Shown: piece after piece, positions 1-64,000 of the stretch
How the letters are laid out: each line of letters begins with the position of its first letter
Numbering within the stretch: position 1 is the stretch's first letter
Program-made: the position numbers and the translations under genes
DNA from: an uncultured Prevotellaceae bacterium
GTDB lineage: Bacteria > Bacteroidota > Bacteroidia > Bacteroidales > Bacteroidaceae
Assembly (NCBI GenBank): GCA_900316315.1
Contig: ONCK01000001.1
Location: forward strand, 62,001-126,000
Length of the DNA stretch: 64,000 nt
Direction of reading: 5' to 3'
Notes under the pieces: model-generated
Told to the model about the DNA's origin: nothing
Database searches by the model: none
The model's input: the letters and a program-made list of their open reading frames with translations, nothing else

Positions 1-1076
1 TGCAGGACCGCCGTTCCAAATACCGCCGCTCCTTGCTCTACCTCTATCGCAACAAAGGCCAACAGAGTAAACTTCTCTTCATACTCTCGGCTAACAGCTT
101 CAGCCAGATGCTCCGCCGCTACCGGTATGTGCGCGAGTACGCCAAATACCAGCAGGCGCAAGGCCGACTCATACAGAAGAAGCAGCAACAAGTAGCCCAA
201 GTCAAAGGACTCCTCGTCAAGACCCAGAGCGACAAGTCATCCGCCCTCCGGCAGCAGCGCAACGAGAACACACTCCTCACCCAGCAGCAAGGAAAACAAC
301 AGGAGAGTGTCAAGCAGCTGCAAAACAAGCAGCGGCAAATACGCAACGTCATCGCAGCCAATAAGAAAGAGATGGCTCAGCTCAATGCCCGCATCGACTA
401 CTATGTCAGACTAGCCATCGAGCAGGAGCGCAAGCGCCGCGAGGCGGAGATACGGGCCCGCGCCGAGGCAGCACGCAAGAAGGCGCTCGCCGAAGAGGCA
501 GCGCGCCGCAAGGCACAGGCTGCCGCCGAGTCCCGCACCAACAGCAGCTCTAAGTCTTCCACTGCCGCTAGGGAAACTCCTTCCGAGACCGGCAGAGCGA
601 GTTCCGAGTCCCCCAAGACCGCACCCATGGAGTCGTATCGCACAAGCAGCACCGAGTACGCACTCAGCCAGAACTTCGCTTCCAACAAGGGCCGTCTGCC
701 CATGCCTATCACGGGCAGCTACATCATCACAGCCCATTACGGATCTTACAACATGGAAGGCCTGCACAACGTACAGCTGAGTAACAAAGGCATCAACGTC
801 ACTGGGCACCCCGGAGCCGCGGCCCGCTGTATCTTCCCGGGAGTTGTGAGCTACGTATTCTCCCTCGGGGGCATGTACAACGTACTTGTCCGCCACGGCA
901 GCTACATCTCCGTCTACTGCAACCTCTCCTCTATCTCCGTAAGCAAGGGCCAGCACATCAGTGCCCGCGCTACCATCGGCCGCATCGCCAATGATGCCTC
1001 CGGCCGCCCAACCCTGCACTTCCAGCTCCGCAAGGAGACCTCCACGCTCAATCCTGAGTCCTGGCTGGCCCGATAG
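1..1076 (+). CDS. Murein hydrolase activator, EnvC-like (5' end outside window)
   Basis: The reading frame is open from base 3, so the true start lies upstream and the first possible start inside the window (TTG at 33) is not used as evidence. The visible part is a long charged Gln/Lys/Arg/Ala-rich coiled coil (about residues 40-180 counted from base 33), a Ser/Thr-rich linker, and a C-terminal M23/LytM-type domain ending in the motif LHFQLRKE. The usual zinc ligands at the start of the LytM domain are absent (NKGINV stands where catalytic members have H-x-G-x-D), which is the pattern of EnvC-type proteins that activate cell-wall amidases instead of cutting peptidoglycan. It would act in the periplasm during daughter-cell separation. 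A hairpin follows at 1148-1183. Family is fairly sure; the degenerate active site is read from the sequence. Confidence 0.8.
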   Translation, partial: QDRRSKYRRSLLYLYRNKGQQSKLLFILSANSFSQMLRRYRYVREYAKYQQAQGRLIQKKQQQVAQVKGLLVKTQSDKSSALRQQRNENTLLTQQQGKQQESVKQLQNKQRQIRNVIAANKKEMAQLNARIDYYVRLAIEQERKRREAEIRARAEAARKKALAEEAARRKAQAAAESRTNSSSKSSTAARETPSETGRASSESPKTAPMESYRTSSTEYALSQNFASNKGRLPMPITGSYIITAHYGSYNMEGLHNVQLSNKGINVTGHPGAAARCIFPGVVSYVFSLGGMYNVLVRHGSYISVYCNLSSISVSKGQHISARATIGRIANDASGRPTLHFQLRKETSTLNPESWLAR

Positions 1077-1147
1077 CATATCGCCTAAGCCCTGCCGGCT
1101 GCCGTACCGACGCCCATCGAGGCCTGCCAGCCAAGACCTATTCCTAC

Positions 1148-1183
1148 CTAAGTCCGACCCTGTCACAACAAGGTCGGACTTAG
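1148..1183. terminator. Hairpin after envC-like gene
   Basis: A perfect 12-bp inverted repeat (CTAAGTCCGACC at 1148-1159, its complement at 1172-1183) with a 12-nt loop, 72 bases past the stop codon. There is no clear T-run. The arm carries the GTCCGACC sequence that recurs in other gaps of this window. Confidence 0.6.
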
Positions 1184-1193
1184 TCTAAAACAA

Positions 1194-1233
1194 GATCTGA
1201 TGTAATTTAAATTAGGTCTGATGTAGTTTGGGC
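1194..1233 (+). repeat. 21-bp phased intergenic element, two units
   Basis: Core GATCTGATG at 1194 and GGTCTGATG at 1215 are exactly 21 bp apart. The first is followed by a variant of the TAGTTTAAACTA palindrome (TAATTTAAATTA). It belongs to the family described at 45306-45389. Confidence 0.7.
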
Positions 1234-1489
1234 TGCAAAACATCTTGCCGTTGCGCCCCTCCTATCCGCTTTTTCGGTTCAGCCTGCTACATCTCTGTCG
1301 TTGCCGCCCGTTCACTACAGGCGGGCAGCCTGCACAGCCAGTCCCTTATCTCATATCACACATCGCCAGACTCCACGTCTCCTCCAAGCCGTCTTGTCAC
1401 ATGCCTACGACGCCAAATCAGACGACTTCGACGAAAAAGTGAACAATAAACACCCAAATTTTCACTCCGAGATCTCTCATTATTTTTAT

Positions 1490-1497
1490 TAACTTTG
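1490..1497 (+). promoter_or_regulatory. -7 promoter box, phosphoesterase gene
   Basis: TAACTTTG matches the Bacteroidetes TAnnTTTG -7 box, 27 bases before the ATG at 1525. No clear TTG -33 box at the expected distance. Confidence 0.55.
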
Positions 1498-1524
1498 CAT
1501 CTGACACCTTCATAAGCGGCTCTG

Positions 1525-2346
1525 ATGAAATTTGCGTCCCTCCAGGTCCTCCTGCTCCTCTGTCTTGGCCTACTCAGTGGCTGCGACAAGTTTGAGTATC
1601 ACCCCTACGACGCCCACATCTCGGGTTCGCAGGGTCTGACCGCGCGCAACATCGAGCAAATCCAGAGCCAGTGCGCAGGCAAGGACACCCTGCGTGTCGC
1701 GCAAATCAGCGACACGCAACGATGGTACGACGAGACACAAGCTCTCGTCGACGCCATCAATGCCAGAGGCGACGTAGACTTTGTCATCCACTGCGGAGAC
1801 CAGAGCGACTTCGGACTTACCAAGGAGTTTGAGTGGCAGAGAGACATCATGGCAGGATTTAAGATGCCCTGGGTCTGCATCATCGGCAATCACGACTGCC
1901 TCGGTACCGGCGAGGACGTATACCATGCGATGTACGGCAGTGACGATTTTGCCTTCAACGCCAGTTTTCTCCACGTAGTCTGCCTCAATACCGTCGCCTT
2001 CGAGTACGATCACTCCGCCAACGTACCCGACTTCACCTTCATCCGCTCTGATCGCGACAGTCTCCTGGCTACCGACAGCTTGGTCCTGACCAATACCATC
2101 GTGGCCATGCACGCTGCGCCGGGCAACGAACAGTTTGACAACAATATCTCAGACTTTTTCAACTACTCCCTGCGCAAGTACCGCGGGCTCCTCTTCTGTC
2201 TCTGCGGGCACGACCATCATACGACAACCCTCTATCCCTATGGCGACGACCTCCCCTTCTACATGGTCGCGTCGGCCAACCGCAAGACCTATATCCTATA
2301 TACCATCACCCGCAACAGCTATGAGCGCGAAGTGGTCCAACTATAG
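1525..2346 (+). CDS. Metallophosphoesterase lipoprotein
   Basis: 273 residues. An N-terminal lipoprotein signal ends in LLSGC (lipid-modified Cys at about 20), so it is probably anchored in the envelope. The calcineurin-like phosphoesterase motifs appear in order: a D-T-Q variant of the first DxH motif (about 64), GDQSD (about 92), GNHD (about 119), a lone His in AMHAAP, and GHDHH (about 229). These residues normally bind two metal ions. The first motif has Gln where His is usual, a change that occurs in this superfamily and need not abolish activity. Substrate is unknown. The next gene begins inside its last 26 bases, so the two are probably co-transcribed from the box at 1490. Confidence 0.85.
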   Translation: MKFASLQVLLLLCLGLLSGCDKFEYHPYDAHISGSQGLTARNIEQIQSQCAGKDTLRVAQISDTQRWYDETQALVDAINARGDVDFVIHCGDQSDFGLTKEFEWQRDIMAGFKMPWVCIIGNHDCLGTGEDVYHAMYGSDDFAFNASFLHVVCLNTVAFEYDHSANVPDFTFIRSDRDSLLATDSLVLTNTIVAMHAAPGNEQFDNNISDFFNYSLRKYRGLLFCLCGHDHHTTTLYPYGDDLPFYMVASANRKTYILYTITRNSYEREVVQL

Positions 2347-3076
2347 CCTACCCCTGCGCCTTGCCGCAGGCCTCTGCATCGCCCTGCGTACCGTCCTGAC
2401 GGCATACGCAGAACCCGTGACGCTGTCTGCTATCTCGCAGGTACCATCGGACACGATACAGTATTTGCTCCCCAAAAAGATGACCCGTGACACCGCCAGC
2501 CTGGCCAACGAGCGCTACCGACACACTCTGGAGAGGATCAACCGATTTTGGACCAGCCTCACACCCAATCAGGTCAAGATACAGTACGCAGGCGACATGG
2601 GACTCGTCTCGATAGGACCAGGGTGGCACTACGGGCACGACCGCAGAGTATGGGAAACCGACTTGATGTTTGGCTATCTGCCCGCGTACCACACACATCA
2701 TTCCAAGCTCATACTTACTTTGCGCCAGACTTACGCCCCCTTCCGCGTAAGGCTAGGAGACAACGTCAACATCGACCCACTTGCGACTGGGCTCTATCTG
2801 ACTACGATATTCAGCGATCAATTTTGGGCTAAAGAACCTGACAAGTACCCGAAGAAATACTACGGCTTCTCGACCAAGATACGCGCCAACGTATTTCTGG
2901 GGCAGCGGCTCAGATATGAAATACCGCAGATGAAGCGTATGCAACACAAGGCGGTCATCTTTTACTACGACGTCTCGACCAATGACTTGTATCTTGCCAG
3001 CTGTGCGACCAACAAGTATATCAGTCTGTGGGACATCCTGGTCTTTGACGTAGGGCTCAGTTTTGAATTCTACTAA
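2321..3076 (+). CDS. Secreted envelope protein, probable outer membrane beta-barrel
   Basis: 251 residues from the ATG at 2321; longer readings run into the preceding gene and look nothing like a signal sequence. Residues 1-31 form a signal peptide (basic start, Leu/Ala-rich core, cleavage near AYA-EP). The rest is rich in alternating polar and aromatic residues and ends in SFEFY, with a terminal aromatic residue as in many outer membrane barrels. No catalytic motif was found and I do not recognise the family. The 26-bp overlap with the phosphoesterase gene suggests linked expression and perhaps a shared envelope role. Confidence 0.65.
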   Translation: MSAKWSNYSLPLRLAAGLCIALRTVLTAYAEPVTLSAISQVPSDTIQYLLPKKMTRDTASLANERYRHTLERINRFWTSLTPNQVKIQYAGDMGLVSIGPGWHYGHDRRVWETDLMFGYLPAYHTHHSKLILTLRQTYAPFRVRLGDNVNIDPLATGLYLTTIFSDQFWAKEPDKYPKKYYGFSTKIRANVFLGQRLRYEIPQMKRMQHKAVIFYYDVSTNDLYLASCATNKYISLWDILVFDVGLSFEFY

Positions 3077-3151
3077 ATCCCGCCTGCAAGCATCTACGAC
3101 TGTCCCGCCTCACCAAAACCTGTGCACTAAAGACCCGCAACGGCATAATAC

Positions 3152-3190
3152 ACAACCGCTCAGCTTCCCCATGAGAAACTGAGCGATTGT
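3152..3190. terminator. Hairpin between convergent genes
   Basis: A stem of CGCTCAG (3157-3163) with its complement (3179-3185), extended outward after one mismatch. It lies between the envelope gene ending at 3076 and the cysteine-repeat gene ending at 3217 on the other strand, so it could serve both. Confidence 0.6.
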
Positions 3191-3216
3191 ACTATCGTGC
3201 AGGCCTTGCCGGCACA

Positions 3217-4131
3217 CTACTGTATCTCTACCTGTGGCTTGTCAAGTTGGTACAGGCGGTTGCGGTTTACTTGGAGTACGCCTTTGACCCCTTTGAACTT
3301 TTCGATTGTCTCATCCAGCGTCCATTTGTCCGGCTTGCGAAGTGCCACAGCTGGGAGAATCGAGTACGTATATACCACTTTGGCGCCCCACTTCTTGGCC
3401 GCCTTGAGCAGAGATCGCTTGCCCACCTTCTCATCGTAGTGAATGATCAGCGTAGAAGGGTCGTAGAGCTTAGCGTCCAGACTGTCGTGACGCGGCAAGC
3501 GGATATAGGGACGCGAAAAGAGCTGCCGCAGTGAGTCTGCCTTGCCCTGATTGACTGAAGACCGCATCAGGGCATGGTCTTTGTGGCAAGTACCCTCGCC
3601 CTGACCACAGGCTGTACCTTTCTTCTCGCAAGTCATACCTTCTTTCTGGCAGGCCGTGCCCTTCTGGCCACACGCTGTACCCTTCTTCTCGCAAGTCATA
3701 CCTTCTTTCTGGCAGGCTGCGCCCTTCTGATGGCACGCTGTACCCTTCTTCTCGCAAGTCATGCCATCTTTCTGGCAGGCTGTGCCCTTCTGGCCACACG
3801 CTGTACCTTTCTTTTCGCAAGTCATACCATCTTTCTGGCAGGCCGTGCCCTTCTGGCCACACGCTGTACCTTTCTTCTCGCAAGTCATACCTTCTTTCTG
3901 GCAGGCTGTACCCTTCTGGCCACACGCTGTACCTTTCTTCTTGCAAGTCATACCATCTTTCTGGCAGGCTGTGCCTTTCTGATGACAGTTTGCAACTTTT
4001 TGCTGACAAGCAGTATCGCCTTTCCGGCATGTCGTATCACTCTGATGGCAGGCCGTTTCGGCGCCACAGGACTGGCTCCATCCCAGCATTGGCAGGGTAA
4101 GGAGCATAAGGCTAATTATCCATTTCATCAT
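3217..4131 (-). CDS. Secreted cysteine-heptad repeat protein with propeptide-like C-terminal domain
   Basis: 304 residues with a clear signal peptide (residues 1-20, cut near GWS-QS). Residues 22-182 hold 24 cysteines; after the first pair (22, 28) every one is exactly seven residues from the last (28, 35, 42 ... 182). The heptads have forms such as TACGQKG, TACQKEG and MTCEKKG, and three heptads make a 21-residue super-unit repeated about six times. Each repeat is rich in Lys, Gly and Gln and has almost no large hydrophobics. Residues about 226-294 look like the inhibitor I9 / subtilisin propeptide fold (beta strand LIIHYDEK, helix KSLL..AKKWGAKVV, YSILPAVALRKP, helix, GVLQVNRN), but no protease domain follows. 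Metal binding, redox buffering or a disulfide ladder are all possible; function is unknown. A promoter box lies four bases before the ATG. Confidence 0.85.
   Translation of the reverse strand: MMKWIISLMLLTLPMLGWSQSCGAETACHQSDTTCRKGDTACQQKVANCHQKGTACQKDGMTCKKKGTACGQKGTACQKEGMTCEKKGTACGQKGTACQKDGMTCEKKGTACGQKGTACQKDGMTCEKKGTACHQKGAACQKEGMTCEKKGTACGQKGTACQKEGMTCEKKGTACGQGEGTCHKDHALMRSSVNQGKADSLRQLFSRPYIRLPRHDSLDAKLYDPSTLIIHYDEKVGKRSLLKAAKKWGAKVVYTYSILPAVALRKPDKWTLDETIEKFKGVKGVLQVNRNRLYQLDKPQVEIQ
3616..3993 (-). repeat. 63-bp tandem repeats, six units
   Basis: In-frame tandem repeat inside the cysteine-rich gene. Each 63-bp unit encodes three cysteine heptads, and copies differ mainly by single bases (Glu/Asp and Gly/His swaps), which implies recent duplication or gene conversion. 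A partial seventh unit runs to about 3586. Confidence 0.9.
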
Positions 4132-4135
4132 GCCG

Positions 4136-4143
4136 CAAAGATA
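4136..4143 (-). promoter_or_regulatory. -7 promoter box directly before the cysteine-repeat gene
   Basis: TATCTTTG on the minus strand ends only four bases before the ATG at 4131, so transcription should start at or next to the start codon, giving a leaderless or nearly leaderless message. Confidence 0.5.
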
Positions 4144-4212
4144 GTCAGTTTGTGCGAAATGCGAGTGTCAAAGTCTCTTTTTAATGTAAAGAGATGAGAA
4201 CTAAATACAAAT

Positions 4213-4246
4213 GAGGTCAGACTCGGTTGATACCCTGTCTGACCTC
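4213..4246. terminator. Hairpin after dxs
   Basis: GAGGTCAGAC (4213-4222) pairs with GTCTGACCTC (4237-4246) around a 14-nt loop, about 90 bases past the dxs stop. The arm GGTCAGAC resembles the core of the dispersed 21-bp element. Confidence 0.55.
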
Positions 4247-4338
4247 CATCCTATTATAAAGGATACGATTACTCACGCTGACCATCCCCTGACACACGAT
4301 ATTTGATACAGCCTGTACAGGGTATCGACGGCAAGCCG

Positions 4339-6105
4339 CTATGCCTTGTCGAGCACCGCCAGGATATCGTCTGCGATCTGCTCGTCCAGCAGGTGGTTGT
4401 CCTTCATCAGCTGCTGTACGTCGTAGCGGTCGTAGAGTGCCTTGCGTACGCCAAAATTGATCACGCGCATGGCTGTCGGTCCGTAGTAGCGGGCGATGCG
4501 CTCACCGAAGCCGCCGTCCAGGCTGCCGTCTTCGAGCGTGGCAACAACCTGGTGTCCGCTCTCCAGCGACTGGAGCATTTGTTCGTCTACGCCGCTCAGA
4601 TAGCGTGGATTGATCAAGGTAGCATCGATGCCGCGGGCGGCGAGCAGTTGCTTGACCTTGAGACCTTTCTGATAGAAGTCACCGACGGCGATGATGGCGA
4701 CTCGGCTCCCCAGATGATCAAGTTTGAACTTATTGATTTCATCATAGTCCTTGTCGACCTCTTGGTCCGTATGCAGAACGCCCCACTCGGGCACACGGAT
4801 AGCTACAGACCGCTTCTCCTGCCTGATAGCCCAGGCTTCCATGGCGATAAGTTCCTCGTAAGTCGTGGGAGCAAGGTAGATCAGATTGGGAATATGGCTT
4901 AGCATCGGTATGTCGAAGAAACATATATGCGTGAAATCGCTCATGCCGTAAATAGAGGAACCGATGACGTTGATCACAGCGGGGTTGCCATTGACAGCGA
5001 GGTCCTGGCTGATCTGGTCGTAGGTGCGCTGTAGGAAGGTGGCATAGGTACTGTATACGGGGTGGGCGCCGCGCTTGGCCATGCCGGAGGCGAGTGCGAC
5101 AGCCTCCTCCTCGGCGATGCCGACGTCGATGTATTGTTGTCCAGCCGCCTTGCGCTCTTCGGGGCCAAAGCCTATGGCCGCGGGCACAGCAGAAGAGATG
5201 CAGACCAGCTTGGGGTCGCGCTTGATCTCCTCGCGGAGCCACTTACCCAGCATCAAGGGCATATATTCGCCGCCCCGAGACTGATCCCGCAGGCTGCCGT
5301 CCTCGATGTGGAAGGGCATGCTCCAGTGCCAGCGCTCCTTATTCTCGACTGCGGGCTGGAAGCCGTGACCCTTTTCAGTATGGATATGGACTACGATGGG
5401 GTGGCCGGTATCCTTGACGCGCCGGAAGGCCTGGACCAGCTGCAAGACGTCGTTGCCCTGCTCCACATAGAGATAGTCGAGGCCAAAGGACTTGAAGAAA
5501 TTGAGCGGACTCTGCCCCTGGGTCTCGCGGAGCTGGCGCAGATCGCGGTAGAGGCCTCCGTGGTTTTCGGCGATGCTCATCTCGTTGTCATTGACTACGA
5601 TAATCAAGTTGGTTCCCAGCTCCGAGACAGTATCAAGTCCCTCAAAGGCCTCACCGCCCGAGAGGCTACCGTCACCAATTACGGCCACGATATTCTCATG
5701 TCCGCCCATCACGTCACGGGCTTTCATCAAGCCGCTGGCAAGCGAGATGGAGGTCGAAGTATGTCCGATTTCAAAGTTGTCATATTCGGGGTTTTCGGCC
5801 GGAGAGCTGTAGCCCGAGATGGCGTCCATGCTCTGCGCGTCGATAAAGCCCTTGGCGCGGCCCGTAAGTATCTTGTGAGGATAGCTCTGGTGGCTTACGT
5901 CAAATACTATCTTGTCTGTAGGAGCATCAAAGACGTAGTGTAGAGCCACCGTGGCCTCGGTAAATCCGAGATTGGGGCCGACGTGTCCGCCGTGGATGCT
6001 TACGCGGTTGAGCACGGCCTGACGTACTTCATCTGCCACCTGTGGCAGGTCGGAGAGGGCCACTTGGTTGAGGTCCTTGGGGCTGTTGATTTTTTCGAGA
6101 AACAT
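4339..6105 (-). CDS. dxs: 1-deoxy-D-xylulose-5-phosphate synthase, short form
   Basis: 588 residues from the ATG at 6105; the longer reading upstream crosses the promoter box at 6146-6153 and is rejected. It is a transketolase-like enzyme binding thiamine diphosphate (GDGSLSGG at 144-151 to N172) and would condense pyruvate with glyceraldehyde 3-phosphate to give the first intermediate of the MEP isoprenoid pathway. It is about 40 residues shorter than classical DXS, and the usual IAEQHAV segment reads IAEEEAV. Bacteroidetes often carry such a short second copy beside a full-length one, so this may be a paralogue with another role. It follows the CoA-transferase gene on the same strand but has its own promoter. 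Superfamily is certain, exact reaction less so. Confidence 0.8.
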   Translation of the reverse strand: MFLEKINSPKDLNQVALSDLPQVADEVRQAVLNRVSIHGGHVGPNLGFTEATVALHYVFDAPTDKIVFDVSHQSYPHKILTGRAKGFIDAQSMDAISGYSSPAENPEYDNFEIGHTSTSISLASGLMKARDVMGGHENIVAVIGDGSLSGGEAFEGLDTVSELGTNLIIVVNDNEMSIAENHGGLYRDLRQLRETQGQSPLNFFKSFGLDYLYVEQGNDVLQLVQAFRRVKDTGHPIVVHIHTEKGHGFQPAVENKERWHWSMPFHIEDGSLRDQSRGGEYMPLMLGKWLREEIKRDPKLVCISSAVPAAIGFGPEERKAAGQQYIDVGIAEEEAVALASGMAKRGAHPVYSTYATFLQRTYDQISQDLAVNGNPAVINVIGSSIYGMSDFTHICFFDIPMLSHIPNLIYLAPTTYEELIAMEAWAIRQEKRSVAIRVPEWGVLHTDQEVDKDYDEINKFKLDHLGSRVAIIAVGDFYQKGLKVKQLLAARGIDATLINPRYLSGVDEQMLQSLESGHQVVATLEDGSLDGGFGERIARYYGPTAMRVINFGVRKALYDRYDVQQLMKDNHLLDEQIADDILAVLDKA

Positions 6106-6145
6106 AGTTTGTTGTATGATAAGTCTGAATGTCTGATTTCGGGTG

Positions 6146-6153
6146 CAAAGGTA
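6146..6153 (-). promoter_or_regulatory. -7 promoter box for dxs
   Basis: TACCTTTG on the minus strand, 40 bases before the dxs start. No TTG box at the expected distance. Confidence 0.5.
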
Positions 6154-6308
6154 CTGCCGGCCAGTTGGCGGGGAGGTATATCTATTACGGGTATAGCAAC
6201 CAGATTTACGGGTGGCAGACCGCACATGCGGAAGCCAGTCATCTCCCCACGGGGACAGAAGGGCCGGCTATCGGCTTTTTCTCAATAACTATATCAGAGA
6301 TGTGGGCC

Positions 6309-6346
6309 ACAGGGTCCGCCCCCACTCAGAGGAGGCCGGACCCTGT
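6309..6346. terminator. Hairpin after the CoA-transferase gene
   Basis: A perfect 10-bp stem, ACAGGGTCCG (6309-6318) with CGGACCCTGT (6337-6346), 20 bases past the stop at 6367. No T-run follows on the minus strand. Confidence 0.55.
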
Positions 6347-6366
6347 AGCTACACAGAGGCGATGGG

Positions 6367-7671
6367 CTATAGGCTGAAGTTGTGGTAATGGGGACCGAAG
6401 CGCTTGTAGGCTGCTTCGTCCAGCATCACGCGATCATCGGGATGGGCGATGGAGGTGAGGAGCTTGGCTCTCTCCTCGAGCGAACGGCCGGTGAGGTCGA
6501 CGGCCCCGTATTCGGTCACGACCCAATGGGCATTGGCTCTCGGCGTGACCACGCCTGCGCCCTCGTTGAGCACAGGTACGATCTTGGAGACACCTTTCTT
6601 GGTACGTGAGGCAAAAGCTGTGATGCTGCGGCCTCCCTCGCTCTGCTCTGCACCTTGGACAAAATCCAGCTGTCCGCCCGTGCCTGAGTAGATGCGGGTG
6701 CCGATGGAATCGGCGCAGATCTGCCCCGTCAGATCCACTTGGGTGGCTGAGTTGATGCAGACCATGCCCGGATTTTGCGCTATCACCGACGGCGCATTGG
6801 TATACTTGATGTCCTTCATCAGGACTGCGGGATTGTGGTCTATAAAGCTGTACACCTCCTGCGATCCCAAGAGGAAGGAGGCTGTAATCTTGCCCGTGTC
6901 GATACGTTTACGGCTGCCGTTGATCACGCCCTTCTTGATAAGGCGCAGCACTCCGTCGGCAAACATCTCCGTATGGATGCCGAGGTCGCGGTGTCCGTCC
7001 AGCTGCGAAGCGAGCGCGTTGGGCAGCGCGCCGATACCCATCTGAATACATGCGCCGTCGTCGATGAGCGCCGCACACTGCTTGCCGATAAGCTTTTCCT
7101 GCTCTGTAGGCTCCATAAAGCCCTTGGTGATAAGCGGCGAATCGTCTCTTACGAGGTAATCAAACTGATCCAGACTCACCAGGTCGCCGTAGGCGAAAGG
7201 GACATTAGGATTGACGACTGCTATAGAGACGCGTGCCGTCTCGATGGCGGCGATGGAGCAATCGACAGAGGTCCCCAATGATACGCGCCCCTCACTATCG
7301 GGCTCGGAGACCTGTACCATTGCGCAGTCGAGCTTGATTACGCCTGACCGGTAGAGACGCTGTGACTCACTAAGATGCACTGGGATATAGTCGGCATAGC
7401 CCTGATTGACGCTGGGGCGAACATTGGGCCCGATAAAAAAGCCCTGGTCAAAAAAGACTCCCTCCCACTTAGGATCAGCATAGGGAGCAGGGCCTTCCGT
7501 ATGGAAATGATGAAAGTGCAGATCGGTGACATCGCCGGCCTCGGCCCGACGCTCCAGCGCCTGAATCAGCACTTGGGGCACACTGGCTACGCTACTGAGA
7601 TGGATATGGCCGTGGCTGCGCACGACGGAGACGGCTTCATCAGCCGATACATAGTGGGGATGTTTGCTCAT
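6367..7671 (-). CDS. Acetyl-CoA hydrolase/transferase family (butyryl- or 4-hydroxybutyrate-CoA transferase)
   Basis: 434 residues, normal length for the acyl-CoA:acetate CoA-transferase family. It aligns by eye with 4-hydroxybutyrate and butyryl-CoA:acetate CoA-transferases: SVASVPQ near the start, the Gly-rich segment IQMGIGALPNA, the GSQEVYSF segment that carries the catalytic Glu, the SGTGGQLDF motif, and the C-terminal VVTEYGAVDLTGRS. Such enzymes move CoA between acyl groups in the cytoplasm at the end of butyrate fermentation from succinate or amino acids, as in asaccharolytic Porphyromonas. It has its own promoter and a hairpin follows it. Which acyl-CoA it prefers cannot be told from sequence. 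Confidence 0.85.
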   Translation of the reverse strand: MSKHPHYVSADEAVSVVRSHGHIHLSSVASVPQVLIQALERRAEAGDVTDLHFHHFHTEGPAPYADPKWEGVFFDQGFFIGPNVRPSVNQGYADYIPVHLSESQRLYRSGVIKLDCAMVQVSEPDSEGRVSLGTSVDCSIAAIETARVSIAVVNPNVPFAYGDLVSLDQFDYLVRDDSPLITKGFMEPTEQEKLIGKQCAALIDDGACIQMGIGALPNALASQLDGHRDLGIHTEMFADGVLRLIKKGVINGSRKRIDTGKITASFLLGSQEVYSFIDHNPAVLMKDIKYTNAPSVIAQNPGMVCINSATQVDLTGQICADSIGTRIYSGTGGQLDFVQGAEQSEGGRSITAFASRTKKGVSKIVPVLNEGAGVVTPRANAHWVVTEYGAVDLTGRSLEERAKLLTSIAHPDDRVMLDEAAYKRFGPHYHNFSL

Positions 7672-7713
7672 ATTGAGATGATGGCAGCGCGGGAGCTGTT
7701 CTGGTTTTGGCTA

Positions 7714-7743
7714 CAAAGGTACAAACAAATGCACACTCTGCAA
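7714..7743 (-). promoter_or_regulatory. Promoter of the CoA-transferase gene
   Basis: TTG at 7743-7741, 19 bases, then TACCTTTG at 7721-7714 on the minus strand: both boxes of the Bacteroidetes housekeeping promoter at normal spacing, 43 bases before the ATG. Confidence 0.7.
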
Positions 7744-7884
7744 AACTTTGAGCCAAAATGAAATATTGTGTAAATAAAATTTCCATTCGATCCTCGTCCG
7801 ACGCTTTTCGCAACCCTCCGCATGCCGTCTGTCGGCCATCGGATCCCCTACCGCCCCGACAAGACGCCTTCCCGATTTGGAACA

Positions 7885-7935
7885 AGTCTCTTGTAGTCTA
7901 GGCCAAGTCTGATGGAGTTTAAACCAGGTCCGACC
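7885..7935 (+). repeat. 21-bp phased intergenic element, three units
   Basis: AGTCTCTTG at 7885, AGTCTGATG at 7906 and GGTCCGACC at 7927 are each 21 bp apart. The middle unit keeps the GTTTAAAC centre. The last unit merges into the left arm of the hairpin at 7923-7961. Confidence 0.65.
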
Positions 7936-7961
7936 TTGTTGGTGACAAAGTCGGACCTGGT
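7923..7961. terminator. Long hairpin after mltG
   Basis: A 17-bp stem with a single mismatch (7923-7939 with 7945-7961) and a five-base loop, about 75 bases past the mltG stop. The arm holds GGTCCGACCTTGT, the form shared with the hairpins at 11648, 27788 and 1148. Confidence 0.65.
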
Positions 7962-8036
7962 ATAGTGTAGATGAGATGTGTCCCGCGGTTTCTCGCGTCA
8001 GCTTACCTGCTACAAGGCGGCCGGTACGTACAGCAT

Positions 8037-9050
8037 CTACTCGATGCCGCGCTGATTGAGTGCCTGGCTGTACTTGGCGGCATTTTGCAGATGCTCGGCG
8101 TAGGTACGTGCAAAATTGTGGGTACCGCTGAAGTCCTCCTTGGCACACATATAGAGGTAGTCGTGATGTACGTAGTTGAGCACTGCATTGATGCCAGCCA
8201 CGGAGGGGATGCGTATAGGACCGGGCGGGAGGCCGATGTTGCGGTAAGTGTTGTAGGGACTGCGGACAAAGGTCTGGTTGGTATAGATTCGTTTCAGGCC
8301 AAACTGCTTAAGGGAAAACTTGATGGTAGGGTCAGCCTGTAGCGGCATGCCCTGCTTGTAGCGGTTGAGGTACATACCGGCTATCATGGGCTTCTCCCCA
8401 TTGTCAGCTGTCTCCTCGTCGACGATGGAGGCCAGCGTGAGTACCTGAGTGGGCGTCAGGCCGGCAGCGCGTGCCTGAGCGCGACGTGCGGGTGTCCAGA
8501 AGGCCTCACTCTCCTGCTGCATACGCTTGAGAAACTTGTCAAGCGGGATATTCCAATACATTTCATAGGTATTGGGGATAAAGAGACAAAGGATCGTCGC
8601 TGTATCACAGTCGTAGCGGGCACATACTCCGGGATCGCGCAGCGCCCGCAGAATCTCAGTGCTGTCAAGCATAAGTTTGTGAGACAACTGTCCCGACAAA
8701 TCTTCCACCGTGCGCACGCTCGGAATCGTCAACTCAATGGGTGTCTGCATCCCGTTGCGGAGATGGCGGACGGCGCGCAGGGCTCCTTCCTTCCGGAACT
8801 CATAGTGTCCCGTACGGATGTGGCTCTTATACCCCATGACGGCACTGGCGATGCGGAAGCCGAGCATCTGTACGGCGCCTGTCTGAGCTGAGACTTGCTG
8901 CATGACTCCGGCGACATCGTCAGAGGGACGGATATCGACCGAGACGGCCTTGTCGCCCTTGGCCAGAGAGGCAAAAAAGAGAGCGTAAATGATAATGATG
9001 GCTGCCAGCACGGCCGCAGCTGAACAGATAAGCACCTTGTGACGATACAT
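8037..9050 (-). CDS. mltG: Endolytic murein transglycosylase MltG
   Basis: 337 residues, usual YceG/MltG length. Residues about 5-28 are one membrane-spanning helix, and the rest lies in the periplasm. The catalytic-domain signature ASIVDEET is at 208-215, followed by MYLNRYKQGMPLQADPTIKF and the C-terminal GLPPGPIRIPS and FARTYAEH motifs. MltG cuts glycan strands as they are made and so sets strand length, working next to the penicillin-binding proteins. It appears to be a single-gene unit ending in the hairpin at 7923-7961. I found no perfect promoter box; a near match (TACCTTCG on the minus strand) lies about 45 bases upstream. Confidence 0.93.
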   Translation of the reverse strand: MYRHKVLICSAAAVLAAIIIIYALFFASLAKGDKAVSVDIRPSDDVAGVMQQVSAQTGAVQMLGFRIASAVMGYKSHIRTGHYEFRKEGALRAVRHLRNGMQTPIELTIPSVRTVEDLSGQLSHKLMLDSTEILRALRDPGVCARYDCDTATILCLFIPNTYEMYWNIPLDKFLKRMQQESEAFWTPARRAQARAAGLTPTQVLTLASIVDEETADNGEKPMIAGMYLNRYKQGMPLQADPTIKFSLKQFGLKRIYTNQTFVRSPYNTYRNIGLPPGPIRIPSVAGINAVLNYVHHDYLYMCAKEDFSGTHNFARTYAEHLQNAAKYSQALNQRGIE

Positions 9051-9222
9051 AAACTAGCGAATATGGATGGTATTTGATTTGTCAATGCGAAGGTAGCAAA
9101 CTATTAAGGATTAAAAGGCGCTATGAAGGAGCTTTTTCGCTGTTTTTAATAAACTTTTATCCTCCGGCGGCTTCGTCGCCCGTCTTTTAAAAGGAGACAA
9201 GTCGCGAAATATTTTGACAAGA

Positions 9223-9254
9223 TTGGCGTTTATCAATTTAAATCGGTACTTTTG
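9223..9254 (+). promoter_or_regulatory. Promoter of the rsmI unit
   Basis: TTG at 9223-9225, 21 bases, then TACTTTTG at 9247-9254. The box ends seven bases before the ATG at 9262, so the leader is only a base or two at most. Confidence 0.6.
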
Positions 9255-9261
9255 CACTATT

Positions 9262-9984
9262 ATGCTCTATGTAGTTCCTACGCCCGTTGGCAATCTAGAG
9301 GACATGACGCTTCGCGCCATCCGCATCCTCCGAGAAGCGGATCTCATACTGGCGGAAGATACACGCACGTCGAGTATTTTGCTCCACCACTTTGATATCC
9401 ACACGCCGCTGGAGTCGTACCATAAGTACAATGAGCACGACAAGGTAGCCCAGATCGCCGACCGCCTCTTATCGGGCGAGCAAATGGCACTCATCAGCGA
9501 CGCCGGCACGCCGGGCATATCCGACCCCGGATTTCTCATCGTGCGGGAGTGTGCACGCAGAGGCGTCGAGGTACAGTGCCTGCCCGGACCTACAGCCGTC
9601 ATCCCGGCGCTTGTGAGTTCCGGCATCCCCTGCGACCGATTTGTCTTTGAGGGCTTCCTGCCGCAGAAGAAAGGCCGCCAGACACGCCTCGCCGCCCTCG
9701 CCGACGAAGAGCGCACGATGGTCTTCTACGAGTCGCCCTACCGCGTTCTCAAGGCGCTGGAGCAGTTTGCTCAGACCTTTGGCGAGGAGCGCCAGATGGC
9801 TGCCTGCCGCGAGATATCCAAGGTCCACGAGGAGACCGTGCGGGGGACAATCCCCGAGGTCAGGGCCCACTTTGAACAGCAAGCGCCGAAGGGCGAGTTT
9901 GTGCTCGTCGTAGCCGGCAAGGAGCCCGCCCCGCGCACCAAGAACAAATACAATAAATACCAGAAATCTGATAATGACAATTAA
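9262..9984 (+). CDS. rsmI: 16S rRNA (cytidine-1402-2'-O)-methyltransferase
   Basis: 240 residues from the ATG at 9262; the upstream in-frame ATG at 9214 lies before the promoter box and is rejected. The start MLYVVPTPVGNL, then LAEDTRTS, YHKYNEH, ISDAGTPGISDPG and LPGPTA are the tetrapyrrole-methylase-fold motifs typical of RsmI, which uses S-adenosylmethionine to methylate the ribose of C1402 in the 30S decoding centre. It heads a three-gene unit; the lipoprotein gene follows after 13 bases and porT after that. Confidence 0.95.
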   Translation: MLYVVPTPVGNLEDMTLRAIRILREADLILAEDTRTSSILLHHFDIHTPLESYHKYNEHDKVAQIADRLLSGEQMALISDAGTPGISDPGFLIVRECARRGVEVQCLPGPTAVIPALVSSGIPCDRFVFEGFLPQKKGRQTRLAALADEERTMVFYESPYRVLKALEQFAQTFGEERQMAACREISKVHEETVRGTIPEVRAHFEQQAPKGEFVLVVAGKEPAPRTKNKYNKYQKSDNDN

Positions 9985-9997
9985 ACCCCTTAGAAAT

Positions 9998-10852
9998 ATG
10001 AAAAAGATTATCTTAGCCATCGCTTGCATGCTGGCTGTCGTCTCCTGCCAGCAGAAGAAGAACGAACAGGAAGCTGCTGCCATCGACGCTGTCCGAGACT
10101 CTCTCAATCAGATCATCAATCAGAAAGACTCAGAACTCAATGATATCCTCGGAACCTTCAACGACATCCAAGAGGGCTTCCGCCAAATCAACGAGGCCGA
10201 GGGCCGCGTCAACCTGGAAAGCAACAATCCCGAGAAGATGAACCACGAGGATGTCGTAGAAAACATCTCCTTCATACAGCGTACGCTCCAGCTCAACCGC
10301 GAGCGCATCGCACGCCTCAATCAGCAGCTCAAGAGCAGTTCGCTCAACACCTCAAAGCTCAAGGCTTCGCTCGACGACCTCACCAAGCAGCTCCAGGACA
10401 AGGAGGCCCAGATCTCGCAGCTCGAGACCCAGCTCAAGGAAAAAGACATCAAGATAGAGGAACAAGGTAAGCAGATTTCCTCCCTCAACGACAACGTCTC
10501 CAGTCTCACGGCATCCAATGAAGCCAAGGCCAACACCGTAAGCCACCAGGACAGGATGCTCAATCAGGCATGGTACGTCTTTGGCACGAAGAAGGAGCTC
10601 AAGGAGCAAGGCATTGTCAAGAGCGGCGACGTCCTCAAGACGGCGACCTACAACAAGGACTACTTCACCAAGATCGACATACGCGTCGTCAAGTCCATCA
10701 AGCTCTACTCCAAGAGCGCACGGCTCCTGACCTCGCATCCCTCAGACTCTTACCGGCTCGAGCAGGACGCCCAGCACCAGTACACGCTCTTCATCACCAA
10801 TCCACAGCGCTTCTGGAGCATCAGCAAGTATCTCGTCATCCTCGTCAAGTAG
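9998..10852 (+). CDS. Coiled-coil lipoprotein of unknown function
   Basis: 284 residues from the ATG at 9998, chosen because it gives a lipoprotein signal MKKIILAIACMLAVVSC with the lipid-modified Cys at 17. Residues about 25-190 are a long coiled coil rich in Gln, Leu, Lys and Ser with heptad-like Leu spacing. Residues about 195-284 form a small domain with the pieces YVFGTKKELKEQGI and FTKIDIRVVKSI and end in FWSISKYLVILVK; this looks like the C-terminal domain of hypothetical lipoproteins common in Bacteroidales. It sits 13 bases after rsmI and 30 before porT, so it may be an envelope partner of PorT, but that is inference from position only. Confidence 0.8.
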   Translation: MKKIILAIACMLAVVSCQQKKNEQEAAAIDAVRDSLNQIINQKDSELNDILGTFNDIQEGFRQINEAEGRVNLESNNPEKMNHEDVVENISFIQRTLQLNRERIARLNQQLKSSSLNTSKLKASLDDLTKQLQDKEAQISQLETQLKEKDIKIEEQGKQISSLNDNVSSLTASNEAKANTVSHQDRMLNQAWYVFGTKKELKEQGIVKSGDVLKTATYNKDYFTKIDIRVVKSIKLYSKSARLLTSHPSDSYRLEQDAQHQYTLFITNPQRFWSISKYLVILVK

Positions 10853-10882
10853 CCCGTCCAGTCCTCACTCATCGCCACCTAC

Positions 10883-11596
10883 ATGCTACGACCTAAGTTT
10901 CGCCTCCTGCTACTCCTCGCCCTCCTGCCCCTCGTCGGCATACGCGGGCAGGTGCAGCGCGTCCAGTACCGTCCCTATGTCGACTTGAAGAAATTTCATT
11001 ACGGATTCTTCATCGGCCTGCACGACGAGAGCCTGCGTCTCATCAACAATGGCTACGTAGATCCCGCGACGGGGCGACAATGGTTCGTCGACAATGATCA
11101 ATTTAATCCCAACTTCACCGTAGGTCTCGTAGGCGAATGGCGACTCTCCCAATATTTTGCCCTGCGTCTGCTCCCGACAATGCACTTCGGCAACAAGCAT
11201 CTCACCTTTCGCGATCAAGTCAGCGGAGACCAGCAGTATCAGGACCTCAAGTCGACCTACATCGCCTGCGGCGTGCACCTCAAGTTTACCCCTCCCCGCA
11301 TCAACAACTACCGTCCCTATCTCACAGCCGGACTTACGCCCATGTACGATCTGACGGTGAAGGACCAGGAAAACATACAGGTCAAGCCCTTCAACCTCAT
11401 GCTCGAGCTCGGACTGGGCCTCGAGCGCTACCTGCCCTATTTCAAGTTCATCCCGGAGATCAAGTTCTGCTTCGGCCTGCTCGATATCCTAGAGAAGGAC
11501 CGAAGCTCCCTGCGGGACGAGAGCAAGAAGATCTTCACACAGTCCGTCGACAAGGGCAAGACAAATATGGTCGTGCTCTCTTTCTACTTCGAGTAA
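10883..11596 (+). CDS. porT: PorT-like outer membrane barrel, type IX secretion
   Basis: 237 residues with a signal peptide ending near GIRG-QV. The mature part looks like an eight-stranded outer membrane barrel: YGFFIGLHDESLRL, VGLVGEWRLSQYFALRLLPTMHFGNK, the positive-inside style arginines, GLGLERYLPYFKFIPEIKFCFGL and the terminal VVLSFYFE with a C-terminal aromatic residue. Length and pattern match PorT of Porphyromonas gingivalis (SprT of gliding species), needed for the type IX secretion system that exports CTD-bearing proteins. It is the last gene of the rsmI unit and is followed by a strong terminator. No other type IX gene is visible in the window. Confidence 0.85.
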   Translation: MLRPKFRLLLLLALLPLVGIRGQVQRVQYRPYVDLKKFHYGFFIGLHDESLRLINNGYVDPATGRQWFVDNDQFNPNFTVGLVGEWRLSQYFALRLLPTMHFGNKHLTFRDQVSGDQQYQDLKSTYIACGVHLKFTPPRINNYRPYLTAGLTPMYDLTVKDQENIQVKPFNLMLELGLGLERYLPYFKFIPEIKFCFGLLDILEKDRSSLRDESKKIFTQSVDKGKTNMVVLSFYFE

Positions 11597-11647
11597 TCGC
11601 CTCTACGAGCGTCACGCGCTATCCCGGGCGAGGAGCAAACAGACATC

Positions 11648-11686
11648 AAGTCCGGTCTTGCAACGACAAGGCCGGACTTACTTTTT
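11648..11686 (+). terminator. Terminator after porT
   Basis: A 13-bp stem (AAGTCCGGTCTTG at 11648-11660 with 11667-11679, one G-U pair), a six-base loop, then a run of five T. It has the full form of an intrinsic terminator and carries the same GTCCGRYCTTG arm as other hairpins here. Confidence 0.8.
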
Positions 11687-12102
11687 CATCCAATGCCTTC
11701 TGCACTTACTCAGAAAGTTCCCGCGCTGACTCCTTTAGCTATATTTCTCTTTCCTCTTGCTTCTCTCCATGCACCTACCCAATCTGTTGCTGGCGTACCC
11801 GCCTCAGCTCGCGCCACGTCGCAGTCGGCTGAAATCAAGTGGGAAACAAAAACTTCATGACCATTCGCCGAACGTCTGAAAGGCGACTCTCCCCCTGCCC
11901 TCATCGCCTCTCAGCCGGCACACGACCCACAGAGTATGCTCTGATCGGCCCAGCGGACTGAGTAGGACAAACAAAGTCGCGATTACCCCACTCAGCTGTT
12001 TCTCTTCAAGCGGTATTCGAGCCTCCTTCCCCGAAGCCATTTCCACTAGGTCCGGACCTATCTGCACGGACGTCCGTTTAGTCAAAAACACGAAGAGGAA
12101 AA

Positions 12103-12395
12103 GATTTTTTTATAATAAAAAATTGGATGGAGATTCTCCCATTGTCTCCGAAGACAAAAAGGAGCAAAATATCTGAAAGTGCTTTTACAACTTACTGGAA
12201 GCCAATTGATTACAAAACAAGTTTCGACATTCTCATAACTACTGGCTTTCAGGCAGCAACAACTCGCCTTCCAGTTTAAACTAAGTCGGACTTAGTTTAA
12301 ACTACATCCGACCTTGTTGCGCGAACAAGGCGACTTGTCATCACAACATCGGCTTCTGTATGAGACAATGTCTCGATTTTATTATATAAAAATGA
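12103..12395. repeat. Dispersed non-coding element, copy A
   Basis: About 290 bp, bounded on both sides by AT-rich sequence (TTTTTTATAATAAAA at about 12105, and TTTTATTATATAAAAA at about 12377) that reads as imperfect terminal inverted repeats. Its inside resembles copy B at 26408-26700: shared blocks include AACTTACTG, CGACATTCTC / TGACATTCTC, AACAACTCGCCTTCCAG and AACAAGGCGACTTGTCATC. A 58-nt hairpin is formed by CTGGAAGCCA (12195-12204) and TGGCTTTCAG (12243-12252). It also contains phased-element cores at 12305 and 12326. It could be a MITE-like element or a family of structured RNAs. Confidence 0.65.
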
Positions 12396-12512
12396 TATGG
12401 AGGAAAAAAGAACGCCGCAGAAAAATGACAAATCGCATCCGCAACCCGACGATGACGCTCTCCATCAACTGCCCATGCGCTCCCCTAGTCAGCCGCTCCG
12501 ATACCAGGCAGT

Positions 12513-13445
12513 CTAGTAGGCCGGGCGGTAGCGGTCCTCGTCTTTATCGCCGAGCATACTCAGATAGGCCTCGTAGCGGGAGCGGGCTATGCGGCCCTCC
12601 TCCACGGCCTGACGTACGGCACATCCAGGCTCCTCAAGATGGAGACAGTTGGAGAACCGGCACTGCCGCCCCGTCTCAAATATCTCGCGGAAGTAGCTGG
12701 ATATCTCCTCGGGCTCAAAGTCAAAAGTGCCAAAGCCCTTGACTCCGGGAACGTCGATGACAGCACCGCCACCGGGCAAGTCATAGAGCTGGCTGAAGGT
12801 TGTCGTATGCGTGCCAGTATCGCGTGACTCAGAGATAGGAGCCGTCTGAGCGTGGGCGGTAGGGACAAGCCAGTTGAGCAGTGCGCTCTTGCCCACGCCG
12901 GAATTGCCGGCGATGAGGGTCACCTTGTCATGGAGCATGCCCGTCAGTAGGTCGAGTCCCAAGCCTTGCGTCACCGAACCGATGAGACTCGGGTAACCGA
13001 TGGACTCGTAGAGCTGTGCCAGTTCGCCGACACGTCGGCGCTGGTCGGCATCGAGGAGGTCCACTTTGTTGAAGAGGAGGACACAGGGGATGCGGTAGGC
13101 CTCAGCAGAAGCGATGAAGCGATCGACAAATATGGTCGAGGTCTCCGGATGGGCCAACGTGACGACAAGCAGAGCGGTGTCGATGTTGGCAGCCAGGATG
13201 TGGCTCTGCTTAGACAGGTTGGACGCGCGACGGATGATGTAGTTGCGTCGCGGGAGCACCTCGCAGATGAAGGCAGTATCCTCCTGGTTGAGTTGGATCC
13301 TGACCTGGTCGCCGACAGCTACGGGGCTGGTGCTGCGGATACCCTTGAGGCGGAAGTTGCCCTTGACCTTACAGGGGACAAGGCGCCCGTCCTCGGTACG
13401 CACTTCGTACCAGCTGCCTGTATTTCTGACTACAAGTCCATCCAT
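12513..13445 (-). CDS. rsgA: Ribosome small subunit-dependent GTPase A
   Basis: 310 residues. An N-terminal OB-fold (about 1-70) is followed by the circularly permuted GTPase domain: G4 FNKVDL (125-130), G1 GNSGVGKS (180-187), and G3 DVPGVKGFG (231-239). A zinc site (C262, C267, H269, C275) follows. RsgA helps late maturation of the 30S subunit and is released by GTP hydrolysis. It lies downstream of frr on the same strand, 119 bases away, with a hairpin between them; both serve the ribosome, and RsmI and RF2 are also nearby. Confidence 0.95.
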   Translation of the reverse strand: MDGLVVRNTGSWYEVRTEDGRLVPCKVKGNFRLKGIRSTSPVAVGDQVRIQLNQEDTAFICEVLPRRNYIIRRASNLSKQSHILAANIDTALLVVTLAHPETSTIFVDRFIASAEAYRIPCVLLFNKVDLLDADQRRRVGELAQLYESIGYPSLIGSVTQGLGLDLLTGMLHDKVTLIAGNSGVGKSALLNWLVPTAHAQTAPISESRDTGTHTTTFSQLYDLPGGGAVIDVPGVKGFGTFDFEPEEISSYFREIFETGRQCRFSNCLHLEEPGCAVRQAVEEGRIARSRYEAYLSMLGDKDEDRYRPAY

Positions 13446-13489
13446 CGCGGTCCTAGGCTATTATATATAGGATATAGACAATACCGGAA

Positions 13490-13522
13490 ACAGGATGCCA
13501 GGCTCCGGAGCCCGCATCCTGT
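13490..13522. terminator. Hairpin between frr and rsgA
   Basis: ACAGGATGC (13490-13498) pairs with GCATCCTGT (13514-13522), and the inner GGCTCCGGAGCC (13501-13512) is itself a palindrome. It may end or attenuate frr transcription before rsgA. No T-run. Confidence 0.5.
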
Positions 13523-13564
13523 CTGCCGGATCAATGGTGTGCAAGCGGTAGTGGCTTGTCAAGT

Positions 13565-14125
13565 CTATACGGTCATGAGTTCCTTCTCCTTCTGCTGGAG
13601 GAGTTGGTCCACTTGCTTCATATATTTGTCATGGACCTTTTGCAAGTCAGCCTCGGCGTCTTTTTCGTTGTCCTCACTCAGCCCATCCTTGATGGCCTTC
13701 TTGAGCTTGTCGATGCCGTCGCGGCGTATGTTGCGTATGCTCACCTTTGCAATCTCTCCCTCCTTGCCGCACTGCTTGGCAATCTGCTTACGCCGGTCCT
13801 CGGTCAAGGCCGGGATGCAGAGACGTATGACCTCGCCGTTGCTCTCCGGCGTGATGCCGACATTGGAGTCGATAATGGCCTTCTCGATGACGGGAAACAT
13901 CGTCTTATCCCAAGGCTTGATAGCTATGGTGCGCATGTCGGGTGTCGTAATAGCGGCCACATTGTTGAGAGGTACGGTGGCGCCATAAGAGTTGACCTTG
14001 ATACCGTCCAGGATATGGACATTGGCTTTGCCGGCTCTGATCTGAGAAAGCGTTTCCTCGAGGTGCAAGGCTGCAAGCCGCATCTTCTCCTCACAGGTGT
14101 TGAGACAGTTTTTTACATCAAACAT
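13565..14125 (-). CDS. frr: Ribosome recycling factor
   Basis: 186 residues, normal RRF length. It shows the three-helix-bundle arms (EEKMRLAALHLEETLSQIRAGKA at the start, DGIDKLKKAIKDG, and the C-terminal KVHDKYMKQVDQLLQQKEKELM) and the family segments VNSYGATVPLNNVA, PWDKTMFPVIEKAI and RLCIPALTEDRR. With EF-G it splits the post-termination 70S ribosome. rsgA follows on the same strand. Confidence 0.97.
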   Translation of the reverse strand: MFDVKNCLNTCEEKMRLAALHLEETLSQIRAGKANVHILDGIKVNSYGATVPLNNVAAITTPDMRTIAIKPWDKTMFPVIEKAIIDSNVGITPESNGEVIRLCIPALTEDRRKQIAKQCGKEGEIAKVSIRNIRRDGIDKLKKAIKDGLSEDNEKDAEADLQKVHDKYMKQVDQLLQQKEKELMTV

Positions 14126-14171
14126 GGTGGTATATATTATAAATGACTTATTTCACACTATATGCTGCCAG

Positions 14172-14567
14172 CTATTTCAAAATGCAGTTTTCGGAGATAG
14201 GGATATACGGCCCGTCTTTGCACTCAAAGATAATAGAGCCTCTGTCCAGCACTTCGATGGTATGCCATTCGCCCTTGTCAATATGTCCTCCGTATATGCC
14301 CTTGCTAGGATCGATTATGCTGCTCATAAGCGGCATGCGGTTGCTGCTATATATGACCACCTTGATACGCCCACGCAACACAACGTAAGTCTCTGAGGTA
14401 TGGAGATGACGGTGTATCGGCATGATGGTACCAGGCTCGACAGCATTGATAAGCCGCTGGCTTGGGGCGGCGAGAGAGTCGTGAAAGTTGTAGTTCATTC
14501 GCAATCTGGGCGACTCTTGTGCCCGTGATGTAATTGTATCCAGCAAAAATGTATCGATGAGTCTCAT
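14172..14567 (-). CDS. WbuC-like cupin metalloprotein
   Basis: 131 residues. A single cupin barrel: PIHRHLHTSETYVVLRGRI gives the HxH...E metal-binding motif, and GEWHTIEVLDRGSIIFECKDGPY gives the second motif with its His. The N-terminal segment PRLRMNYNFHDSLAAPSQRLINA is characteristic of the WbuC family, found beside O-antigen genes in some Gram-negatives, where its reaction is not settled. Here it stands alone with its own promoter and no sugar genes nearby. Metal binding is predicted from the motif; substrate unknown. Confidence 0.8.
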   Translation of the reverse strand: MRLIDTFLLDTITSRAQESPRLRMNYNFHDSLAAPSQRLINAVEPGTIMPIHRHLHTSETYVVLRGRIKVVIYSSNRMPLMSSIIDPSKGIYGGHIDKGEWHTIEVLDRGSIIFECKDGPYIPISENCILK

Positions 14568-14621
14568 GGATTATAGCATTTCCTCTTTCTTGTGGTTACA
14601 AGAGGTTTTGTTAGCACTGGG

Positions 14622-14652
14622 CAAAGGTAAAAACATTTTTACACTCCAACAA
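14622..14652 (-). promoter_or_regulatory. Promoter of the wbuC-like gene
   Basis: TTG at 14652-14650, 20 bases, then TACCTTTG at 14629-14622 on the minus strand; 54 bases before the ATG. Confidence 0.7.
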
Positions 14653-14815
14653 GTTCAAACGGCAAATATCTTGAGCACGGGAGCAATTATCCTGCATTTT
14701 TTCCTTCCGTCATCCCTACAGGCGCCACCACCCCTTTGATGGAGGCAGTACAGGCCCCACTGACGGCGGCAATGGCGATGCCTCCTCCATCTCAGACAGC
14801 ATGTTCTCAGTACAT

Positions 14816-14929
14816 GGCCGGATGCCATTGATGCCTGGCCAGATGCTGTCTTCATTCGGTCAGATGTGGCTGTAAATAGCCCGAGCACTGTCTATACTAA
14901 GGCCGACGAAGTCCACTCAGGGTCAGATG
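14816..14929 (+). repeat. 21-bp phased element, degenerate copies
   Basis: GGCCGGATG (14816), GGCCAGATG (14837) and GGTCAGATG (14858) are spaced exactly 21 bp; GGCCGACGA (14901) and GGTCAGATG (14921) lie near the same phase. The spacer has lost the TAGTTTAAACTA palindrome, so only the core and the spacing persist. Confidence 0.5.
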
Positions 14930-15123
14930 GGATTTCGACGTGGAGTCATCCGGTCATGCCACCTAGGCTTATGCGCAGCTGCGGATGCGCAAGAAGAGCC
15001 CGTTTGCCAAACCCACTTTGCAAAAAGACTGCCGATTGAAATAAAAAATTCTCCATCTTGTTCCCCTATGCCGCACGGAAAGTAAATTTGGATGGCTCGG
15101 TGACAATTGTAGGAGAAAAAGGA

Positions 15124-15131
15124 TAATTTTG
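15124..15131 (+). promoter_or_regulatory. -7 promoter box for asd
   Basis: TAATTTTG, 37 bases before the ATG at 15169. No well-placed TTG box. Confidence 0.5.
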
Positions 15132-15168
15132 CATACAAGACATCAATCATACCAAGACAGATCCAGAA

Positions 15169-16182
15169 ATGAATGTAGCAATTGTAGGCGCAAGCGGCGC
15201 CGTCGGACAAGAGTTGATGCGCATCCTGGCGGAGCGCAAGTTTCCCATTGACCATCTCACGCTCTTTGGCTCTAAGCGCAGCGCGGGACGCGAATACCTC
15301 TATGAAGGCAAGCCGCACATTGTCAAGGAACTCCAGCACAACGACGACTTCAAGGACATCGATGTAGCCTTCACCAGTGCCGGCGGAGGTACTGCCAAGG
15401 AGTACGCAGAGACCATCACCAAGTATGGTGCCGTGCTGATTGACAACTCAAGTGCCTTCCGCATGGATGCCGATGTGCCTCTCGTCGTACCCGAAGTCAA
15501 TGCCAAGGACGCACTCGAGCGCCCGCGCAATATCATCGCCAACCCCAACTGCACGACTATCATGATGGTCGTTGTACTTCAGCCCATCGAGCGGCTAAGC
15601 CACATCAAGCGCATACACATCGCCTCCTACCAGAGCGCGAGCGGCGCCGGAGCGGCTGCCATGGCCGAACTGCAGCAGCAATACAAGGAACTCGTCGAGA
15701 CAGGGTCAGTCAAGACCATCAACAAGTTTCCTCATCAGCTCGCCTACAACGTGATCCCCCAGATCGACGTCATGACTCCCAACGACTATACCAAGGAAGA
15801 AATGAAAATGTACAATGAGACGCGCAAGATCATGCACAGCGATGTGCGCACAAGCGCCACCTGCGTACGCGTGTCTTCGCTCCGAAGCCACTCGGAGAGC
15901 GTGTGGTTTGAGACAGAGCGTCCCTTGACAGTAGACGAGGTGCGCCAGGCACTAGCCAGCGCGCCCGGCGTCACGCTGGAGGACGACCCGCAGCACTATG
16001 TCTACCCCATGCCACTCGAGAGTGCCGGCAAGGACAACGTCTATGTGGGCCGCATCCGCAAAGACCTCGCCAATGACAACGGCCTCACCCTCTGGCTCAC
16101 CGGTGATCAGATACGCAAGGGCGCAGCTCTCAATGCCGTACAGATAGCCGAGTATCTCTATCAGCAAGGAGACCTCAAGTAG
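15169..16182 (+). CDS. asd: Aspartate-semialdehyde dehydrogenase
   Basis: 337 residues. The N-terminal Rossmann motif GASGAVGQE binds NADP, NPNCTT contains the catalytic Cys, SYQSASGAG the following loop, and [10 protein letters not shown] carries the substrate-binding Arg/His region. It reduces aspartyl phosphate to aspartate semialdehyde, the branch point to lysine, diaminopimelate, threonine and methionine. Diaminopimelate from this branch is what MurE in this window would add to peptidoglycan. Single-gene unit with its own promoter box and a strong hairpin after it. Confidence 0.97.
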
Positions 16183-16207
16183 CCACCAGCGTCCATCCAC
16201 TTATAGC

Positions 16208-16241
16208 AAGGCCGCAGATGTATTGCTTCATCTGCGGCCTT
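16208..16241 (+). terminator. Terminator after asd
   Basis: A perfect 13-bp stem (AAGGCCGCAGATG, 16208-16220, with 16229-16241) and eight-base loop, followed by TATTGTT. Confidence 0.8.
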
Positions 16242-16411
16242 ATTGTTGGTCTACTGCCGTCCGACGGGTGATTTTTCCCGTGATGCAGTTTTCGCGTTGC
16301 GATATGGCCTCACGTTATCCGGCCCCACCATCTGAGGCTCGGACTTATGCTGTAGTCCTGCCGTCTGGTGCAGCGTGCAAAGTAATCTTAGGCTATTTTT
16401 TCGTCCTCCGG

Positions 16412-16885
16412 TTACTCCGGCCACTGAGTGTAGGGGCAGCGGGCGAGGTAAGAATTGTAGTAGCGCTCATCCCCCGTCACCTCCTTGCCGATGAAAGGCG
16501 GTTTGTCAAAGTCTTCGTCAGCGCGACTCACCTCTACTTCCGCCATGACAAGCCCTGCGTTGTCACCGGCGAACTCGTCGACTTCGAATGTGTGTCCCCG
16601 CCACGGCACGAGGTAACGTCGCTTGTCGACTACGCCGGGCAGGCAGAGCTTCATCAGTTGCCAGGCATCGCCAGCGCTGATCTCGCGTTCCCACTCAAAG
16701 CGCTGCAAGCCGTCAGCCGTCGACTTACCTTTGATAGTAATGTAACCTTTGTCGTCACGGAGGCGTATGCGCACAGTGCGGTCAGCATCCCGACAGAGGT
16801 ATCCCTGGACGATATGCGTGCTGCTGGCGGCTAGTGAGCGGTAGTCGCCTTGCACGAGATACTTGTGCTCGATTTCGAGAGACAT
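16412..16885 (-). CDS. CYTH domain protein (triphosphate hydrolase family)
   Basis: 157 residues from the ATG at 16885, which puts the diagnostic ExExK motif (EIEHKYLV) at the very N-terminus; the longer reading adds an unrelated leader. The CYTH triphosphate tunnel is built from alternating charged strands, here TVRIRLRDDKGYITIKGKS, FEWEREIS, RRYLVPWRGHTFEVDEF and VMAEVEVS. Bacterial members hydrolyse inorganic triphosphate or thiamine triphosphate, or act in polyphosphate metabolism; the sequence does not tell which. Last gene of the prfB-side cluster. Confidence 0.85.
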   Translation of the reverse strand: MSLEIEHKYLVQGDYRSLAASSTHIVQGYLCRDADRTVRIRLRDDKGYITIKGKSTADGLQRFEWEREISAGDAWQLMKLCLPGVVDKRRYLVPWRGHTFEVDEFAGDNAGLVMAEVEVSRADEDFDKPPFIGKEVTGDERYYNSYLARCPYTQWPE

Positions 16886-16972
16886 AAGGAGGTCAGATCG
16901 GTCGGCAGGCGCACACACGAGCCGCGCGTCGGGACGCTGTCAGCGCTGAGAGAGGTCTGCCATCGCATCAGC

Positions 16973-17116
16973 CTAAGATGCCAAAGCAAAGTAGAGGATC
17001 AATGCAATCACCATCACGGCTATTAAGCCGAAGAAGATGCCATTGACGACGTTGCGGGCTTCCTTGTCCGCTTTCTCCTGACGTTGCTTAGCGCGAATCT
17101 TGCTTTTTTCACTCAT
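16973..17116 (-). CDS. 47-residue single-pass membrane protein
   Basis: Small gene: ATG at 17116, stop TAG at 16973. The N-terminus is strongly charged (MSEKSKIRAKQRQEKADKE), then one hydrophobic helix from about residue 24 to 46 (GIFFGLIAVMVIALILYFAL). It starts 37 bases after prfB and ends 87 before the CYTH gene, all on one strand. The many Lys/Arg residues before the helix predict a cytoplasmic N-terminus. Function unknown. The coding call rests on the clean topology and operon spacing. Confidence 0.65.
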   Translation of the reverse strand: MSEKSKIRAKQRQEKADKEARNVVNGIFFGLIAVMVIALILYFALAS

Positions 17117-17153
17117 ATTCTGATATGTTTTATATTGTTTTGGGATGCAGTCT

Positions 17154-18275
17154 CTACTGGGCCTTCTTTGCGCCGCCGTACTCCATAAGATAGGCCTTGA
17201 TGAAGCCGTCCAGTTTGCCGTCCATCACACCCTGTACGTCGCTGGTCTGATATCCGGTGCGATGGTCCTTGACTCTGCGGTCGTCAAATACGTAGCTGCG
17301 TATCTGGCTGCCCCATTCTATTTTCTTTTTGCCGGCTTCTATCTGTGCCTGCTTGGCTTGCCGGCGCTTGAGTTCGCGGTCGTAGAGCTGAGAACGCAGG
17401 AGGCGCATGGCATTTTCCCGGTTCTCAAGTTGCTTACGGCTTTCTGTATTTTCGATCAAAATCTCTTCCTCTTCACCCGTGTCGGGATCTGTGTACTGGT
17501 ATCTCAGACGTACACCCGTCTCCACCTTGTTGACGTTTTGTCCGCCTGCGCCTCCACTGCGGAAGAGGTCCCAGCTGATCTTGCTCGGGTCAACCTCTAC
17601 CTCAATTGTGTCGTCGACAAGCGGCGTCACAAAGACACTTGCAAATGATGTCATGCGCTTGCCCTGCGCGTTGAAAGGGGATACGCGCACCAGACGGTGA
17701 ACTCCGTTTTCTGACTTCAGATATCCGTAGGCGTCCTCTCCCTCTATCTCCATCGTGACCGTCTTGATGCCGGCCTCGTCGCCATTCTGTAGATTGCTGA
17801 TGCGCGTCTTGTAGCCGTGAGACTCGGCGTAGCGTAGGTACATTCGCATCAGCATCGCCGCCCAGTCCTGACTCTCAGTACCGCCGGCGCCGCTGTTAAT
17901 CTTAAGCACGCAGTCCATCGCGTCCTCGTCCTCACGCAGCATGTTGCGAAGCTCGAGCTGCTCGACGGCATCGATAGCCCGTGCGTAGTCGGCGTCGAGT
18001 TCTTGCTCCGTGACGAGTTGCTCCTTGATATAGTCAAAGGCCAGAGTCGTCTCGTCGGCGAGTTGCCTGACTTTCTCGTACCCCTTGATCCACTTCTCGA
18101 GGCCTTTTACCTTTTTCATCTGAGCCTCGGCGCGCTTGGGGTCGTCCCAGAAGTCGGGAGCCTGAGTACGTATTGTCTCTTCCTCAAACTGCATGCGCTT
18201 GCCCTCGATGTCGAGATACTGATAGAGCTTTTGGACACGCTCGTTGAGGTCTTTTAGTTGGTCTGCGGTAATCAT
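17154..18275 (-). CDS. prfB: Peptide chain release factor 2
   Basis: 373 residues. The stop-codon reading motif SPF is at 199-201 (type for RF2, reading UGA and UAA) and the catalytic GGQ at 244-246. The frame is unbroken: at the place where many bacteria have an in-frame UGA and +1 frameshift (after YL, codons 20-22 here, near 18213-18218) the codons are TAT CTC GAC, so no autoregulatory slippage is needed. A near-consensus promoter box (TAACTTTA) lies at 18300-18293. The small membrane protein gene follows after 37 bases. Confidence 0.96.
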   Translation of the reverse strand: MITADQLKDLNERVQKLYQYLDIEGKRMQFEEETIRTQAPDFWDDPKRAEAQMKKVKGLEKWIKGYEKVRQLADETTLAFDYIKEQLVTEQELDADYARAIDAVEQLELRNMLREDEDAMDCVLKINSGAGGTESQDWAAMLMRMYLRYAESHGYKTRISNLQNGDEAGIKTVTMEIEGEDAYGYLKSENGVHRLVRVSPFNAQGKRMTSFASVFVTPLVDDTIEVEVDPSKISWDLFRSGGAGGQNVNKVETGVRLRYQYTDPDTGEEEEILIENTESRKQLENRENAMRLLRSQLYDRELKRRQAKQAQIEAGKKKIEWGSQIRSYVFDDRRVKDHRTGYQTSDVQGVMDGKLDGFIKAYLMEYGGAKKAQ

Positions 18276-18359
18276 GTGTTGCTAATTCAGCGTAAAGTTA
18301 CGAAAAATCCGTATTAGCAACGTCTTTTGCCGGCAAAAATTATACGGGGTCCCCTTTTT

Positions 18360-20177
18360 CTACGATTTGTAGAGACTCTCTATCGTGCGGATGTGATGGT
18401 CAAAGATTTTGTCGCGCCTCATCTTCATTGTGTTGGTAAGTTCGTCCCGCTCGATACTGAAGGGGCGTGTCAGAAGAGCAAAGCGTTTCACCTTCTCGTA
18501 GTCTGCCAGTCCCGTCTGGAGACGTGCGATGCGCGCCTCGAGGAAAGCGTGAATCCGGGGCGAACTGCAGAGCTCCTGTCTGTCGGCGCATGGGATACCG
18601 TGGCGGTCGGCGTAGCGCTTGAGCAGGGCGTAATCGGGCACGATAAGGGCGGAGACAAACTTGAAGCGGTCGGCTATCACCATGACCTGGTCTATGTATC
18701 TGTCGACGACGAGTGCGGACTCGATGAGCTGAGGGGCGATGTATTTGCCGTTGCTTGTCTTGTACAGATTCTTGATGCGGTCTGTCAGGAAGAGTTCTCC
18801 ACCCTTGAGGTAGCCGGCGTCTCCGGTGTGGAACCAACCTTCGCTGTCGATGGCCTGGGCCGTCTCGAGCGGGCGGTGATAATATCCCTTGGTGACGGAG
18901 CCTCCGCGCACGAGTATCTCGCCGTCGGGCGCGATGCGCACTTCCAGTCCCGGTATGACACGACCCACGGAGCCCATGGTCACACGCTGTCCCCGCTGAT
19001 CGATGGATACGGTCGCCGTAGTCTCGGTCAGTCCGTAGGCAGCGACCATCGGTATGCCGCAGGAGTGGACAAAGATCTCCACAGACGGCGACAGGGCAGC
19101 CCCGGCTACGGGGAAGAGACGCGGTGTCCCCAGCCCGATGCTGCTGCGGACCTTGCTGAGCACTGCGCGGTCGGCGATACGATATTGCAGGCTGAGCCCT
19201 GATGATGGCTGTCTGCCTTGCAGGATATGATCCACCCAATAGCGCCTTCCCACATTGAGGGCGAGGTGAAACAAGGCCCGTTGCCGGTTGCCCCGGATAT
19301 TGACTTGGTGCATCACATTGGCGTATATCTTCTCCCACAGACGGGGCACTGCGCTCATCGCATTGGGATGTATCTCGCGCAGGGCCTGAGAGGCTTGATG
19401 GGGATCGCTATTGACAGCGAGCGTGCAGCCTTTGGCAAGGCACAGGTAGCCCCACCCGCGCTCGAAAATGTGACTCAGGGGCAAAATCTCCAGTACCACG
19501 TCACCCTCTCTCACATCCAGACAGTTCCAGTTGTGCTTGAGCGCGGCACTATACATGCTGTAGGTCAATATGACTCCCTTGCTCCGTCCTGTAGTGCCGC
19601 TCGTGTAGAGAATATCTGCGATGTCATTGGGCGAAGCCAGCGCCTTGCGCTGACTGAGCAGGCGTCCGATGGGCTCGGGGGCGCCGAGGCGCATAAACTC
19701 GTCAAAGTAGAGAGAAAAACTGTCAGTCGGGTGACGCTTAACCTCTGGGTTGATGATGACAAACTTGTGGAGTGAGGGCACGGTAGCAAAGAGCGGAAAG
19801 GCCACGTCGTACTGCTGCTGATTGCCAACAAAGATGATACGCACTCCGGCGTCGCGCAGCATAAACTCGACCTCGGCCTGACTGCTGCTGGGGAAGAAGG
19901 GCGTCGTCACCACGCCGGCCTGATAGGCACCGAAGTTGATATAGTAGTACTCAGGACAATTGGGTGCAAAGACAGCGACCACCTCGCCCTTCTCCAGTCC
20001 CGCCCCGATGAGCGCGCGACTCACCTGACCAGCGCTGTGAGCCAGTTCGGGCCAGGCGATGTCGGTCCACGACGCCCCAGGAGCCGACTTGTACATCAGC
20101 GCCGTGCGTCCTGCATATTGCTTGGCGAGTCGGGGCAACAGCCGGATGAAATCGAGATCAGACGGTACCGTACTCAT
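18360..20177 (-). CDS. AMP-forming long-chain acyl-CoA synthetase
   Basis: 605 residues. It carries the adenylation motifs: P-loop-like YTSGTTGRSKGV (191-202), AYGLTETTATVS, the HTGDAGYL segment, the hinge DRIKNLYKTSNGKYIAP and a C-terminal region with the conserved Lys in ELTNTMKMRRDKI. It would activate fatty acids with ATP and CoA at the inner face of the membrane for lipid synthesis or breakdown. Its ATG overlaps the stop codon of the macro-like gene by four bases (ATGA), so the two are translated together. Chain-length preference cannot be told. Confidence 0.93.
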   Translation of the reverse strand: MSTVPSDLDFIRLLPRLAKQYAGRTALMYKSAPGASWTDIAWPELAHSAGQVSRALIGAGLEKGEVVAVFAPNCPEYYYINFGAYQAGVVTTPFFPSSSQAEVEFMLRDAGVRIIFVGNQQQYDVAFPLFATVPSLHKFVIINPEVKRHPTDSFSLYFDEFMRLGAPEPIGRLLSQRKALASPNDIADILYTSGTTGRSKGVILTYSMYSAALKHNWNCLDVREGDVVLEILPLSHIFERGWGYLCLAKGCTLAVNSDPHQASQALREIHPNAMSAVPRLWEKIYANVMHQVNIRGNRQRALFHLALNVGRRYWVDHILQGRQPSSGLSLQYRIADRAVLSKVRSSIGLGTPRLFPVAGAALSPSVEIFVHSCGIPMVAAYGLTETTATVSIDQRGQRVTMGSVGRVIPGLEVRIAPDGEILVRGGSVTKGYYHRPLETAQAIDSEGWFHTGDAGYLKGGELFLTDRIKNLYKTSNGKYIAPQLIESALVVDRYIDQVMVIADRFKFVSALIVPDYALLKRYADRHGIPCADRQELCSSPRIHAFLEARIARLQTGLADYEKVKRFALLTRPFSIERDELTNTMKMRRDKIFDHHIRTIESLYKS

Positions 20178-20575
20178 ATATTACCAAGACAATCCCAAAA
20201 GGTCTTAGGAAGCCATACATTGTCCAGCTTACGCGCCTCGCAAAAGAGCGGAGCTATCTCGCTGTCTCTGAAGCCTGCTATGCCGCAGCCGATGCGCGTC
20301 ACGAGAAATTTGAGCTCAGGGTGCTGACGGGCAAAGTCTGTGAACTGATCGACATAGGGGCGTATCGTCTCCACGCCGCCCTGCATAGTGGGTATGGCAT
20401 ACGACTGTCCTTGCAGCCCAACGCCTTGGCCCATGACAGCCCCAAACTTCTCATAAGCCACTCGGGCTGCCCCGCCTGCGTGCATGCCTTGCAGATTGCT
20501 GCCAAAGACGAAGATCTCGCCTGGCTTGAGACTCGAGATGTGTTCAGGAGAGACGCAGGGATATGGATCTTTCAT
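20174..20575 (-). CDS. Macro-domain-like protein
   Basis: 133 residues. The segment IFVFGSNLQGMHAGGAARVAYEKFGAV, then YAIPTMQG and FLVTRIGCGIAGFRDSEIAPLF, resembles small macro-fold proteins (the A1S_2505 phage-like family), which in other macro domains bind ADP-ribose or its derivatives. The Gly-rich loop GMHAGGAA and the GCGIAGF loop are where a ligand would sit. It has a promoter box 30 bases upstream and overlaps the acyl-CoA synthetase gene by four bases. Whether it removes ADP-ribose, or O-acyl groups from ADP-ribose, is not known. Confidence 0.75.
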   Translation of the reverse strand: MKDPYPCVSPEHISSLKPGEIFVFGSNLQGMHAGGAARVAYEKFGAVMGQGVGLQGQSYAIPTMQGGVETIRPYVDQFTDFARQHPELKFLVTRIGCGIAGFRDSEIAPLFCEARKLDNVWLPKTFWDCLGNI

Positions 20576-20605
20576 AGTAGTTTCCCTCCTTCAGGATGTT
20601 TGACA

Positions 20606-20613
20606 CAAAAGTA
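20606..20613 (-). promoter_or_regulatory. -7 promoter box, macro-like / acyl-CoA synthetase unit
   Basis: TACTTTTG on the minus strand, 30 bases before the ATG at 20575. Confidence 0.5.
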
Positions 20614-20649
20614 AGAAAAAAATTAATCGGCAAAGCCTTCGAGTCAAAT

Positions 20650-21477
20650 TTATTTGTCTTCGGGTGTCTGCAGTCTGGCGACGGCGTCCTTGACCACGAG
20701 ACCTGCGAGCGTGAAGCCGAAGATGGCGGTGATGTGGGCCAGGGTTCCGTTGATCTGGGCCTTGCTCGAGCACCACTCATGATTGAGCAGCGAGGGGTCG
20801 CCCGGCCCCTGCTTAGCCTTGGGACACATACAGTGCTCCGTGCCACAAGTCTTGTTGGCTCCGCGATTGGGTAATAACTCATCGCTGTAGACACATAGAA
20901 ATTTGCGGGCGGGTCTTGTGTGCGTGCGCTTAAACTTCTGACGCAGCGCACGAGCCAACGGGCAGCCTTTTACATGCCAGAATTCGTCTACTTTGACGCG
21001 TGTAGGGTCCATCTTGAGCGCTGCCCCCATCGCTGAGAAGAGACGTCCGCAGCTGCGGGTCGCCAGTTCGATAAGCAGTGCCTTATCCTTGAGCGAGTCG
21101 ATGGCGTCGATGATATAGTCGTAGTCGTCCAGTCTGAAAGTACCGGCCGTCTCTGCCGTGAAAATCTGCTGCACGGCCTGGATATCGGCTTGCGGGTTGA
21201 TCTCCAGCAGACGCTCGCGTAGCGCCTCCACCTTGACCTGCCCCACGGTGCGGGTCGTAGCCATCAACTGTCGGTTGATGTTGGTGATACATACGCGGTC
21301 GCTGTCCACAATTGTGAGATGGGAGATACCACTGCGGACCAGGCTCTCCGCCGTCCAAGAGCCGACACCGCCTACTCCGAAGATGATGACCCTAAGCGCC
21401 TCCAGGCGCTCCATGGCCACGTCGCCGAGCAGGAGCTGCGTGCGGTGGGAGATTGCTTTGCCTATACCATTGCTCAT
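20650..21477 (-). CDS. tcdA: tRNA threonylcarbamoyladenosine dehydratase (ThiF/MoeB family)
   Basis: 275 residues from the ATG at 21477; the longer reading to 21519 would start on top of the promoter box at 21517-21524 and is rejected. VIIFGVGGVGSW is the nucleotide-binding Rossmann motif, DSDRVCITNINRQ the ATP-contact segment and DAIDSLKDK the metal loop, as in E1-like adenylating enzymes. TcdA closes the ring of ct6A at position 37 of tRNAs. A Cys-rich stretch (CGTEHCMC, about 218-225 of this form) is an addition worth noting. Single-gene unit. Confidence 0.88.
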   Translation of the reverse strand: MSNGIGKAISHRTQLLLGDVAMERLEALRVIIFGVGGVGSWTAESLVRSGISHLTIVDSDRVCITNINRQLMATTRTVGQVKVEALRERLLEINPQADIQAVQQIFTAETAGTFRLDDYDYIIDAIDSLKDKALLIELATRSCGRLFSAMGAALKMDPTRVKVDEFWHVKGCPLARALRQKFKRTHTRPARKFLCVYSDELLPNRGANKTCGTEHCMCPKAKQGPGDPSLLNHEWCSSKAQINGTLAHITAIFGFTLAGLVVKDAVARLQTPEDK

Positions 21478-21516
21478 AGTAGATACCTTGTACAGCCTAT
21501 AGCTGCTTTGGGGATG

Positions 21517-21524
21517 CAAAATTA
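21517..21524 (-). promoter_or_regulatory. -7 promoter box for tcdA
   Basis: TAATTTTG on the minus strand, 39 bases before the chosen ATG. It decides the start of tcdA. Confidence 0.55.
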
Positions 21525-21764
21525 CACATTTTTTGCCCGCGCAAGCCTTTTCGGGCCGTCAAAGTCTGTTTCTCTGGGACTGCACTCCCGTCAGACACTG
21601 GGTAAGCGCCCAATCGTCAAAGCAAAACGGCCGGTCGCACAAGAAGCAGCGCGATGTCGCTTTGATGAGGTGGGATGTTGTCGCCGTCAGGTCCAGCCTT
21701 GCATCGCCGATATCAGGCCGACAGACATGATACGCCCTCCCCGGAACTGCAGCATTGGCAGCAA

Positions 21765-22181
21765 TCACTTCAGCATCATCAAGATGCTGCCGCAGGTGAT
21801 GAGTACGGCGCCCGCGATGACCTTTGGTGTCACCTGCTCGTGGAGCAGCAGCGCCGCAATCACGATAGTAAAGACCACCGACAGTTTGTCGACCGGCGCC
21901 ACGCGGGATACATCACCCAGTTGCAGGGCCTTGAAGTAACAGAGCCATGACAGTCCTGTCGCCAAGCCCGAGAGAATCAGGAAGATCCAGGTCGTGCGAC
22001 TCACATCCTTCACCTCTTGCAGATGGGAGCCGAAGATGACGATACCCCAAGTGAGGAGGAGCACCACGCCCGTGCGGATGGCGGTTGCCAGATTGCTATT
22101 GATCTGTCCGACGCCCAGCTTGGCAAGGATAGCCGTGAGCGCGGCAAACAGTGCTGAGAGCAAAGCGTAAAATTTCCACAT
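21765..22181 (-). CDS. EamA-family half-transporter, four to five helices
   Basis: 138 residues from the ATG at 22181; the reading to 22235 lies upstream of the promoter box. It is a single EamA repeat (about half a normal ten-helix drug/metabolite transporter): FYALLSALFAALTAILAKLGV, TAIRTGVVLLLTWGIVIF, TWIFLILSGLATGLSWLCYFKAL, then APVDKLSVVFTIVIAALLLHE and a last helix. Proteins of this size must pair to form a transporter. Substrate unknown. An 18-bp sequence 50 bases upstream of its -7 box also occurs upstream of the POT transporter gene. Confidence 0.85.
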   Translation of the reverse strand: MWKFYALLSALFAALTAILAKLGVGQINSNLATAIRTGVVLLLTWGIVIFGSHLQEVKDVSRTTWIFLILSGLATGLSWLCYFKALQLGDVSRVAPVDKLSVVFTIVIAALLLHEQVTPKVIAGAVLITCGSILMMLK

Positions 22182-22201
22182 ATTTGTCTCTTTTATTCCT
22201 G

Positions 22202-22209
22202 CAAAATTA
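22202..22209 (-). promoter_or_regulatory. -7 promoter box for the EamA gene
   Basis: TAATTTTG on the minus strand, 20 bases before the ATG at 22181. Confidence 0.5.
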
Positions 22210-22250
22210 CACCATACCACGCTATCCGTCGTCATGGCAAACGCACTTTT

Positions 22251-22277
22251 TATACGGCATGCGCATTGTGCCGTATA
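22251..22277. promoter_or_regulatory. Candidate operator upstream of the EamA gene
   Basis: ATGCGCATTGTGCCGTAT at 22259-22276 is repeated exactly at 29458-29475. Here it is flanked on the left by TATACGGCA (22251-22259), so the whole is an inverted repeat (TATACGGCA ... TGCCGTATA), the usual shape of a dimeric repressor site. Confidence 0.45.
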
Positions 22278-22545
22278 ATAAACGATTTTCAGCTTTTTTC
22301 CTTGCTGTCTTTTGGCACACTTGGCCGTTCCCGCCCCGCCATATCTAAAGGAGGAGTCCGCCCTTGCGGTCCATCATCTACACCGCCGCACCTCGCCGCT
22401 TCCCACCCGGCACCAGCTCCCGTCTCCCGGCACTACGACCAACACGTGCCGTTTGCAGGCGCCACATGGTCCCGAGTCGCGGGAAGAGTAATGGAAGAAG
22501 TATGCTTTTTCCTCATTTTAGTCGTAAATATCAGAAATATTGTCG

Positions 22546-22553
22546 TACCTTTG
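22546..22553 (+). promoter_or_regulatory. -7 promoter box for murF
   Basis: TACCTTTG, 31 bases before the murF ATG at 22585. Confidence 0.5.
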
Positions 22554-22584
22554 ACCACATCAAAAACTGTCTACATCCTTATCT

Positions 22585-23913
22585 ATGGACATCACATCAC
22601 TATACCATATCTATCAGGCCCATCCTATAGTCACCACGGACAGCCGCCATTGTCCGCAGAACTCTATCTTCATCGCACTCAAGGGGGCAAGCTTTGACGG
22701 CAACCGCTTCGCTGCCTCCGCCCTCAGCCAGGGATGTGCCTACGCTGTAATCGACGAGCCGCAGTACGCCGTCCCCGGCGATTCGCGGTATATCCTCGTT
22801 GACGACTGTCTGACGACGTACAAGGAACTGGCCCGCGAGCACCGACGCCAATTTGACATCCCCGTACTGGGTATCACCGGCACCAACGGAAAAACGACAA
22901 CCAAGGAACTTATCTCGGCTGTACTTGCCACCAAGTACCGCGTGATGCACACCGAGGCCAACTTCAACAACGACGTGGGCGTACCCCGAACGCTCTTGCG
23001 CCTGACGGCTGACGACCAGATCGCAGTCGTTGAGATGGGAGCCTCCCACCCTGGCGACATCAAGCGCCTCGTGGAGTATGTGGAGCCGACCTGCGGCCTC
23101 ATCACCAATGTCGGCAGAGCCCACCTCCAAGGCTTCGGCTCCTTTGAGGGCGTCAAGCGCACCAAGGGAGAGCTCTACGACTACCTTAAGGCCAGCCCCG
23201 CCACACAAGTAGTGTGGATCAATGCTGACAGCCCCGATCTCCTCGCCATGGCCTCCGAGCGCGGCCTCGACAAGCTGCACCGCTACGGCACAGAGAGCGA
23301 CGACGTCGCTGTCAAGGGTGAGGTGACCGGCTGCACGCCCTATCTCTCCTTCCGCTGGAACTTACGTCGCGACGACGGTACGCGAAGCGAGTGGCACGAG
23401 GTACATACCCATCTCATCGGCAGCTACAATGTATCCAACATGCTCGCCGCTGTAAGCGTCGGCCTCGACCTCGGCGTCTCCGAGGAGCAGGTCTGCCAGG
23501 CACTGGAGGCATATGTCCCCACCAACAGCCGGTCTGAGCTGCGCGAGACGGCGCACAATCGTCTCATCGTCGATGCCTACAATGCTAATCCTTCCAGCAT
23601 GATGGCCGCCCTCCGCAACTTCGTCCAGATGGACGGCGATCACAAGATGGTCATTCTTGGCGACATGCGCGAGCTCGGTGAAGTGAGCCTCCAGGAACAC
23701 CAGCAGGTCGTAGACTACCTGAGCCAGCAGTCCTCCATCGAGACCGTATGGCTCGTAGGCGGAGAGTTTGCCAAGGCCCGTCACTCCTTCCGCGCCTTTG
23801 GTGACGTAGAGGAGGTCAAGCAAGCCATCCTCGCCGACCCGCCTCTGGGCCGACTCATCCTTATCAAGGGCAGCAACAGTACAAAGCTCTGGCAATTGCC
23901 CGATATCCTCTAA
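22585..23913 (+). CDS. murF: UDP-MurNAc-tripeptide--D-Ala-D-Ala ligase
   Basis: 442 residues. The Mur-ligase ATP site GTNGKTTTKE is at 99-107, followed by NFNNDVGVPRTLL (the MurF substrate signature), the EMGASHPGDI segment, and the C-terminal VDAYNANPSSM and ILGDMRELG. It adds D-Ala-D-Ala to the UDP-linked tripeptide in the cytoplasm, after MurE. It is separate from both dcw blocks and is instead followed 22 bases later by an ABC exporter. Confidence 0.96.
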   Translation: MDITSLYHIYQAHPIVTTDSRHCPQNSIFIALKGASFDGNRFAASALSQGCAYAVIDEPQYAVPGDSRYILVDDCLTTYKELAREHRRQFDIPVLGITGTNGKTTTKELISAVLATKYRVMHTEANFNNDVGVPRTLLRLTADDQIAVVEMGASHPGDIKRLVEYVEPTCGLITNVGRAHLQGFGSFEGVKRTKGELYDYLKASPATQVVWINADSPDLLAMASERGLDKLHRYGTESDDVAVKGEVTGCTPYLSFRWNLRRDDGTRSEWHEVHTHLIGSYNVSNMLAAVSVGLDLGVSEEQVCQALEAYVPTNSRSELRETAHNRLIVDAYNANPSSMMAALRNFVQMDGDHKMVILGDMRELGEVSLQEHQQVVDYLSQQSSIETVWLVGGEFAKARHSFRAFGDVEEVKQAILADPPLGRLILIKGSNSTKLWQLPDIL

Positions 23914-23935
23914 TACATACAAAACCACACCCACT

Positions 23936-24847
23936 ATGGACAACTTCATCCAAGCCCACAACATCCGCAAAGCCTATGGCGAGCATGTCGTACTTGATGA
24001 TGTAAGCATCGATGTGCCGCGCGGCAAAATCTTTGGCCTACTAGGCCCCAACGGAGCGGGCAAGACGACTCTGATCCGCATCATCAATCATATTACAATG
24101 CCTGATGAGGGCTCCGTCATCTTTGACGGACATCCGCTATGTACCGATGATATGCTCCATATCGGCTACCTGCCTGAGGAGCGCGGCCTTTACAAGAAGA
24201 TGAAAGTCGGCGAGCAGGCCATCTACCTCGCCCGGCTCAAGGGACTTACCGCCCGCGAAGCCCGCACAAGGCTCAAGGCGTGGTTTGAGAAGTTTCAAAT
24301 TATGCCCTGGTGGAACAAGAAGCTCGAGGAACTCTCCAAGGGCATGCAGCAAAAGGTACAGTTTGTCATCACCGTGCTCCACGAGCCGCCCTTGCTCATA
24401 CTGGACGAGCCTTTCAGCGGTTTTGACCCCGTCAATGCCGAACTGCTGAAGCGCGAGATCCTGGCCCTGCGCGACAAAGGGCACACGATCCTCTTCTCCA
24501 CCCACAATATGGCTTCCGTAGAGGAGATGTGCGACCACGTCGCCCTGATCAATCACTCACGCATCGTGCTCCAGGGTGCCGTTGACGACATCCGCGAGCG
24601 GTACAAGGACTACACGTACAGCGTAGAGGTGGCCCCCGATGCTCAGCTGGACGGCCAAATTGATATTGTCAAGACAGAGGAAGGTCCCAAGCGCAAGGTG
24701 CTCATCGTACATAAGCCTCAGGACGAGACCAACGCCTCCCTACTCTCACGCATCGCCGCCCAGACTGAGGTATACGCCTTCTCCGAGATACTGCCATCGA
24801 TGAATGATATCTTCATCCGGGCCGTACAAAACGACGAACTTCATTAG
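23936..24847 (+). CDS. ABC exporter ATPase, NatA-like
   Basis: 303 residues. Walker A GPNGAGKT (37-44), signature LSKGMQQK (133-140), Walker B LLILDEP (153-159) and the switch His in FSTHNM. The LSKGMQQK signature and a C-terminal extension of about 80 residues are typical of NatA-type ATPases of the DUF4162 group. It would energise the permease encoded 22 bases downstream. Relatives export sodium or unknown compounds; nothing here fixes the cargo. Confidence 0.93.
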   Translation: MDNFIQAHNIRKAYGEHVVLDDVSIDVPRGKIFGLLGPNGAGKTTLIRIINHITMPDEGSVIFDGHPLCTDDMLHIGYLPEERGLYKKMKVGEQAIYLARLKGLTAREARTRLKAWFEKFQIMPWWNKKLEELSKGMQQKVQFVITVLHEPPLLILDEPFSGFDPVNAELLKREILALRDKGHTILFSTHNMASVEEMCDHVALINHSRIVLQGAVDDIRERYKDYTYSVEVAPDAQLDGQIDIVKTEEGPKRKVLIVHKPQDETNASLLSRIAAQTEVYAFSEILPSMNDIFIRAVQNDELH

Positions 24848-24869
24848 CCATCCCCACATCCAATCCACT

Positions 24870-26222
24870 ATGCATAAACTCTGGATCATCATACAGCGAG
24901 AGTTCGCTGTCAAAGTGAAGAAGAAGAGCTTCATCATCCTCACTATCCTCATGCCCTTCCTAATCGCCGGACTCATCTTCGTCCCCGCCTTTCTGGCGCA
25001 GATGAACAGCACCCGGCCAAATCGCGTCGGCATCATTGACCAGCAGCATCTGCTCCCCGACACGCTCATGCGGGATACGGCGCAGATCAGCTTTGTCCGC
25101 CTCTATACCGGTCAGGGCGCAACCCTCTCCAAGTCCCATCTCAAGCATTTCATCTCCAAAAATCTCAGCGATGACGCACTGACCACATACGACGCCATCA
25201 TGGTCGTGAGCGACAGCATCACATCTGCCAACTCCGTCACGCTATACAGCACCTCTGAAGTGCCTCAGGAGGTCGAGACCTATGTAGACAAACGGCTCAC
25301 GGAGGCGCTCCGCGACCACAAGCTGCGCAACTATCACGTCAAGGACATCAACCGTCTCATCGAGGACGCCAATGCAGAGTACACCGTCCGTACCGTACGC
25401 CTCGACAACGCAGGCAACGAGACCATGTCCTCGGCTGAGATTGCCGGCTTCATAGGCATGATCCTCTCGCTCTTCATCTACATGTTCATCCTCAGCTATG
25501 GCGGCATGGTGATGAGCTCCGTCGTCGAGGAGAAGGCCAACCGCATCGTCGAGGTCATGGTCTCCAGCATCAAGCCCTGGCAGCTGATGGCCGGTAAGAT
25601 GATCGGTACGGCGCTGGTCGGACTCTTCCAGTTTCTCATCTGGGGACTGATGATCACCAGTCTCTTCATGATAGCCACAGGCCTGCTCGGTATCAGCCAG
25701 TCTCCCGCTACGGCGATGCCATCGGGCATGGACGCCGGACAGATACAGTCCATAGTCGGCCAAGACAGCGGTCTGGAGTTTCTCCAAGTGCTTCAAGGCA
25801 TGCCCATCGCCGAGATCATCGTGCTCTTTGTGCTCTACTTCATCGGCGGATACCTACTCTTTGCCTCCATCTTCTCAGCCATCGGTGCCAGTGTCAATGA
25901 GCAGGAAGATACGCAGCAGTTTATGATGCCCGTCATCCTGATCTTCATCTTCGCGCTCTACGCCGGCATGTTCTCCATGCAAAATCCGGACGGACCGCTC
26001 GCCATCTGGTGCTCCTACATCCCCTTTACGTCGCCCATTGTCATGATGGTGCGCATACCCTTCCAGATTCCGCTGTGGCAGATTGCCCTCTCACTCCTGA
26101 TACTCTACGGCTCGGCCATCGCTATCCTCCTCTTGTCGTCCAAGATATACCGCGTGGGCATCCTCATGTACGGCAAGAAGCCGACTTTCCGCGACATGAT
26201 ACGCTGGCTTCGCTTCAAGTGA
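24870..26222 (+). CDS. ABC exporter permease, NatB-like
   Basis: 450 residues from the ATG at 24870, 22 bases after the ATPase gene. The layout is that of the ABC-2 family: one N-terminal helix (about 20-43), a large extracytoplasmic domain (about 45-190), then five or so helices beginning with IAGFIGMILSLFIYMFILSYGGMV and including the conserved VVEEKANRIVEVMVSSIKPWQLMAGKM loop. It forms the membrane part of the exporter. The unit murF-ATPase-permease ends in the hairpin at 26269-26305. Confidence 0.92.
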   Translation: MHKLWIIIQREFAVKVKKKSFIILTILMPFLIAGLIFVPAFLAQMNSTRPNRVGIIDQQHLLPDTLMRDTAQISFVRLYTGQGATLSKSHLKHFISKNLSDDALTTYDAIMVVSDSITSANSVTLYSTSEVPQEVETYVDKRLTEALRDHKLRNYHVKDINRLIEDANAEYTVRTVRLDNAGNETMSSAEIAGFIGMILSLFIYMFILSYGGMVMSSVVEEKANRIVEVMVSSIKPWQLMAGKMIGTALVGLFQFLIWGLMITSLFMIATGLLGISQSPATAMPSGMDAGQIQSIVGQDSGLEFLQVLQGMPIAEIIVLFVLYFIGGYLLFASIFSAIGASVNEQEDTQQFMMPVILIFIFALYAGMFSMQNPDGPLAIWCSYIPFTSPIVMMVRIPFQIPLWQIALSLLILYGSAIAILLLSSKIYRVGILMYGKKPTFRDMIRWLRFK

Positions 26223-26268
26223 GGCGTCCTGTCCCCGTCCCACCAACCCAGTCCCCTATCCCACTCTA

Positions 26269-26305
26269 CCAGGCCTGTCCCGCTTCTCCCGCTGGTCAGG
26301 CCTGG
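26269..26305 (+). terminator. Hairpin after the murF-exporter unit
   Basis: CCAGGCCTG (26269-26277) pairs perfectly with CAGGCCTGG (26297-26305), 47 bases past the permease stop. No T-run. Confidence 0.55.
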
Positions 26306-26407
26306 CTGTCTATATGAGCGGGCAAGGAGCCGCGGAAGCCCCCTCTGCAAGTGCTCAGTCCATCTAAGCAAAATGCCTGCCTCATTAAGGACGCTCAGAG
26401 AAGGGAA

Positions 26408-26700
26408 AAATATTTTTTATAAGAAAAATGCGAGGCAGATTTCCCGGCCTCTGTCCGAAGGCGAAAAACAAAATTTACTCAAATCGCCTTTGTAACTTAC
26501 TGAAAGCCAACGAATTGCGAACAATATTTGACATTCTCGCAACTAGCTGGCTATCAGGCGATAACAACTCGCCTTCCAGTTTAAACTACATCCGACCTAG
26601 TTTAAATTACATCCGGCCTTGTAGCGCGAACAAGGCGACTTGTCATCTCTACATCGGACCTATTTCGAGCAGCATCTCAGATTTATTATATAAAAAAAAC
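26408..26700. repeat. Dispersed non-coding element, copy B
   Basis: Second copy of the ~290 bp element seen at 12103-12395, in the same orientation. The 58-nt hairpin is kept at equal length: CTGAAAGCCA (26500-26509) with TGGCTATCAG (26548-26557). Inner TTGCGA/TCGCAA and outer ATCGCC/GGCGAT pairs are stronger than in copy A. Two full phased units follow (cores reading CATCCGACC at 26589 and CATCCGGCC at 26610). The ends are AT-rich (TATTTTTTATAAGAAAAA and TTTATTATATAAAAAAAA). Confidence 0.65.
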
Positions 26701-26874
26701 AGCTCATTCGTTCCATTTGGATATCTCCGACGACAAAAGGTGGCCTATGAGCGAAATCTCTCGGACGTAGGATTTCCTCAAAGTACGTCTCCTAGAATGA
26801 CGCGTGGCGGGCATGACGCAGACGACCTGTCGGTACAGCTCAGAAGGCGAGTCGGATTTACCACACTTGTGCGA

Positions 26875-26905
26875 TTGCGACACCGACAGGCTCGGCGTAA
26901 CTTTG
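26875..26905 (+). promoter_or_regulatory. Promoter of the B3/B4-domain gene
   Basis: TTG at 26875-26877, 20 bases, then TAACTTTG at 26898-26905; 31 bases before the ATG. Confidence 0.75.
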
Positions 26906-26936
26906 CATCAAGATAAATCCATAAGACATACAACCT

Positions 26937-27638
26937 ATGCAATTTTACGTCCAACAAGCTGTACTTGACGCCGGCGTCAAGATCCTCTTTGCCACCATCG
27001 AGGGGCTGGACAATCACGGCAGCCATCCCGAATGGGACACCCTGAGAGAACGCGAACTGACCTCGCTATTCCATAAGTACGGGGACCTCGATGTACACCA
27101 GGACCCTATACTCGAGGGATTCAATCTGCTGCACGACAAAACAGGTGTACGCCGCCGCAAAAACGTGCCCGCGAGTGAAAACCTTATCAAGCAGCTCTTG
27201 CGACACGGCCACATGACCTATATCAATCAGGTCGTGGACATCTACAATCTCATTTCGCTCGAGAGCAAGCTTGCCCTGGGCGCTCACGACATAGACCGTG
27301 TGGATGGCAACGTGACGCTGCGCTTCACCGAAGGCACAGAGCGCTTCCAGCCTATCGGACAGTCTGAGCCGCAGACTGCGACGCCTCACGAGTACTCCTA
27401 TATCGATGACGCGGGTGACGTACTCTGTCGCCTCGAGATCAGACAAGTGCAAAAGACGCTCGTCACCGAGGCGACCCGCAATGTATTTTACATCATCCAG
27501 GGCAACGAGGCGACGCCCGATCAGCTGCTCCGGGAGACTGCCCAACAGATCATTGACACCACGACCCACTACTGCGGCGGACAGGGACACTTCATCGAGC
27601 CGCAGGTCATCGAGTCGGAGCGCACAGCAGCCTGCTGA
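26937..27638 (+). CDS. B3/B4 tRNA-binding domain protein
   Basis: 233 residues. It resembles the stand-alone relatives of the B3/B4 domain of phenylalanyl-tRNA synthetase beta chain: LEGFNLLHDKTGVRRRKNVPASENLIKQLLRHG, then INQVVDIYNLISLESKLALGAHDIDRVDGNVTLRFTEGTERF and DDAGDVLCRLEIRQ. In PheT this domain helps edit mischarged tRNA, and stand-alone versions may do similar proofreading or bind nucleic acid, but activity is unproven. Single-gene unit with a good promoter and a shared terminator. Confidence 0.85.
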   Translation: MQFYVQQAVLDAGVKILFATIEGLDNHGSHPEWDTLRERELTSLFHKYGDLDVHQDPILEGFNLLHDKTGVRRRKNVPASENLIKQLLRHGHMTYINQVVDIYNLISLESKLALGAHDIDRVDGNVTLRFTEGTERFQPIGQSEPQTATPHEYSYIDDAGDVLCRLEIRQVQKTLVTEATRNVFYIIQGNEATPDQLLRETAQQIIDTTTHYCGGQGHFIEPQVIESERTAAC

Positions 27639-27787
27639 TCAGCCCACCGTCCCTGCTCCTCCTCTCTCCTGCCCTCGGTCTTCCCCTTCAGCCGCTTCTA
27701 TCTCCGGCAAGTTGCGGTTTCGCCGATAGGCCATCCGTTACGGTCCGTAAATACCGGCTGTGCCAGTATCGAGAGTCCGCCCGGGCA

Positions 27788-27834
27788 AAAGAGTAAGTCC
27801 GGCCTTGTAGGTAACAAGGTCGGACTTACTCTTT
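27788..27834. terminator. Bidirectional terminator between B3/B4 and POT genes
   Basis: A 21-bp stem with one G-U pair (27788-27808 with 27814-27834) and a five-base loop, between two convergent genes (stops at 27638 and 27851). AAA on one side and TTT on the other give a short T-run in both directions. The centre is the shared GTCCGGCCTTGT arm. Confidence 0.8.
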
Positions 27835-27850
27835 GATAGTGTCTCGACTG

Positions 27851-29365
27851 CTACTTGCAGACGTGCTCCAGACGCTTCATAATGCTCATCATGAAGACGA
27901 AACTGATGAGGCAGAGGGCGATAAATACGCTCCAGACGACCCACAAGGGGAGGTCACCCCAGAGATAGCCGCTTACACTCACGAGCTTGTTGCCTATCGC
28001 CGTAGCGACAAACCATCCGCCCATCATCATACCCTTGTACTTGGGCGGCGCAACCTTGCTGACAAAGCTGATGCCCATCGGAGACAGCAACAGCTCACCA
28101 AAGGTGAGGATCAGGTAAGTACCTATGAGCCAGTTGGGCGACACCAGCGTAGCAGAGGCGCCGGCCTGCTCCTGCTGATTGGGGGGAAGCAGGCCCATTG
28201 AGGCAATCATCATCACCACAAAGGCGACGGCAGCTACCAGCATACCGTAAGCAATCTTGCGCGGCGCACTGGGCTCTTTGCCCTTCTTGGCCAGAGTGCT
28301 GAAGATGGCCATACTTACCGGCGTAAGGGCGACTACATAGAAGGGGTTGAACTGCTGGAAGATCGGCGCGCTGATCTCTACCGCACCGGTCTGATGGGTG
28401 TAGTGGATCACGAGGACGGCTGCCGAAGCCAGCACGACCAGTCCGGAGATGAGCTTGCCCCGCGAGGTCTTGCTCTGGAAGAGGGAGAACAGGGCGTAGA
28501 CGATGAAGACGATCATCACGAGATTGGTGACGTCAAAGGCCATACTCTCCACACCCGATACGCTCTTGACGGTATACTCATCGGCGAAGTACGTCAGCGA
28601 AAGCCCGTTCTGGTGAAAAGCCATCCAGAAGAAGATGACAACTGCGTACACGAGACACAGAGCGACGATGCGCTCACGCGTCTCCGCCTTGCTGATAGGA
28701 GCAGCCTCGGCAGCTTGAGCCACCTGTTTGGATGTCTTGCCCTCCGTGTGGCGGAAGGTAGGACGGAAGACGTAGTATATCGCAATCGAGAGCACCAGCG
28801 AGGCACACGCGATGGCAAAAGCGAAATGGTAAGAGTCATTGACACTCACGCCCATGCCCTGCGCCCACTCCATGATGCGGACGGCAGCTGTCGGAGCAAA
28901 AAGGGCGCCAATATTGATGGCCATGTAGAAGATGGAGAATCCTGCGTCGCGCTTGTCAGCATAGGCCGGATCGTCATACAGATTGCCTACCATCACTTGC
29001 AGGTTGCCCTTGAAGAGTCCGGTGCCAAATCCAATCAGCACCAGCGCTGCAAGCATGACGAGCAGGGCCACGGTATTGCCGCCCAGAGGCACAGACAGCA
29101 GCAAATAGCCCAAGAACATGATAATGATGCCCAGCGTCACCATCTTTCCGAAGCCGAATTTGTCGGCCAGCATGCCGCCAAAGAGGGGGAAGAAGTAGAC
29201 CAGCATCAAGAAGTCGCTGTAGATCTCGCCTGCCCAGCCTGCATCGAGGTTGTAGTTGGCCCGCAGGAAGAGCACGAAGACTGCTAGCATCGTGTAGTAG
29301 CCGAAACGCTCACCTGTATTGGCCAGCGCGAGCGCAAAAAGTCCTTTCGGTTGTCCTTCAAACAT
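27851..29365 (-). CDS. Proton-dependent oligopeptide transporter (POT/PTR family)
   Basis: 504 residues with about fourteen hydrophobic helices. N-terminal ANTGERFGYYTMLAVFVLFL is the family's ExxERFxYY motif with Asn in place of the first Glu, and GGMLADKFGFGKMVTLGI, FGTGLFKGNLQVMVGNLY (the PTR2 signature region) and FSIFYMAINIGALF follow. It would bring di- and tripeptides across the inner membrane with protons, which fits an amino-acid-fermenting organism. It has one of the clearest promoters in the window, and an 18-bp site shared with the EamA gene lies upstream of it. Confidence 0.93.
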   Translation of the reverse strand: MFEGQPKGLFALALANTGERFGYYTMLAVFVLFLRANYNLDAGWAGEIYSDFLMLVYFFPLFGGMLADKFGFGKMVTLGIIIMFLGYLLLSVPLGGNTVALLVMLAALVLIGFGTGLFKGNLQVMVGNLYDDPAYADKRDAGFSIFYMAINIGALFAPTAAVRIMEWAQGMGVSVNDSYHFAFAIACASLVLSIAIYYVFRPTFRHTEGKTSKQVAQAAEAAPISKAETRERIVALCLVYAVVIFFWMAFHQNGLSLTYFADEYTVKSVSGVESMAFDVTNLVMIVFIVYALFSLFQSKTSRGKLISGLVVLASAAVLVIHYTHQTGAVEISAPIFQQFNPFYVVALTPVSMAIFSTLAKKGKEPSAPRKIAYGMLVAAVAFVVMMIASMGLLPPNQQEQAGASATLVSPNWLIGTYLILTFGELLLSPMGISFVSKVAPPKYKGMMMGGWFVATAIGNKLVSVSGYLWGDLPLWVVWSVFIALCLISFVFMMSIMKRLEHVCK

Positions 29366-29410
29366 TGATTTATAAATTTATGATTGTGACGAAATTAAGA
29401 TTTTATCGGA

Positions 29411-29441
29411 CAAAATTACACATAATTGGGCACTTTTCCAA
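29411..29441 (-). promoter_or_regulatory. Promoter of the POT transporter gene
   Basis: TTG at 29441-29439, 20 bases, then TAATTTTG at 29418-29411 on the minus strand; 45 bases before the ATG. Confidence 0.75.
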
Positions 29442-29457
29442 CCTTGAAGCCTACAAA

Positions 29458-29475
29458 ATGCGCATTGTGCCGTAT
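29458..29475. promoter_or_regulatory. Candidate operator upstream of the POT gene
   Basis: ATGCGCATTGTGCCGTAT, an exact copy of 22259-22276, starting 40 bases upstream of the -7 box. The left arm seen at the first site is missing here. Confidence 0.4.
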
Positions 29476-29595
29476 CCGCCGTCGCCCGAATAAGGCTTTG
29501 GGAAACTCTCCGCACCTCGTCTCCGACGCCGACCAAGGGCAGTGCTGTACGGTATCAGACATGGAGAGACACATAGGTGAGTCCGCTTCGCTCAA

Positions 29596-29630
29596 GGTCA
29601 GATCCAACTGAGACAAGGTCAGACTTTGTC
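29596..29630 (+). repeat. 21-bp phased element, two units
   Basis: GGTCAGATC (29596) and GGTCAGACT (29617) are exactly 21 bp apart. The TAGTTTAAACTA part is lost. Confidence 0.5.
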
Positions 29631-29788
29631 AAGTTTTCTCCGTCTCCGGCACCGTAAGATACACAGAAAGCAACGCACTGTGCACCCCAAAGCGCTTGTC
29701 TGTCAGAAAGTACAAAGGACGGCGCACTGGATGTGCAAAAAAATAGGGATAAATACCTGCTTCAAGTACACAATTCAACAAAAAGATG

Positions 29789-29796
29789 TAATTTTG
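29789..29796 (+). promoter_or_regulatory. -7 promoter box for the glsA-glsB unit
   Basis: TAATTTTG, 17 bases before the ATG at 29814; the in-frame start at 29733 lies before the box and is rejected. Confidence 0.5.
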
Positions 29797-29813
29797 TAAC
29801 ACTAAAGCCTATT

Positions 29814-30638
29814 ATGACAGACCAAAAAAGTAAACTTATCGACATCGATCGCATTATTGATCAGCGAGCAGGCGATAAGGCTGCATACATACCCGGATTC
29901 GTACGCTCTTGGCTCAAGAAGACAGTCCACCAAGATGAAGTCAATCGCTTCATGAGCGAGTGTGAGGGCGAGACAGGCGTGACCTGGCTCAAGCACTGCG
30001 TGAGATACCTCCAACTCAACCTGAAGCTCGTGGGCGAAGAGAATTTTCCGCCTGACGACGGGCGCAGGTACACTTTTGTAAGCAACCACCCGCTCGGCGG
30101 AGGCGACGGCGTAGCACTCGGAGCAGTGATCGGTGAGCGATATGACGGCAATATACGCTATCTGCTCAACGACTTGCTCACCAATCTCCCGCCCCTCAAG
30201 TCACTGGGTATCCCCATCAACAAGACAGGCGCCCAGAGCCGCAATCTGCCTCAGATGGTTGACGCGGGATTTCACTCTGAGTACCAGCTGCTGCTCTTTC
30301 CTGCAGGACTTTGTTCTCGTATGAGAAACGGAGTAGTCAGAGATTTGCCGTGGAAGAAGACCTTTATCATCAAGAGCATCGAGACACAACGCGACGTGGT
30401 GCCTATCCATTTCAGCGGATCCAACTCCAAGAAGTTTTACCGCATCGCCAATATCTGCTCGGCGCTGCACATGAAATTCAATGTCGCCATGCTCTTCCTC
30501 GTCGACGAGATGTACAAGAATGTGGGCAAGACCTGCGAGATACGCATCGGCAAGCCTATCCCTTGGCAGACCTTTGACAAGTCACGCAGCGCCTACGAGT
30601 GGGCGCAATATGTGAGAGACATCGTCTACAAGCTCTGA
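29814..30638 (+). CDS. glsA: O-acyltransferase for glycine/serine lipids (GlsA type)
   Basis: 274 residues from the ATG at 29814. It is a PlsC-like acyltransferase: FVSNHPLGGGDGVALG holds the His and Asp of the active site, LFPAGLCSR the second substrate motif (usual FPEG), and DVVPIHFSG a third. Together with the next gene it matches the Bacteroides thetaiotaomicron pair that makes glycine lipids (glsA O-acylates the mono-acyl product of glsB), a source of the lipid 654/430 family of Bacteroidetes. Gene order here is glsA then glsB, 66 bases apart. Assignment rests on the pair; each alone would be a general acyltransferase. Confidence 0.8.
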   Translation: MTDQKSKLIDIDRIIDQRAGDKAAYIPGFVRSWLKKTVHQDEVNRFMSECEGETGVTWLKHCVRYLQLNLKLVGEENFPPDDGRRYTFVSNHPLGGGDGVALGAVIGERYDGNIRYLLNDLLTNLPPLKSLGIPINKTGAQSRNLPQMVDAGFHSEYQLLLFPAGLCSRMRNGVVRDLPWKKTFIIKSIETQRDVVPIHFSGSNSKKFYRIANICSALHMKFNVAMLFLVDEMYKNVGKTCEIRIGKPIPWQTFDKSRSAYEWAQYVRDIVYKL

Positions 30639-30704
30639 CCGTCATCTCATTAGCCAAACCACAATCATCAAGAACCCCCTACGGACAACACAAGATCACT
30701 CCTA

Positions 30705-31697
30705 ATGGAAGAAATCATCAAACCAATCAGTCGCGAAGTCCTAAAGGCAGAACTCACGCCCGACCACAAACTCCGCCATACCAATAAAAGCAATAACGAT
30801 ATCTACGTCTGCACCTGGCAAGACAGCCCCAATGTACTCAAGGAGATAGGGCGTCTGCGCGAGATAGCCTTTCGCACCGCAGGAGGCGGCACGGGCAAGA
30901 GCATGGACCTCGATGAGTTTGACACTTGCGAGCATCCCTACCGGCAGCTCATCGTCTGGAATCCCGACAGCGAGGAGATCCTCGGCGGATACCGCTTCTT
31001 CCCAGGCGACGAAGTGGAATACGACGCACAGGGCCAGCCTATACTGGCCACAAGCCACATGTTTCACTTCTCCGACAACTTCTTGCACAACTACATGAGC
31101 AAGACCATCGAGCTGGGCCGCTCCTTCGTCACGCTGGAGTACCAGAATACGCGCTCCAAAGCCGCCAAGAGCCTCTTTGCCCTCGACAATCTCTGGGACG
31201 GTCTGGGCGCGCTCACCGTAGTCATGCCCAATGTCAAATATTTCTTTGGCAAGATGACCATGTACCCCTCCTTCAGCAAGCGGGGACGCGACATGATCCT
31301 CTACTTCCTCAGAAAGCACTTCGGAGATACCGAGCGCCTCGTCTACCCGACCGAGCCGCTGCAGCTCGAGACACCTGAAGTCGAGCTCGGTGCCCTCTTT
31401 ACCCACGACGACTTCAAGGAGGACTACCGCGTACTCAACTCAGAAGTACGCAAACTGGGATTCAACATTCCCCCGCTGGTCAATGCGTATATGAGCCTCA
31501 GCCCCACTATGCGCGACTTCGGCACGGCAATCAATGACACCTTTGGTAATGTCGAGGAGACGGGTATACTCATCGCTGTCAACGAGATTCTGGCCCAGAA
31601 AAGAGTGCGCCACATCGACTCCTTCGTCGCCAACCATCCCAAGACCTTTGAGGAGCTGCGCAAGCTCCTGACCATCCCGCCTAAGAAACACGCCTAG
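30705..31697 (+). CDS. glsB: N-acyltransferase for glycine lipids (GlsB type, GNAT fold)
   Basis: 330 residues. The sequence is of the hemolysin-like / ornithine-lipid OlsB group of GNAT-fold acyltransferases: LREIAFRTAGGGTGKSMDLDEFD, then YRQLIVWNPDSEEILGGYRFF, and TIELGRSFVTLEYQ. This enzyme would put a 3-hydroxy fatty acid on the amino group of glycine, the first step of glycine-lipid synthesis. The C-terminal third (about 230-330) is longer than in OlsB, as usual in Bacteroidetes. Co-transcribed with glsA. Confidence 0.8.
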   Translation: MEEIIKPISREVLKAELTPDHKLRHTNKSNNDIYVCTWQDSPNVLKEIGRLREIAFRTAGGGTGKSMDLDEFDTCEHPYRQLIVWNPDSEEILGGYRFFPGDEVEYDAQGQPILATSHMFHFSDNFLHNYMSKTIELGRSFVTLEYQNTRSKAAKSLFALDNLWDGLGALTVVMPNVKYFFGKMTMYPSFSKRGRDMILYFLRKHFGDTERLVYPTEPLQLETPEVELGALFTHDDFKEDYRVLNSEVRKLGFNIPPLVNAYMSLSPTMRDFGTAINDTFGNVEETGILIAVNEILAQKRVRHIDSFVANHPKTFEELRKLLTIPPKKHA

Positions 31698-31730
31698 TCT
31701 CTGCCGGCGGCTATTGCCGAATGTTACGGA

Positions 31731-31754
31731 CTCATCCACCTCTTCGCGGATGAG
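31731..31754 (+). terminator. Weak hairpin after glsB
   Basis: CTCATCC (31731-31737) with GGATGAG (31748-31754), ten-base loop, 33 bases past the stop and without a T-run. Confidence 0.35.
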
Positions 31755-31798
31755 ACATTAAACTTTACCTTTCGCATCAAAAAAGGTGGACTCGGCAG

Positions 31799-31828
31799 TT
31801 GCAAGCTGTCTACTTTTGTCTACCTTTG
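31799..31828 (+). promoter_or_regulatory. Promoter of the DUF3332 gene
   Basis: TTG at 31799-31801, 19 bases, then TACCTTTG at 31821-31828. A second box TACTTTTG overlaps at 31811-31818. The leader would be about 80 bases. Confidence 0.6.
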
Positions 31829-31915
31829 CATGGAGCGGACTTTGGTCTGCCAGTGTGACACGGCCTACTGCAGACGCCTCTCACTGCATACATTTATCCC
31901 CAAAATATCCCAACT

Positions 31916-32467
31916 ATGCGAAGCAAAAAACTTCTGACAGCGGCCTGCATCCTCTCGGGCTGCCTTGTGATGAATTCTTGTGTCGGTTCATTTGGCCTCT
32001 TCAACAAACTGGCGACGTGGAACAAGAAAGCGACTAACAGCAAGTTTCTCAACGAGATCATCTTTCTGCTTATCTCGCCCGCCTATGCCGTATGTGGCGC
32101 CGTCGATGCCTTGGTGCTCAATTCCATAGAGTTTTGGAGTGGCAGCAACCCCATAGCTTCTGTCGGAAAGACACGCAATGTCGTCGGCCAAGACGGCAAA
32201 ATCTATGCGGTCAAGACGCTTAAAGACGGCTACGAAATCACGACTCCGAACGGCAGGGTGCTCAACTTTGAGTATGACAAACAGACGGATGCGTGGTCGA
32301 TGGCCGAGGGGGGTGTCAAGAAGGAAATTTTCCGCTTTGACAAGGACGGCAAGACGATACAGGCGATGCTCCCGAGCGGACAGCCCCTGCAAGTGTCGCT
32401 TAACGAGGCCGGTGTCTACCAGACACGTCTCGCTGTCAACGGTGGCGTCTACTTCGCCGCACGCTGA
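31916..32467 (+). CDS. DUF3332 family lipoprotein
   Basis: 183 residues. Lipoprotein signal with Cys at about 22 in VMNSC. Two hydrophobic stretches follow (GSFGLFNKLATWNKK and FLNEIIFLLISPAYAVCGAVDALVLNSIEFWSG), the hallmark layout of DUF3332 proteins, then a beta-rich C-terminal half. Function is not known for the family. It has its own promoter and a canonical terminator. Confidence 0.85.
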   Translation: MRSKKLLTAACILSGCLVMNSCVGSFGLFNKLATWNKKATNSKFLNEIIFLLISPAYAVCGAVDALVLNSIEFWSGSNPIASVGKTRNVVGQDGKIYAVKTLKDGYEITTPNGRVLNFEYDKQTDAWSMAEGGVKKEIFRFDKDGKTIQAMLPSGQPLQVSLNEAGVYQTRLAVNGGVYFAAR

Positions 32468-32486
32468 CACGCCCCTTACTCTTTAC

Positions 32487-32524
32487 CGGGCCTGATACCA
32501 TCAGTATTAGGCCCGTTTTTGTTT
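32487..32524 (+). terminator. Terminator after the DUF3332 gene
   Basis: A 12-bp stem with one G-U pair (32487-32498 with 32504-32515), five-base loop, then TTTTTGTTT: a textbook intrinsic terminator. Confidence 0.85.
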
Positions 32525-32595
32525 ACAAAAGTCCGAATAGCACGTTCACCAAAGACTTACGCAGCATCAACAAAGCTTCATATGAAAACAAATAA

Positions 32596-32623
32596 GTCGG
32601 ACTTGACCATGGTCAAGTCCGAC
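32596..32623. repeat. Perfect 28-bp palindrome between convergent genes
   Basis: A loop-less perfect palindrome from GTCGGACTTG to CAAGTCCGAC centred on CCATGG. It uses the same GTCGGACTT arm as the hairpins at 1148, 11648 and 27788. It lies between the DUF3332 terminator and the MFS gene end, so it may end transcription from the MFS side, or be a protein-binding site. Confidence 0.7.
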
Positions 32624-32724
32624 AAGCTATGACTGCTGTTTTACCCTGCTTCTCGCCACATCCGACCTCAATCAGACTTCATCGTTGCCCGAGAAATCTG
32701 CAAGGGAGACGAAGCGCGAAGAGG

Positions 32725-34095
32725 CTACTTCTTGATATTGGGCTCCTCGAGGTGGTAGCCGTACTTGCGATCAGCGGCCTTAAGCAGACAGCCTACAATC
32801 AGCGAGAGCACGGCGATAAAGGTGAAGATGCACATCGGAAGCGTGTAGTTGTACTCGTTGACTGTCAAGCCCTCGACTACGTGGGTACCGACGACGCAGT
32901 ACTTGTCGAGTACGTGGCCTATGAGCGCCGGAATGCCCCAGAGACCTATATTCTGAATGAAGAAGATGAGCGAAAAGGCTGTGCCGAGCTGCTTGACCGG
33001 GAATATCTTGGCGACACTGGGCCACATGGCACTGGGCACAAGGCTGAAGGCGACACCCAGGATAATCATGAGGCCGATAGCTATCCAGGCTTCGTGGATG
33101 AAAGGCAGGGCATACATGCAATGGACAAAGATCAGCATCGCCGAACCCAGTATCATGATGCTGGCAGCATGGCCCTTACGGTCGATTACACCGCCGAAAA
33201 CAGGCGTCAGCAGCAAAGCGCCGAGTGCCGGTAAGCCAGCTATGGTACCAGCAAGATTGTCGCTGACGCCATACTTCGTTGTCATGAGCTCAGTGGCAAA
33301 CTTCTGGAAGGGGAATACACAGCTATAGAAGAGTACACACAGGAGCGCAATGAGCCAGAAACCGGGATTGCTCACCACAGCCACGACATCCTTGAAGGAG
33401 AATTTGTCCTCTTCACTCGTAGGCTGCGCAATCTTGACCTGAGAGTCCAGTTTCTTGTCAAAAAAGGCGAAGACAACAAATGCCAAGAAGCCACCCACCA
33501 ACAGACATGCTCCGATAAAGAGCGGCATGGGCAGACCTGCACTCTTGGCCACAGGAATAGCGATGGCATAAGCGGCCTGACTGCCGATACGGGCCAAGGC
33601 TACCTGAACGCCCATGGCTAACGCGAGTTCCTTGCCGGCAAACCATTTGGCGATAATCTTGCTCACCGTGATACCGGCCACTTCGGCGCCGACGCCAAAG
33701 ACGCTGTAGCCCGCCGAAGCGAGGAATACGTCTTGCTTGAAGCCGAAGATCATCGTCTGCGTGCCTCCGAAGCGCGTGATGGCGATATACTCTGTCACCG
33801 TACCTCCGACCATGAGGAGTGTAGCAAGGATGCCGGTGAAGCGGATGCCGAACCTGTCAAGGATCAGGCCGCCCCAAATGAGCATCAGCAAGAAGACATT
33901 GAGAAAACTATAAGCACCTGTGTAGGTACCAAACTCGCCGCTGGTCCAATGGAGCTGCCCCTCAAGCATACTCTTAAGGGGAGCCATCACATCATTGACG
34001 TAGTAAGCCGCCATCATAGTGAAGGCGACGATAAACAAGGCGGCCCATCGTATGACGGGGCTGTCGTTGAGCTTGCGCTGGATTGCTTCTGACAT
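32725..34095 (-). CDS. Major facilitator superfamily transporter, MFSD1-like
   Basis: 456 residues and twelve predicted helices. YYVNDVMAPLKSMLEGQLHWTSGEFGTYTGAYSFLNVFLLMLIWGGLILDRFGIRFTG shows the MFS loop 2-3 motif (GGxxxDRFGxR), and the second half repeats it as PVFGGVIDRKGHAAS. The pattern matches a Bacteroidales group related to eukaryotic MFSD1, recently linked to dipeptide transport; in bacteria the substrate is not known. Single gene between the DUF3332 gene and ftsZ. The hairpin at 34121-34154 separates it from ftsZ. Confidence 0.85.
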   Translation of the reverse strand: MSEAIQRKLNDSPVIRWAALFIVAFTMMAAYYVNDVMAPLKSMLEGQLHWTSGEFGTYTGAYSFLNVFLLMLIWGGLILDRFGIRFTGILATLLMVGGTVTEYIAITRFGGTQTMIFGFKQDVFLASAGYSVFGVGAEVAGITVSKIIAKWFAGKELALAMGVQVALARIGSQAAYAIAIPVAKSAGLPMPLFIGACLLVGGFLAFVVFAFFDKKLDSQVKIAQPTSEEDKFSFKDVVAVVSNPGFWLIALLCVLFYSCVFPFQKFATELMTTKYGVSDNLAGTIAGLPALGALLLTPVFGGVIDRKGHAASIMILGSAMLIFVHCMYALPFIHEAWIAIGLMIILGVAFSLVPSAMWPSVAKIFPVKQLGTAFSLIFFIQNIGLWGIPALIGHVLDKYCVVGTHVVEGLTVNEYNYTLPMCIFTFIAVLSLIVGCLLKAADRKYGYHLEEPNIKK

Positions 34096-34120
34096 ATTAT
34101 ATATGGTATTAGATGAAATA

Positions 34121-34154
34121 ACCCTCAGACTTCCTGACTCGGAAATCTGAGGGT
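34121..34154. terminator. Hairpin after ftsZ
   Basis: ACCCTCAGA (34121-34129) pairs with 34146-34154, and after one mismatch TTCC with GGAA. It lies 15 bases past the ftsZ stop and 26 before the MFS start, so it ends the dcw minus-strand block. Confidence 0.7.
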
Positions 34155-34168
34155 ATATTGTAAATAAC

Positions 34169-35494
34169 TTATCCTACCGTAAAATCTATGGATGTGGGAT
34201 TGCTGTCCTGTGTGGCTTCGCCGGACGGAGCGCTGCCCACAACGGCACTAAGCTTGTCTGACTTGCGCTGGATGCTCTTCAGTGTGTCAATATTGCGCAT
34301 GTAAGTCGGCTTAGTCTCGACCATCGAGATGATGTCGTCGTCATCGAGGCTCTCCTGACTGAAAGTATAATAGAAGACCGTACGGCGAGGCGGCATCATA
34401 CTGCCCTCTTGCCCGTAGTAGTTTCCTCGGCGTTCCTGGTGGAGACGGTCTATCTCGAGATCGTCGGCGGTCTTTTCCTCGGTGACGTCCTTGACGCCGA
34501 AGCCGGTAGCCAGGATGGTAATCTTCACTTTCTTGCCCAGCGTGGCGTCAGTGGCAAGTCCCCACTTCACCTCTATATCCTTGCCGAACTGAGACATGAA
34601 CTCGTCCACCTCATTCATTTCGTCCATACGCAGGGAGTCTCCCTCCTCCTCGGCACTGAAGGTGATATTGAAGAGAATCTTCTTGGACTTAAAGATATCA
34701 TTGTTGTTGAGCAGCGGGGAGTGAAGTGCCTCGTGTATGGCCTGAGTTACACGGTGTTCGCCCTCGCCGTATGCCGTGCTCATAATTGCGACGCCACCAT
34801 CCTTGAGAACGGTACGCACGTCGTTGAAGTCAAGATTGATCTTGCCGTGGAAGGTGATGATATCGGCTATGCTGCGGGCGGCAACACTCAGCGTGTCGTC
34901 GGCGCGGGAAAAGGCATCATCGACAGTGAAGTCTGGGAAGATGCCGCGCAGACGCTCGTTGTTGATAACAAGGAGAGCGTCCACATGCTTGGCCATATTG
35001 TCAACACCGTCAAGAGCTTGATCGATCTTGCGTACGCCCTCAAAGCGGAAGGGGATGGTCACGATGCCCACGGTCAGGATGCCCATGGCCTTGGCCTCGC
35101 GTGCGATGATAGGAGCAGCGCCTGTACCGGTGCCACCTCCCATACCGGCTGTGATGAAGACCATGCGCGTACCGTCGTCAAGCATCTTCTTGATATCCTC
35201 CAGGGACTCCTCTGCTGCAGCAGCCGCCTTGGCGGGCTTGTTGCCGGCTCCGAGGCCTTCATGGCCGAGCTGGAGGCGATAAGGCACAGGGCTGTCGTTG
35301 AGTGCTTGGCTATCAGTATTGCACACTGCGAAAGAGACATCATGGATACCCTGATCGTACATGTGGTTTACGGCATTGCCGCCACCACCTCCGACACCGA
35401 TGACCTTGATAATGCACTTCTTCTGCTTAGGTATCTTAAAATTGACCACCTCGTCCCGAGTGATGAATGGTAAGTGATTGGTAGTATCTGGCAT
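34169..35494 (-). CDS. ftsZ: Cell division protein FtsZ
   Basis: 441 residues. GVGGGGGNAVNHM (34-45) and the tubulin signature GGGTGTG (119-125) bind GTP; NLDFNDVRTVL is the T7 loop that completes the GTPase site in the neighbouring subunit. Residues about 330-441 form the linker and a C-terminal segment ending SIDFTVG. FtsZ forms the division ring. It is the last gene of the minus-strand dcw block and is separated from ftsA by yqeY and from yqeY by 209 bases without a clear promoter box. Confidence 0.98.
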   Translation of the reverse strand: MPDTTNHLPFITRDEVVNFKIPKQKKCIIKVIGVGGGGGNAVNHMYDQGIHDVSFAVCNTDSQALNDSPVPYRLQLGHEGLGAGNKPAKAAAAAEESLEDIKKMLDDGTRMVFITAGMGGGTGTGAAPIIAREAKAMGILTVGIVTIPFRFEGVRKIDQALDGVDNMAKHVDALLVINNERLRGIFPDFTVDDAFSRADDTLSVAARSIADIITFHGKINLDFNDVRTVLKDGGVAIMSTAYGEGEHRVTQAIHEALHSPLLNNNDIFKSKKILFNITFSAEEEGDSLRMDEMNEVDEFMSQFGKDIEVKWGLATDATLGKKVKITILATGFGVKDVTEEKTADDLEIDRLHQERRGNYYGQEGSMMPPRRTVFYYTFSQESLDDDDIISMVETKPTYMRNIDTLKSIQRKSDKLSAVVGSAPSGEATQDSNPTSIDFTVG

Positions 35495-35703
35495 ATCTGA
35501 TATTGTTTGAATATAAATCTGAATGAGTTATTGCAGAATCTGATATGATTTGTGTCATACCTGAACGCTTTATGGGTGCGACCGATGCGGCGTTTTCAGC
35601 GTCTGACGACTGAGTGACCGGGCGCGGTGTCGCGATGATGAGAGTCGGTATAAATCAGGCCGAAATGCGTCTCGTTTGCACCACCCTGCGGTCTAGCGCC
35701 TAC

Positions 35704-36153
35704 TCAGGCCAAGAGGCGCTTGACGATGTCAGATATTGTCTTGCCATCGGCCTGACCTGCCATCTGCTTGGAAGCACGTCCCATGACCTTGCCCATATCC
35801 TTGATGGAAGTAGCTCCCACCTCGGCAATGATAGCCTTGACCTGCGCCTCAATCTCCTCAGTACTAAGTGCCTTGGGAAGGTAGCTCTCAATGACTTCAG
35901 CCTGAGCGGCTTCTTCCTGAGCGAGCTCCGTGCGGCCGTTGGCACTATAGAAAGCGGCAGACTCCCTACCCTGCTTGGCGAGTTTGGAGAGTATCTTGAG
36001 CGCGTCGGCATCGGAAAGCTGGTCGTCCTTGCCTGGGGCTGTCTTAGCCTCGATAAATACTTTCTTTATGTTGCGAAGAGCCTCCAGGCGTACTTTGTCC
36101 CGCGCCTTCATGGCTGACATGATGTCTTTGCTTACTTGATCAAATAGACTCAT
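35704..36153 (-). CDS. GatB/YqeY domain protein
   Basis: 149 residues, usual YqeY length. The sequence MSLFDQVSKDIMSAMKARDKVRLEALRNIKKVFIEAK, then QGRESAAFYSANGRTELAQEEAAQAEVIESYLPKALS and MGKVMGRASKQMAGQADGKTISDIVKRLL is typical. The domain resembles the tRNA-binding tail of GatB, the amidotransferase that makes Gln-tRNA, but stand-alone YqeY has no established role. In related genomes it usually follows ftsZ; here it lies between ftsA (38 bases upstream) and ftsZ. Confidence 0.93.
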   Translation of the reverse strand: MSLFDQVSKDIMSAMKARDKVRLEALRNIKKVFIEAKTAPGKDDQLSDADALKILSKLAKQGRESAAFYSANGRTELAQEEAAQAEVIESYLPKALSTEEIEAQVKAIIAEVGATSIKDMGKVMGRASKQMAGQADGKTISDIVKRLLA

Positions 36154-36191
36154 CTCTGTATTTATTTTTTGTATTTGCTTAGTTGATTTGT

Positions 36192-37610
36192 TTATTCGTC
36201 TTCACCGACTATCTGGTTGCCAATGCCCTTGAGCCAGTGGCCAAACTTTCGGATCTTGGAAGGACCTTTTCCTGTTCTCTTCCCGCCCTCATTGGCATCC
36301 TCTTCGGTTTCAGCGCCGTTTCCGTTAGGGGAATTGCCTGCAGCACCGCCCTCAGGCGTGGCAGGAACTGGATTGGGAGCGGTTCCGCCTAAAGCAGTTT
36401 GGCCGTCAGGGCCGCTGAATATATCGCCATGATTTTCGCCAAATTCCGGACCGCAACAATTTTGGACGCCACCGTCTATCAAACTGATGGCTGCAACGAG
36501 ACGGTCCTCCGGAAGCTTAGCCACAGCATTTTTGGCGAAGTGTACGGAGCTCACAGTCTTGGCCTGGCGGATCTGAGATATGCCTGTAGCCTTGGTAAAG
36601 GCGGAAGCGAGATTGCGCAGGTTGCTTCCTCCTCCTGCCAGCACGGCACCTCCGATAAGCGAGGTTTTGTCCATTCCGGACTCCTTGATTTGCTGTGCGA
36701 CATTGATGAGAATCTCATTGGCACGGGCCTCGACGATCTCACAGAGTTTCAGTTTAGTAAGTCCCGTATGGTCAGGCAGCTGCGCGACAATCTCTTTGCC
36801 TTGATCCAAGGTCATACCCTCGTTGTCGGCGCTACCGATAGAGATCTTAAGGTGCTCCGCCTCGTTCTCATCCAGTTGGCAGCTCATGAGATCCTTTGTG
36901 ATATTGGCACTGCCAAGCGGAATGACTGCGATATAGCGCAGGATATTGTCCTTGTAGATTACGACAGAGGTAGTATCGGCTCCGAAGTCAACAAATACAC
37001 ATCCCGAGCGCTTCTCTGCCTCACTGAGCAAGAGGTCGGCCTCACTGATAGGGATAATCTGATATCCGGCTACGTGGATGCCAGCTTGGGAAAAGCAGGC
37101 CTCAATATTGGTCTTGAGCGAGTTGCGGGCAATGATATTGAGATAGCGACCCTCGAGACGGTCTGCGATAATGCCGACCGGATCGTTGCTCTTCTCTTTG
37201 CCTGCCGTATACTCCTGAGGTACGACGTCGAGGATGCTGTGGTTACCCAAGTCCACGTTGAGGTTGTCGTTGAGGAGCTGATCTACTTGTTCCTTGGTGA
37301 TGGGCACCTCGCCACCGAGGGGCATTGATACAGTGTTGACCATAGACCGCAGACTCTGGCCGCCGTATCCTACATAGACTTGTGTAATGTTGCGCTTTAA
37401 GCGGCCTTCCAGGCGCTCTATGATGGACTTTACTGACTGCGCAGACTTGGTCAGATTGAAGATCATCCCACGTCGGATAAACATGGGCGAGGGCTCTTGT
37501 ACCACAGTCTGGACGCTGATGGAACCGTCGGGCATCCTCTTGCCCGCGATGCCCGTTACGTTGGAAGAGCCTAGCTCTATCGCAATAATGAATAGGTCTT
37601 CTGTAGTCAT
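36192..37610 (-). CDS. ftsA: Cell division protein FtsA
   Basis: 472 residues. An actin-like ATPase: AIELGSSNVTGIAGKR is the phosphate-1 loop, VDFGADTTSVVIYK phosphate 2, and LIGGAVLAGGGSNL the adenosine motif. After the fold comes a Gly/Asn/Pro-rich linker (about 395-450) and the C-terminal amphipathic helix SKIRKFGHWLKGIGNQIVG that tethers FtsA and hence FtsZ to the membrane. The linker is longer than in E. coli FtsA. The gene starts ten bases after ftsQ ends. Confidence 0.97.
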   Translation of the reverse strand: MTTEDLFIIAIELGSSNVTGIAGKRMPDGSISVQTVVQEPSPMFIRRGMIFNLTKSAQSVKSIIERLEGRLKRNITQVYVGYGGQSLRSMVNTVSMPLGGEVPITKEQVDQLLNDNLNVDLGNHSILDVVPQEYTAGKEKSNDPVGIIADRLEGRYLNIIARNSLKTNIEACFSQAGIHVAGYQIIPISEADLLLSEAEKRSGCVFVDFGADTTSVVIYKDNILRYIAVIPLGSANITKDLMSCQLDENEAEHLKISIGSADNEGMTLDQGKEIVAQLPDHTGLTKLKLCEIVEARANEILINVAQQIKESGMDKTSLIGGAVLAGGGSNLRNLASAFTKATGISQIRQAKTVSSVHFAKNAVAKLPEDRLVAAISLIDGGVQNCCGPEFGENHGDIFSGPDGQTALGGTAPNPVPATPEGGAAGNSPNGNGAETEEDANEGGKRTGKGPSKIRKFGHWLKGIGNQIVGEDE

Positions 37611-37620
37611 TATATTTGTT

Positions 37621-38352
37621 TTATTCTGTTTTTGTACAAATTATCTGGTTGTTGTACTCCATATTGATGCGGCTGTATTTGTTCCAGCCGACGCGCGCAA
37701 GCACTTTTTGGTAAAAGACTTTCAGCTTTCGGAGTTTCAAGGGCAGGTCTTGCGGGGAGCCGAAGTAGACCACGTGATTGCCGACCCGGGGTATCATCTC
37801 AATAGTACCGTCTCTGAGCACATTGAGTTGCTCGATCTGGTAGTTCCAGAACTCATCCCGCTGGAGTATTCTTCCGATGGGCGCAAGCACCTTCTGGCAG
37901 TATTTGGCCGAGATGGCACCCGTGGCGACGATGACGTCGGCCGGATAGTTGACATTGGCTATCTTGTTGCCCTTGCCATCGATGAAGTAGTTGCCGCCCC
38001 GCGCAGTCATGACGCGCATCACGGGTAGGCGCTGCGAGACATCGACGTGTACGGTATTGTCGGCAGTCTTGTAACATTGGGCATCGAGTACGAACTTGTG
38101 GCCCTTGAGTGTCGCCTCTATTCTGCTGAGATCAATCTTGTTCATCGGTTCTCCGACCGGGTTGAGGTGCTTTTCCTGCAAGAGAAGCAGGATATCGCGC
38201 GTGCTCACGAAGCTAGCGCGGCTACTGTCCAGTACGCTGATAGCCAGTCTCTGACATGGCTTGGTATTGGTCCAGTCCTTCTCCTTGGTAAAGGCGTATG
38301 CGATGTAGCCGACCAGGACAAGTGCCACGAGTATCTTGAGCAGATTTTTCAT
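37621..38352 (-). CDS. ftsQ: Cell division protein FtsQ
   Basis: 243 residues from the ATG at 38352, 22 bases after the murC stop; the longer reading would overlap murC and lacks the membrane-anchor start. Residues about 4-19 (LLKILVALVLVGYIAYAF) are the one transmembrane helix; the periplasmic part has the POTRA-like region (CQRLAISVLDSS...VSTRDILLLLQEKHLNPVGEPMNKIDLSRIEATL) and the FtsQ beta domain. FtsQ links early and late divisome proteins. Confidence 0.92.
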   Translation of the reverse strand: MKNLLKILVALVLVGYIAYAFTKEKDWTNTKPCQRLAISVLDSSRASFVSTRDILLLLQEKHLNPVGEPMNKIDLSRIEATLKGHKFVLDAQCYKTADNTVHVDVSQRLPVMRVMTARGGNYFIDGKGNKIANVNYPADVIVATGAISAKYCQKVLAPIGRILQRDEFWNYQIEQLNVLRDGTIEMIPRVGNHVVYFGSPQDLPLKLRKLKVFYQKVLARVGWNKYSRINMEYNNQIICTKTE

Positions 38353-38374
38353 GGGCGTATCGTCTGTTGTCTGT

Positions 38375-39754
38375 TTAGGATCTAGGGCGCAGGATATCAG
38401 CCATCTGCGGTACGAGGTCGTCCATATTGCCAGCACCGAGCACTACGAGCACGTCGAAGTCGTGATTTTTGACATACTCGAGCATATCTGCTTTGCTGAC
38501 CATGGCCTTTTGCACGCCTGGTTCCAGATTGTCATAGATGAGCTTGCTGGTTACACCGGGGATAGGCTGTTCACGTGCCGGATAGATCTCGCTCAGGATT
38601 ACCTCGTCGAAGAGTGAGAGACTCTTGGCGAAACCTTGATAGAGATCTCTCGTACGCGTGTAGAGGTGGGGCTGGAATATGGCCGTCAGCTTGCGGCCGT
38701 TGAAAACGCCTCTCAGGCTCTCTGCGCAACGCTGTATCTCCTTGGGGTGATGGGCATAGTCGCTAAGGAGCACAAGCCGGGGCGTCTTAATCGTGATATC
38801 AAATCTGCGCACAACGCCTTGGAAGCTCTTCATCGCATCTCTGATCTCGTCTTCGTCGGCTCCGCACATCTGTGCCACAGCCATGGCGGCAACGCCGTTT
38901 TCTATGTTGACGTCGACAGGAACTCCGAGTTGGATACCCTTGATCTGGCCCAGGGGAGAAAAGAAGTCAAACTCTATCTCGCCGCCACCGATATGTATAT
39001 TTTCAGCATGGAAGTCTCCATTGTCACGGCCATAGGTAAGCAGGCGTACGCCAGGCTTGAGATCGGGCTTAAAGGCGAGTCCAGTATGCACGATCAAGGC
39101 TCCGTCGGACTTGATGAGAGAAGTATACTTCCGGAAGCTCTCCAGATAAGCGTCGTAGGTACCGTAGACGTCGAGATGGTCGGGGTCTGTCGCCGTGACC
39201 ACGCTTATGTAAGGCCGGAGCTGATGAAAGGAGCGGTCAAACTCATCTGCTTCGACTGCGACGTAGTCGCTTTGGTCCGTGTACAGATAGTTGGTTCCGT
39301 AGTTCTTGGATATTCCGCCGAGGAAGGCACCGCACTTGACGTGACTCTGATTGAGCAGATGTGCAATCATGGTCGTGGTGGTCGTCTTGCCGTGTGTTCC
39401 GGCGACGCAGAGGCCTTTGCGGGTGTTGGTCAAGGTACCGAGCACTTGTGCGCGCTTCTGTATCTCGAATCCGCCGTTGCGGAAATAATTCAGTTCTTTA
39501 TGGTCATCCGGGATGGCGGGCGTATAGACCACGAGGGTACTCTTGGGCTGCTTAAACTGCTCTGGGATCAGTTCGGGGTCGTCTTCGTAGTGTATCTGGG
39601 CGCCCTCCTTGACAAGCTGTTCGGTCAGATGGCTCGGCTGTCTGTCGTAACCGGCAACGGGTACCTTCATCTCGAGAAAATAGCGCACTATGGCACTCAT
39701 GCCGATGCCTCCGGCACCTACAAAGTATACTGTCTTAATGTCTTTAAGCTCCAT
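38375..39754 (-). CDS. murC: UDP-N-acetylmuramate--L-alanine ligase
   Basis: 459 residues. N-terminal FVGAGGIGMSAI binds the UDP-sugar, GTHGKTTTT (119-127) is the ATP site, and DEFDRSFHQL, TDPDHLDVYG and DYAHHPKEI are MurC-type motifs. It adds the first L-Ala to UDP-MurNAc. It follows murG after 105 bases. Confidence 0.97.
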   Translation of the reverse strand: MELKDIKTVYFVGAGGIGMSAIVRYFLEMKVPVAGYDRQPSHLTEQLVKEGAQIHYEDDPELIPEQFKQPKSTLVVYTPAIPDDHKELNYFRNGGFEIQKRAQVLGTLTNTRKGLCVAGTHGKTTTTTMIAHLLNQSHVKCGAFLGGISKNYGTNYLYTDQSDYVAVEADEFDRSFHQLRPYISVVTATDPDHLDVYGTYDAYLESFRKYTSLIKSDGALIVHTGLAFKPDLKPGVRLLTYGRDNGDFHAENIHIGGGEIEFDFFSPLGQIKGIQLGVPVDVNIENGVAAMAVAQMCGADEDEIRDAMKSFQGVVRRFDITIKTPRLVLLSDYAHHPKEIQRCAESLRGVFNGRKLTAIFQPHLYTRTRDLYQGFAKSLSLFDEVILSEIYPAREQPIPGVTSKLIYDNLEPGVQKAMVSKADMLEYVKNHDFDVLVVLGAGNMDDLVPQMADILRPRS

Positions 39755-39859
39755 GGCTGTAAAATATGTCTGATATTGTTGCTTATGTTAACGGGGCTGG
39801 TCTGCTCTTTTCAGTTTGAGGTATGATGGCTGTTGCAGCAGACCAGGCGATGTCCGGTC

Positions 39860-40987
39860 TCAGAGTCCGTGCTTCTCGCTGTAAGCCACGGCGAGGCGAT
39901 ATACCTCATCGGCAATCTGCTTAGCGGCGTCAGGATGGGCGAGTTGTGCTACATTTTGGCTGAGCACGGTGAGCCGTTCAGGGTCTCCTACCGTCGAGAC
40001 CGCCATGGGAATCAGCGACATCGGCGCCTCGGAGTCGACAACCATAATGGCTGCATCCTTGGATACGAGGGCCTGCGCATTCTTCGTCTGATGGTCTTCA
40101 GCGACATTGGGCGAGGGCACCAGGATACAGGGCTTGCCAAGCAAGCAAATCTCCGAGATGCTGCCTGCTCCGGCTCTACTGATGACCAGGTCGGCTGCGC
40201 GATAAGCCTTGCCCATCTCCTTGATGAAGTCGCTCACATACAGATTGTCGGGCTTGCCGCGCTTGGCGAGCTCGTCGGCTATCTGCTGACTATAGTATTT
40301 GCCCGTCTGCCAGATAAACTGGACTCCACTCTGTGCGATCAGGCTCAGGTGAGACAGCACGCTCTCGTTGATGGTGCGTGCACCGAGGCTACCACCGATG
40401 ATAAGCACTGTCTTGCACTGCGGATCGAGCCCGAAGCTCTTAGCAGCCAGTTCGTGGCTGATCTTGACGCTCAGCAATTCCTGTCTGACGGGATTTCCGG
40501 TAATCACAATCTTGCTTTGGGGGAAGAAGCGCTCCATGCCTTCGTAAGCGACACAGATCTTGTCAGCTTTCTTCGCCAGCAATTTGTTGGTCACTCCCGC
40601 GTAGCTGTTCTGTTCTTGCAGGAGTGTAGGTATACCGAGAGACTCTGCAGCGCTCAGGGTCGGTCCGCTGGCATATCCGCCAACGCCTACTGCCACCTGG
40701 GGAGCAAAGTCCTTAATGATCTTCTTAGCTTGCAAGCGGCTGGCAAGATAGTGATACACTACCTTCACGTTTTTGAGCATATGCTTCCGGTCCAGTCCGC
40801 TCACGCGCAGTCCCTTTATCTCGTATCCGGCTTCCGGTACGCGCTGCATCTCCATACGCCCGATGGCTCCCACAAAGAGTATCTTGCAGTCGGGATGTGC
40901 TTGTCTGAGCGCGCCGGCTATCGATACCGCAGGGAAGATATGTCCCCCTGTACCGCCGCCGCTGATGATGACTCTCAGTTCTTTCAT
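39860..40987 (-). CDS. murG: UDP-GlcNAc transferase making lipid II
   Basis: 375 residues. The glycosyltransferase-28 motif ISGGGTGGHIFPA at the N-terminus binds the lipid carrier side, and VIIGGSLGARTINES and ISRAGAGSISEICLLGKPCILVPSP the UDP-GlcNAc side. MurG turns lipid I into lipid II at the inner face of the membrane. In related genomes murG directly follows ftsW; here it is the first gene of a divergent block with its own promoter box. Confidence 0.97.
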   Translation of the reverse strand: MKELRVIISGGGTGGHIFPAVSIAGALRQAHPDCKILFVGAIGRMEMQRVPEAGYEIKGLRVSGLDRKHMLKNVKVVYHYLASRLQAKKIIKDFAPQVAVGVGGYASGPTLSAAESLGIPTLLQEQNSYAGVTNKLLAKKADKICVAYEGMERFFPQSKIVITGNPVRQELLSVKISHELAAKSFGLDPQCKTVLIIGGSLGARTINESVLSHLSLIAQSGVQFIWQTGKYYSQQIADELAKRGKPDNLYVSDFIKEMGKAYRAADLVISRAGAGSISEICLLGKPCILVPSPNVAEDHQTKNAQALVSKDAAIMVVDSEAPMSLIPMAVSTVGDPERLTVLSQNVAQLAHPDAAKQIADEVYRLAVAYSEKHGL

Positions 40988-41321
40988 GGTCTATAGTCTG
41001 GAAAGATTTGTCTAGTACGCAAAAGTAACTCTTTTTTATCAAATTGAGTCTCTCGCAACGCCAAATCTTTTCAAAAAAATAGGGATTGTCTTTTTTGCCG
41101 GCTTCGACGTCGGCAGCACCCCTCGGATGGCGGCTGTAACAAGCGCCTTCCGCGGCTTTTACAATAAGGGCAAAATGGGCACACTCCCCGCCCTTCACGG
41201 TCATTCGGCCATCGAGAGCATTCTCCTTAAGGAGCAGAACTGACAAGGCCGTAATCTCACGTCGGCTTATCTCCTCGCCAAGGGCCAATTCTCCCTATGG
41301 CAAGCCTCTGAAACGGGGCGG
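40988..41321. other. Gap upstream of murG
   Basis: 334 bases with the murG -7 box (41022-41029). From 41060 to 41320 nothing is recognisable. Confidence 0.6.
41022..41029 (-). promoter_or_regulatory. -7 promoter box, murG-ftsZ block
   Basis: TACTTTTG on the minus strand, 34 bases before murG. The sequence just upstream (AAAAAAGAG) is the same as at the cyclophilin promoter (45017-45024). Confidence 0.55.
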
Positions 41322-44279
41322 CTACTTGCTGGCCAAGGATTGCTTCTGCTCGCGACGGTCGCGCTTGCCCTTGAGGGTGAAGTGGTAGGTCAGATGAGCC
41401 ATCACATAGCGCGGCAGCGTGTTGCGATAAGTCTCGTATCGGCCCTGACCGTTCATCGTCTGGGTGATGTTGGACAGTTGTCCGAGGATGTCAAAACCGT
41501 CGACCGCTAGCGTCACTCGGCCATGCATCAGCCGCTTGGCCAGACGGGCATTCCATACGAGGTCATTGGTATTGGAAGCCGGATTGTCGTACCCGCGCCG
41601 ACTGTACATCAGGAGGTCTGTCGATAGCTGCAGGTCCCAGGGCAAGGTAGTCGTAGCGGTGAGGCCGTAACTGAAGTCCCATACATGCTCGCCGGCAAAT
41701 CCCTCGCGCCGACTCTGGGCCTGCGTCCACTCCGCGCGGCCCGTGGCACTGACGGTGGTCTGCTTGAGCTTGTACTGGAGATCCAGCTTCTCCACGAGGT
41801 TGGTCGTGTGTACCGTACTGCGGGCTATGCCGCTCCAGCCCGCATCGTCCACTGTCGTCGTGCCGATGAGGTCGACGCTCTGGCCGTACTGGGCATACGA
41901 ATGCGTCTTGAACGTCAGTCGCTTGGGCTTGTCGAGCGGACGCTCCCACTTGAAGGATGCCGTCAGCTGGTAGTTGCCGTTGACATTGTCGGGCTTGTAG
42001 GCGTGTACACCGGTCGAATAGTTGTACAGATAGCCATACGCTTGGGCGTTGGTCTTGATGTTGTAGGACAAAGCGGCAGTCCAGGCTAGCTGGGTCCGCT
42101 TGATATTGGCCGACAACGAGGTTACCAGCATATGGTTGTAGCTTCCCTTGAGTCCCGGGGCGCCATAGTAGAGATTGAGCGGGTCTGCGCTGTTGACAAG
42201 GTCGATCTCGCTGGCCATATCCGAGGGCTCGTAGCTGCCGTTATAGGAAAACCCCCAGTTACGTTGGTATTTGTCCCACTGATATTGGTATACAGCCGTC
42301 GCGTCCAGGTACAGGAGGTTGCGGTGTCTCGTCCCGTCATATGATGCCCGCCGATAGCCCATCTTCTGCTGGGACAGTGTCAGCTCCAACTGGGCATACA
42401 ACGACTTGTATTTTCCCTTGGCGTCCATTGAGAAGCTCTGGTTGTACGAAGTCTGCAGCTTCTCCGATGTCGACACGTCGTGTCGCCAGAGACTGTTCTG
42501 CACATCTGTACAGCGGAGTCGGTACGCGGTAGCCGAGGGGAGCTCGCCGATGGCATGAGCATCGTCTGCGCCCCATCCGTCGAGGCTGTCGAGACGATAG
42601 AGCGGGTTGGTCGTGGTCTTGCGATCGTGGCCAATGATGATTGTATTGGCCAATGTCGACTTATTAAGAAATACAAAAGCGTAGGTGAAGGCTCCCCAAT
42701 ATTTCTGGGAATACTCCCCCAGACTGCGGTACTGTCGCCGGAAGTCGGTGGTTTGGGCAGGTGTCTGCGGATAGTCGTAGAGGAGATTGCTGAAGGCATC
42801 CTCGCTGCGTCCTGTCAGTTCTGTAGAGGCGGTGAGCAGGATGACGTCGTCGGCAAATCCCTTGAAGCTTATTTGCGGATTGATACTGAAGTCGTAGGAA
42901 TGACCTCGGGAGAGCGACTGGCTCAGCTGGCGGTTGATGGCGAGGCGTCTCAGCAGGCTGCCGGCCTGAGGGCGGCGGATACTGTCGAGAAGGGCGCTGC
43001 CATAGGAGAAGGGTGACTGGGAGAAGGTGGCACTCGCAGCGTCTGCGGCGCGACGCCAATGATGGTAGTCAAAGTCTAGGTTGATGCTGTTCCAGACGAA
43101 GCTCTTGCTTTTAAGACTCCATTTATGGCTGGTGTTGAACTGTGTCTCCTGGCTGCGTCCCGTCTCCTCGCCGCACTGATAGGTATTGCCGCGGGTGAGG
43201 AAGTTTTCGCCCGTGGTACTGCTTAGGACGTCCTCATCGGTATGCAGGAGTTGCGCATCGCCGGTCAGGGTATAGGTAGACTGACGGTCCCCGATGGAGT
43301 AGGTGCCTCCAAGCAGACGGGTGGCCATGCGTCCCGACGGCATCTTTTCGGGCGTCCACGAGGTCTCCTGTCCGGGCTCGCGGGTATCACTGAGATTGTT
43401 GGCGCTGCCGAAGAGGCTTACCGAGGAGTGGTCTGTCGTGCGCAGGGCAAAGAATCGGGTGAGATACCTCTCCTTGGAGCCGGAGCCGGCTTGGACATTG
43501 ACCAGCCAGCCGGCATTGTACTCCTTCTTGAGCCTGACATTCATAGACAGCTCGCGCTGGTCCAGATCATAGCCCAGTGCCTCGGAGCGCTTGGTCTGCT
43601 TGCGATAGACCTGGACGTCCTTTACGGCATAGGCGGGTAGATTGTCGAGCATGAGCTCGTTGTTCTTATTAAAGAAGTCCCGACCGTTGAGCAACAGATT
43701 CTCCACCTTTTGGCCATTGATATAGATCTGGCCGCCTTCCCTCAGCTCTGCACCCGGAAGCTGGCGTATCAGTGCGTCGAGCATAGAGCCTTCGGCCAGA
43801 TTGAAGGCGTCGGCATTGTAGACGATGGTGTCTCCACGATTGTAAAACTTGATTTTGGTAGCCTTGACCACGGCTCCGCTCAGCATGACGTCCGCCTTAT
43901 GTCGCTTGAGCCTGACATCTGGCAAGTGATGGAGCAGATTACGTTTGCCAAAAGGCGGTATGTGCACTCTCTGAGTCAGGGTATCATAGCCCTCGGCCTC
44001 AAAGCGCAGGAGATAGTCGCCTCCCTCACCGGACACCTTCAGAGCATAACAGCCTCTGATACTGCCTATTGTATTGCCTTCGTCGACCGTAGCAGTATCT
44101 ATGGCGATGCTGTCAAGGCTAAGCTTGATCACTTTGCACCCCGTCACGTTTTTACGGGTCAAGTCATTGAGTACAAAGCCGTAGACAAGGCGGTCGCGGT
44201 CTGCAGCCCTGACTTGCGAGACACAGAGCAGCACGAGGACGGTCAGGCACATCCATCGCCTTATCGCAGGGCGGCTCAT
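41322..44279 (-). CDS. TonB-dependent-receptor-like outer membrane protein
   Basis: 985 residues from the ATG at 44279, which gives a signal peptide (MSRPAIRRWMCLTVLVLLCV..VRA). A carboxypeptidase-regulatory-like domain follows (about 30-130), then a plug-like region (GDTIVYNADAFNLAEGSMLDALIRQLPGAELREGGQIYINGQ, the LxxLPG pattern of plug domains) and a long barrel to the C-terminus. No partner SusD gene is present, so it is probably not a classic SusC; it fits the outer membrane beta-barrel family of Bacteroidetes whose substrates are mostly unknown. It begins four bases after the cyclophilin gene, so a folding link is plausible. Confidence 0.85.
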   Translation of the reverse strand: MSRPAIRRWMCLTVLVLLCVSQVRAADRDRLVYGFVLNDLTRKNVTGCKVIKLSLDSIAIDTATVDEGNTIGSIRGCYALKVSGEGGDYLLRFEAEGYDTLTQRVHIPPFGKRNLLHHLPDVRLKRHKADVMLSGAVVKATKIKFYNRGDTIVYNADAFNLAEGSMLDALIRQLPGAELREGGQIYINGQKVENLLLNGRDFFNKNNELMLDNLPAYAVKDVQVYRKQTKRSEALGYDLDQRELSMNVRLKKEYNAGWLVNVQAGSGSKERYLTRFFALRTTDHSSVSLFGSANNLSDTREPGQETSWTPEKMPSGRMATRLLGGTYSIGDRQSTYTLTGDAQLLHTDEDVLSSTTGENFLTRGNTYQCGEETGRSQETQFNTSHKWSLKSKSFVWNSINLDFDYHHWRRAADAASATFSQSPFSYGSALLDSIRRPQAGSLLRRLAINRQLSQSLSRGHSYDFSINPQISFKGFADDVILLTASTELTGRSEDAFSNLLYDYPQTPAQTTDFRRQYRSLGEYSQKYWGAFTYAFVFLNKSTLANTIIIGHDRKTTTNPLYRLDSLDGWGADDAHAIGELPSATAYRLRCTDVQNSLWRHDVSTSEKLQTSYNQSFSMDAKGKYKSLYAQLELTLSQQKMGYRRASYDGTRHRNLLYLDATAVYQYQWDKYQRNWGFSYNGSYEPSDMASEIDLVNSADPLNLYYGAPGLKGSYNHMLVTSLSANIKRTQLAWTAALSYNIKTNAQAYGYLYNYSTGVHAYKPDNVNGNYQLTASFKWERPLDKPKRLTFKTHSYAQYGQSVDLIGTTTVDDAGWSGIARSTVHTTNLVEKLDLQYKLKQTTVSATGRAEWTQAQSRREGFAGEHVWDFSYGLTATTTLPWDLQLSTDLLMYSRRGYDNPASNTNDLVWNARLAKRLMHGRVTLAVDGFDILGQLSNITQTMNGQGRYETYRNTLPRYVMAHLTYHFTLKGKRDRREQKQSLASK

Positions 44280-44283
44280 GGCT

Positions 44284-44979
44284 TTACTTGCCCCCCCCAA
44301 GTATCTCCGCGCTCAGTATCCGCACATCATCGATGGGACGGTCGGCATAGTCGGTCTGGACGCACTGGATCTTGTCTACGACATTGAGCCCGTCGACCAC
44401 TTCTCCAAATACCGTATAGGCGCCGTCGAGCGACGGGGTACCACCATGCTTGTAGTAGTCCTTCTTGACTTCCTCAGGATAGTCGAGCTGACGGCCCGTA
44501 TCCTCTGCTATCGACTTGAGCGTCGCTTCCAGTTCCTCCGTAGAGTAGTCATGGCCCCATACGATGTAGAACTGGCTGCCGCTTGAGCGCCGCTCAGGAT
44601 TGACCTGGTCAGCTGTGCGGGCTGCAGCCAAGGCTCCACGCTTGTGGTACAACTGGGGAAACTTGATCTCCGCGGGGATTGTATAGTTGGGACCGCCGGC
44701 TCCGAGATGCTGGCCGGGCTGGGCATGACGTGATGTAGGATCGCCGCTCTGTATCATGAAGTCCTTGATGACGCGGTGGAAGAGCAGGCTGTCCAGAAAG
44801 TGGGTCTGCACAAGCCGGATGAAATTGTCGCGATGCAGAGGCGTCTCGTTGTAGAGAGCCAGCGTGATATCGCCCTTGGTAGTATGGAGTACGACGTGAG
44901 TACGACCGTCATCCTGCACCTTGGCCGCGAGGCTCAGCGCTATGAGGAGCGAGAGCGTCAGGAGAAAATAGCGTTTCAT
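44284..44979 (-). CDS. Cyclophilin-type peptidyl-prolyl isomerase, exported
   Basis: 231 residues from the ATG at 44979, which gives a signal peptide MKRYFLLTLSLLIALSLAAK; a reading to 45051 would cross the promoter box. The cyclophilin core is clear: FHRVIKDFMIQSGDP, GGPNYTIPAE, RGALAAARTADQVNPERRSSGSQFYIVWG and AYTVFGEVVDGLNVVDKI. It would speed proline isomerisation in the periplasm. An insertion of about 40 residues (TEELEATLKS...YYKHGG) is typical of Bacteroidetes forms. It is transcribed together with the outer membrane protein gene. Confidence 0.93.
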   Translation of the reverse strand: MKRYFLLTLSLLIALSLAAKVQDDGRTHVVLHTTKGDITLALYNETPLHRDNFIRLVQTHFLDSLLFHRVIKDFMIQSGDPTSRHAQPGQHLGAGGPNYTIPAEIKFPQLYHKRGALAAARTADQVNPERRSSGSQFYIVWGHDYSTEELEATLKSIAEDTGRQLDYPEEVKKDYYKHGGTPSLDGAYTVFGEVVDGLNVVDKIQCVQTDYADRPIDDVRILSAEILGGGK

Positions 44980-45016
44980 ATATTGCTGACCTGGATAAAA
45001 TTTGACTAATAAAATG

Positions 45017-45024
45017 CAAAAATA
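45017..45024 (-). promoter_or_regulatory. -7 promoter box, cyclophilin unit
   Basis: TATTTTTG on the minus strand, 37 bases before the ATG at 44979. Confidence 0.5.
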
Positions 45025-45305
45025 GCTCTTTTTTCGTCTTACCCACCCCAAGAAGCCATTAAAAATTTATCCCCACTCCTCATGCTCTGCCTAAAGTACG
45101 CAGCAGGAGCGACGGTATGGGAGGCAGGAGCAGCGGCACAGGAAGCAGACGGCGGCGGCTCGCGGCTATTCTCCAGCACTCTCAACACGCAGCGGTGATG
45201 CTCGGCTGCACGCTACCGTTTTACTCAGGCAGAGACCCCTTAAAAGGAAATTTACCCCACGCGCCGAGTCCCCATGTAGACGGCATCTGACGAGGGGTAT
45301 AACAA

Positions 45306-45389
45306 GGCCGCTTCCTGTTTTAACAAGGTCGGATGTAGTTTAAACTAGGTCGGATGTTGTTTTAACTAGGTCGGATGTTGTTTTTGACC
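45306..45389 (+). repeat. 21-bp phased intergenic element, four units (best copy)
   Basis: Cores GGCCGCTTC (45306), GGTCGGATG (45327), GGTCGGATG (45348) and GGTCGGATG (45369) lie exactly 21 bp apart. A full unit is GGTCGGATG followed by the palindrome TAGTTTAAACTA. Just after, ACGTCCGACC (45390-45399) repeats the core on the opposite strand. Units in other gaps share sequence and period. Confidence 0.85.
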
Positions 45390-46001
45390 ACGTCCGACCT
45401 TATCATCATGACCTCGGTTTTTCCGCAGAGCCAAATCAGAATAATCGCCACAAAATCGCTTCAACGCCACACGCAAGCCATCTCCGTCCATAGCACGCGG
45501 GACCAAACGCTCTCTGTACGCCAGCAGCAACTGTCTGCCCGATTTACCGTACCGACTAGCACAAGGGATCTGTCGCGAGCGACACTGCCCGTCCCTCTCA
45601 CGCCGCTTCCTGCCTCTGCCAGTCGGATACTTTAGCGCCGCCCTTACGGCACAATCGTCCCGGCAGAGAGAGAACTGCCCACTCACCCGGCCCTACTGTC
45701 AGCGTATCATCCCCCTATTTGTCGGCCTGAGACCGATGTGAACAGGCCTTTTATCCCCATTTCGACCCTTCCGATGCAGCCTTTGCTTGACGCACTCGCA
45801 TCTTTCCTCTCCCTTATCTGTTTGTAGGTCAATCATTATCAGTAAAAGTTCTTACAAGGTCAAATCTTGGATTTATTCCCCACCATTTTATAAAATTTAT
45901 ATCTCACTCATATACAATTAATTACAAAGTTCAAAAAAGTAAAAATAGACCTTAAAATGAATTTTCTCACAAAAAAGTGGGGATTTGTGGTGAATAAGTT
46001 G

Positions 46002-46009
46002 TACTTTTG
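46002..46009 (+). promoter_or_regulatory. -7 promoter box, mraZ block
   Basis: TACTTTTG, 26 bases before the mraZ ATG. Probably the main promoter of the plus-strand dcw genes. Confidence 0.55.
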
Positions 46010-46035
46010 GAAGTCAAAGTATCATTAGGAAGCAT

Positions 46036-46473
46036 ATGAGACTTATCGGAACGGTAGACGGCAAGGTCGATGCCAAAGGCAGAGTGTTTCTGCCCGCCAT
46101 CTTCAGACGCGCCCTCGGCGACAAGGAAAGCGCCAGTCTGGTGATGCGCAAGGACATCTTCGAGAACTGTCTCGTACTCTACACCGAGTCCGAATGGTAT
46201 GAGCATCTGGACGAACTCCAGCAGAGGCTCAACCGATGGAATCGGGAGCATCGGGCACTCTTCCGCCGCTACGTGAGTGACGTCGAGTGGCTGACGCTCG
46301 ATGCCGGCGGCCGATTTCTCATTCCCCGGCGCTATCTCCAGATGGCCGGCATCCGACAGGAGGTCACCTTTGTAGGAATGGACCGCACCATTGAGATATG
46401 GGCCAAGAGGGACAAATCCGAAAACGATGACAACCAAGGCTTTGGCAACAAGCTCCAAGAGCTGATGGCTTGA
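46036..46473 (+). CDS. mraZ: MraZ, dcw cluster regulator
   Basis: 145 residues. It has two SpoVT/AbrB-like half-domains: GTVDGKVDAKGRVFLPAIFRRAL and DVEWLTLDAGGRFLIPRRYLQMAG, each with the DxxGR signature. MraZ proteins bind repeats upstream of their own operon and repress it. I did not find obvious direct repeats of the usual TGGGN type in the 150 bases upstream, so the binding site here is not visible. First gene of the plus-strand dcw block. Confidence 0.95.
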   Translation: MRLIGTVDGKVDAKGRVFLPAIFRRALGDKESASLVMRKDIFENCLVLYTESEWYEHLDELQQRLNRWNREHRALFRRYVSDVEWLTLDAGGRFLIPRRYLQMAGIRQEVTFVGMDRTIEIWAKRDKSENDDNQGFGNKLQELMA

Positions 46474-46533
46474 GCCTCGCGCGCGTACATTTTATAATAT
46501 AGATACAGTCACGACAATATCCGACAGACTAAC

Positions 46534-47475
46534 ATGAACGTGCCCTACCATATCCCCGTACTTCTGGGTCCCTGCATAGAGGGACTCGACATCAAGCCCG
46601 CAGGCACCTACTGCGACGTGACGATGGGCGGAGGAGGACACAGCAGGGGCATTCTGCAGAAACTCGGTCCACAAGGCCGGCTCCTAGGATTTGACCAAGA
46701 CGCCGACGCTATAGCCAATGCGCCTGATGACGAGCGCTTTACCTTCATTCGAAGCAACTTCCGCTATCTCTCCAATTGGCTCCGCTATTATCAAGTTGAG
46801 GCACTCGACGGACTACTCGCCGACCTGGGCGTATCAAGTCACCACTTCGACGAGGCCGAGCGCGGATTTTCCTTCCGACAAGAGGGGCCGCTCGACATGC
46901 GTATGAACCAGCAGGCCACCAAGTCGGCTGCCGACGTCATCAATACGTATGACAAGCGGACGCTGAGCCATATATTTGAGCTCTACGGCGAGCTGCGCAA
47001 CGGCCGCCGTCTCGCTGATGCCATCGACAGGGCACGCAGCAGTCACCCCATCGAGACCACGCAGCGACTCGTCGAAACCGTGGAGCCACTGCTCGGCAAG
47101 TCGAGAGAGAAGAAGGACTTGGCCAAGGTATTTCAGGCGCTCCGCATCGAGGTCAACCACGAGCTCGACGCCCTCATCGAGATGCTACAGGCCGCCATTC
47201 TGGCCCTCAGGCCAGGAGGACGCCTCGTCGTGCTCACCTACCACTCTCTCGAGGACCGCATCGTCAAAAATATCATACGCAGTGGCAATGCGGGCGGTGT
47301 AGTCGCCAAGGACTTCTACGGCAATCCGCTTAGCCCGCTACAGGCTGTCAACCGACAAGTCATAGAGCCCAGTCCTGAGGAACAAGAGACCAATCCGCGT
47401 AGCCGGAGTGCCAAACTGCGCATCGCCGTACGCACTGACATACAGCCACAAGCGCTACAAACTGCCATAAGATGA
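46534..47475 (+). CDS. rsmH: 16S rRNA (cytosine-1402-N4)-methyltransferase
   Basis: 313 residues. HIPVLLGPCIEGLDIKP, TMGGGGHSRGIL (SAM-binding), LLADLGVSSHHFDEAERGFSFRQEGPLDMRMN and HSLEDRIVKNI are the RsmH motifs. It methylates the base of C1402, the same residue whose ribose is methylated by RsmI encoded in this window. Its last four bases overlap the start of the next gene (ATGA). Confidence 0.97.
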   Translation: MNVPYHIPVLLGPCIEGLDIKPAGTYCDVTMGGGGHSRGILQKLGPQGRLLGFDQDADAIANAPDDERFTFIRSNFRYLSNWLRYYQVEALDGLLADLGVSSHHFDEAERGFSFRQEGPLDMRMNQQATKSAADVINTYDKRTLSHIFELYGELRNGRRLADAIDRARSSHPIETTQRLVETVEPLLGKSREKKDLAKVFQALRIEVNHELDALIEMLQAAILALRPGGRLVVLTYHSLEDRIVKNIIRSGNAGGVVAKDFYGNPLSPLQAVNRQVIEPSPEEQETNPRSRSAKLRIAVRTDIQPQALQTAIR

Positions 47476-48029
47476 GAACCGAGAAGCATCCCAACAGCCC
47501 GCAGGACGAGCAAGGCCGAGAACAATTGGATCAACTCCTCGACCGCGCACAGGCAGACGCCGAGCAGGACCAGGCCATGCCCGACAGTCAGGACAATAAG
47601 GCCCCTTCCGCACCCGACACAGACGAAGCCGATAGCGGCGAGGACAAGTCTTCGGTCATGAAGATCATGGAGTCCTTCACCTCTGACGATGGTGAGGAGA
47701 CCCATGTCAACTGGTCGCTGCGCACAGTGCTGGGCGGCGACATCTTCAGCGCGCGATGGTTTCGTCAGCATACGGGGCTCATTGTGCTTATCCTCTTCTT
47801 CTGCATACTCTATATCAGCAACCGCTACGCATCCCAGCAGGAGCTCATCAAGATCGACTCCCTCAAAAAGGAACTCGCCGACAAGCGCTACGATGCGCTC
47901 TCCCGCTCCTCGCAACTCATGCAGCGCTGCCGACAAAGTCATATCATCGAGTATCTCAAGACCACTAGCGACAGCACCATGGAGATCTCAACGACACCGC
48001 CCTACGTCATAACGATACCACATCAATGA
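47472..48029 (+). CDS. ftsL: FtsL-like divisome protein with acidic N-terminal extension
   Basis: 185 residues. A single transmembrane helix (about 102-118, GLIVLILFFCILYIS) is followed by a short coiled coil (ASQQELIKIDSLKKELADKRYDALSRSSQLMQRCRQ), the FtsL plan, and it lies exactly where ftsL belongs, overlapping rsmH and ftsI by four bases each. The first 70 or so residues are Asp/Glu/Gln-rich and probably unfolded in the cytoplasm, making it longer than usual FtsL. FtsL with FtsB/FtsQ activates the septal synthase. Sequence identity to FtsL is always low, so the name rests on layout and place. Confidence 0.8.
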   Translation: MRTEKHPNSPQDEQGREQLDQLLDRAQADAEQDQAMPDSQDNKAPSAPDTDEADSGEDKSSVMKIMESFTSDDGEETHVNWSLRTVLGGDIFSARWFRQHTGLIVLILFFCILYISNRYASQQELIKIDSLKKELADKRYDALSRSSQLMQRCRQSHIIEYLKTTSDSTMEISTTPPYVITIPHQ

Positions 48030-50698
48030 AGACATTTCCTTACAAACAAATACTGCGTCGCTACCGCGTCCTGGCCTTCATCTTTACCCTTCTGGGAGTG
48101 ATGATCATCGGGAAGGCTGCGTACATCATGTTTGTAAAACGCACCTTCTGGACTGAAGTGAGCGACAGGTTTGTCAGAGAGGGTATCGAAGTGGCTCCCA
48201 AGCGTGGCAACATCTTCTCCGCCGACGGTCAGCTCCTGGCTACGTCGCTGCCGGAGTACAAGATATTTATGGACTACAAGGTCTATGACCGCGACAGTCT
48301 GACCCGCATCGAGGCGCAGAAGAAGCGCGACTCCCTCTTTCTCAGCAAGCTCGACAGTCTCTCCGAGGGACTTAATCGCATACTCCCTGACAAGCCGACA
48401 AGCTGGTACCGCCAGAGACTCAGAGAGGGATTTGACAAGCGTTCCCGCCACTGGCTCCTCTACCCGAGCCGTATATCCTATATGGACTACAAGGAAGTAC
48501 TGAAACTTCCCTTCTTCAATCTCGGCAAGATCGCGAGTGGTTTTCACGAGGAGACTTACAATGAGACCAAGAAGCCCTTTGGCTCCCTCGCCTCCCGTAC
48601 TCTCGGCGACATGTATCCGGGCAAAGACTCCGCACGTAGCGGTCTGGAGCTCGCCTACGACACTATCTTGCGAGGGAAGCCCGGTATCATCCACCGGCAA
48701 AAGGTGCGCAACCGATACCTCGACATCGAGGACATCGCCCCCGAGGACGGAGCAGACATCGTCACCACTCTCGACGTTAAGATGCAGGACTTTGCAGAAA
48801 AAGCTCTCGTGGACAAGCTCAAGGAGATTGGAGGCATACACGGCGTAGTACTACTCATGGAAGTTGCCACGGGAGACGTCAAGGCCATTGTCAATATGTC
48901 TCGTTGCGCCGACGGACAATATCGTGAGATCAAGAATACCGCAGTCAGCAACCTCATGGAGCCTGGCTCCGTCTTCAAGCCGATGTCCTTCATGGTCGCC
49001 TTTGATGACAACAAGCTCAGCATGAATGACCGAGTCAACGTAGCTCCGGGTATCAGAGTCATGTACAATCGCAAAATGAAGGACCACAACTGGCATCGAG
49101 GAGGCTACGGAGTACTGACCGTGCCAGAATGTCTCGAGTATTCATCCAATATAGGTGTCAGCGTGCTCATTGATAAGATCTACCACAACCATCCTGAGAA
49201 ATTTGTCGACGGACTCTACCGTATCGGCATCGCAGAGGATCTCCATCTAGATATCCCAGGCTACGCACGACCACGCATCCGCCGTCCCCTACCCGACCAC
49301 AGCAACTGGAGCAACACCGCCCTGCCGTGGATGAGTATCGGCTACGAGACACAGGTGCCGCCCATCAGCGTGCTCAACTTCTACAATGGCGTCGCCAACG
49401 GCGGCCGGATGATGCGTCCGCGTTTTGTGACCTGCGCGATGCGCAACGGAGAAGTAATCCAAGAGTATCCGCCTCAAGTCATAAGGGAGCATATGTGCTC
49501 GCCCCAGGCACTTAAAAATATCCAGACCTGCCTGCGCTGGGTCGTCAGCAAAGGTCTTGGCAAGAAGGCCGGCAGTCGCAACTTCTCCGTTTCGGGAAAA
49601 ACCGGTACGGCCCAAGTATGGGGCACCGGAGGCTTCTCTCTGGACTACCTCGTCTCCTTTGCGGGCTACTTCCCCTCAGAAGCGCCCAAGTACAGCTGTA
49701 TGGTAGCCATCATCAAGCACGGTCTGCCGGCCTCAGGCGGTGGCCAGTGCGGTCCAGTCTTCAAGCAAGTGGCTGAGATGGTGATGGCATCATCTATAAA
49801 GCCCAGCCTCGTCGACGCAAGTGACACGCTGCACAATCACCTTCCCCTCGTCAGTTACGGCAATCTACTCTACGCCAACAAGGTACTCGAGGACATGAAC
49901 CTCAGCACCGTGGCCGACTGGACCAGCGCCAATCCCAATGAGACAGTATGGGGACGCGCCGTCACCACCGCCCGCGAAGTGATGCTCAAGGCACAGACCA
50001 TCGACCCCACCCGCGTGCCTGATGTACGCGGCCTCGGAGCCCGTGACGCCGTCTACCTCCTTGAGCGCCTCGGCCTCAGGGTCACCATCAGCGGATTTGG
50101 CTACGTGCAGCAGCAAAACCTACCCCCGACACATATCATTCTGAAGGGTGAGCACATCCATCTGATACTGGGCATGAAAGGATTTGACCCCAACGACTTC
50201 CTCCTTGACGACAAGCCTGCGCCACCACTTCCTATCACCGGCGAGCCTGATGCCAATGCCTCCTCTTCTTCATCTGACAATGGCGCCACCCAAGCCGCGA
50301 CCAATCAGGGTACGACTTCCGCCTCCACAAGCCGCGATGTCAAGGCACAGGGGGAAAGCACCAAGATGCAAAGCGAGAGCGCTAAAGCGCAAGGAGAGAA
50401 TAACAAGGCTGCCAAAAAGCACAAACAAACCGCTACCGAACCCTCGTCGACATCTACTGCCACCAAGAGCAGCGCTAAAACGAGCAAAAGCGACTCCAAA
50501 GCCAATAAGAATAAAGAGAAAGCCGAAAAGAGCAACGCCAAAGCCGACAAAAAGGCAGAGAGCAAGACTCCCAAGGGTTCCAAGGCCGCTAAGAAGGCTG
50601 GACGAGCCAGCAGCAAGTCCTCCAGTACTTCTGCCAAGTCTGCAGAGGCCAAACACGCAGCGCGCATCGGCACAACATCAAAGCGCCACAAGGTCTAA
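48026..50698 (+). CDS. ftsI: Septal transpeptidase FtsI (PBP3) with PASTA domain and cationic tail
   Basis: 890 residues. One transmembrane helix (about 14-36), a PBP dimerisation domain, then the transpeptidase with SVFK (S315, K318), SSN (373-375) and KTGT (525-528). A PASTA domain lies at about 660-717. Residues 720-890 are an extra tail, unfolded-looking and very rich in Lys, Ala, Ser and Thr, with Lys-Ala patterns like KAAKKAGR. That tail would sit in the periplasm. FtsI crosslinks septal peptidoglycan with FtsW. The tail is far longer than in most FtsI proteins and its role is unknown. Confidence 0.95.
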   Translation: MKTFPYKQILRRYRVLAFIFTLLGVMIIGKAAYIMFVKRTFWTEVSDRFVREGIEVAPKRGNIFSADGQLLATSLPEYKIFMDYKVYDRDSLTRIEAQKKRDSLFLSKLDSLSEGLNRILPDKPTSWYRQRLREGFDKRSRHWLLYPSRISYMDYKEVLKLPFFNLGKIASGFHEETYNETKKPFGSLASRTLGDMYPGKDSARSGLELAYDTILRGKPGIIHRQKVRNRYLDIEDIAPEDGADIVTTLDVKMQDFAEKALVDKLKEIGGIHGVVLLMEVATGDVKAIVNMSRCADGQYREIKNTAVSNLMEPGSVFKPMSFMVAFDDNKLSMNDRVNVAPGIRVMYNRKMKDHNWHRGGYGVLTVPECLEYSSNIGVSVLIDKIYHNHPEKFVDGLYRIGIAEDLHLDIPGYARPRIRRPLPDHSNWSNTALPWMSIGYETQVPPISVLNFYNGVANGGRMMRPRFVTCAMRNGEVIQEYPPQVIREHMCSPQALKNIQTCLRWVVSKGLGKKAGSRNFSVSGKTGTAQVWGTGGFSLDYLVSFAGYFPSEAPKYSCMVAIIKHGLPASGGGQCGPVFKQVAEMVMASSIKPSLVDASDTLHNHLPLVSYGNLLYANKVLEDMNLSTVADWTSANPNETVWGRAVTTAREVMLKAQTIDPTRVPDVRGLGARDAVYLLERLGLRVTISGFGYVQQQNLPPTHIILKGEHIHLILGMKGFDPNDFLLDDKPAPPLPITGEPDANASSSSSDNGATQAATNQGTTSASTSRDVKAQGESTKMQSESAKAQGENNKAAKKHKQTATEPSSTSTATKSSAKTSKSDSKANKNKEKAEKSNAKADKKAESKTPKGSKAAKKAGRASSKSSSTSAKSAEAKHAARIGTTSKRHKV

Positions 50699-50734
50699 GA
50701 CATCATTAACGAAACACATAAAATACAGAATCAT

Positions 50735-52201
50735 ATGAAACTATCACAAGTCCTCACCAAGGTCAGCTCCTACGAGATCATCGGACAACCGGACCTGGAA
50801 ATCACGGGCGTCAACATCGACTCACGCAAAGTAGCACAGGGCGACCTTTTCATAGCCGTCAAGGGCACACAAGCAGACGGTCACAAGTTTATCCCCATGG
50901 CCATCGAGCGGGGCGCAGTAGCCATTGCCTGTCAGGATGTACCCGCTGAGCGGGCCGAGGGCGTCACCTACGTGCGCATAGCCGACACCGAGGAAGCCAC
51001 AGGGCAGATCGCCACGCAGTACTACGGCGACCCGACATCGCGTCTCAAGCTCGTGGGCGTCACTGGCACCAATGGCAAGACGACCATCGCCACCCTACTC
51101 TACGAGATGTTCCGCAAGCTGGGCTACAAGTGCGGTCTGTGCTCCACCGTGTGCAACTATGTCGAGGACAAGGCCTATCCGGCTACCCAGACGACGCCTG
51201 ACCCTATCACACTCAACGAGCTGCTGGGACTCATGGCCGACGCCGGCTGCCAATACGCCTTCATGGAGGTGAGCTCACACGCCATCCACCAGAAGCGCAT
51301 CAGCGGCCTGCACTTCGTAGGAGGCATCTTTACCAACCTCACACGCGACCATCTGGACTATCATAAGACATTTGAAAACTACAGAAACGCCAAGAAGGCC
51401 TTTTTTGACGGACTTACTCCTGACGCATTTGCCATCACCAACGCCGACGATCGCAACGGCATGGTCATGGTACAGAACTGCAAAGCACAGATCAAGACAT
51501 ACTCCCAGCATACCATGGCCGATTTTCATGCCAAGCTGATTGAGATGTCATTCCACGGCATGCAGCTCGACATCAACGGCAGAGAGGTCCACGTCCCCTT
51601 GGTCGGGAAATTCAATATCAGCAATCTGCTCGCTATTTACGGCGCGGCCATCATGCTCGGTCAGGATCCCGATCGGACACTTACCGTGCTAAGCGGCCTG
51701 CAGTCAGTCAGCGGCCGCTTTGAAGCCCTGCATAGTCCGCGCGGCTATGTAGCCATCGTCGACTATGCCCATACTCCCGACGCACTGGTCAATGTCTTGA
51801 CCGCTATACATGAGGTCCTGCGCGGACAAGGTCAGATCATCACCGTATGCGGAGCCGGCGGCAACCGAGACAAGGGCAAGCGGCCACAGATGGCCTACGA
51901 AGCTGCCAAAGACAGCGACCGCGTCATCATCACCAGCGACAATCCCCGATTTGAGGAGCCCGCAGATATCATCAAGGACATGCTTGCCGGCATCACCGAG
52001 GAGCAGCAAGGCCGCGTCGTGGCCATAGTTGATCGGCGTCAGGCCATACAGGCTGCTTGCATGATGGCCAACAAGGGCGACGTCATCCTAGTAGCTGGCA
52101 AGGGACACGAGACCTATCAGGATGTCAAGGGTGTCAAACACCACTTTGACGACAAGGAGGAGCTCCGTAAGGTGTTTAAGGCTGAAGAGGCTGCGCTCTA
52201 A
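50735..52201 (+). CDS. murE: UDP-MurNAc-tripeptide synthetase
   Basis: 488 residues. ATP site GTNGKTT (111-117), then [26 protein letters not shown], and the substrate motif DNPR (402-405), which in MurE marks diaminopimelate as the amino acid added (lysine-type enzymes differ here). That agrees with asd in this window feeding the diaminopimelate branch. Whether the meso or LL form is used cannot be told. Starts 36 bases after ftsI. Confidence 0.96.
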
Positions 52202-52430
52202 ACTGTAATGTACCCGATATGATTGACCCTGCAGCTCACCTCAGCATGGTAAAGTCCGGTCTGACCGACATCAAGCCCCGCCTTACCCGTACCACATCCG
52301 GTCCCTTGGCAACCAGATCTCATCTGATCAGCGCTAAGTCCAGGTACTACATCCTGTCACCTCTGACCCAACGACCCGCAGTCCTCAGCTGAGCGCTACA
52401 CCATCCTATTCACCCAAAGTATTATTAGAC
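52202..52430. other. Gap between murE and mraY
   Basis: 229 bases, unusually long inside a dcw block. It has several sequences resembling the reverse core of the phased element (CATCAAGCC 52269, CATCCGGTC 52295, CATCTGATC 52321, CATCCTGTC 52350), but the spacing (26-29) breaks the 21-bp phase. No promoter box is clear. Confidence 0.5.
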
Positions 52431-53702
52431 ATGCTGTACTATTTCTTCCGATTCTTAGGCAACTTCGGCATACCCGGTTCGGGCATGTGGAGCTATATCT
52501 CCTTCCGCTCCCTCCTGGCATTTATTCTAGCCTTGCTCATCTCGGCATGGTTCGGCGCCCGTTTCATCAAATATATGCACCGGCATCATATCAGCGAGAC
52601 ACAGCGTGATGCCAGCATCGACCCCTATGGTGTCAAAAAGAAGGGCGTACCCTCCATGGGCGGCATTATCATCATCGTATCCATGCTCGTGCCGGTACTT
52701 CTATTGGGCCGACTGCGCAACATCTACCTTCTGCTCATGATTGGTACGACAGTATGGCTGGGCATGCTGGGATTTGCCGATGACTACATCAAGATTTTCC
52801 GACACAATAAGGAGGGGCTCTCCGGCTGGGTCAAGATTGCAGGCCAATTTATCCTCGGCCTGGTCGTCGGACTTACGCTCTACCTGAGCCCCGATGCGGT
52901 CATCAGGGAAAACGTAGAGGTCGTACGCAACGGACAAGTGACCTACGTCGCCCACAAGAGCCAGGAGCAAAAATCAACTATGACCACCATCCCCTTTGTC
53001 AAGGGCAACGATTTTGACTACAGCTCCCTCTTCGGCTGGCTCGGCCCCTACAAGCAGGCTGCAGGTTGGATATTCTTCGTATTCATCACCGTATTGGTCG
53101 TCATGGCCGTGAGCAACGGCGCAAACCTCGACGACGGCATGGATGGTATGGCCGCGGGCAACTCTGCCTTCATTGGCATTGCGCTAGGTGTGCTGGCCTA
53201 TGTCTCCAGTCACATCCAAATGGCCGGATACCTTAATATTATGTATATACCCGGCACACAGGAGCTGGTCGTCTTTGCTTCGGCATTTGTCGGAGCACTT
53301 ATCGGCTTTCTCTGGTACAATGCGTACCCCGCACAAGTCTTTATGGGCGACACGGGAAGCCTTGCCATCGGAGGCATCATCGGTGTGCTCGCCATCATCA
53401 TCCACAAGGAGCTGCTTCTGCCGCTCCTCTGCGGTATCTTCTTCGTAGAGAGTCTGAGCGTCATCCTGCAGCGCTTTTACTACAAAGCGGGCAAGCGCAA
53501 GGGCAAGAAGCAGCGCATCTTCAAGCGTACGCCTATCCACGACAACTTCAGAGTGCTCAATTCGCAGCTCGACTCTGACTGCACCTATGTCTTCCCCAAC
53601 TGGCCGCGCAAGTGCTTCCATGAGTCCAAGATCGTAACCCGCTTCTGGATTGTCACGCTTATACTCGCCGCGGCCACAATCATAACGTTGAAAATCAGAT
53701 AA
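52431..53702 (+). CDS. mraY: Phospho-MurNAc-pentapeptide translocase
   Basis: 423 residues, ten or so helices. The catalytic aspartates are D117/D118 (FADDY) and D234/D235/D238 (NLDDGMDG), and FMGDTGSLA follows. It joins UDP-MurNAc-pentapeptide to undecaprenyl phosphate to give lipid I. Two points are unusual: an insertion of about 60 residues after helix 4 (residues about 155-200, YLSPDAVIRENVEV...), common in Bacteroidetes, and the usual HHH motif of the last cytoplasmic loop reading HDN (370-372). Confidence 0.96.
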   Translation: MLYYFFRFLGNFGIPGSGMWSYISFRSLLAFILALLISAWFGARFIKYMHRHHISETQRDASIDPYGVKKKGVPSMGGIIIIVSMLVPVLLLGRLRNIYLLLMIGTTVWLGMLGFADDYIKIFRHNKEGLSGWVKIAGQFILGLVVGLTLYLSPDAVIRENVEVVRNGQVTYVAHKSQEQKSTMTTIPFVKGNDFDYSSLFGWLGPYKQAAGWIFFVFITVLVVMAVSNGANLDDGMDGMAAGNSAFIGIALGVLAYVSSHIQMAGYLNIMYIPGTQELVVFASAFVGALIGFLWYNAYPAQVFMGDTGSLAIGGIIGVLAIIIHKELLLPLLCGIFFVESLSVILQRFYYKAGKRKGKKQRIFKRTPIHDNFRVLNSQLDSDCTYVFPNWPRKCFHESKIVTRFWIVTLILAAATIITLKIR

Positions 53703-53720
53703 ACAATATACATAATCGCC

Positions 53721-55052
53721 ATGAAAAGAATCGTAGTCATAGGTGGTGGTGAAAGCGGCTGGGGTGCAGCCGTTCTGGCCCAGAAAAAAGGTTTTGATGT
53801 CTTCCTCACAGACTCCGGGATACTGAGTCCGAAATACAAGGATCTGCTTGACCAATACCATATCCACTGGGAAGAAGGTCACCATACGGAGGAGCTCATC
53901 CTCAATGCCGACGAGATCATCAAGAGCCCCGGCGTGCCCAAGGAGGCTCCCATCATTCAGAAGCTTATGGCACAGGGCACCCCCATCATCAGCGAAATAG
54001 AGTTTGCCGGGCGGTACACTGATGCCAAGATGGTCTGCATCACTGGCAGCAACGGCAAGACGACGACGACCTCCCTCATTTACCATATACTCAAGACCGC
54101 CGGCTACAATGTAGGCCTCGCCGGCAATATCGGACGAAGTCTCGCTTATCAGGTTGCAGAAAAGCACTTTGACTATTACGTCATTGAACTCAGTTCGTTC
54201 CAGCTCGACAACATGTACGACTTCCGAGCCAATGTCGCAGTACTACTCAACATCACGCCCGATCACCTCGACCGCTACGACGGAAAGATGCAGAACTACG
54301 TCAATGCCAAGATGCGTATTATACGCAATCAGCAAGCGGACGACGCCTTCGTATACTGGATGGATGACCCCATCATCCAACGTGAGCTCCAGAAGTACGG
54401 TATCAAGAGCCATCTGTGCCCATTCAGCGAGCTCAAGAAGAAGGGCTCTATCGGCTACATCGAGGACGGACAGTACAAGATCGAGTATCCCACTCCCATC
54501 AACATGGAACAGGAGGACTTGGCGCTTAAGGGAAAGCACAACCTCTATGACTCGCTCGCCGCGGGCATATCCGCCGACTTTGTGGGCGTAGACAGCAATA
54601 TCATTATCAAGTGTCTGCACGACTTCAAGGGAGTGGAGCACCGACTGGAGCGTGTGACGACCGTCGACGACGTACTCTATATCAACGACTCCAAGGCTAC
54701 CAACGTCGACGCCTGCTACTATGCCCTCGAGAGCATGACTTCCCCGACCATTCTCATACTTGGAGGCAAGGACAAGGGCAACGACTACAATGAGATCAAA
54801 GACCTTGTCAAGCAGAAGTGCCGCGCCCTCGTCTACCTCGGAGCAGACAATACCAAGCTCCATGCCTTCTTTGACTCGTTCGGCCTGCCCGTACGCGACA
54901 CTCACAATATGAAGGACTGCGTCGAGGCCTGCCATGCTCTGGCCCAGCCCGGCGACACAGTACTGCTGAGTCCGTGCTGCGCAAGCTTTGACCTATTTCA
55001 CAATATGGAGGAGCGCGGCGAAATGTTTAAGGACCTCGTGAGAAAACTATAA
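53721..55052 (+). CDS. murD: UDP-MurNAc-L-alanine--D-glutamate ligase
   Basis: 443 residues. N-terminal IGGGESGWGAAVLA binds the UDP-sugar; the ATP site GSNGKTTTT is at 109-117; ELSSFQLD and NITPDHLDRY are typical MurD motifs, as is ILGGKDKG near the C-terminus. It adds D-Glu. Eighteen bases after mraY and 17 before ftsW, so translationally close to both. Confidence 0.96.
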   Translation: MKRIVVIGGGESGWGAAVLAQKKGFDVFLTDSGILSPKYKDLLDQYHIHWEEGHHTEELILNADEIIKSPGVPKEAPIIQKLMAQGTPIISEIEFAGRYTDAKMVCITGSNGKTTTTSLIYHILKTAGYNVGLAGNIGRSLAYQVAEKHFDYYVIELSSFQLDNMYDFRANVAVLLNITPDHLDRYDGKMQNYVNAKMRIIRNQQADDAFVYWMDDPIIQRELQKYGIKSHLCPFSELKKKGSIGYIEDGQYKIEYPTPINMEQEDLALKGKHNLYDSLAAGISADFVGVDSNIIIKCLHDFKGVEHRLERVTTVDDVLYINDSKATNVDACYYALESMTSPTILILGGKDKGNDYNEIKDLVKQKCRALVYLGADNTKLHAFFDSFGLPVRDTHNMKDCVEACHALAQPGDTVLLSPCCASFDLFHNMEERGEMFKDLVRKL

Positions 55053-55069
55053 TAACCCGTAGCTGCATC

Positions 55070-56332
55070 ATGTCTTCCGCCACATCACAAAAGTTGAGGG
55101 GCATCCTCCACGGCGACGCCATCATCTGGACGATTTTTTTCCTGCTCTGCGCCATCTCCATCATTGAGGTATACAGTGCGACGAGTTCGCTGAGCTACAA
55201 GGACGGCCGTTACTGGAGTCCCGTGATGCAGCACGCGCTGTTTCTCCTCTTCGGCTTCTTAATCGTCTGGTTGGTTCACAACATCCCGTGCCGCTGGTTC
55301 AAGCTCTACCCCCTGGCTGTACTGCCCCTGTCATTTGCGCTACTGATCCTCGTCATGGTGGTCGGGAGTACGGTCAACGGCGCCAACCGCGGCATCGACC
55401 TCTTCGGCATCCATTTCCAGCCTTCAGAGCTAGCCAAAGGGGGCGTTGTCATTGCCGTTGCCCTTATTCTCTCTGTGATGCAGACGCCCAAGGGAGCCGA
55501 CAAGCATGCATTCGGATACATCTTGTTTGTCACCTGTACCTTCTGCGCATTAATTGCCCCCGAAAATCTGTCCACGGCCGCCCTACTCTTTCTCGTTGTT
55601 ATGATTATGATGTTTATCGGGCGCGTCTCGCTCGTACAGATCAGCAAGATGCTCGGTGTATTGGGCATCATCGGCGCCATCGCAGTAGCAGCTGTAGTCG
55701 TCATACCTGAGACTGCATGGGACGCCATGCCGGGTACTCATCGCGTCGTTACCTGGAAGCACCGACTAGAGAAGTTTAAGTCACGCACAGGCGACTCCGA
55801 AGTGACACCCAAGACGTATGACATTACCAACAACAAGCAAGTCACCCACGCCAATATCGCCATTGCTTCGAGCAATATCATAGGCAAGATGCCCGGCAAC
55901 TCAATTGAGCGCGACTTTCTTAGTCAGGCTTACTCCGACTTCATCTACGCGATTGTCATAGAGGAGCTCGGACTCGTCGGAGGCGCCTTTGTTGTCATAC
56001 TATATCTCGTCCTGCTCTTCCGAGCCGGCAAGATAGCCAAGCAGTGTGAGCGCAATTTTCCTGCATTTCTCGTCTTGGGGCTCTCACTTCTGCTTGTCAC
56101 GCAAGCCATGGTCAACATGTGCGTTGCCGTTGGCCTTATTCCCGTCACAGGACAGCCTCTGCCTCTCATCAGCCGCGGAGGTACATCGACACTGATCAAC
56201 TGTGTATACATCGGCATGATACTTAGTGTAAGCCGCTTCGCAAAGAAGCGCGAAGACCCCCCTTCTGCTGCCTCCCATACGGCAGACGCGCCCAATGAAA
56301 GCGAGTTTCGCAATGCCGTGGGCATGGCTTAG
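55070..56332 (+). CDS. ftsW: Septal peptidoglycan polymerase FtsW
   Basis: 420 residues and about ten helices of the SEDS family. GANRGIDLFGIHFQPSELAKGGVVIAVALILS and SDFIYAIVIEELGLVGG (with the conserved Glu and Gly) and PVTGQPLPLISRGGTSTLINCV are SEDS signatures. It polymerises lipid II into septal glycan together with FtsI. Last classic dcw gene of this block; in related genomes murG would come next, but here radA follows 37 bases later. Confidence 0.96.
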   Translation: MSSATSQKLRGILHGDAIIWTIFFLLCAISIIEVYSATSSLSYKDGRYWSPVMQHALFLLFGFLIVWLVHNIPCRWFKLYPLAVLPLSFALLILVMVVGSTVNGANRGIDLFGIHFQPSELAKGGVVIAVALILSVMQTPKGADKHAFGYILFVTCTFCALIAPENLSTAALLFLVVMIMMFIGRVSLVQISKMLGVLGIIGAIAVAAVVVIPETAWDAMPGTHRVVTWKHRLEKFKSRTGDSEVTPKTYDITNNKQVTHANIAIASSNIIGKMPGNSIERDFLSQAYSDFIYAIVIEELGLVGGAFVVILYLVLLFRAGKIAKQCERNFPAFLVLGLSLLLVTQAMVNMCVAVGLIPVTGQPLPLISRGGTSTLINCVYIGMILSVSRFAKKREDPPSAASHTADAPNESEFRNAVGMA

Positions 56333-56369
56333 CACTGTCAGACTTCATTTATAAAGACATACAAGCGCT

Positions 56370-57761
56370 ATGGCAAAAGACAAAGTCATGTATGTATGCG
56401 ACCAGTGCGGCAAAGAGTCGTCGCAGTGGATAGGCCGTTGCCCCGCCTGCGGAGCGTGGAACAGCTTCAAGGAGATCCGCGTGCCCTCTACGGCACCCAG
56501 TCCCTCCAAAGTGCCGGCCGCCCGAGGCATCACTCCCCGCGAGAGCCACGTCAAGCCTCTGGCTTCCATCCAAGCCACGGCCCAGCCGCGCATAGACACC
56601 CTCGACCCCGAACTCAACCGCGTGCTCGGCGGCGGTATAGTGCCCGGCTCACTTATCCTCCTGGGCGGCGAGCCCGGTATCGGCAAGAGTACACTGCTGC
56701 TCCAGACTGTAATGCGGCTGCGTGAGCTCAAGGTTCTCTACGTCAGCGGCGAGGAGAGCGAAAATCAGCTCAAGCTGCGTGCCGACCGCCTCATGGAAGG
56801 ACAAGGCGAGACCCCGTCGCCCAATTGCTACGTACTCTGTGAGACCTCTCTGGAGCAGATCTATGAGCAAGCTCACCAGCTTGCCCCCCAACTGATGGTC
56901 ATCGACTCCGTCCAAGCCATTTCGTCCGAGACAGGCGATGCCTTCCCAGGCAGTCCTTCTCAAGTGAGAGCTTGCGCCGTATCTCTCCTACACTTTGCCA
57001 AGGAGACGGGAATACCCGTCATCCTCGTCGGTCACATCACCAAGGAAGGCTCGCTGGCCGGTCCCAAGATATTAGAACATATCGTCGACGCCGTACTACA
57101 GTTTGAAGGCGACCGGCAACACTTCTACCGCGTACTGCGCGGCCTCAAAAACCGTTTCGGCAGCACCGATGAGCTTGGCCTCTATGAGATGTACTCCGGC
57201 GGGCTTCGCCCCGTGACCAATCCGTCCGAACTCCTGCTCTCGCGCAATTCCGACGGCATGTCGGGCGTAGCCGTTGCCAGTGCCATCGAGGGCGCACGTC
57301 CGCTCCTCATCGAGACGCAGGCGCTCGTCAGTTCGGCGGCCTATGGCACGCCGCAGCGATCCTCGACCGGATTTGACACGCGCCGGCTCAATATGCTCCT
57401 CGCCGTGCTCGAAAAGCGCGTCGGTTTCAAGCTCATGCAAAAGGACGTCTTTCTTAATATCGCCGGCGGGCTTCACGTCTCCGATACCGCCATCGACCTA
57501 AGCGTCATCGTGGCCGTACTCTCAAGCAATGTTGACAATCCTATTCTTGCCTCTACCTGTCTTGCAGGGGAGGTAGGACTGAGCGGAGAGATACGTCCTG
57601 TCACGCGCATCAGCCAGCGCATCTCCGAGGCCCAGCGTCAAGGCTTCCGACGTATGCTCCTGCCCGCTGCCAATCTGCGCGGCATCGACGCAAACAAGTT
57701 TAAGATTACCCTTATCCCCGTCGGCAAGGTAGAAGACGCCCTGCGCCATCTCTTCTCCTGA
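56370..57761 (+). CDS. radA: DNA repair protein RadA
   Basis: 463 residues. An N-terminal zinc finger (C10, C13, C24, C27), Walker A GEPGIGKS (100-107), the RadA-specific KNRFG motif, and a C-terminal Lon-protease-like domain without protease function. RadA is a RecA-like motor that drives branch migration in recombination. Located 37 bases after ftsW, so probably part of the same transcript. Confidence 0.96.
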   Translation: MAKDKVMYVCDQCGKESSQWIGRCPACGAWNSFKEIRVPSTAPSPSKVPAARGITPRESHVKPLASIQATAQPRIDTLDPELNRVLGGGIVPGSLILLGGEPGIGKSTLLLQTVMRLRELKVLYVSGEESENQLKLRADRLMEGQGETPSPNCYVLCETSLEQIYEQAHQLAPQLMVIDSVQAISSETGDAFPGSPSQVRACAVSLLHFAKETGIPVILVGHITKEGSLAGPKILEHIVDAVLQFEGDRQHFYRVLRGLKNRFGSTDELGLYEMYSGGLRPVTNPSELLLSRNSDGMSGVAVASAIEGARPLLIETQALVSSAAYGTPQRSSTGFDTRRLNMLLAVLEKRVGFKLMQKDVFLNIAGGLHVSDTAIDLSVIVAVLSSNVDNPILASTCLAGEVGLSGEIRPVTRISQRISEAQRQGFRRMLLPAANLRGIDANKFKITLIPVGKVEDALRHLFS

Positions 57762-57785
57762 CCCCCTATCATCTCTCCACCCATC

Positions 57786-59417
57786 ATGACCCAAGACCTA
57801 CAGCTCCGCGTTGACCCACGTACGGCCTGCACTCTGTCTCTGCTGATCCACCGCTGCGCCAACGAGACCGGTATCGACCCGGGACGCATCCGTCACCTGC
57901 GCATTCTCAAGCGGAGCATTGATGCCCGTCAGCGCGACATCTACATCAACCTCACCGTGCGTCTCTACATTGACGAGGACGCTCCGCAGCTGGACTACGA
58001 GCCCATCGCATATCCTCATGTGGACAATTGTCCCGAGGTCATCGTCGTCGGAGCAGGTCCAGGCGGCCTTTTCGCCGCCCTGCGTCTCATCGAGCTTCAG
58101 CTGCGCCCTATCGTGCTCGAGCGCGGTAAAGACGTCCACGCCCGCCGCAAAGACATTGCCCGCATCTCTACCCAGCACATCATCAATGACGAGAGCAACT
58201 ACTCCTTTGGTGAAGGCGGGGCGGGAGCCTACAGCGACGGCAAGCTCTACACGCGCAGCGTCAAGCGCGGCAATGTGGACAAGATCTTACAAGTCTTCTG
58301 CCAACACGGAGCCTCCACTGATATTCTCGCCGATGCCCATCCTCATATCGGCACCGATCGCCTCCCCCAAGTGATTGAGGCCATGCGCCATACGATACAG
58401 GATCATGGAGGCGAGGTCCACTTTGAGACACGCGTCGACTCGCTGCTGCTTGACAGCGAAGGAGTGGTACGCGGCGTAACAACGGCAGACCAACGTCAGT
58501 GGCAGGGGCCCGTCATCCTGGCCACAGGGCACTCAGCCCGCGATGTCTACCGATTTCTCCATACTCAGGGCATCACGGAAGAAATCAAGAGCCTGGCCAT
58601 CGGCGTCCGACTCGAACACCCCGCCACTCTCATCGACCAGATCATGTACCACAACCGACAGGGACGCGGGGCTTATCTGCCAGCTGCAGAATATCGCATG
58701 ACAGCCCAGGTCGACGGCCGCGGCGTATACAGTTTCTGTATGTGCCCGGGCGGCTTTGTGATTCCTGCAGCCTCGGGTCAGCGGCAGATCGTCGTCAATG
58801 GGATGAGCCCCAGCGGTCGTAACTCGCGCTGGAGCAACTCCGGCATGGTCGTAGAAACGAGAGCCGAAGATCTAGACGACCCTTCCATCCGGCAACTTCT
58901 CTCCCGCGCGATGCAAGATGCCGACTTTGCCCAGCGCAATTCCGATATTGACGACCCGCAGTCGCCACTACGCATGATGTATTTCCAGGAAGCACTCGAG
59001 CAGGAGTGCTGGCTGCAGGGCGGCAGACGGCAGACCGCTCCCGCACAGCGCATGACCGATTTCGTCAACGGCCGTCTGAGCGACCGCCTACCCGTCTCGA
59101 GCTATACCCCTGGCGTCATCGCCAGCCCGCTCCACTTCTGGATGCCTCGTTTTCTGACCTCGCGCCTCCAGCAGGGCTTCAAGACTTTTGGACATCGCTA
59201 CCACGGATTTTTAACTCAAGAAGCTCTCATGCTGGCCGTCGAGACGCGCACTTCCAGCCCCGTACGCATCACTCGCGACCGCTACACCCTGCAGCATGTC
59301 ACCGCCCGCGGACTCTTCCCCTGCGGAGAGGGAGCAGGCTATGCCGGCGGTATCGTCTCAGCCGCCATCGACGGCGAGAGATGCGCCGAGGCTGTCAGTG
59401 CATATCTCGCCTCGTAG
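57786..59417 (+). CDS. FAD-dependent dehydrogenase, unknown substrate
   Basis: 543 residues. An N-terminal domain of about 85 residues, then the dinucleotide fold VVGAGPGGLFAALRLIE, ESNYSFGEGGAGAYSDGKLYTR and VILATGHSARDVY, and a C-terminal CGEGAGYAGGIVSAAIDGERCAEAV. This is the group of uncharacterised NAD/FAD dehydrogenases (COG2509-like) found in many bacteria. Starts 24 bases after radA. A convergent hairpin follows. Confidence 0.85.
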   Translation: MTQDLQLRVDPRTACTLSLLIHRCANETGIDPGRIRHLRILKRSIDARQRDIYINLTVRLYIDEDAPQLDYEPIAYPHVDNCPEVIVVGAGPGGLFAALRLIELQLRPIVLERGKDVHARRKDIARISTQHIINDESNYSFGEGGAGAYSDGKLYTRSVKRGNVDKILQVFCQHGASTDILADAHPHIGTDRLPQVIEAMRHTIQDHGGEVHFETRVDSLLLDSEGVVRGVTTADQRQWQGPVILATGHSARDVYRFLHTQGITEEIKSLAIGVRLEHPATLIDQIMYHNRQGRGAYLPAAEYRMTAQVDGRGVYSFCMCPGGFVIPAASGQRQIVVNGMSPSGRNSRWSNSGMVVETRAEDLDDPSIRQLLSRAMQDADFAQRNSDIDDPQSPLRMMYFQEALEQECWLQGGRRQTAPAQRMTDFVNGRLSDRLPVSSYTPGVIASPLHFWMPRFLTSRLQQGFKTFGHRYHGFLTQEALMLAVETRTSSPVRITRDRYTLQHVTARGLFPCGEGAGYAGGIVSAAIDGERCAEAVSAYLAS

Positions 59418-59551
59418 TCACCCGCAGACTCCGATTGTCTTCCACCTCTGATAGGCGTATAGCCTGATCTGCCCTGCGGCATTCCGCAAGTCAGATAGTC
59501 TAGACAACAACTTGCCGTCACCCTCCAGCATTCCGCTATATTCTACCAGAA

Positions 59552-59584
59552 GTCCCGCCACTTCCAGCAAGGAAGTGGCGGGAC
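59552..59584. terminator. Bidirectional hairpin between convergent genes
   Basis: A perfect 14-bp stem (GTCCCGCCACTTCC, 59552-59565, with 59571-59584) and a five-base loop between the dehydrogenase (stop 59417) and the permease (stop 59617 on the minus strand). Confidence 0.75.
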
Positions 59585-59616
59585 ATCCGCATATCGAATT
59601 ACAAGGGCAACGCGTC

Positions 59617-60627
59617 CTAATTGCCAGCCATTACGATAAGCGCCAGACCGACAAAGAAGGCAATAAACATCGATAGGAGCAGGAGATTAACCGTCTTGTT
59701 GCTGCCTTTAAATTCCTTCCAAATGAATATGCCCCACATGGCTGCGATCATAGGCGATCCCTGTCCGAGGGCGTAGGAAATCGCTGCACCTGCCTTACCC
59801 GAGCATATGTAGCTGAGCACCGTACCCAGACCCCAGATACATCCACCCAAGACACCGACCAGATGGGTCGGCAGGCTGCCTTGGAAGTACTCCTTGTAAG
59901 TGACCGGAGAGCCCTTGATAGGTCGCTTCATGGCCACCGTATTGAATACAAAGTTGCTTATAAACACACCCACCGCGCAGAGGAAGAAGGCCACATAGGG
60001 AGTTGCCTTGCCCGGAACGGGCGCCTCAAAATTGTCAAGGTCCATCGCATAGGCCACAAAGGGGTAAAAGACACCCATCAATACGCCTGCTACGACACAG
60101 AGCGTCAGGCCTTCCTTAGTAATGCCGCGGCCAGAGTTGCTGGAGTTCTTGCCCGTTGCAATTCCATTGATGATGACCGACAGCAGAACAAATGCCACAC
60201 CGAGGAAGAGCAGTACCGGATCTCCCTTGGCGCCACCCAGTACGAAGTAGTTGAGCAATACGCCCAGCACAAGAGCGATACCCAGACCGATAGGCCAGGC
60301 AATAGCGAGTCCTGAGATGGATACTGCCGCCGTCAGGAGGATATTGGCGAGGTTGAAGATAATACCGCCTACGATAGCGCTGCCGATGGCGAGCGAGGAG
60401 ACCTGAGACAGATTGTCCAGGAAGGGCACGCCCTTGGCTCCGTGGCTGCCCAGTGTAAAGCCGATGACGAGCGAGAAGATCAGGATGCCGATTACATAGT
60501 CCCAGTAAAACAATTCGTAACGCCAACTCTTGCTGGCCAGCTTCTGGGTATTGCCCCAGCTACCCCAGCAGAGCATCGTGACGACACAGAGTATGACTGC
60601 GAGGGCATAACTTCCTACAATAAACAT
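59617..60627 (-). CDS. DMT/GRP-type sugar permease, probably for ribose
   Basis: 336 residues and ten helices. MLCWGSWGNTQKLASKSWRYELFYWDYVIGIL at the start and the later GSPMIAAMWGIFIWKEFKG place it in the glucose/ribose porter-like branch of the DMT superfamily (RbsU- or ureide-permease-like). It lies 55 bases downstream of ribokinase on the same strand, so a role in taking up ribose or a nucleoside-derived sugar is the simplest reading. That is inference from position. Confidence 0.8.
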   Translation of the reverse strand: MFIVGSYALAVILCVVTMLCWGSWGNTQKLASKSWRYELFYWDYVIGILIFSLVIGFTLGSHGAKGVPFLDNLSQVSSLAIGSAIVGGIIFNLANILLTAAVSISGLAIAWPIGLGIALVLGVLLNYFVLGGAKGDPVLLFLGVAFVLLSVIINGIATGKNSSNSGRGITKEGLTLCVVAGVLMGVFYPFVAYAMDLDNFEAPVPGKATPYVAFFLCAVGVFISNFVFNTVAMKRPIKGSPVTYKEYFQGSLPTHLVGVLGGCIWGLGTVLSYICSGKAGAAISYALGQGSPMIAAMWGIFIWKEFKGSNKTVNLLLLSMFIAFFVGLALIVMAGN

Positions 60628-60682
60628 ATACTAATCTGATTTTTGATTGATAATTTCTGATTGACAATTTGCCCACGCTGTT

Positions 60683-61612
60683 CTAGAGATCTTGACCAAA
60701 GACCTCGTCAGCCGTAGGTACGGAGGGCTGTGCCCCCATGCGGGTGACAGAGATGGAGGCCGCCTTGTTGGCCCTGCGGATAGCCTCCTGCAACTTATAC
60801 CCCTTGCTCAGCGCTACACAGAGTGCACCGCAGAAGGTGTCACCTGCCGCCGTCGTATCCACTGCCTTGGTCGGAAACGTAGGTATGGTGGCCAGTTGTC
60901 CGTCGAGCATTGTCGCGGCGCCGCGTTTGCCCACAGTGATGATCACCTGACCCACGCCTCGGGCCTGTATGGCCCTGATGGCGGCAAGGACAGAAGCGTC
61001 ATCGGTCACCTCTATCCCGGTCATACCCTGTGCTTCTGTCTCATTGGGGATGATAATATCCACATGGCGTAAGAGCTCCTCGGGCAATGGCTCCGGCGGA
61101 AAAGGAGCCGGATTGAGAATCACCAGCACACCGGCCTCATGGGCCACCTTGGCGGCATAGATAAGGGCCGGCAGGGGGGTCTCAAGCTGCATCAGGAGGA
61201 TAGCAGCCTGCTTGATGTCAGCCTCTGCCGCCTTGACATCGTCGACAGAGAGGTGGGCGTTGGCGCCGGAGGCCACAATGATCTCGTTTTCTGCCTTATC
61301 ATCCACAGTAATCAGGGCCACGCCACTGGCCACGCCGGGTGTTGTCTTGACATAGCGGGTATCCATCCCCTCGGCCTTGAGGAGCTGGAGCGATCGCTTG
61401 CCGAATACGTCATCACCCAAGCGCGCTACAAATATCGTATCGCCTCCCAGACGAGCGGCAGCTACTGCCTGATTGGCACCTTTGCCGCCTTGGGCAGTCA
61501 TAAAACCGCTGCCGAGCATCGTCTCTCCCGGCTTGGGGAAATGTCCGACGCGTACGACCATATCTGTGTTGCTGCTTCCTACAACAACTATCTTGTTTCG
61601 CTTGTTCATCAT
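60683..61612 (-). CDS. rbsK: Ribokinase
   Basis: 309 residues. The PfkB-family motifs are NTDMVVRVGHFPKPGETMLG with GGKGANQAVAAARLGG (first signature) and DTTAAGDTFCGAL (second signature, with the catalytic Asp). It phosphorylates ribose to ribose 5-phosphate. Related PfkB kinases for deoxyribose or nucleosides are possible, but the overall match is to RbsK. First gene of a two-gene unit with a TACCTTTG box upstream. Confidence 0.9.
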   Translation of the reverse strand: MMNKRNKIVVVGSSNTDMVVRVGHFPKPGETMLGSGFMTAQGGKGANQAVAAARLGGDTIFVARLGDDVFGKRSLQLLKAEGMDTRYVKTTPGVASGVALITVDDKAENEIIVASGANAHLSVDDVKAAEADIKQAAILLMQLETPLPALIYAAKVAHEAGVLVILNPAPFPPEPLPEELLRHVDIIIPNETEAQGMTGIEVTDDASVLAAIRAIQARGVGQVIITVGKRGAATMLDGQLATIPTFPTKAVDTTAAGDTFCGALCVALSKGYKLQEAIRRANKAASISVTRMGAQPSVPTADEVFGQDL

Positions 61613-61650
61613 CTTATTTACTTATGAGAATACACATGTTTTATACAGCA

Positions 61651-61658
61651 CAAAGGTA
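61651..61658 (-). promoter_or_regulatory. -7 promoter box, rbsK unit
   Basis: TACCTTTG on the minus strand, 38 bases before the ATG. Confidence 0.5.
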
Positions 61659-61876
61659 CATAATTTTGATATAAGTGCATATTTCAGAGCAAAATATTTA
61701 GTCTCGTGATATCCCGTCCCCGACTGCTCACGCAGATACAGATATCATCTACAGAAAGTCTCGGCCAATGTATGATTTACAACATATTAGAAGCGCCGGA
61801 AGGGGTCTTTTCACGCGTAAAAGCGACAAAAAAGTGGAATAATGATTTTTATTATCCACTAAATACCAAAAATATC

Positions 61877-61884
61877 TAACTTTG
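61877..61884 (+). promoter_or_regulatory. -7 promoter box, RRM gene
   Basis: TAACTTTG. With the ATG at 62006 the leader is about 115 bases, which leaves room for RNA control of the gene. Confidence 0.5.
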
Positions 61885-62005
61885 TCAAGACCTCTTGTAG
61901 AGCATACGGCACGCACTATCGTGCTGTCTCCCGACACTGCCCTGACAGGCAGATTTCGGATGCGACGGGAGGCGATGTATAACCACATAAAACACTTCTT
62001 CAACG

Positions 62006-62287
62006 ATGAACATTTTTGTTTCCAACCTCAACTATCAGGCTACCGACAGCGACTTGCAACAGCTCTTTGCACAATATGGTGAAGTGACATCTGCCAAGGT
62101 AATCGTCAACAAGCTCAATGGCCGTTCACGCGGCTACGGTTTTGTCGAGATGGCAACCGAAGACGAGGGCAACAAGGCTATTGAGGCACTTGCTGGCCAG
62201 GAGTTCCAAGGCCGCACACTCAATGTAGCACCTGCCAAGTCGAGCGGCGCCAAGGACACGACGACTGAGCCCGCCGCTGCCGAGTAA
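62006..62287 (+). CDS. Small RRM-type RNA-binding protein
   Basis: 93 residues: one RNA-recognition motif with RNP2 (IFVSNL, 3-8) and RNP1 (RGYGFVEM, 42-49), then a short Ala/Ser/Thr/Glu tail. The aromatic residues of both motifs that stack on RNA bases are present. Such proteins are abundant in Bacteroidetes, which often lack Hfq, and are global post-transcriptional regulators there. It has a long leader and a strong terminator. Confidence 0.95.
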   Translation: MNIFVSNLNYQATDSDLQQLFAQYGEVTSAKVIVNKLNGRSRGYGFVEMATEDEGNKAIEALAGQEFQGRTLNVAPAKSSGAKDTTTEPAAAE

Positions 62288-62339
62288 GCGCCTCGCCGAC
62301 ACTCCGGGAGGCCATTTGCCGCAGCAGTTCTCCCATCTA

Positions 62340-62384
62340 CCTCTCCACCTTCCGACACAAGGGATGTGGAGGGGTGATTTTTTT
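62340..62384 (+). terminator. Terminator after the RRM gene
   Basis: A nine-bp stem with one G-U pair (62340-62348 with 62366-62374), then seven T. Confidence 0.75.
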
Positions 62385-62765
62385 CATGCCTACTACCTCC
62401 TCTTTATCGTAACAAAGGGCTGTCGGCTTCCCCCTACGGAAAAGTCTTGACATGTCTTGACCTGACGCCACCTCCACAGAGGACAATTTACCGATTGCCT
62501 TGAACTAACGATACCTCTGCACGAGGAATACGTCGTCTGCCCCGCCTCTCAGACTACTGCATAAGCGGACTATAAGAGAACAAGTACCATTCTTGTCCTG
62601 CATCTCCCCGCCAGATTGGCTTACAAGTGGCGCTACAGGGACTTAAATACTGATTTTTGTCACACAGACTTTACAAAGCGTACAAAGCTGAGCATTTTGT
62701 AAAGTTTTAGAGCCAAAAAATTACATTTCTGCTCATTTTTCGATGCACAAACTGATATTTTGCGC

Positions 62766-62773
62766 TATCTTTG
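62766..62773 (+). promoter_or_regulatory. -7 promoter box of the probable small RNA
   Basis: TATCTTTG; transcription would start near 62778. No TTG box 19-21 bases upstream. Confidence 0.5.
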
Positions 62774-62777
62774 TATC

Positions 62778-62969
62778 GAAAAGAAAGAACAAAGTCAGCT
62801 TGGCCTAACACAAAGGGTCGCCAAGAGCAGACTGTAAGGTTTGAATTTAGTTACATATTAGATAGTTTGAGGTTCGTTAATGACGTACGCTTTGTAGAGA
62901 GTACACGGGTGCGTTTGTTATTCGCTTCTTTTTTAAATCGGGAACGCTGCTTGGCGTTCTCTTTTTTTT
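62778..62969 (+). ncRNA. Probable small RNA, about 190 nt
   Basis: No believable protein is encoded, but the stretch has a -7 box in front and an intrinsic terminator at its end. The 5' end (AAAAGAA..AACAAA) can pair with the 3' end (TTTGTT..TTCTTTTTT) to close the molecule, and GTC-A-GCTTGGC (about 62796-62806) pairs with GCCAAG-A-GC-A-GAC (about 62822-62834) as an inner hairpin. Size and closing stem are compatible with 6S RNA, but the middle does not fold into the rod I would expect of 6S, so the identity is open. Confidence 0.6.
62940..62969 (+). terminator. Terminator of the probable small RNA
   Basis: An eight-bp stem with one G-U pair (62940-62947 with 62954-62961), six-base loop, then eight T (62962-62969). 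Confidence 0.85.
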
Positions 62970-63040
62970 CTCCGTATTTTCAGGCCGCTCTATGCCCGTC
63001 GAAAAAAGCTTGCTTCGCCGGTCATATCAATTAAAAGCGG

Positions 63041-63048
63041 TATATTTG
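63041..63048 (+). promoter_or_regulatory. -7 promoter box directly before ung
   Basis: TATATTTG ends four bases before the ATG at 63053, predicting a leaderless message as for the cysteine-repeat gene. Confidence 0.5.
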
Positions 63049-63052
63049 CAAC

Positions 63053-63715
63053 ATGTTGCTGCAACTAAGCCCCTCTTGGGCAGCCCATTTGGGATCCGAA
63101 TTGGACAAGCCCTACTACCGCGCGCTCGAGTCCTTTGTCAATGAGGCGTATGCCTCGACAGAGTGTTACCCGCCGCGCGACAAGATCGGCGAGGCCTTCA
63201 GGCTCTGTCCCTGGGAGGCTGTCAAGGTCGTCATCCTCGGACAGGATCCCTACCACGAGCCGGGCCAGGCGATGGGGCTCAGTTTCTCCGTACCCGCGGG
63301 AGTCAAATTGCCGCCCTCGCTCCGCAATATTTACAAGGAGGTGACGGCCGATACCGGCAAGGTCATGCCCGAGAGCGGAGACCTCACGCGATGGGCAAGC
63401 CAAGGCGTGCTCCTACTCAATGCCACCCTCACGGTGGAGCGCGGCAAGGCCGGTTCGCATGCCCACAAGGGCTGGGAGCAATTGACAGATGCCGCCATAC
63501 ACACACTCTCCTCTCAGCGTGAAGGCCTCGTATTTCTGCTTTGGGGCAACTATGCCCGACAGAAACGCCTCCTCATCGACGCCGGGCGCCATCTCATCCT
63601 GGAGAGTGCCCACCCCTCTCCCCTATCGGCATGGCAGGGATTCTTCGGCAACCATCAGTTTACCCGCGCCAACGCCTATCTCGAGGCTCAAGGCAAAACA
63701 AGCATCGACTGGTAA
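63053..63715 (+). CDS. ung: Uracil-DNA glycosylase
   Basis: 220 residues. The water-activating motif GQDPYH is at 63-68 (D65), then GLSFSVP, LLLNATLTVE and the HPSPLSA motif with the second catalytic His. It removes uracil from DNA at the start of base-excision repair (family 1 UDG). The stop codon overlaps the next gene start (TAATG). Confidence 0.98.
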   Translation: MLLQLSPSWAAHLGSELDKPYYRALESFVNEAYASTECYPPRDKIGEAFRLCPWEAVKVVILGQDPYHEPGQAMGLSFSVPAGVKLPPSLRNIYKEVTADTGKVMPESGDLTRWASQGVLLLNATLTVERGKAGSHAHKGWEQLTDAAIHTLSSQREGLVFLLWGNYARQKRLLIDAGRHLILESAHPSPLSAWQGFFGNHQFTRANAYLEAQGKTSIDW

Positions 63716-64000
63716 TGGATAAAGACAAACTCGGGATGAACATCATCCAAGTCGGCGACGTCATACTCTCTATGGACATCCTGCGGCAACAGTTTTGCTG
63801 CGACTTATCGCGATGCAAGGGCGCCTGCTGCATAGAGGGTGATGCTGGAGCCCCAGTGACTGATGACGAGGACCAAGCCATCAGCGATATCCTCCCCACC
63901 CTAAGGCCCTACCTCTCGCCAAAGGCTCTGCAAGTCATTGATAAGCAAGGCACAAGCTATCTTGACAGAGACGGCGAGCGAGTCACCAGCATCGTAGACG
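63715..64000 (+). CDS. DUF3109 family protein (3' end outside window)
   Basis: 95 residues are visible from the ATG at 63715. The segment QQFCCDLSRCKGACCIEGDAGAP is the cysteine cluster of DUF3109 proteins (YkgJ-like Fe-S or metal-binding families have similar clusters). The gene starts one base inside the ung stop codon, so the two are translationally coupled. Function is unknown; a metal or Fe-S site is likely from the five Cys. Confidence 0.88.
   Translation, partial: MDKDKLGMNIIQVGDVILSMDILRQQFCCDLSRCKGACCIEGDAGAPVTDDEDQAISDILPTLRPYLSPKALQVIDKQGTSYLDRDGERVTSIVD

Follow-up and report, generated by a model that had tools for sequence, protein, structure and literature searches.

A gene for a cysteine-rich protein

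The window, by which we mean the whole stretch of 64,000 nucleotides that was analysed, contains on its minus strand a gene whose product joins a long cysteine array to a C-terminal domain resembling a protease propeptide (Table 1). Stronger evidence for a gene than the frame bias of the repeats is the conserved domain, which is located downstream of the array in the same frame. The N terminus of the protein, MMKWIISLMLLTLPMLGWSQSC, was inspected by eye and looks like a signal peptide with cleavage just before Gln20, and a cut before glutamine corresponds to the Q-rule outlined for Bacteroidetes (PMC10653852). The protein is thus apparently exported as a Sec/SPI substrate of the Q-rule type, in line with the first-pass annotation, which had called it secreted. 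A T9SS C-terminal sorting domain was not among the Pfam matches listed for the protein up to an E-value of 10. Together with gene content and the T9SS-tail match of the genome's S8 protein, the Q-rule fit suggests a member of Bacteroidales.

Four bases before the first ATG the sequence TATCTTTG is found (window 4136-4143, minus strand), resembling TAnnTTTG, the -7 promoter motif of Bacteroidetes. With a motif of this type only four bases ahead of the first ATG, the transcript may be leaderless or may start lower. The neighbouring genes identified by Pfam encode a metallophosphoesterase and a DXP-synthase-like enzyme, and for the third neighbour no Pfam match over its cutoff was obtained. The DXP-synthase-like gene (window 4339-6225, minus strand) is present in three of the 19 genus genomes at an E-value of 1e-50, the copies outside this genome being 54% and 44% identical, and is possibly an unusual or acquired copy; since it occurs in so few of these genomes, it was uninformative as an anchor for synteny.

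Table 1. Features of the cysteine-array gene and its product, with positions in the window.
Feature	Residues	Window position	Strand	Basis and remarks
Gene, 304-residue protein		3217..4131	-	open reading frame; in-frame C-terminal domain kept in relatives; third-position variation in the repeats
Likely signal peptide	1-19	4075..4131	-	read by eye; cut LGWS/QSC, giving an N-terminal Gln
Cysteine array, 24 Cys, period 7 from residue 28	22-185	3577..4068	-	
Six consecutive 63-bp (21-residue, three-heptad) units	46-171	3619..3996	-	first unit diverged
Linker	186-222	3466..3576	-	low model confidence: pLDDT of 44-56 in ten-residue blocks across model residues 1-40
Subtilisin-propeptide-like domain	226-292	3256..3456	-	AlphaFold2, Foldseek, VIA-align, PDB profile search; Pfam PF22148 below cutoff
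C-terminal tail	293-304	3220..3255	-	pLDDT <50 from model residue 109

The cysteine array and its repeat units

The cysteines keep the strict seven-residue phase that the first-pass annotation had described: they are located at residues 22 and 28 and then at every seventh residue from 35 to 182, that is, with one gap of six followed by 22 gaps of exactly seven. A DNA pattern for eight cysteine heptads matched 16 times in the window, always inside the array, and never in 100 dinucleotide shuffles. Tandem Repeats Finder reported a 63-bp unit in 6.0 copies with 91% matches, which agrees with the near-identical 63-bp units noted earlier; the array had also been called expanding, and here past duplication is the only part that stands. 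Throughout the copied units the heptad types GTACGQK, GTACQK[DE] and GMTCEKK alternate with few substitutions, and this order of three types is missing from the older N-terminal heptads. Residues 28-185 lack I, L, F, W and Y altogether and are poor in other hydrophobic residues. The arm is hydrophilic, rich in Lys, Gly and Thr, and carries one thiol per heptad (24 thiols per 164 residues for the whole array, with neighbouring Lys).

Elsewhere in the window there are two short 21-bp tandem arrays, at positions 26578-26619 and 45316-45384. Their units run in opposite orientations but are almost alike, agreeing at 19 of 21 bases once rotated, which suggests a dispersed 21-bp repeat family.

Comparison of the array with known families

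No described family, repeat families included, matched the array above its curated cutoff, and a PHROGs search with the window protein returned nothing up to an E-value of 1, which agrees with the first-pass annotation, in which no family with this layout was known. The Pfam family TX13_rpt stayed below its cutoff of 40.3 bits with the full protein (E 0.00031, 21.4 bits) and with the array alone (E 7.3e-05, 23.4 bits), and the match is probably compositional; DUF3659, Hormone_5, ragweed allergen, C_rich_MXAN6577 and PRK13108 were all below cutoff as well. Metallothioneins contain C-x-C or C-C clusters, whereas all cysteine gaps in the window array are 6 or 7, and the beta-helix of insect antifreeze proteins has a T-C-T period of 12 residues, in contrast to the periods of 7 and 21 found here. 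Both families had already been dismissed in the first-pass annotation. The cysteine repeats of rusticalin, summarised in the literature as Cx6Cx6-7Cx8Cx7CC (PMC6339383, PMC7379824), were rejected as a match because the spacing differs and the protein is of animal origin. Among titles and abstract openings on heptad or cysteine repeats, on propeptide-like inhibitors of Bacteroidetes and on disulfides in anaerobes, neither this protein nor a bacterial family of this kind was described.

The nearest likely protein analogue among the matches listed is an ORF from Bradymonadales (L135), which like the window protein has cysteines at period 7 (19 of them) in a long open frame; this frame runs past the fetched DNA and has its start outside the sequence read. 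Unlike the window array, it is built from a four-heptad unit, is acidic by look, has a different sequence and is followed by other downstream regions. The first 166 residues gave a below-cutoff Pfam match only.

Other candidates were discarded. The second match in the genome itself (E 0.00187) has stops inside. Searches with tblastn yielded nine plasmid records with 19.5-29.8% identity and one phage record with 34.2%; all ten lie within query residues 23-210 and none extends over the tail domain, and they were taken as low-complexity matches, two of the ten having been examined by their annotation. A scan of the genome contig collection with the full protein gave no confirmed match. In family genomes, the matches at ten loci are confined to the array part (L013, L019 and L021-L028; 21-32% identity, some with stops), and these were taken as unrelated short-period or low-complexity repeats.

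Copying of the array and possible selection on it

The exact spacing is partly automatic whenever a 21- or 63-bp unit duplicates without indels. More informative are the outer heptads, which have diverged (28, 35, 42, 49, 175 and 182): there the cysteine is fixed and each of the other six places varies. Across all 23 heptads cysteine is the sole invariant place, encoded by TGC 16 times and by TGT seven times, with no replacement. Among the five units that are clean (Cys 70 to 154), third codon positions account for eight of the 11 variable columns, and 26 synonymous differences were counted to 24 nonsynonymous ones in the coding frame, compared with 2/48, 3/41, 19/25, 0/44 and 0/44 (synonymous/nonsynonymous) in the other five frames. 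If the diverged first unit (Cys 49) is included, third positions make up 10 of 18 variable columns, and the coding frame (38/71) is less clearly ahead of the best of the other five (31/65). With the degenerate last unit added, little bias is left (16 third, 13 second and 13 first positions in 42 columns); this unit was set aside because it is out of register.

As a control measure we used the synonymous share over the whole array in all six frames, which for the window array is 0.20 in its own frame and 0.15 in the next best. The control set comprised 91 open cysteine-heptad frames from 79 of 116 other loci, among the matches listed; the cysteine frame was the best of six in 21 of these frames, 30 reached a share of 0.20, and 12 of the 91 did both. 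Since 12 of the control frames do as well as the window array, the frame bias does not by itself prove that the arm is under selection. DNA that reads as cysteine heptads is common: a ten-cysteine pattern was found in at least 116 stretches of the genome contig collection, 79 of the 116 listed hold an open frame, and 80 of the 91 frames, whose standing as genes was assessed by the frame-bias measure, are shorter than 200 codons. The constant cysteines argue modestly for selection on the arm.

A C-terminal domain resembling subtilisin propeptides

A structure prediction for the tail had been suggested in the first-pass annotation, and the single-sequence AlphaFold2 model indeed gave a propeptide fold, with the order beta-alpha-beta-beta-alpha-beta. 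The best solved structures for this model, in Foldseek and in VIA-align, are Tk-subtilisin propeptides. The proposed resemblance to a subtilisin propeptide without a protease is therefore upheld, with a ferredoxin-like fold over approximately residues 226-292 and no protease domain. A profile of 17 sequences compared with the PDB pointed to the same group (Tk-SP, a Thermococcus subtilisin-like protease, E 0.00045; Tk-subtilisin propeptide, E 0.0062). None of the Pfam families PF05922, PF22148 and PF18237 reaches its curated cutoff with the window domain: PF22148 scored 18.3 bits against 21, PF18237 scored 15.8 against 26.5, and PF05922 was unlisted at E-values up to 1. At the same threshold, 12 of the 17 domain members scanned match PF22148 (best E 0.00016) and seven match PF05922 (best 0.0025). 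The model of the full-length protein was uninformative (mean pLDDT 44.7, no part at 70).

In subtilisin propeptides, Glu and Asp residues are reported to cap helices of the protease (PMC6993865), and the propeptide tails are reported to bind like a product (PMC10580911). At the capping place the relatives retain V-x-x-D. Counted by eye, D occupies it in 20 of 21 sequences, and two positions before it E or D is found in nine, N in eight and M, Q or S in four. The conserved Asp aligns with Asp63 of the 69-residue Tk propeptide, which places the end of the propeptide at D+6. Eight of the 21 sequences end there, one ends at D+7, three at D+13 (the window protein included) and nine at D+16, counts that are not independent because L012/L014/L015, L007/L011 and L008/L009 are near-identical. 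In the alignment the window protein extends seven residues past the end of the Tk-subtilisin propeptide, and it carries Asn289 and Asn291, an N-x-N in place of the acidic E/D-x-D pair. The window protein thus differs from the rest of its family at the very places that matter, with Asn291 for Asp, the N-x-N and a 13-residue tail instead of one of six.

Relatives of the domain

The domain was detected in 17 of 201 family genomes (E 1e-5), in five of 19 genus genomes including this one, and in five of 393 order genomes, of which this genome and G005 also count among the 17. A second, weak match in the genus search (G040) sits in a long unrelated frame. The full-protein search reached 23 of the 201 family genomes at an E-value of 0.001, some of them via the array part only. 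The tail domain is therefore no isolated case but belongs to a sparse family, whose small members occur in related genomes.

Twenty relatives were read, 16 from alignment A1 together with L148, L149, L169 and L170. The cysteine array is absent from all 20 frames, which contain one to five cysteines each (the frame of L009 is cut by a contig end). The highest identity to the window domain, 49%, was found for L149 from the same genus, in which the array is absent too, and in a tree of 22 domains support was too weak to place the window protein. By eye, several relatives resemble lipoproteins (for instance L010, L148 and L169), and others look like SPI substrates. In five relatives (L007, L008, L009, L011 and L170) a single open frame leads from a DUF1294 membrane protein into the domain, with DUF1294 assigned by Pfam for L007 and by look for the other four. 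Two adjacent, diverged matches to the domain family (L171 and L172) occur in a single genome from another family of the order (G459) and were excluded from the counts, one and the same frame having been taken for both.

Candidate protease partner and thiol chemistry

The genome contains one S8 gene, a 783-codon open frame on another contig, which has a weak, below-cutoff match to a T9SS tail (PF18962, Por_Secre_tail). S8 genes were found in 153 of the 201 family genomes overall, in 17 of 17 with the domain versus 136 of 184 without it (overlap taken by eye; one-sided p 0.008, two-sided 0.014, uncorrected for kinship). This association is weak, since kinship is uncorrected and S8 genes are common. 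No subtilase was seen beside the window gene, nor, by eye, within up to 1.5 kb on each side of the same-genus relatives L145, L147, L148 and L149. When the domain profile was compared with the genome's own S8 protein, over 90 residues around its start and as one sequence, nothing was found. Models for VKOR and DsbB had no match in the genome and matched in three and six, respectively, of 14 control genomes; their absence among the matches weakens a disulfide role for the arm; other oxidants may be present.

Discussion

Stand-alone propeptide-like inhibitors described so far include POIA1, the yeast proteinase B inhibitor, Arabidopsis SPI-1, TgMIC5 and SUB1-ProM, all of them eukaryotic as presented in these reports (PMC6993865, PMC10580911). 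The window domain shares with the I9 inhibitors of MEROPS and their mimics the small propeptide fold without a protease, and may share the capping place and a C-terminal tail that would point toward the active site (PMC6993865, PMC10580911). It differs from the I9 inhibitors in that its sequence is below the Pfam cutoffs and its inhibition is predicted. The propeptides of Tk-subtilisin, Tk-SP and fervidolysin (PF18237, PF22148) are parts of a protease precursor, whereas that of the window protein is not. We know of no cysteine array in any of the named stand-alone inhibitors.

Our tentative preference is for a stand-alone subtilase inhibitor carried on a lengthened polythiol arm that is crosslinked or bridged by metal, a reading that we consider possible. 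The C-terminal domain of the exported protein would mimic the propeptide of subtilisin-like (S8) proteases and would most likely dock on a subtilase in trans, in the manner of the stand-alone I9 inhibitors. The arm would have begun as an older heptad array and then been lengthened by copying of the 63-bp, three-heptad unit. Its thiols might crosslink covalently or via metal, giving a multivalent inhibitor, and the arm might hold this inhibitor at the cell surface or in the matrix, standing in for the lipid anchor with which several relatives appear to be equipped. The more far-reaching version, in which the arm is a new class of repeat, selected and variable in length, that networks the exported inhibitor at the surface and replaces the lipid anchor, appears clearly unlikely. 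The overall interpretation of the first-pass annotation, a secreted inhibitor or chaperone on a disulfide or metal-binding rod or else a redox or metal sponge, is retained for export, the unmatched array and the propeptide-like tail.

A crosslinking or anchoring arm is favoured only slightly over a neutral repeat or a metal sink. The array could be a 21-bp/63-bp minisatellite captured by a linker that tolerates it, near-neutral in length, with the tail domain alone doing the work. The abundance of ten-cysteine stretches with mostly short open frames, the control frames that equal the frame bias and the absence of the array from the relatives are all as expected from such a capture; the cysteine as the only invariant heptad place, even in the diverged outer heptads, and the predominance of third-position variation in the five clean units speak against it, and we hold it to be rather doubtful. 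The arm could also serve as a thiol or soft-metal sink (for Zn, Cu, Hg, or reactive sulfur and oxygen species), the domain only folding or placing it. The density of thiols with neighbouring Lys would suit this role, and with DsbB and VKOR unmatched in the genome the thiols might stay reduced. However, the array is without C-x-C or C-C and its spacing is fixed at seven, and the neighbours named by Pfam are the metallophosphoesterase and the DXP-synthase-like enzyme, the third being unmatched over its cutoff, so that a sink seems unlikely to us.

Alternatively, the array might fold into a rod, such as a solenoid whose coil spans 21 residues, with three seven-residue faces and stacked columns of cysteines, as the regular alternation of three heptad types through the copied units would allow. 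The full-length model nowhere at pLDDT 70, the older N-terminal heptads without the three-type order and the scarcity of hydrophobic residues in the arm make a rod the least probable of these explanations, and indeed improbable.

Whichever role the arm has, this is a real and unusual protein, with a known kind of domain that belongs to a sparse bacterial family and an arm unseen in the relatives examined, and its function is inferred throughout. It draws attention to free-standing mimics of subtilisin propeptides as a sparse family in bacteria, and to one member that has acquired a long cysteine arm with strict phasing. Should the family inhibit subtilases, it would offer a regulator of the exported proteases of these bacteria that can be tested, and if the arm is functional, it would represent an unusual design for joining proteins via regularly spaced thiols.
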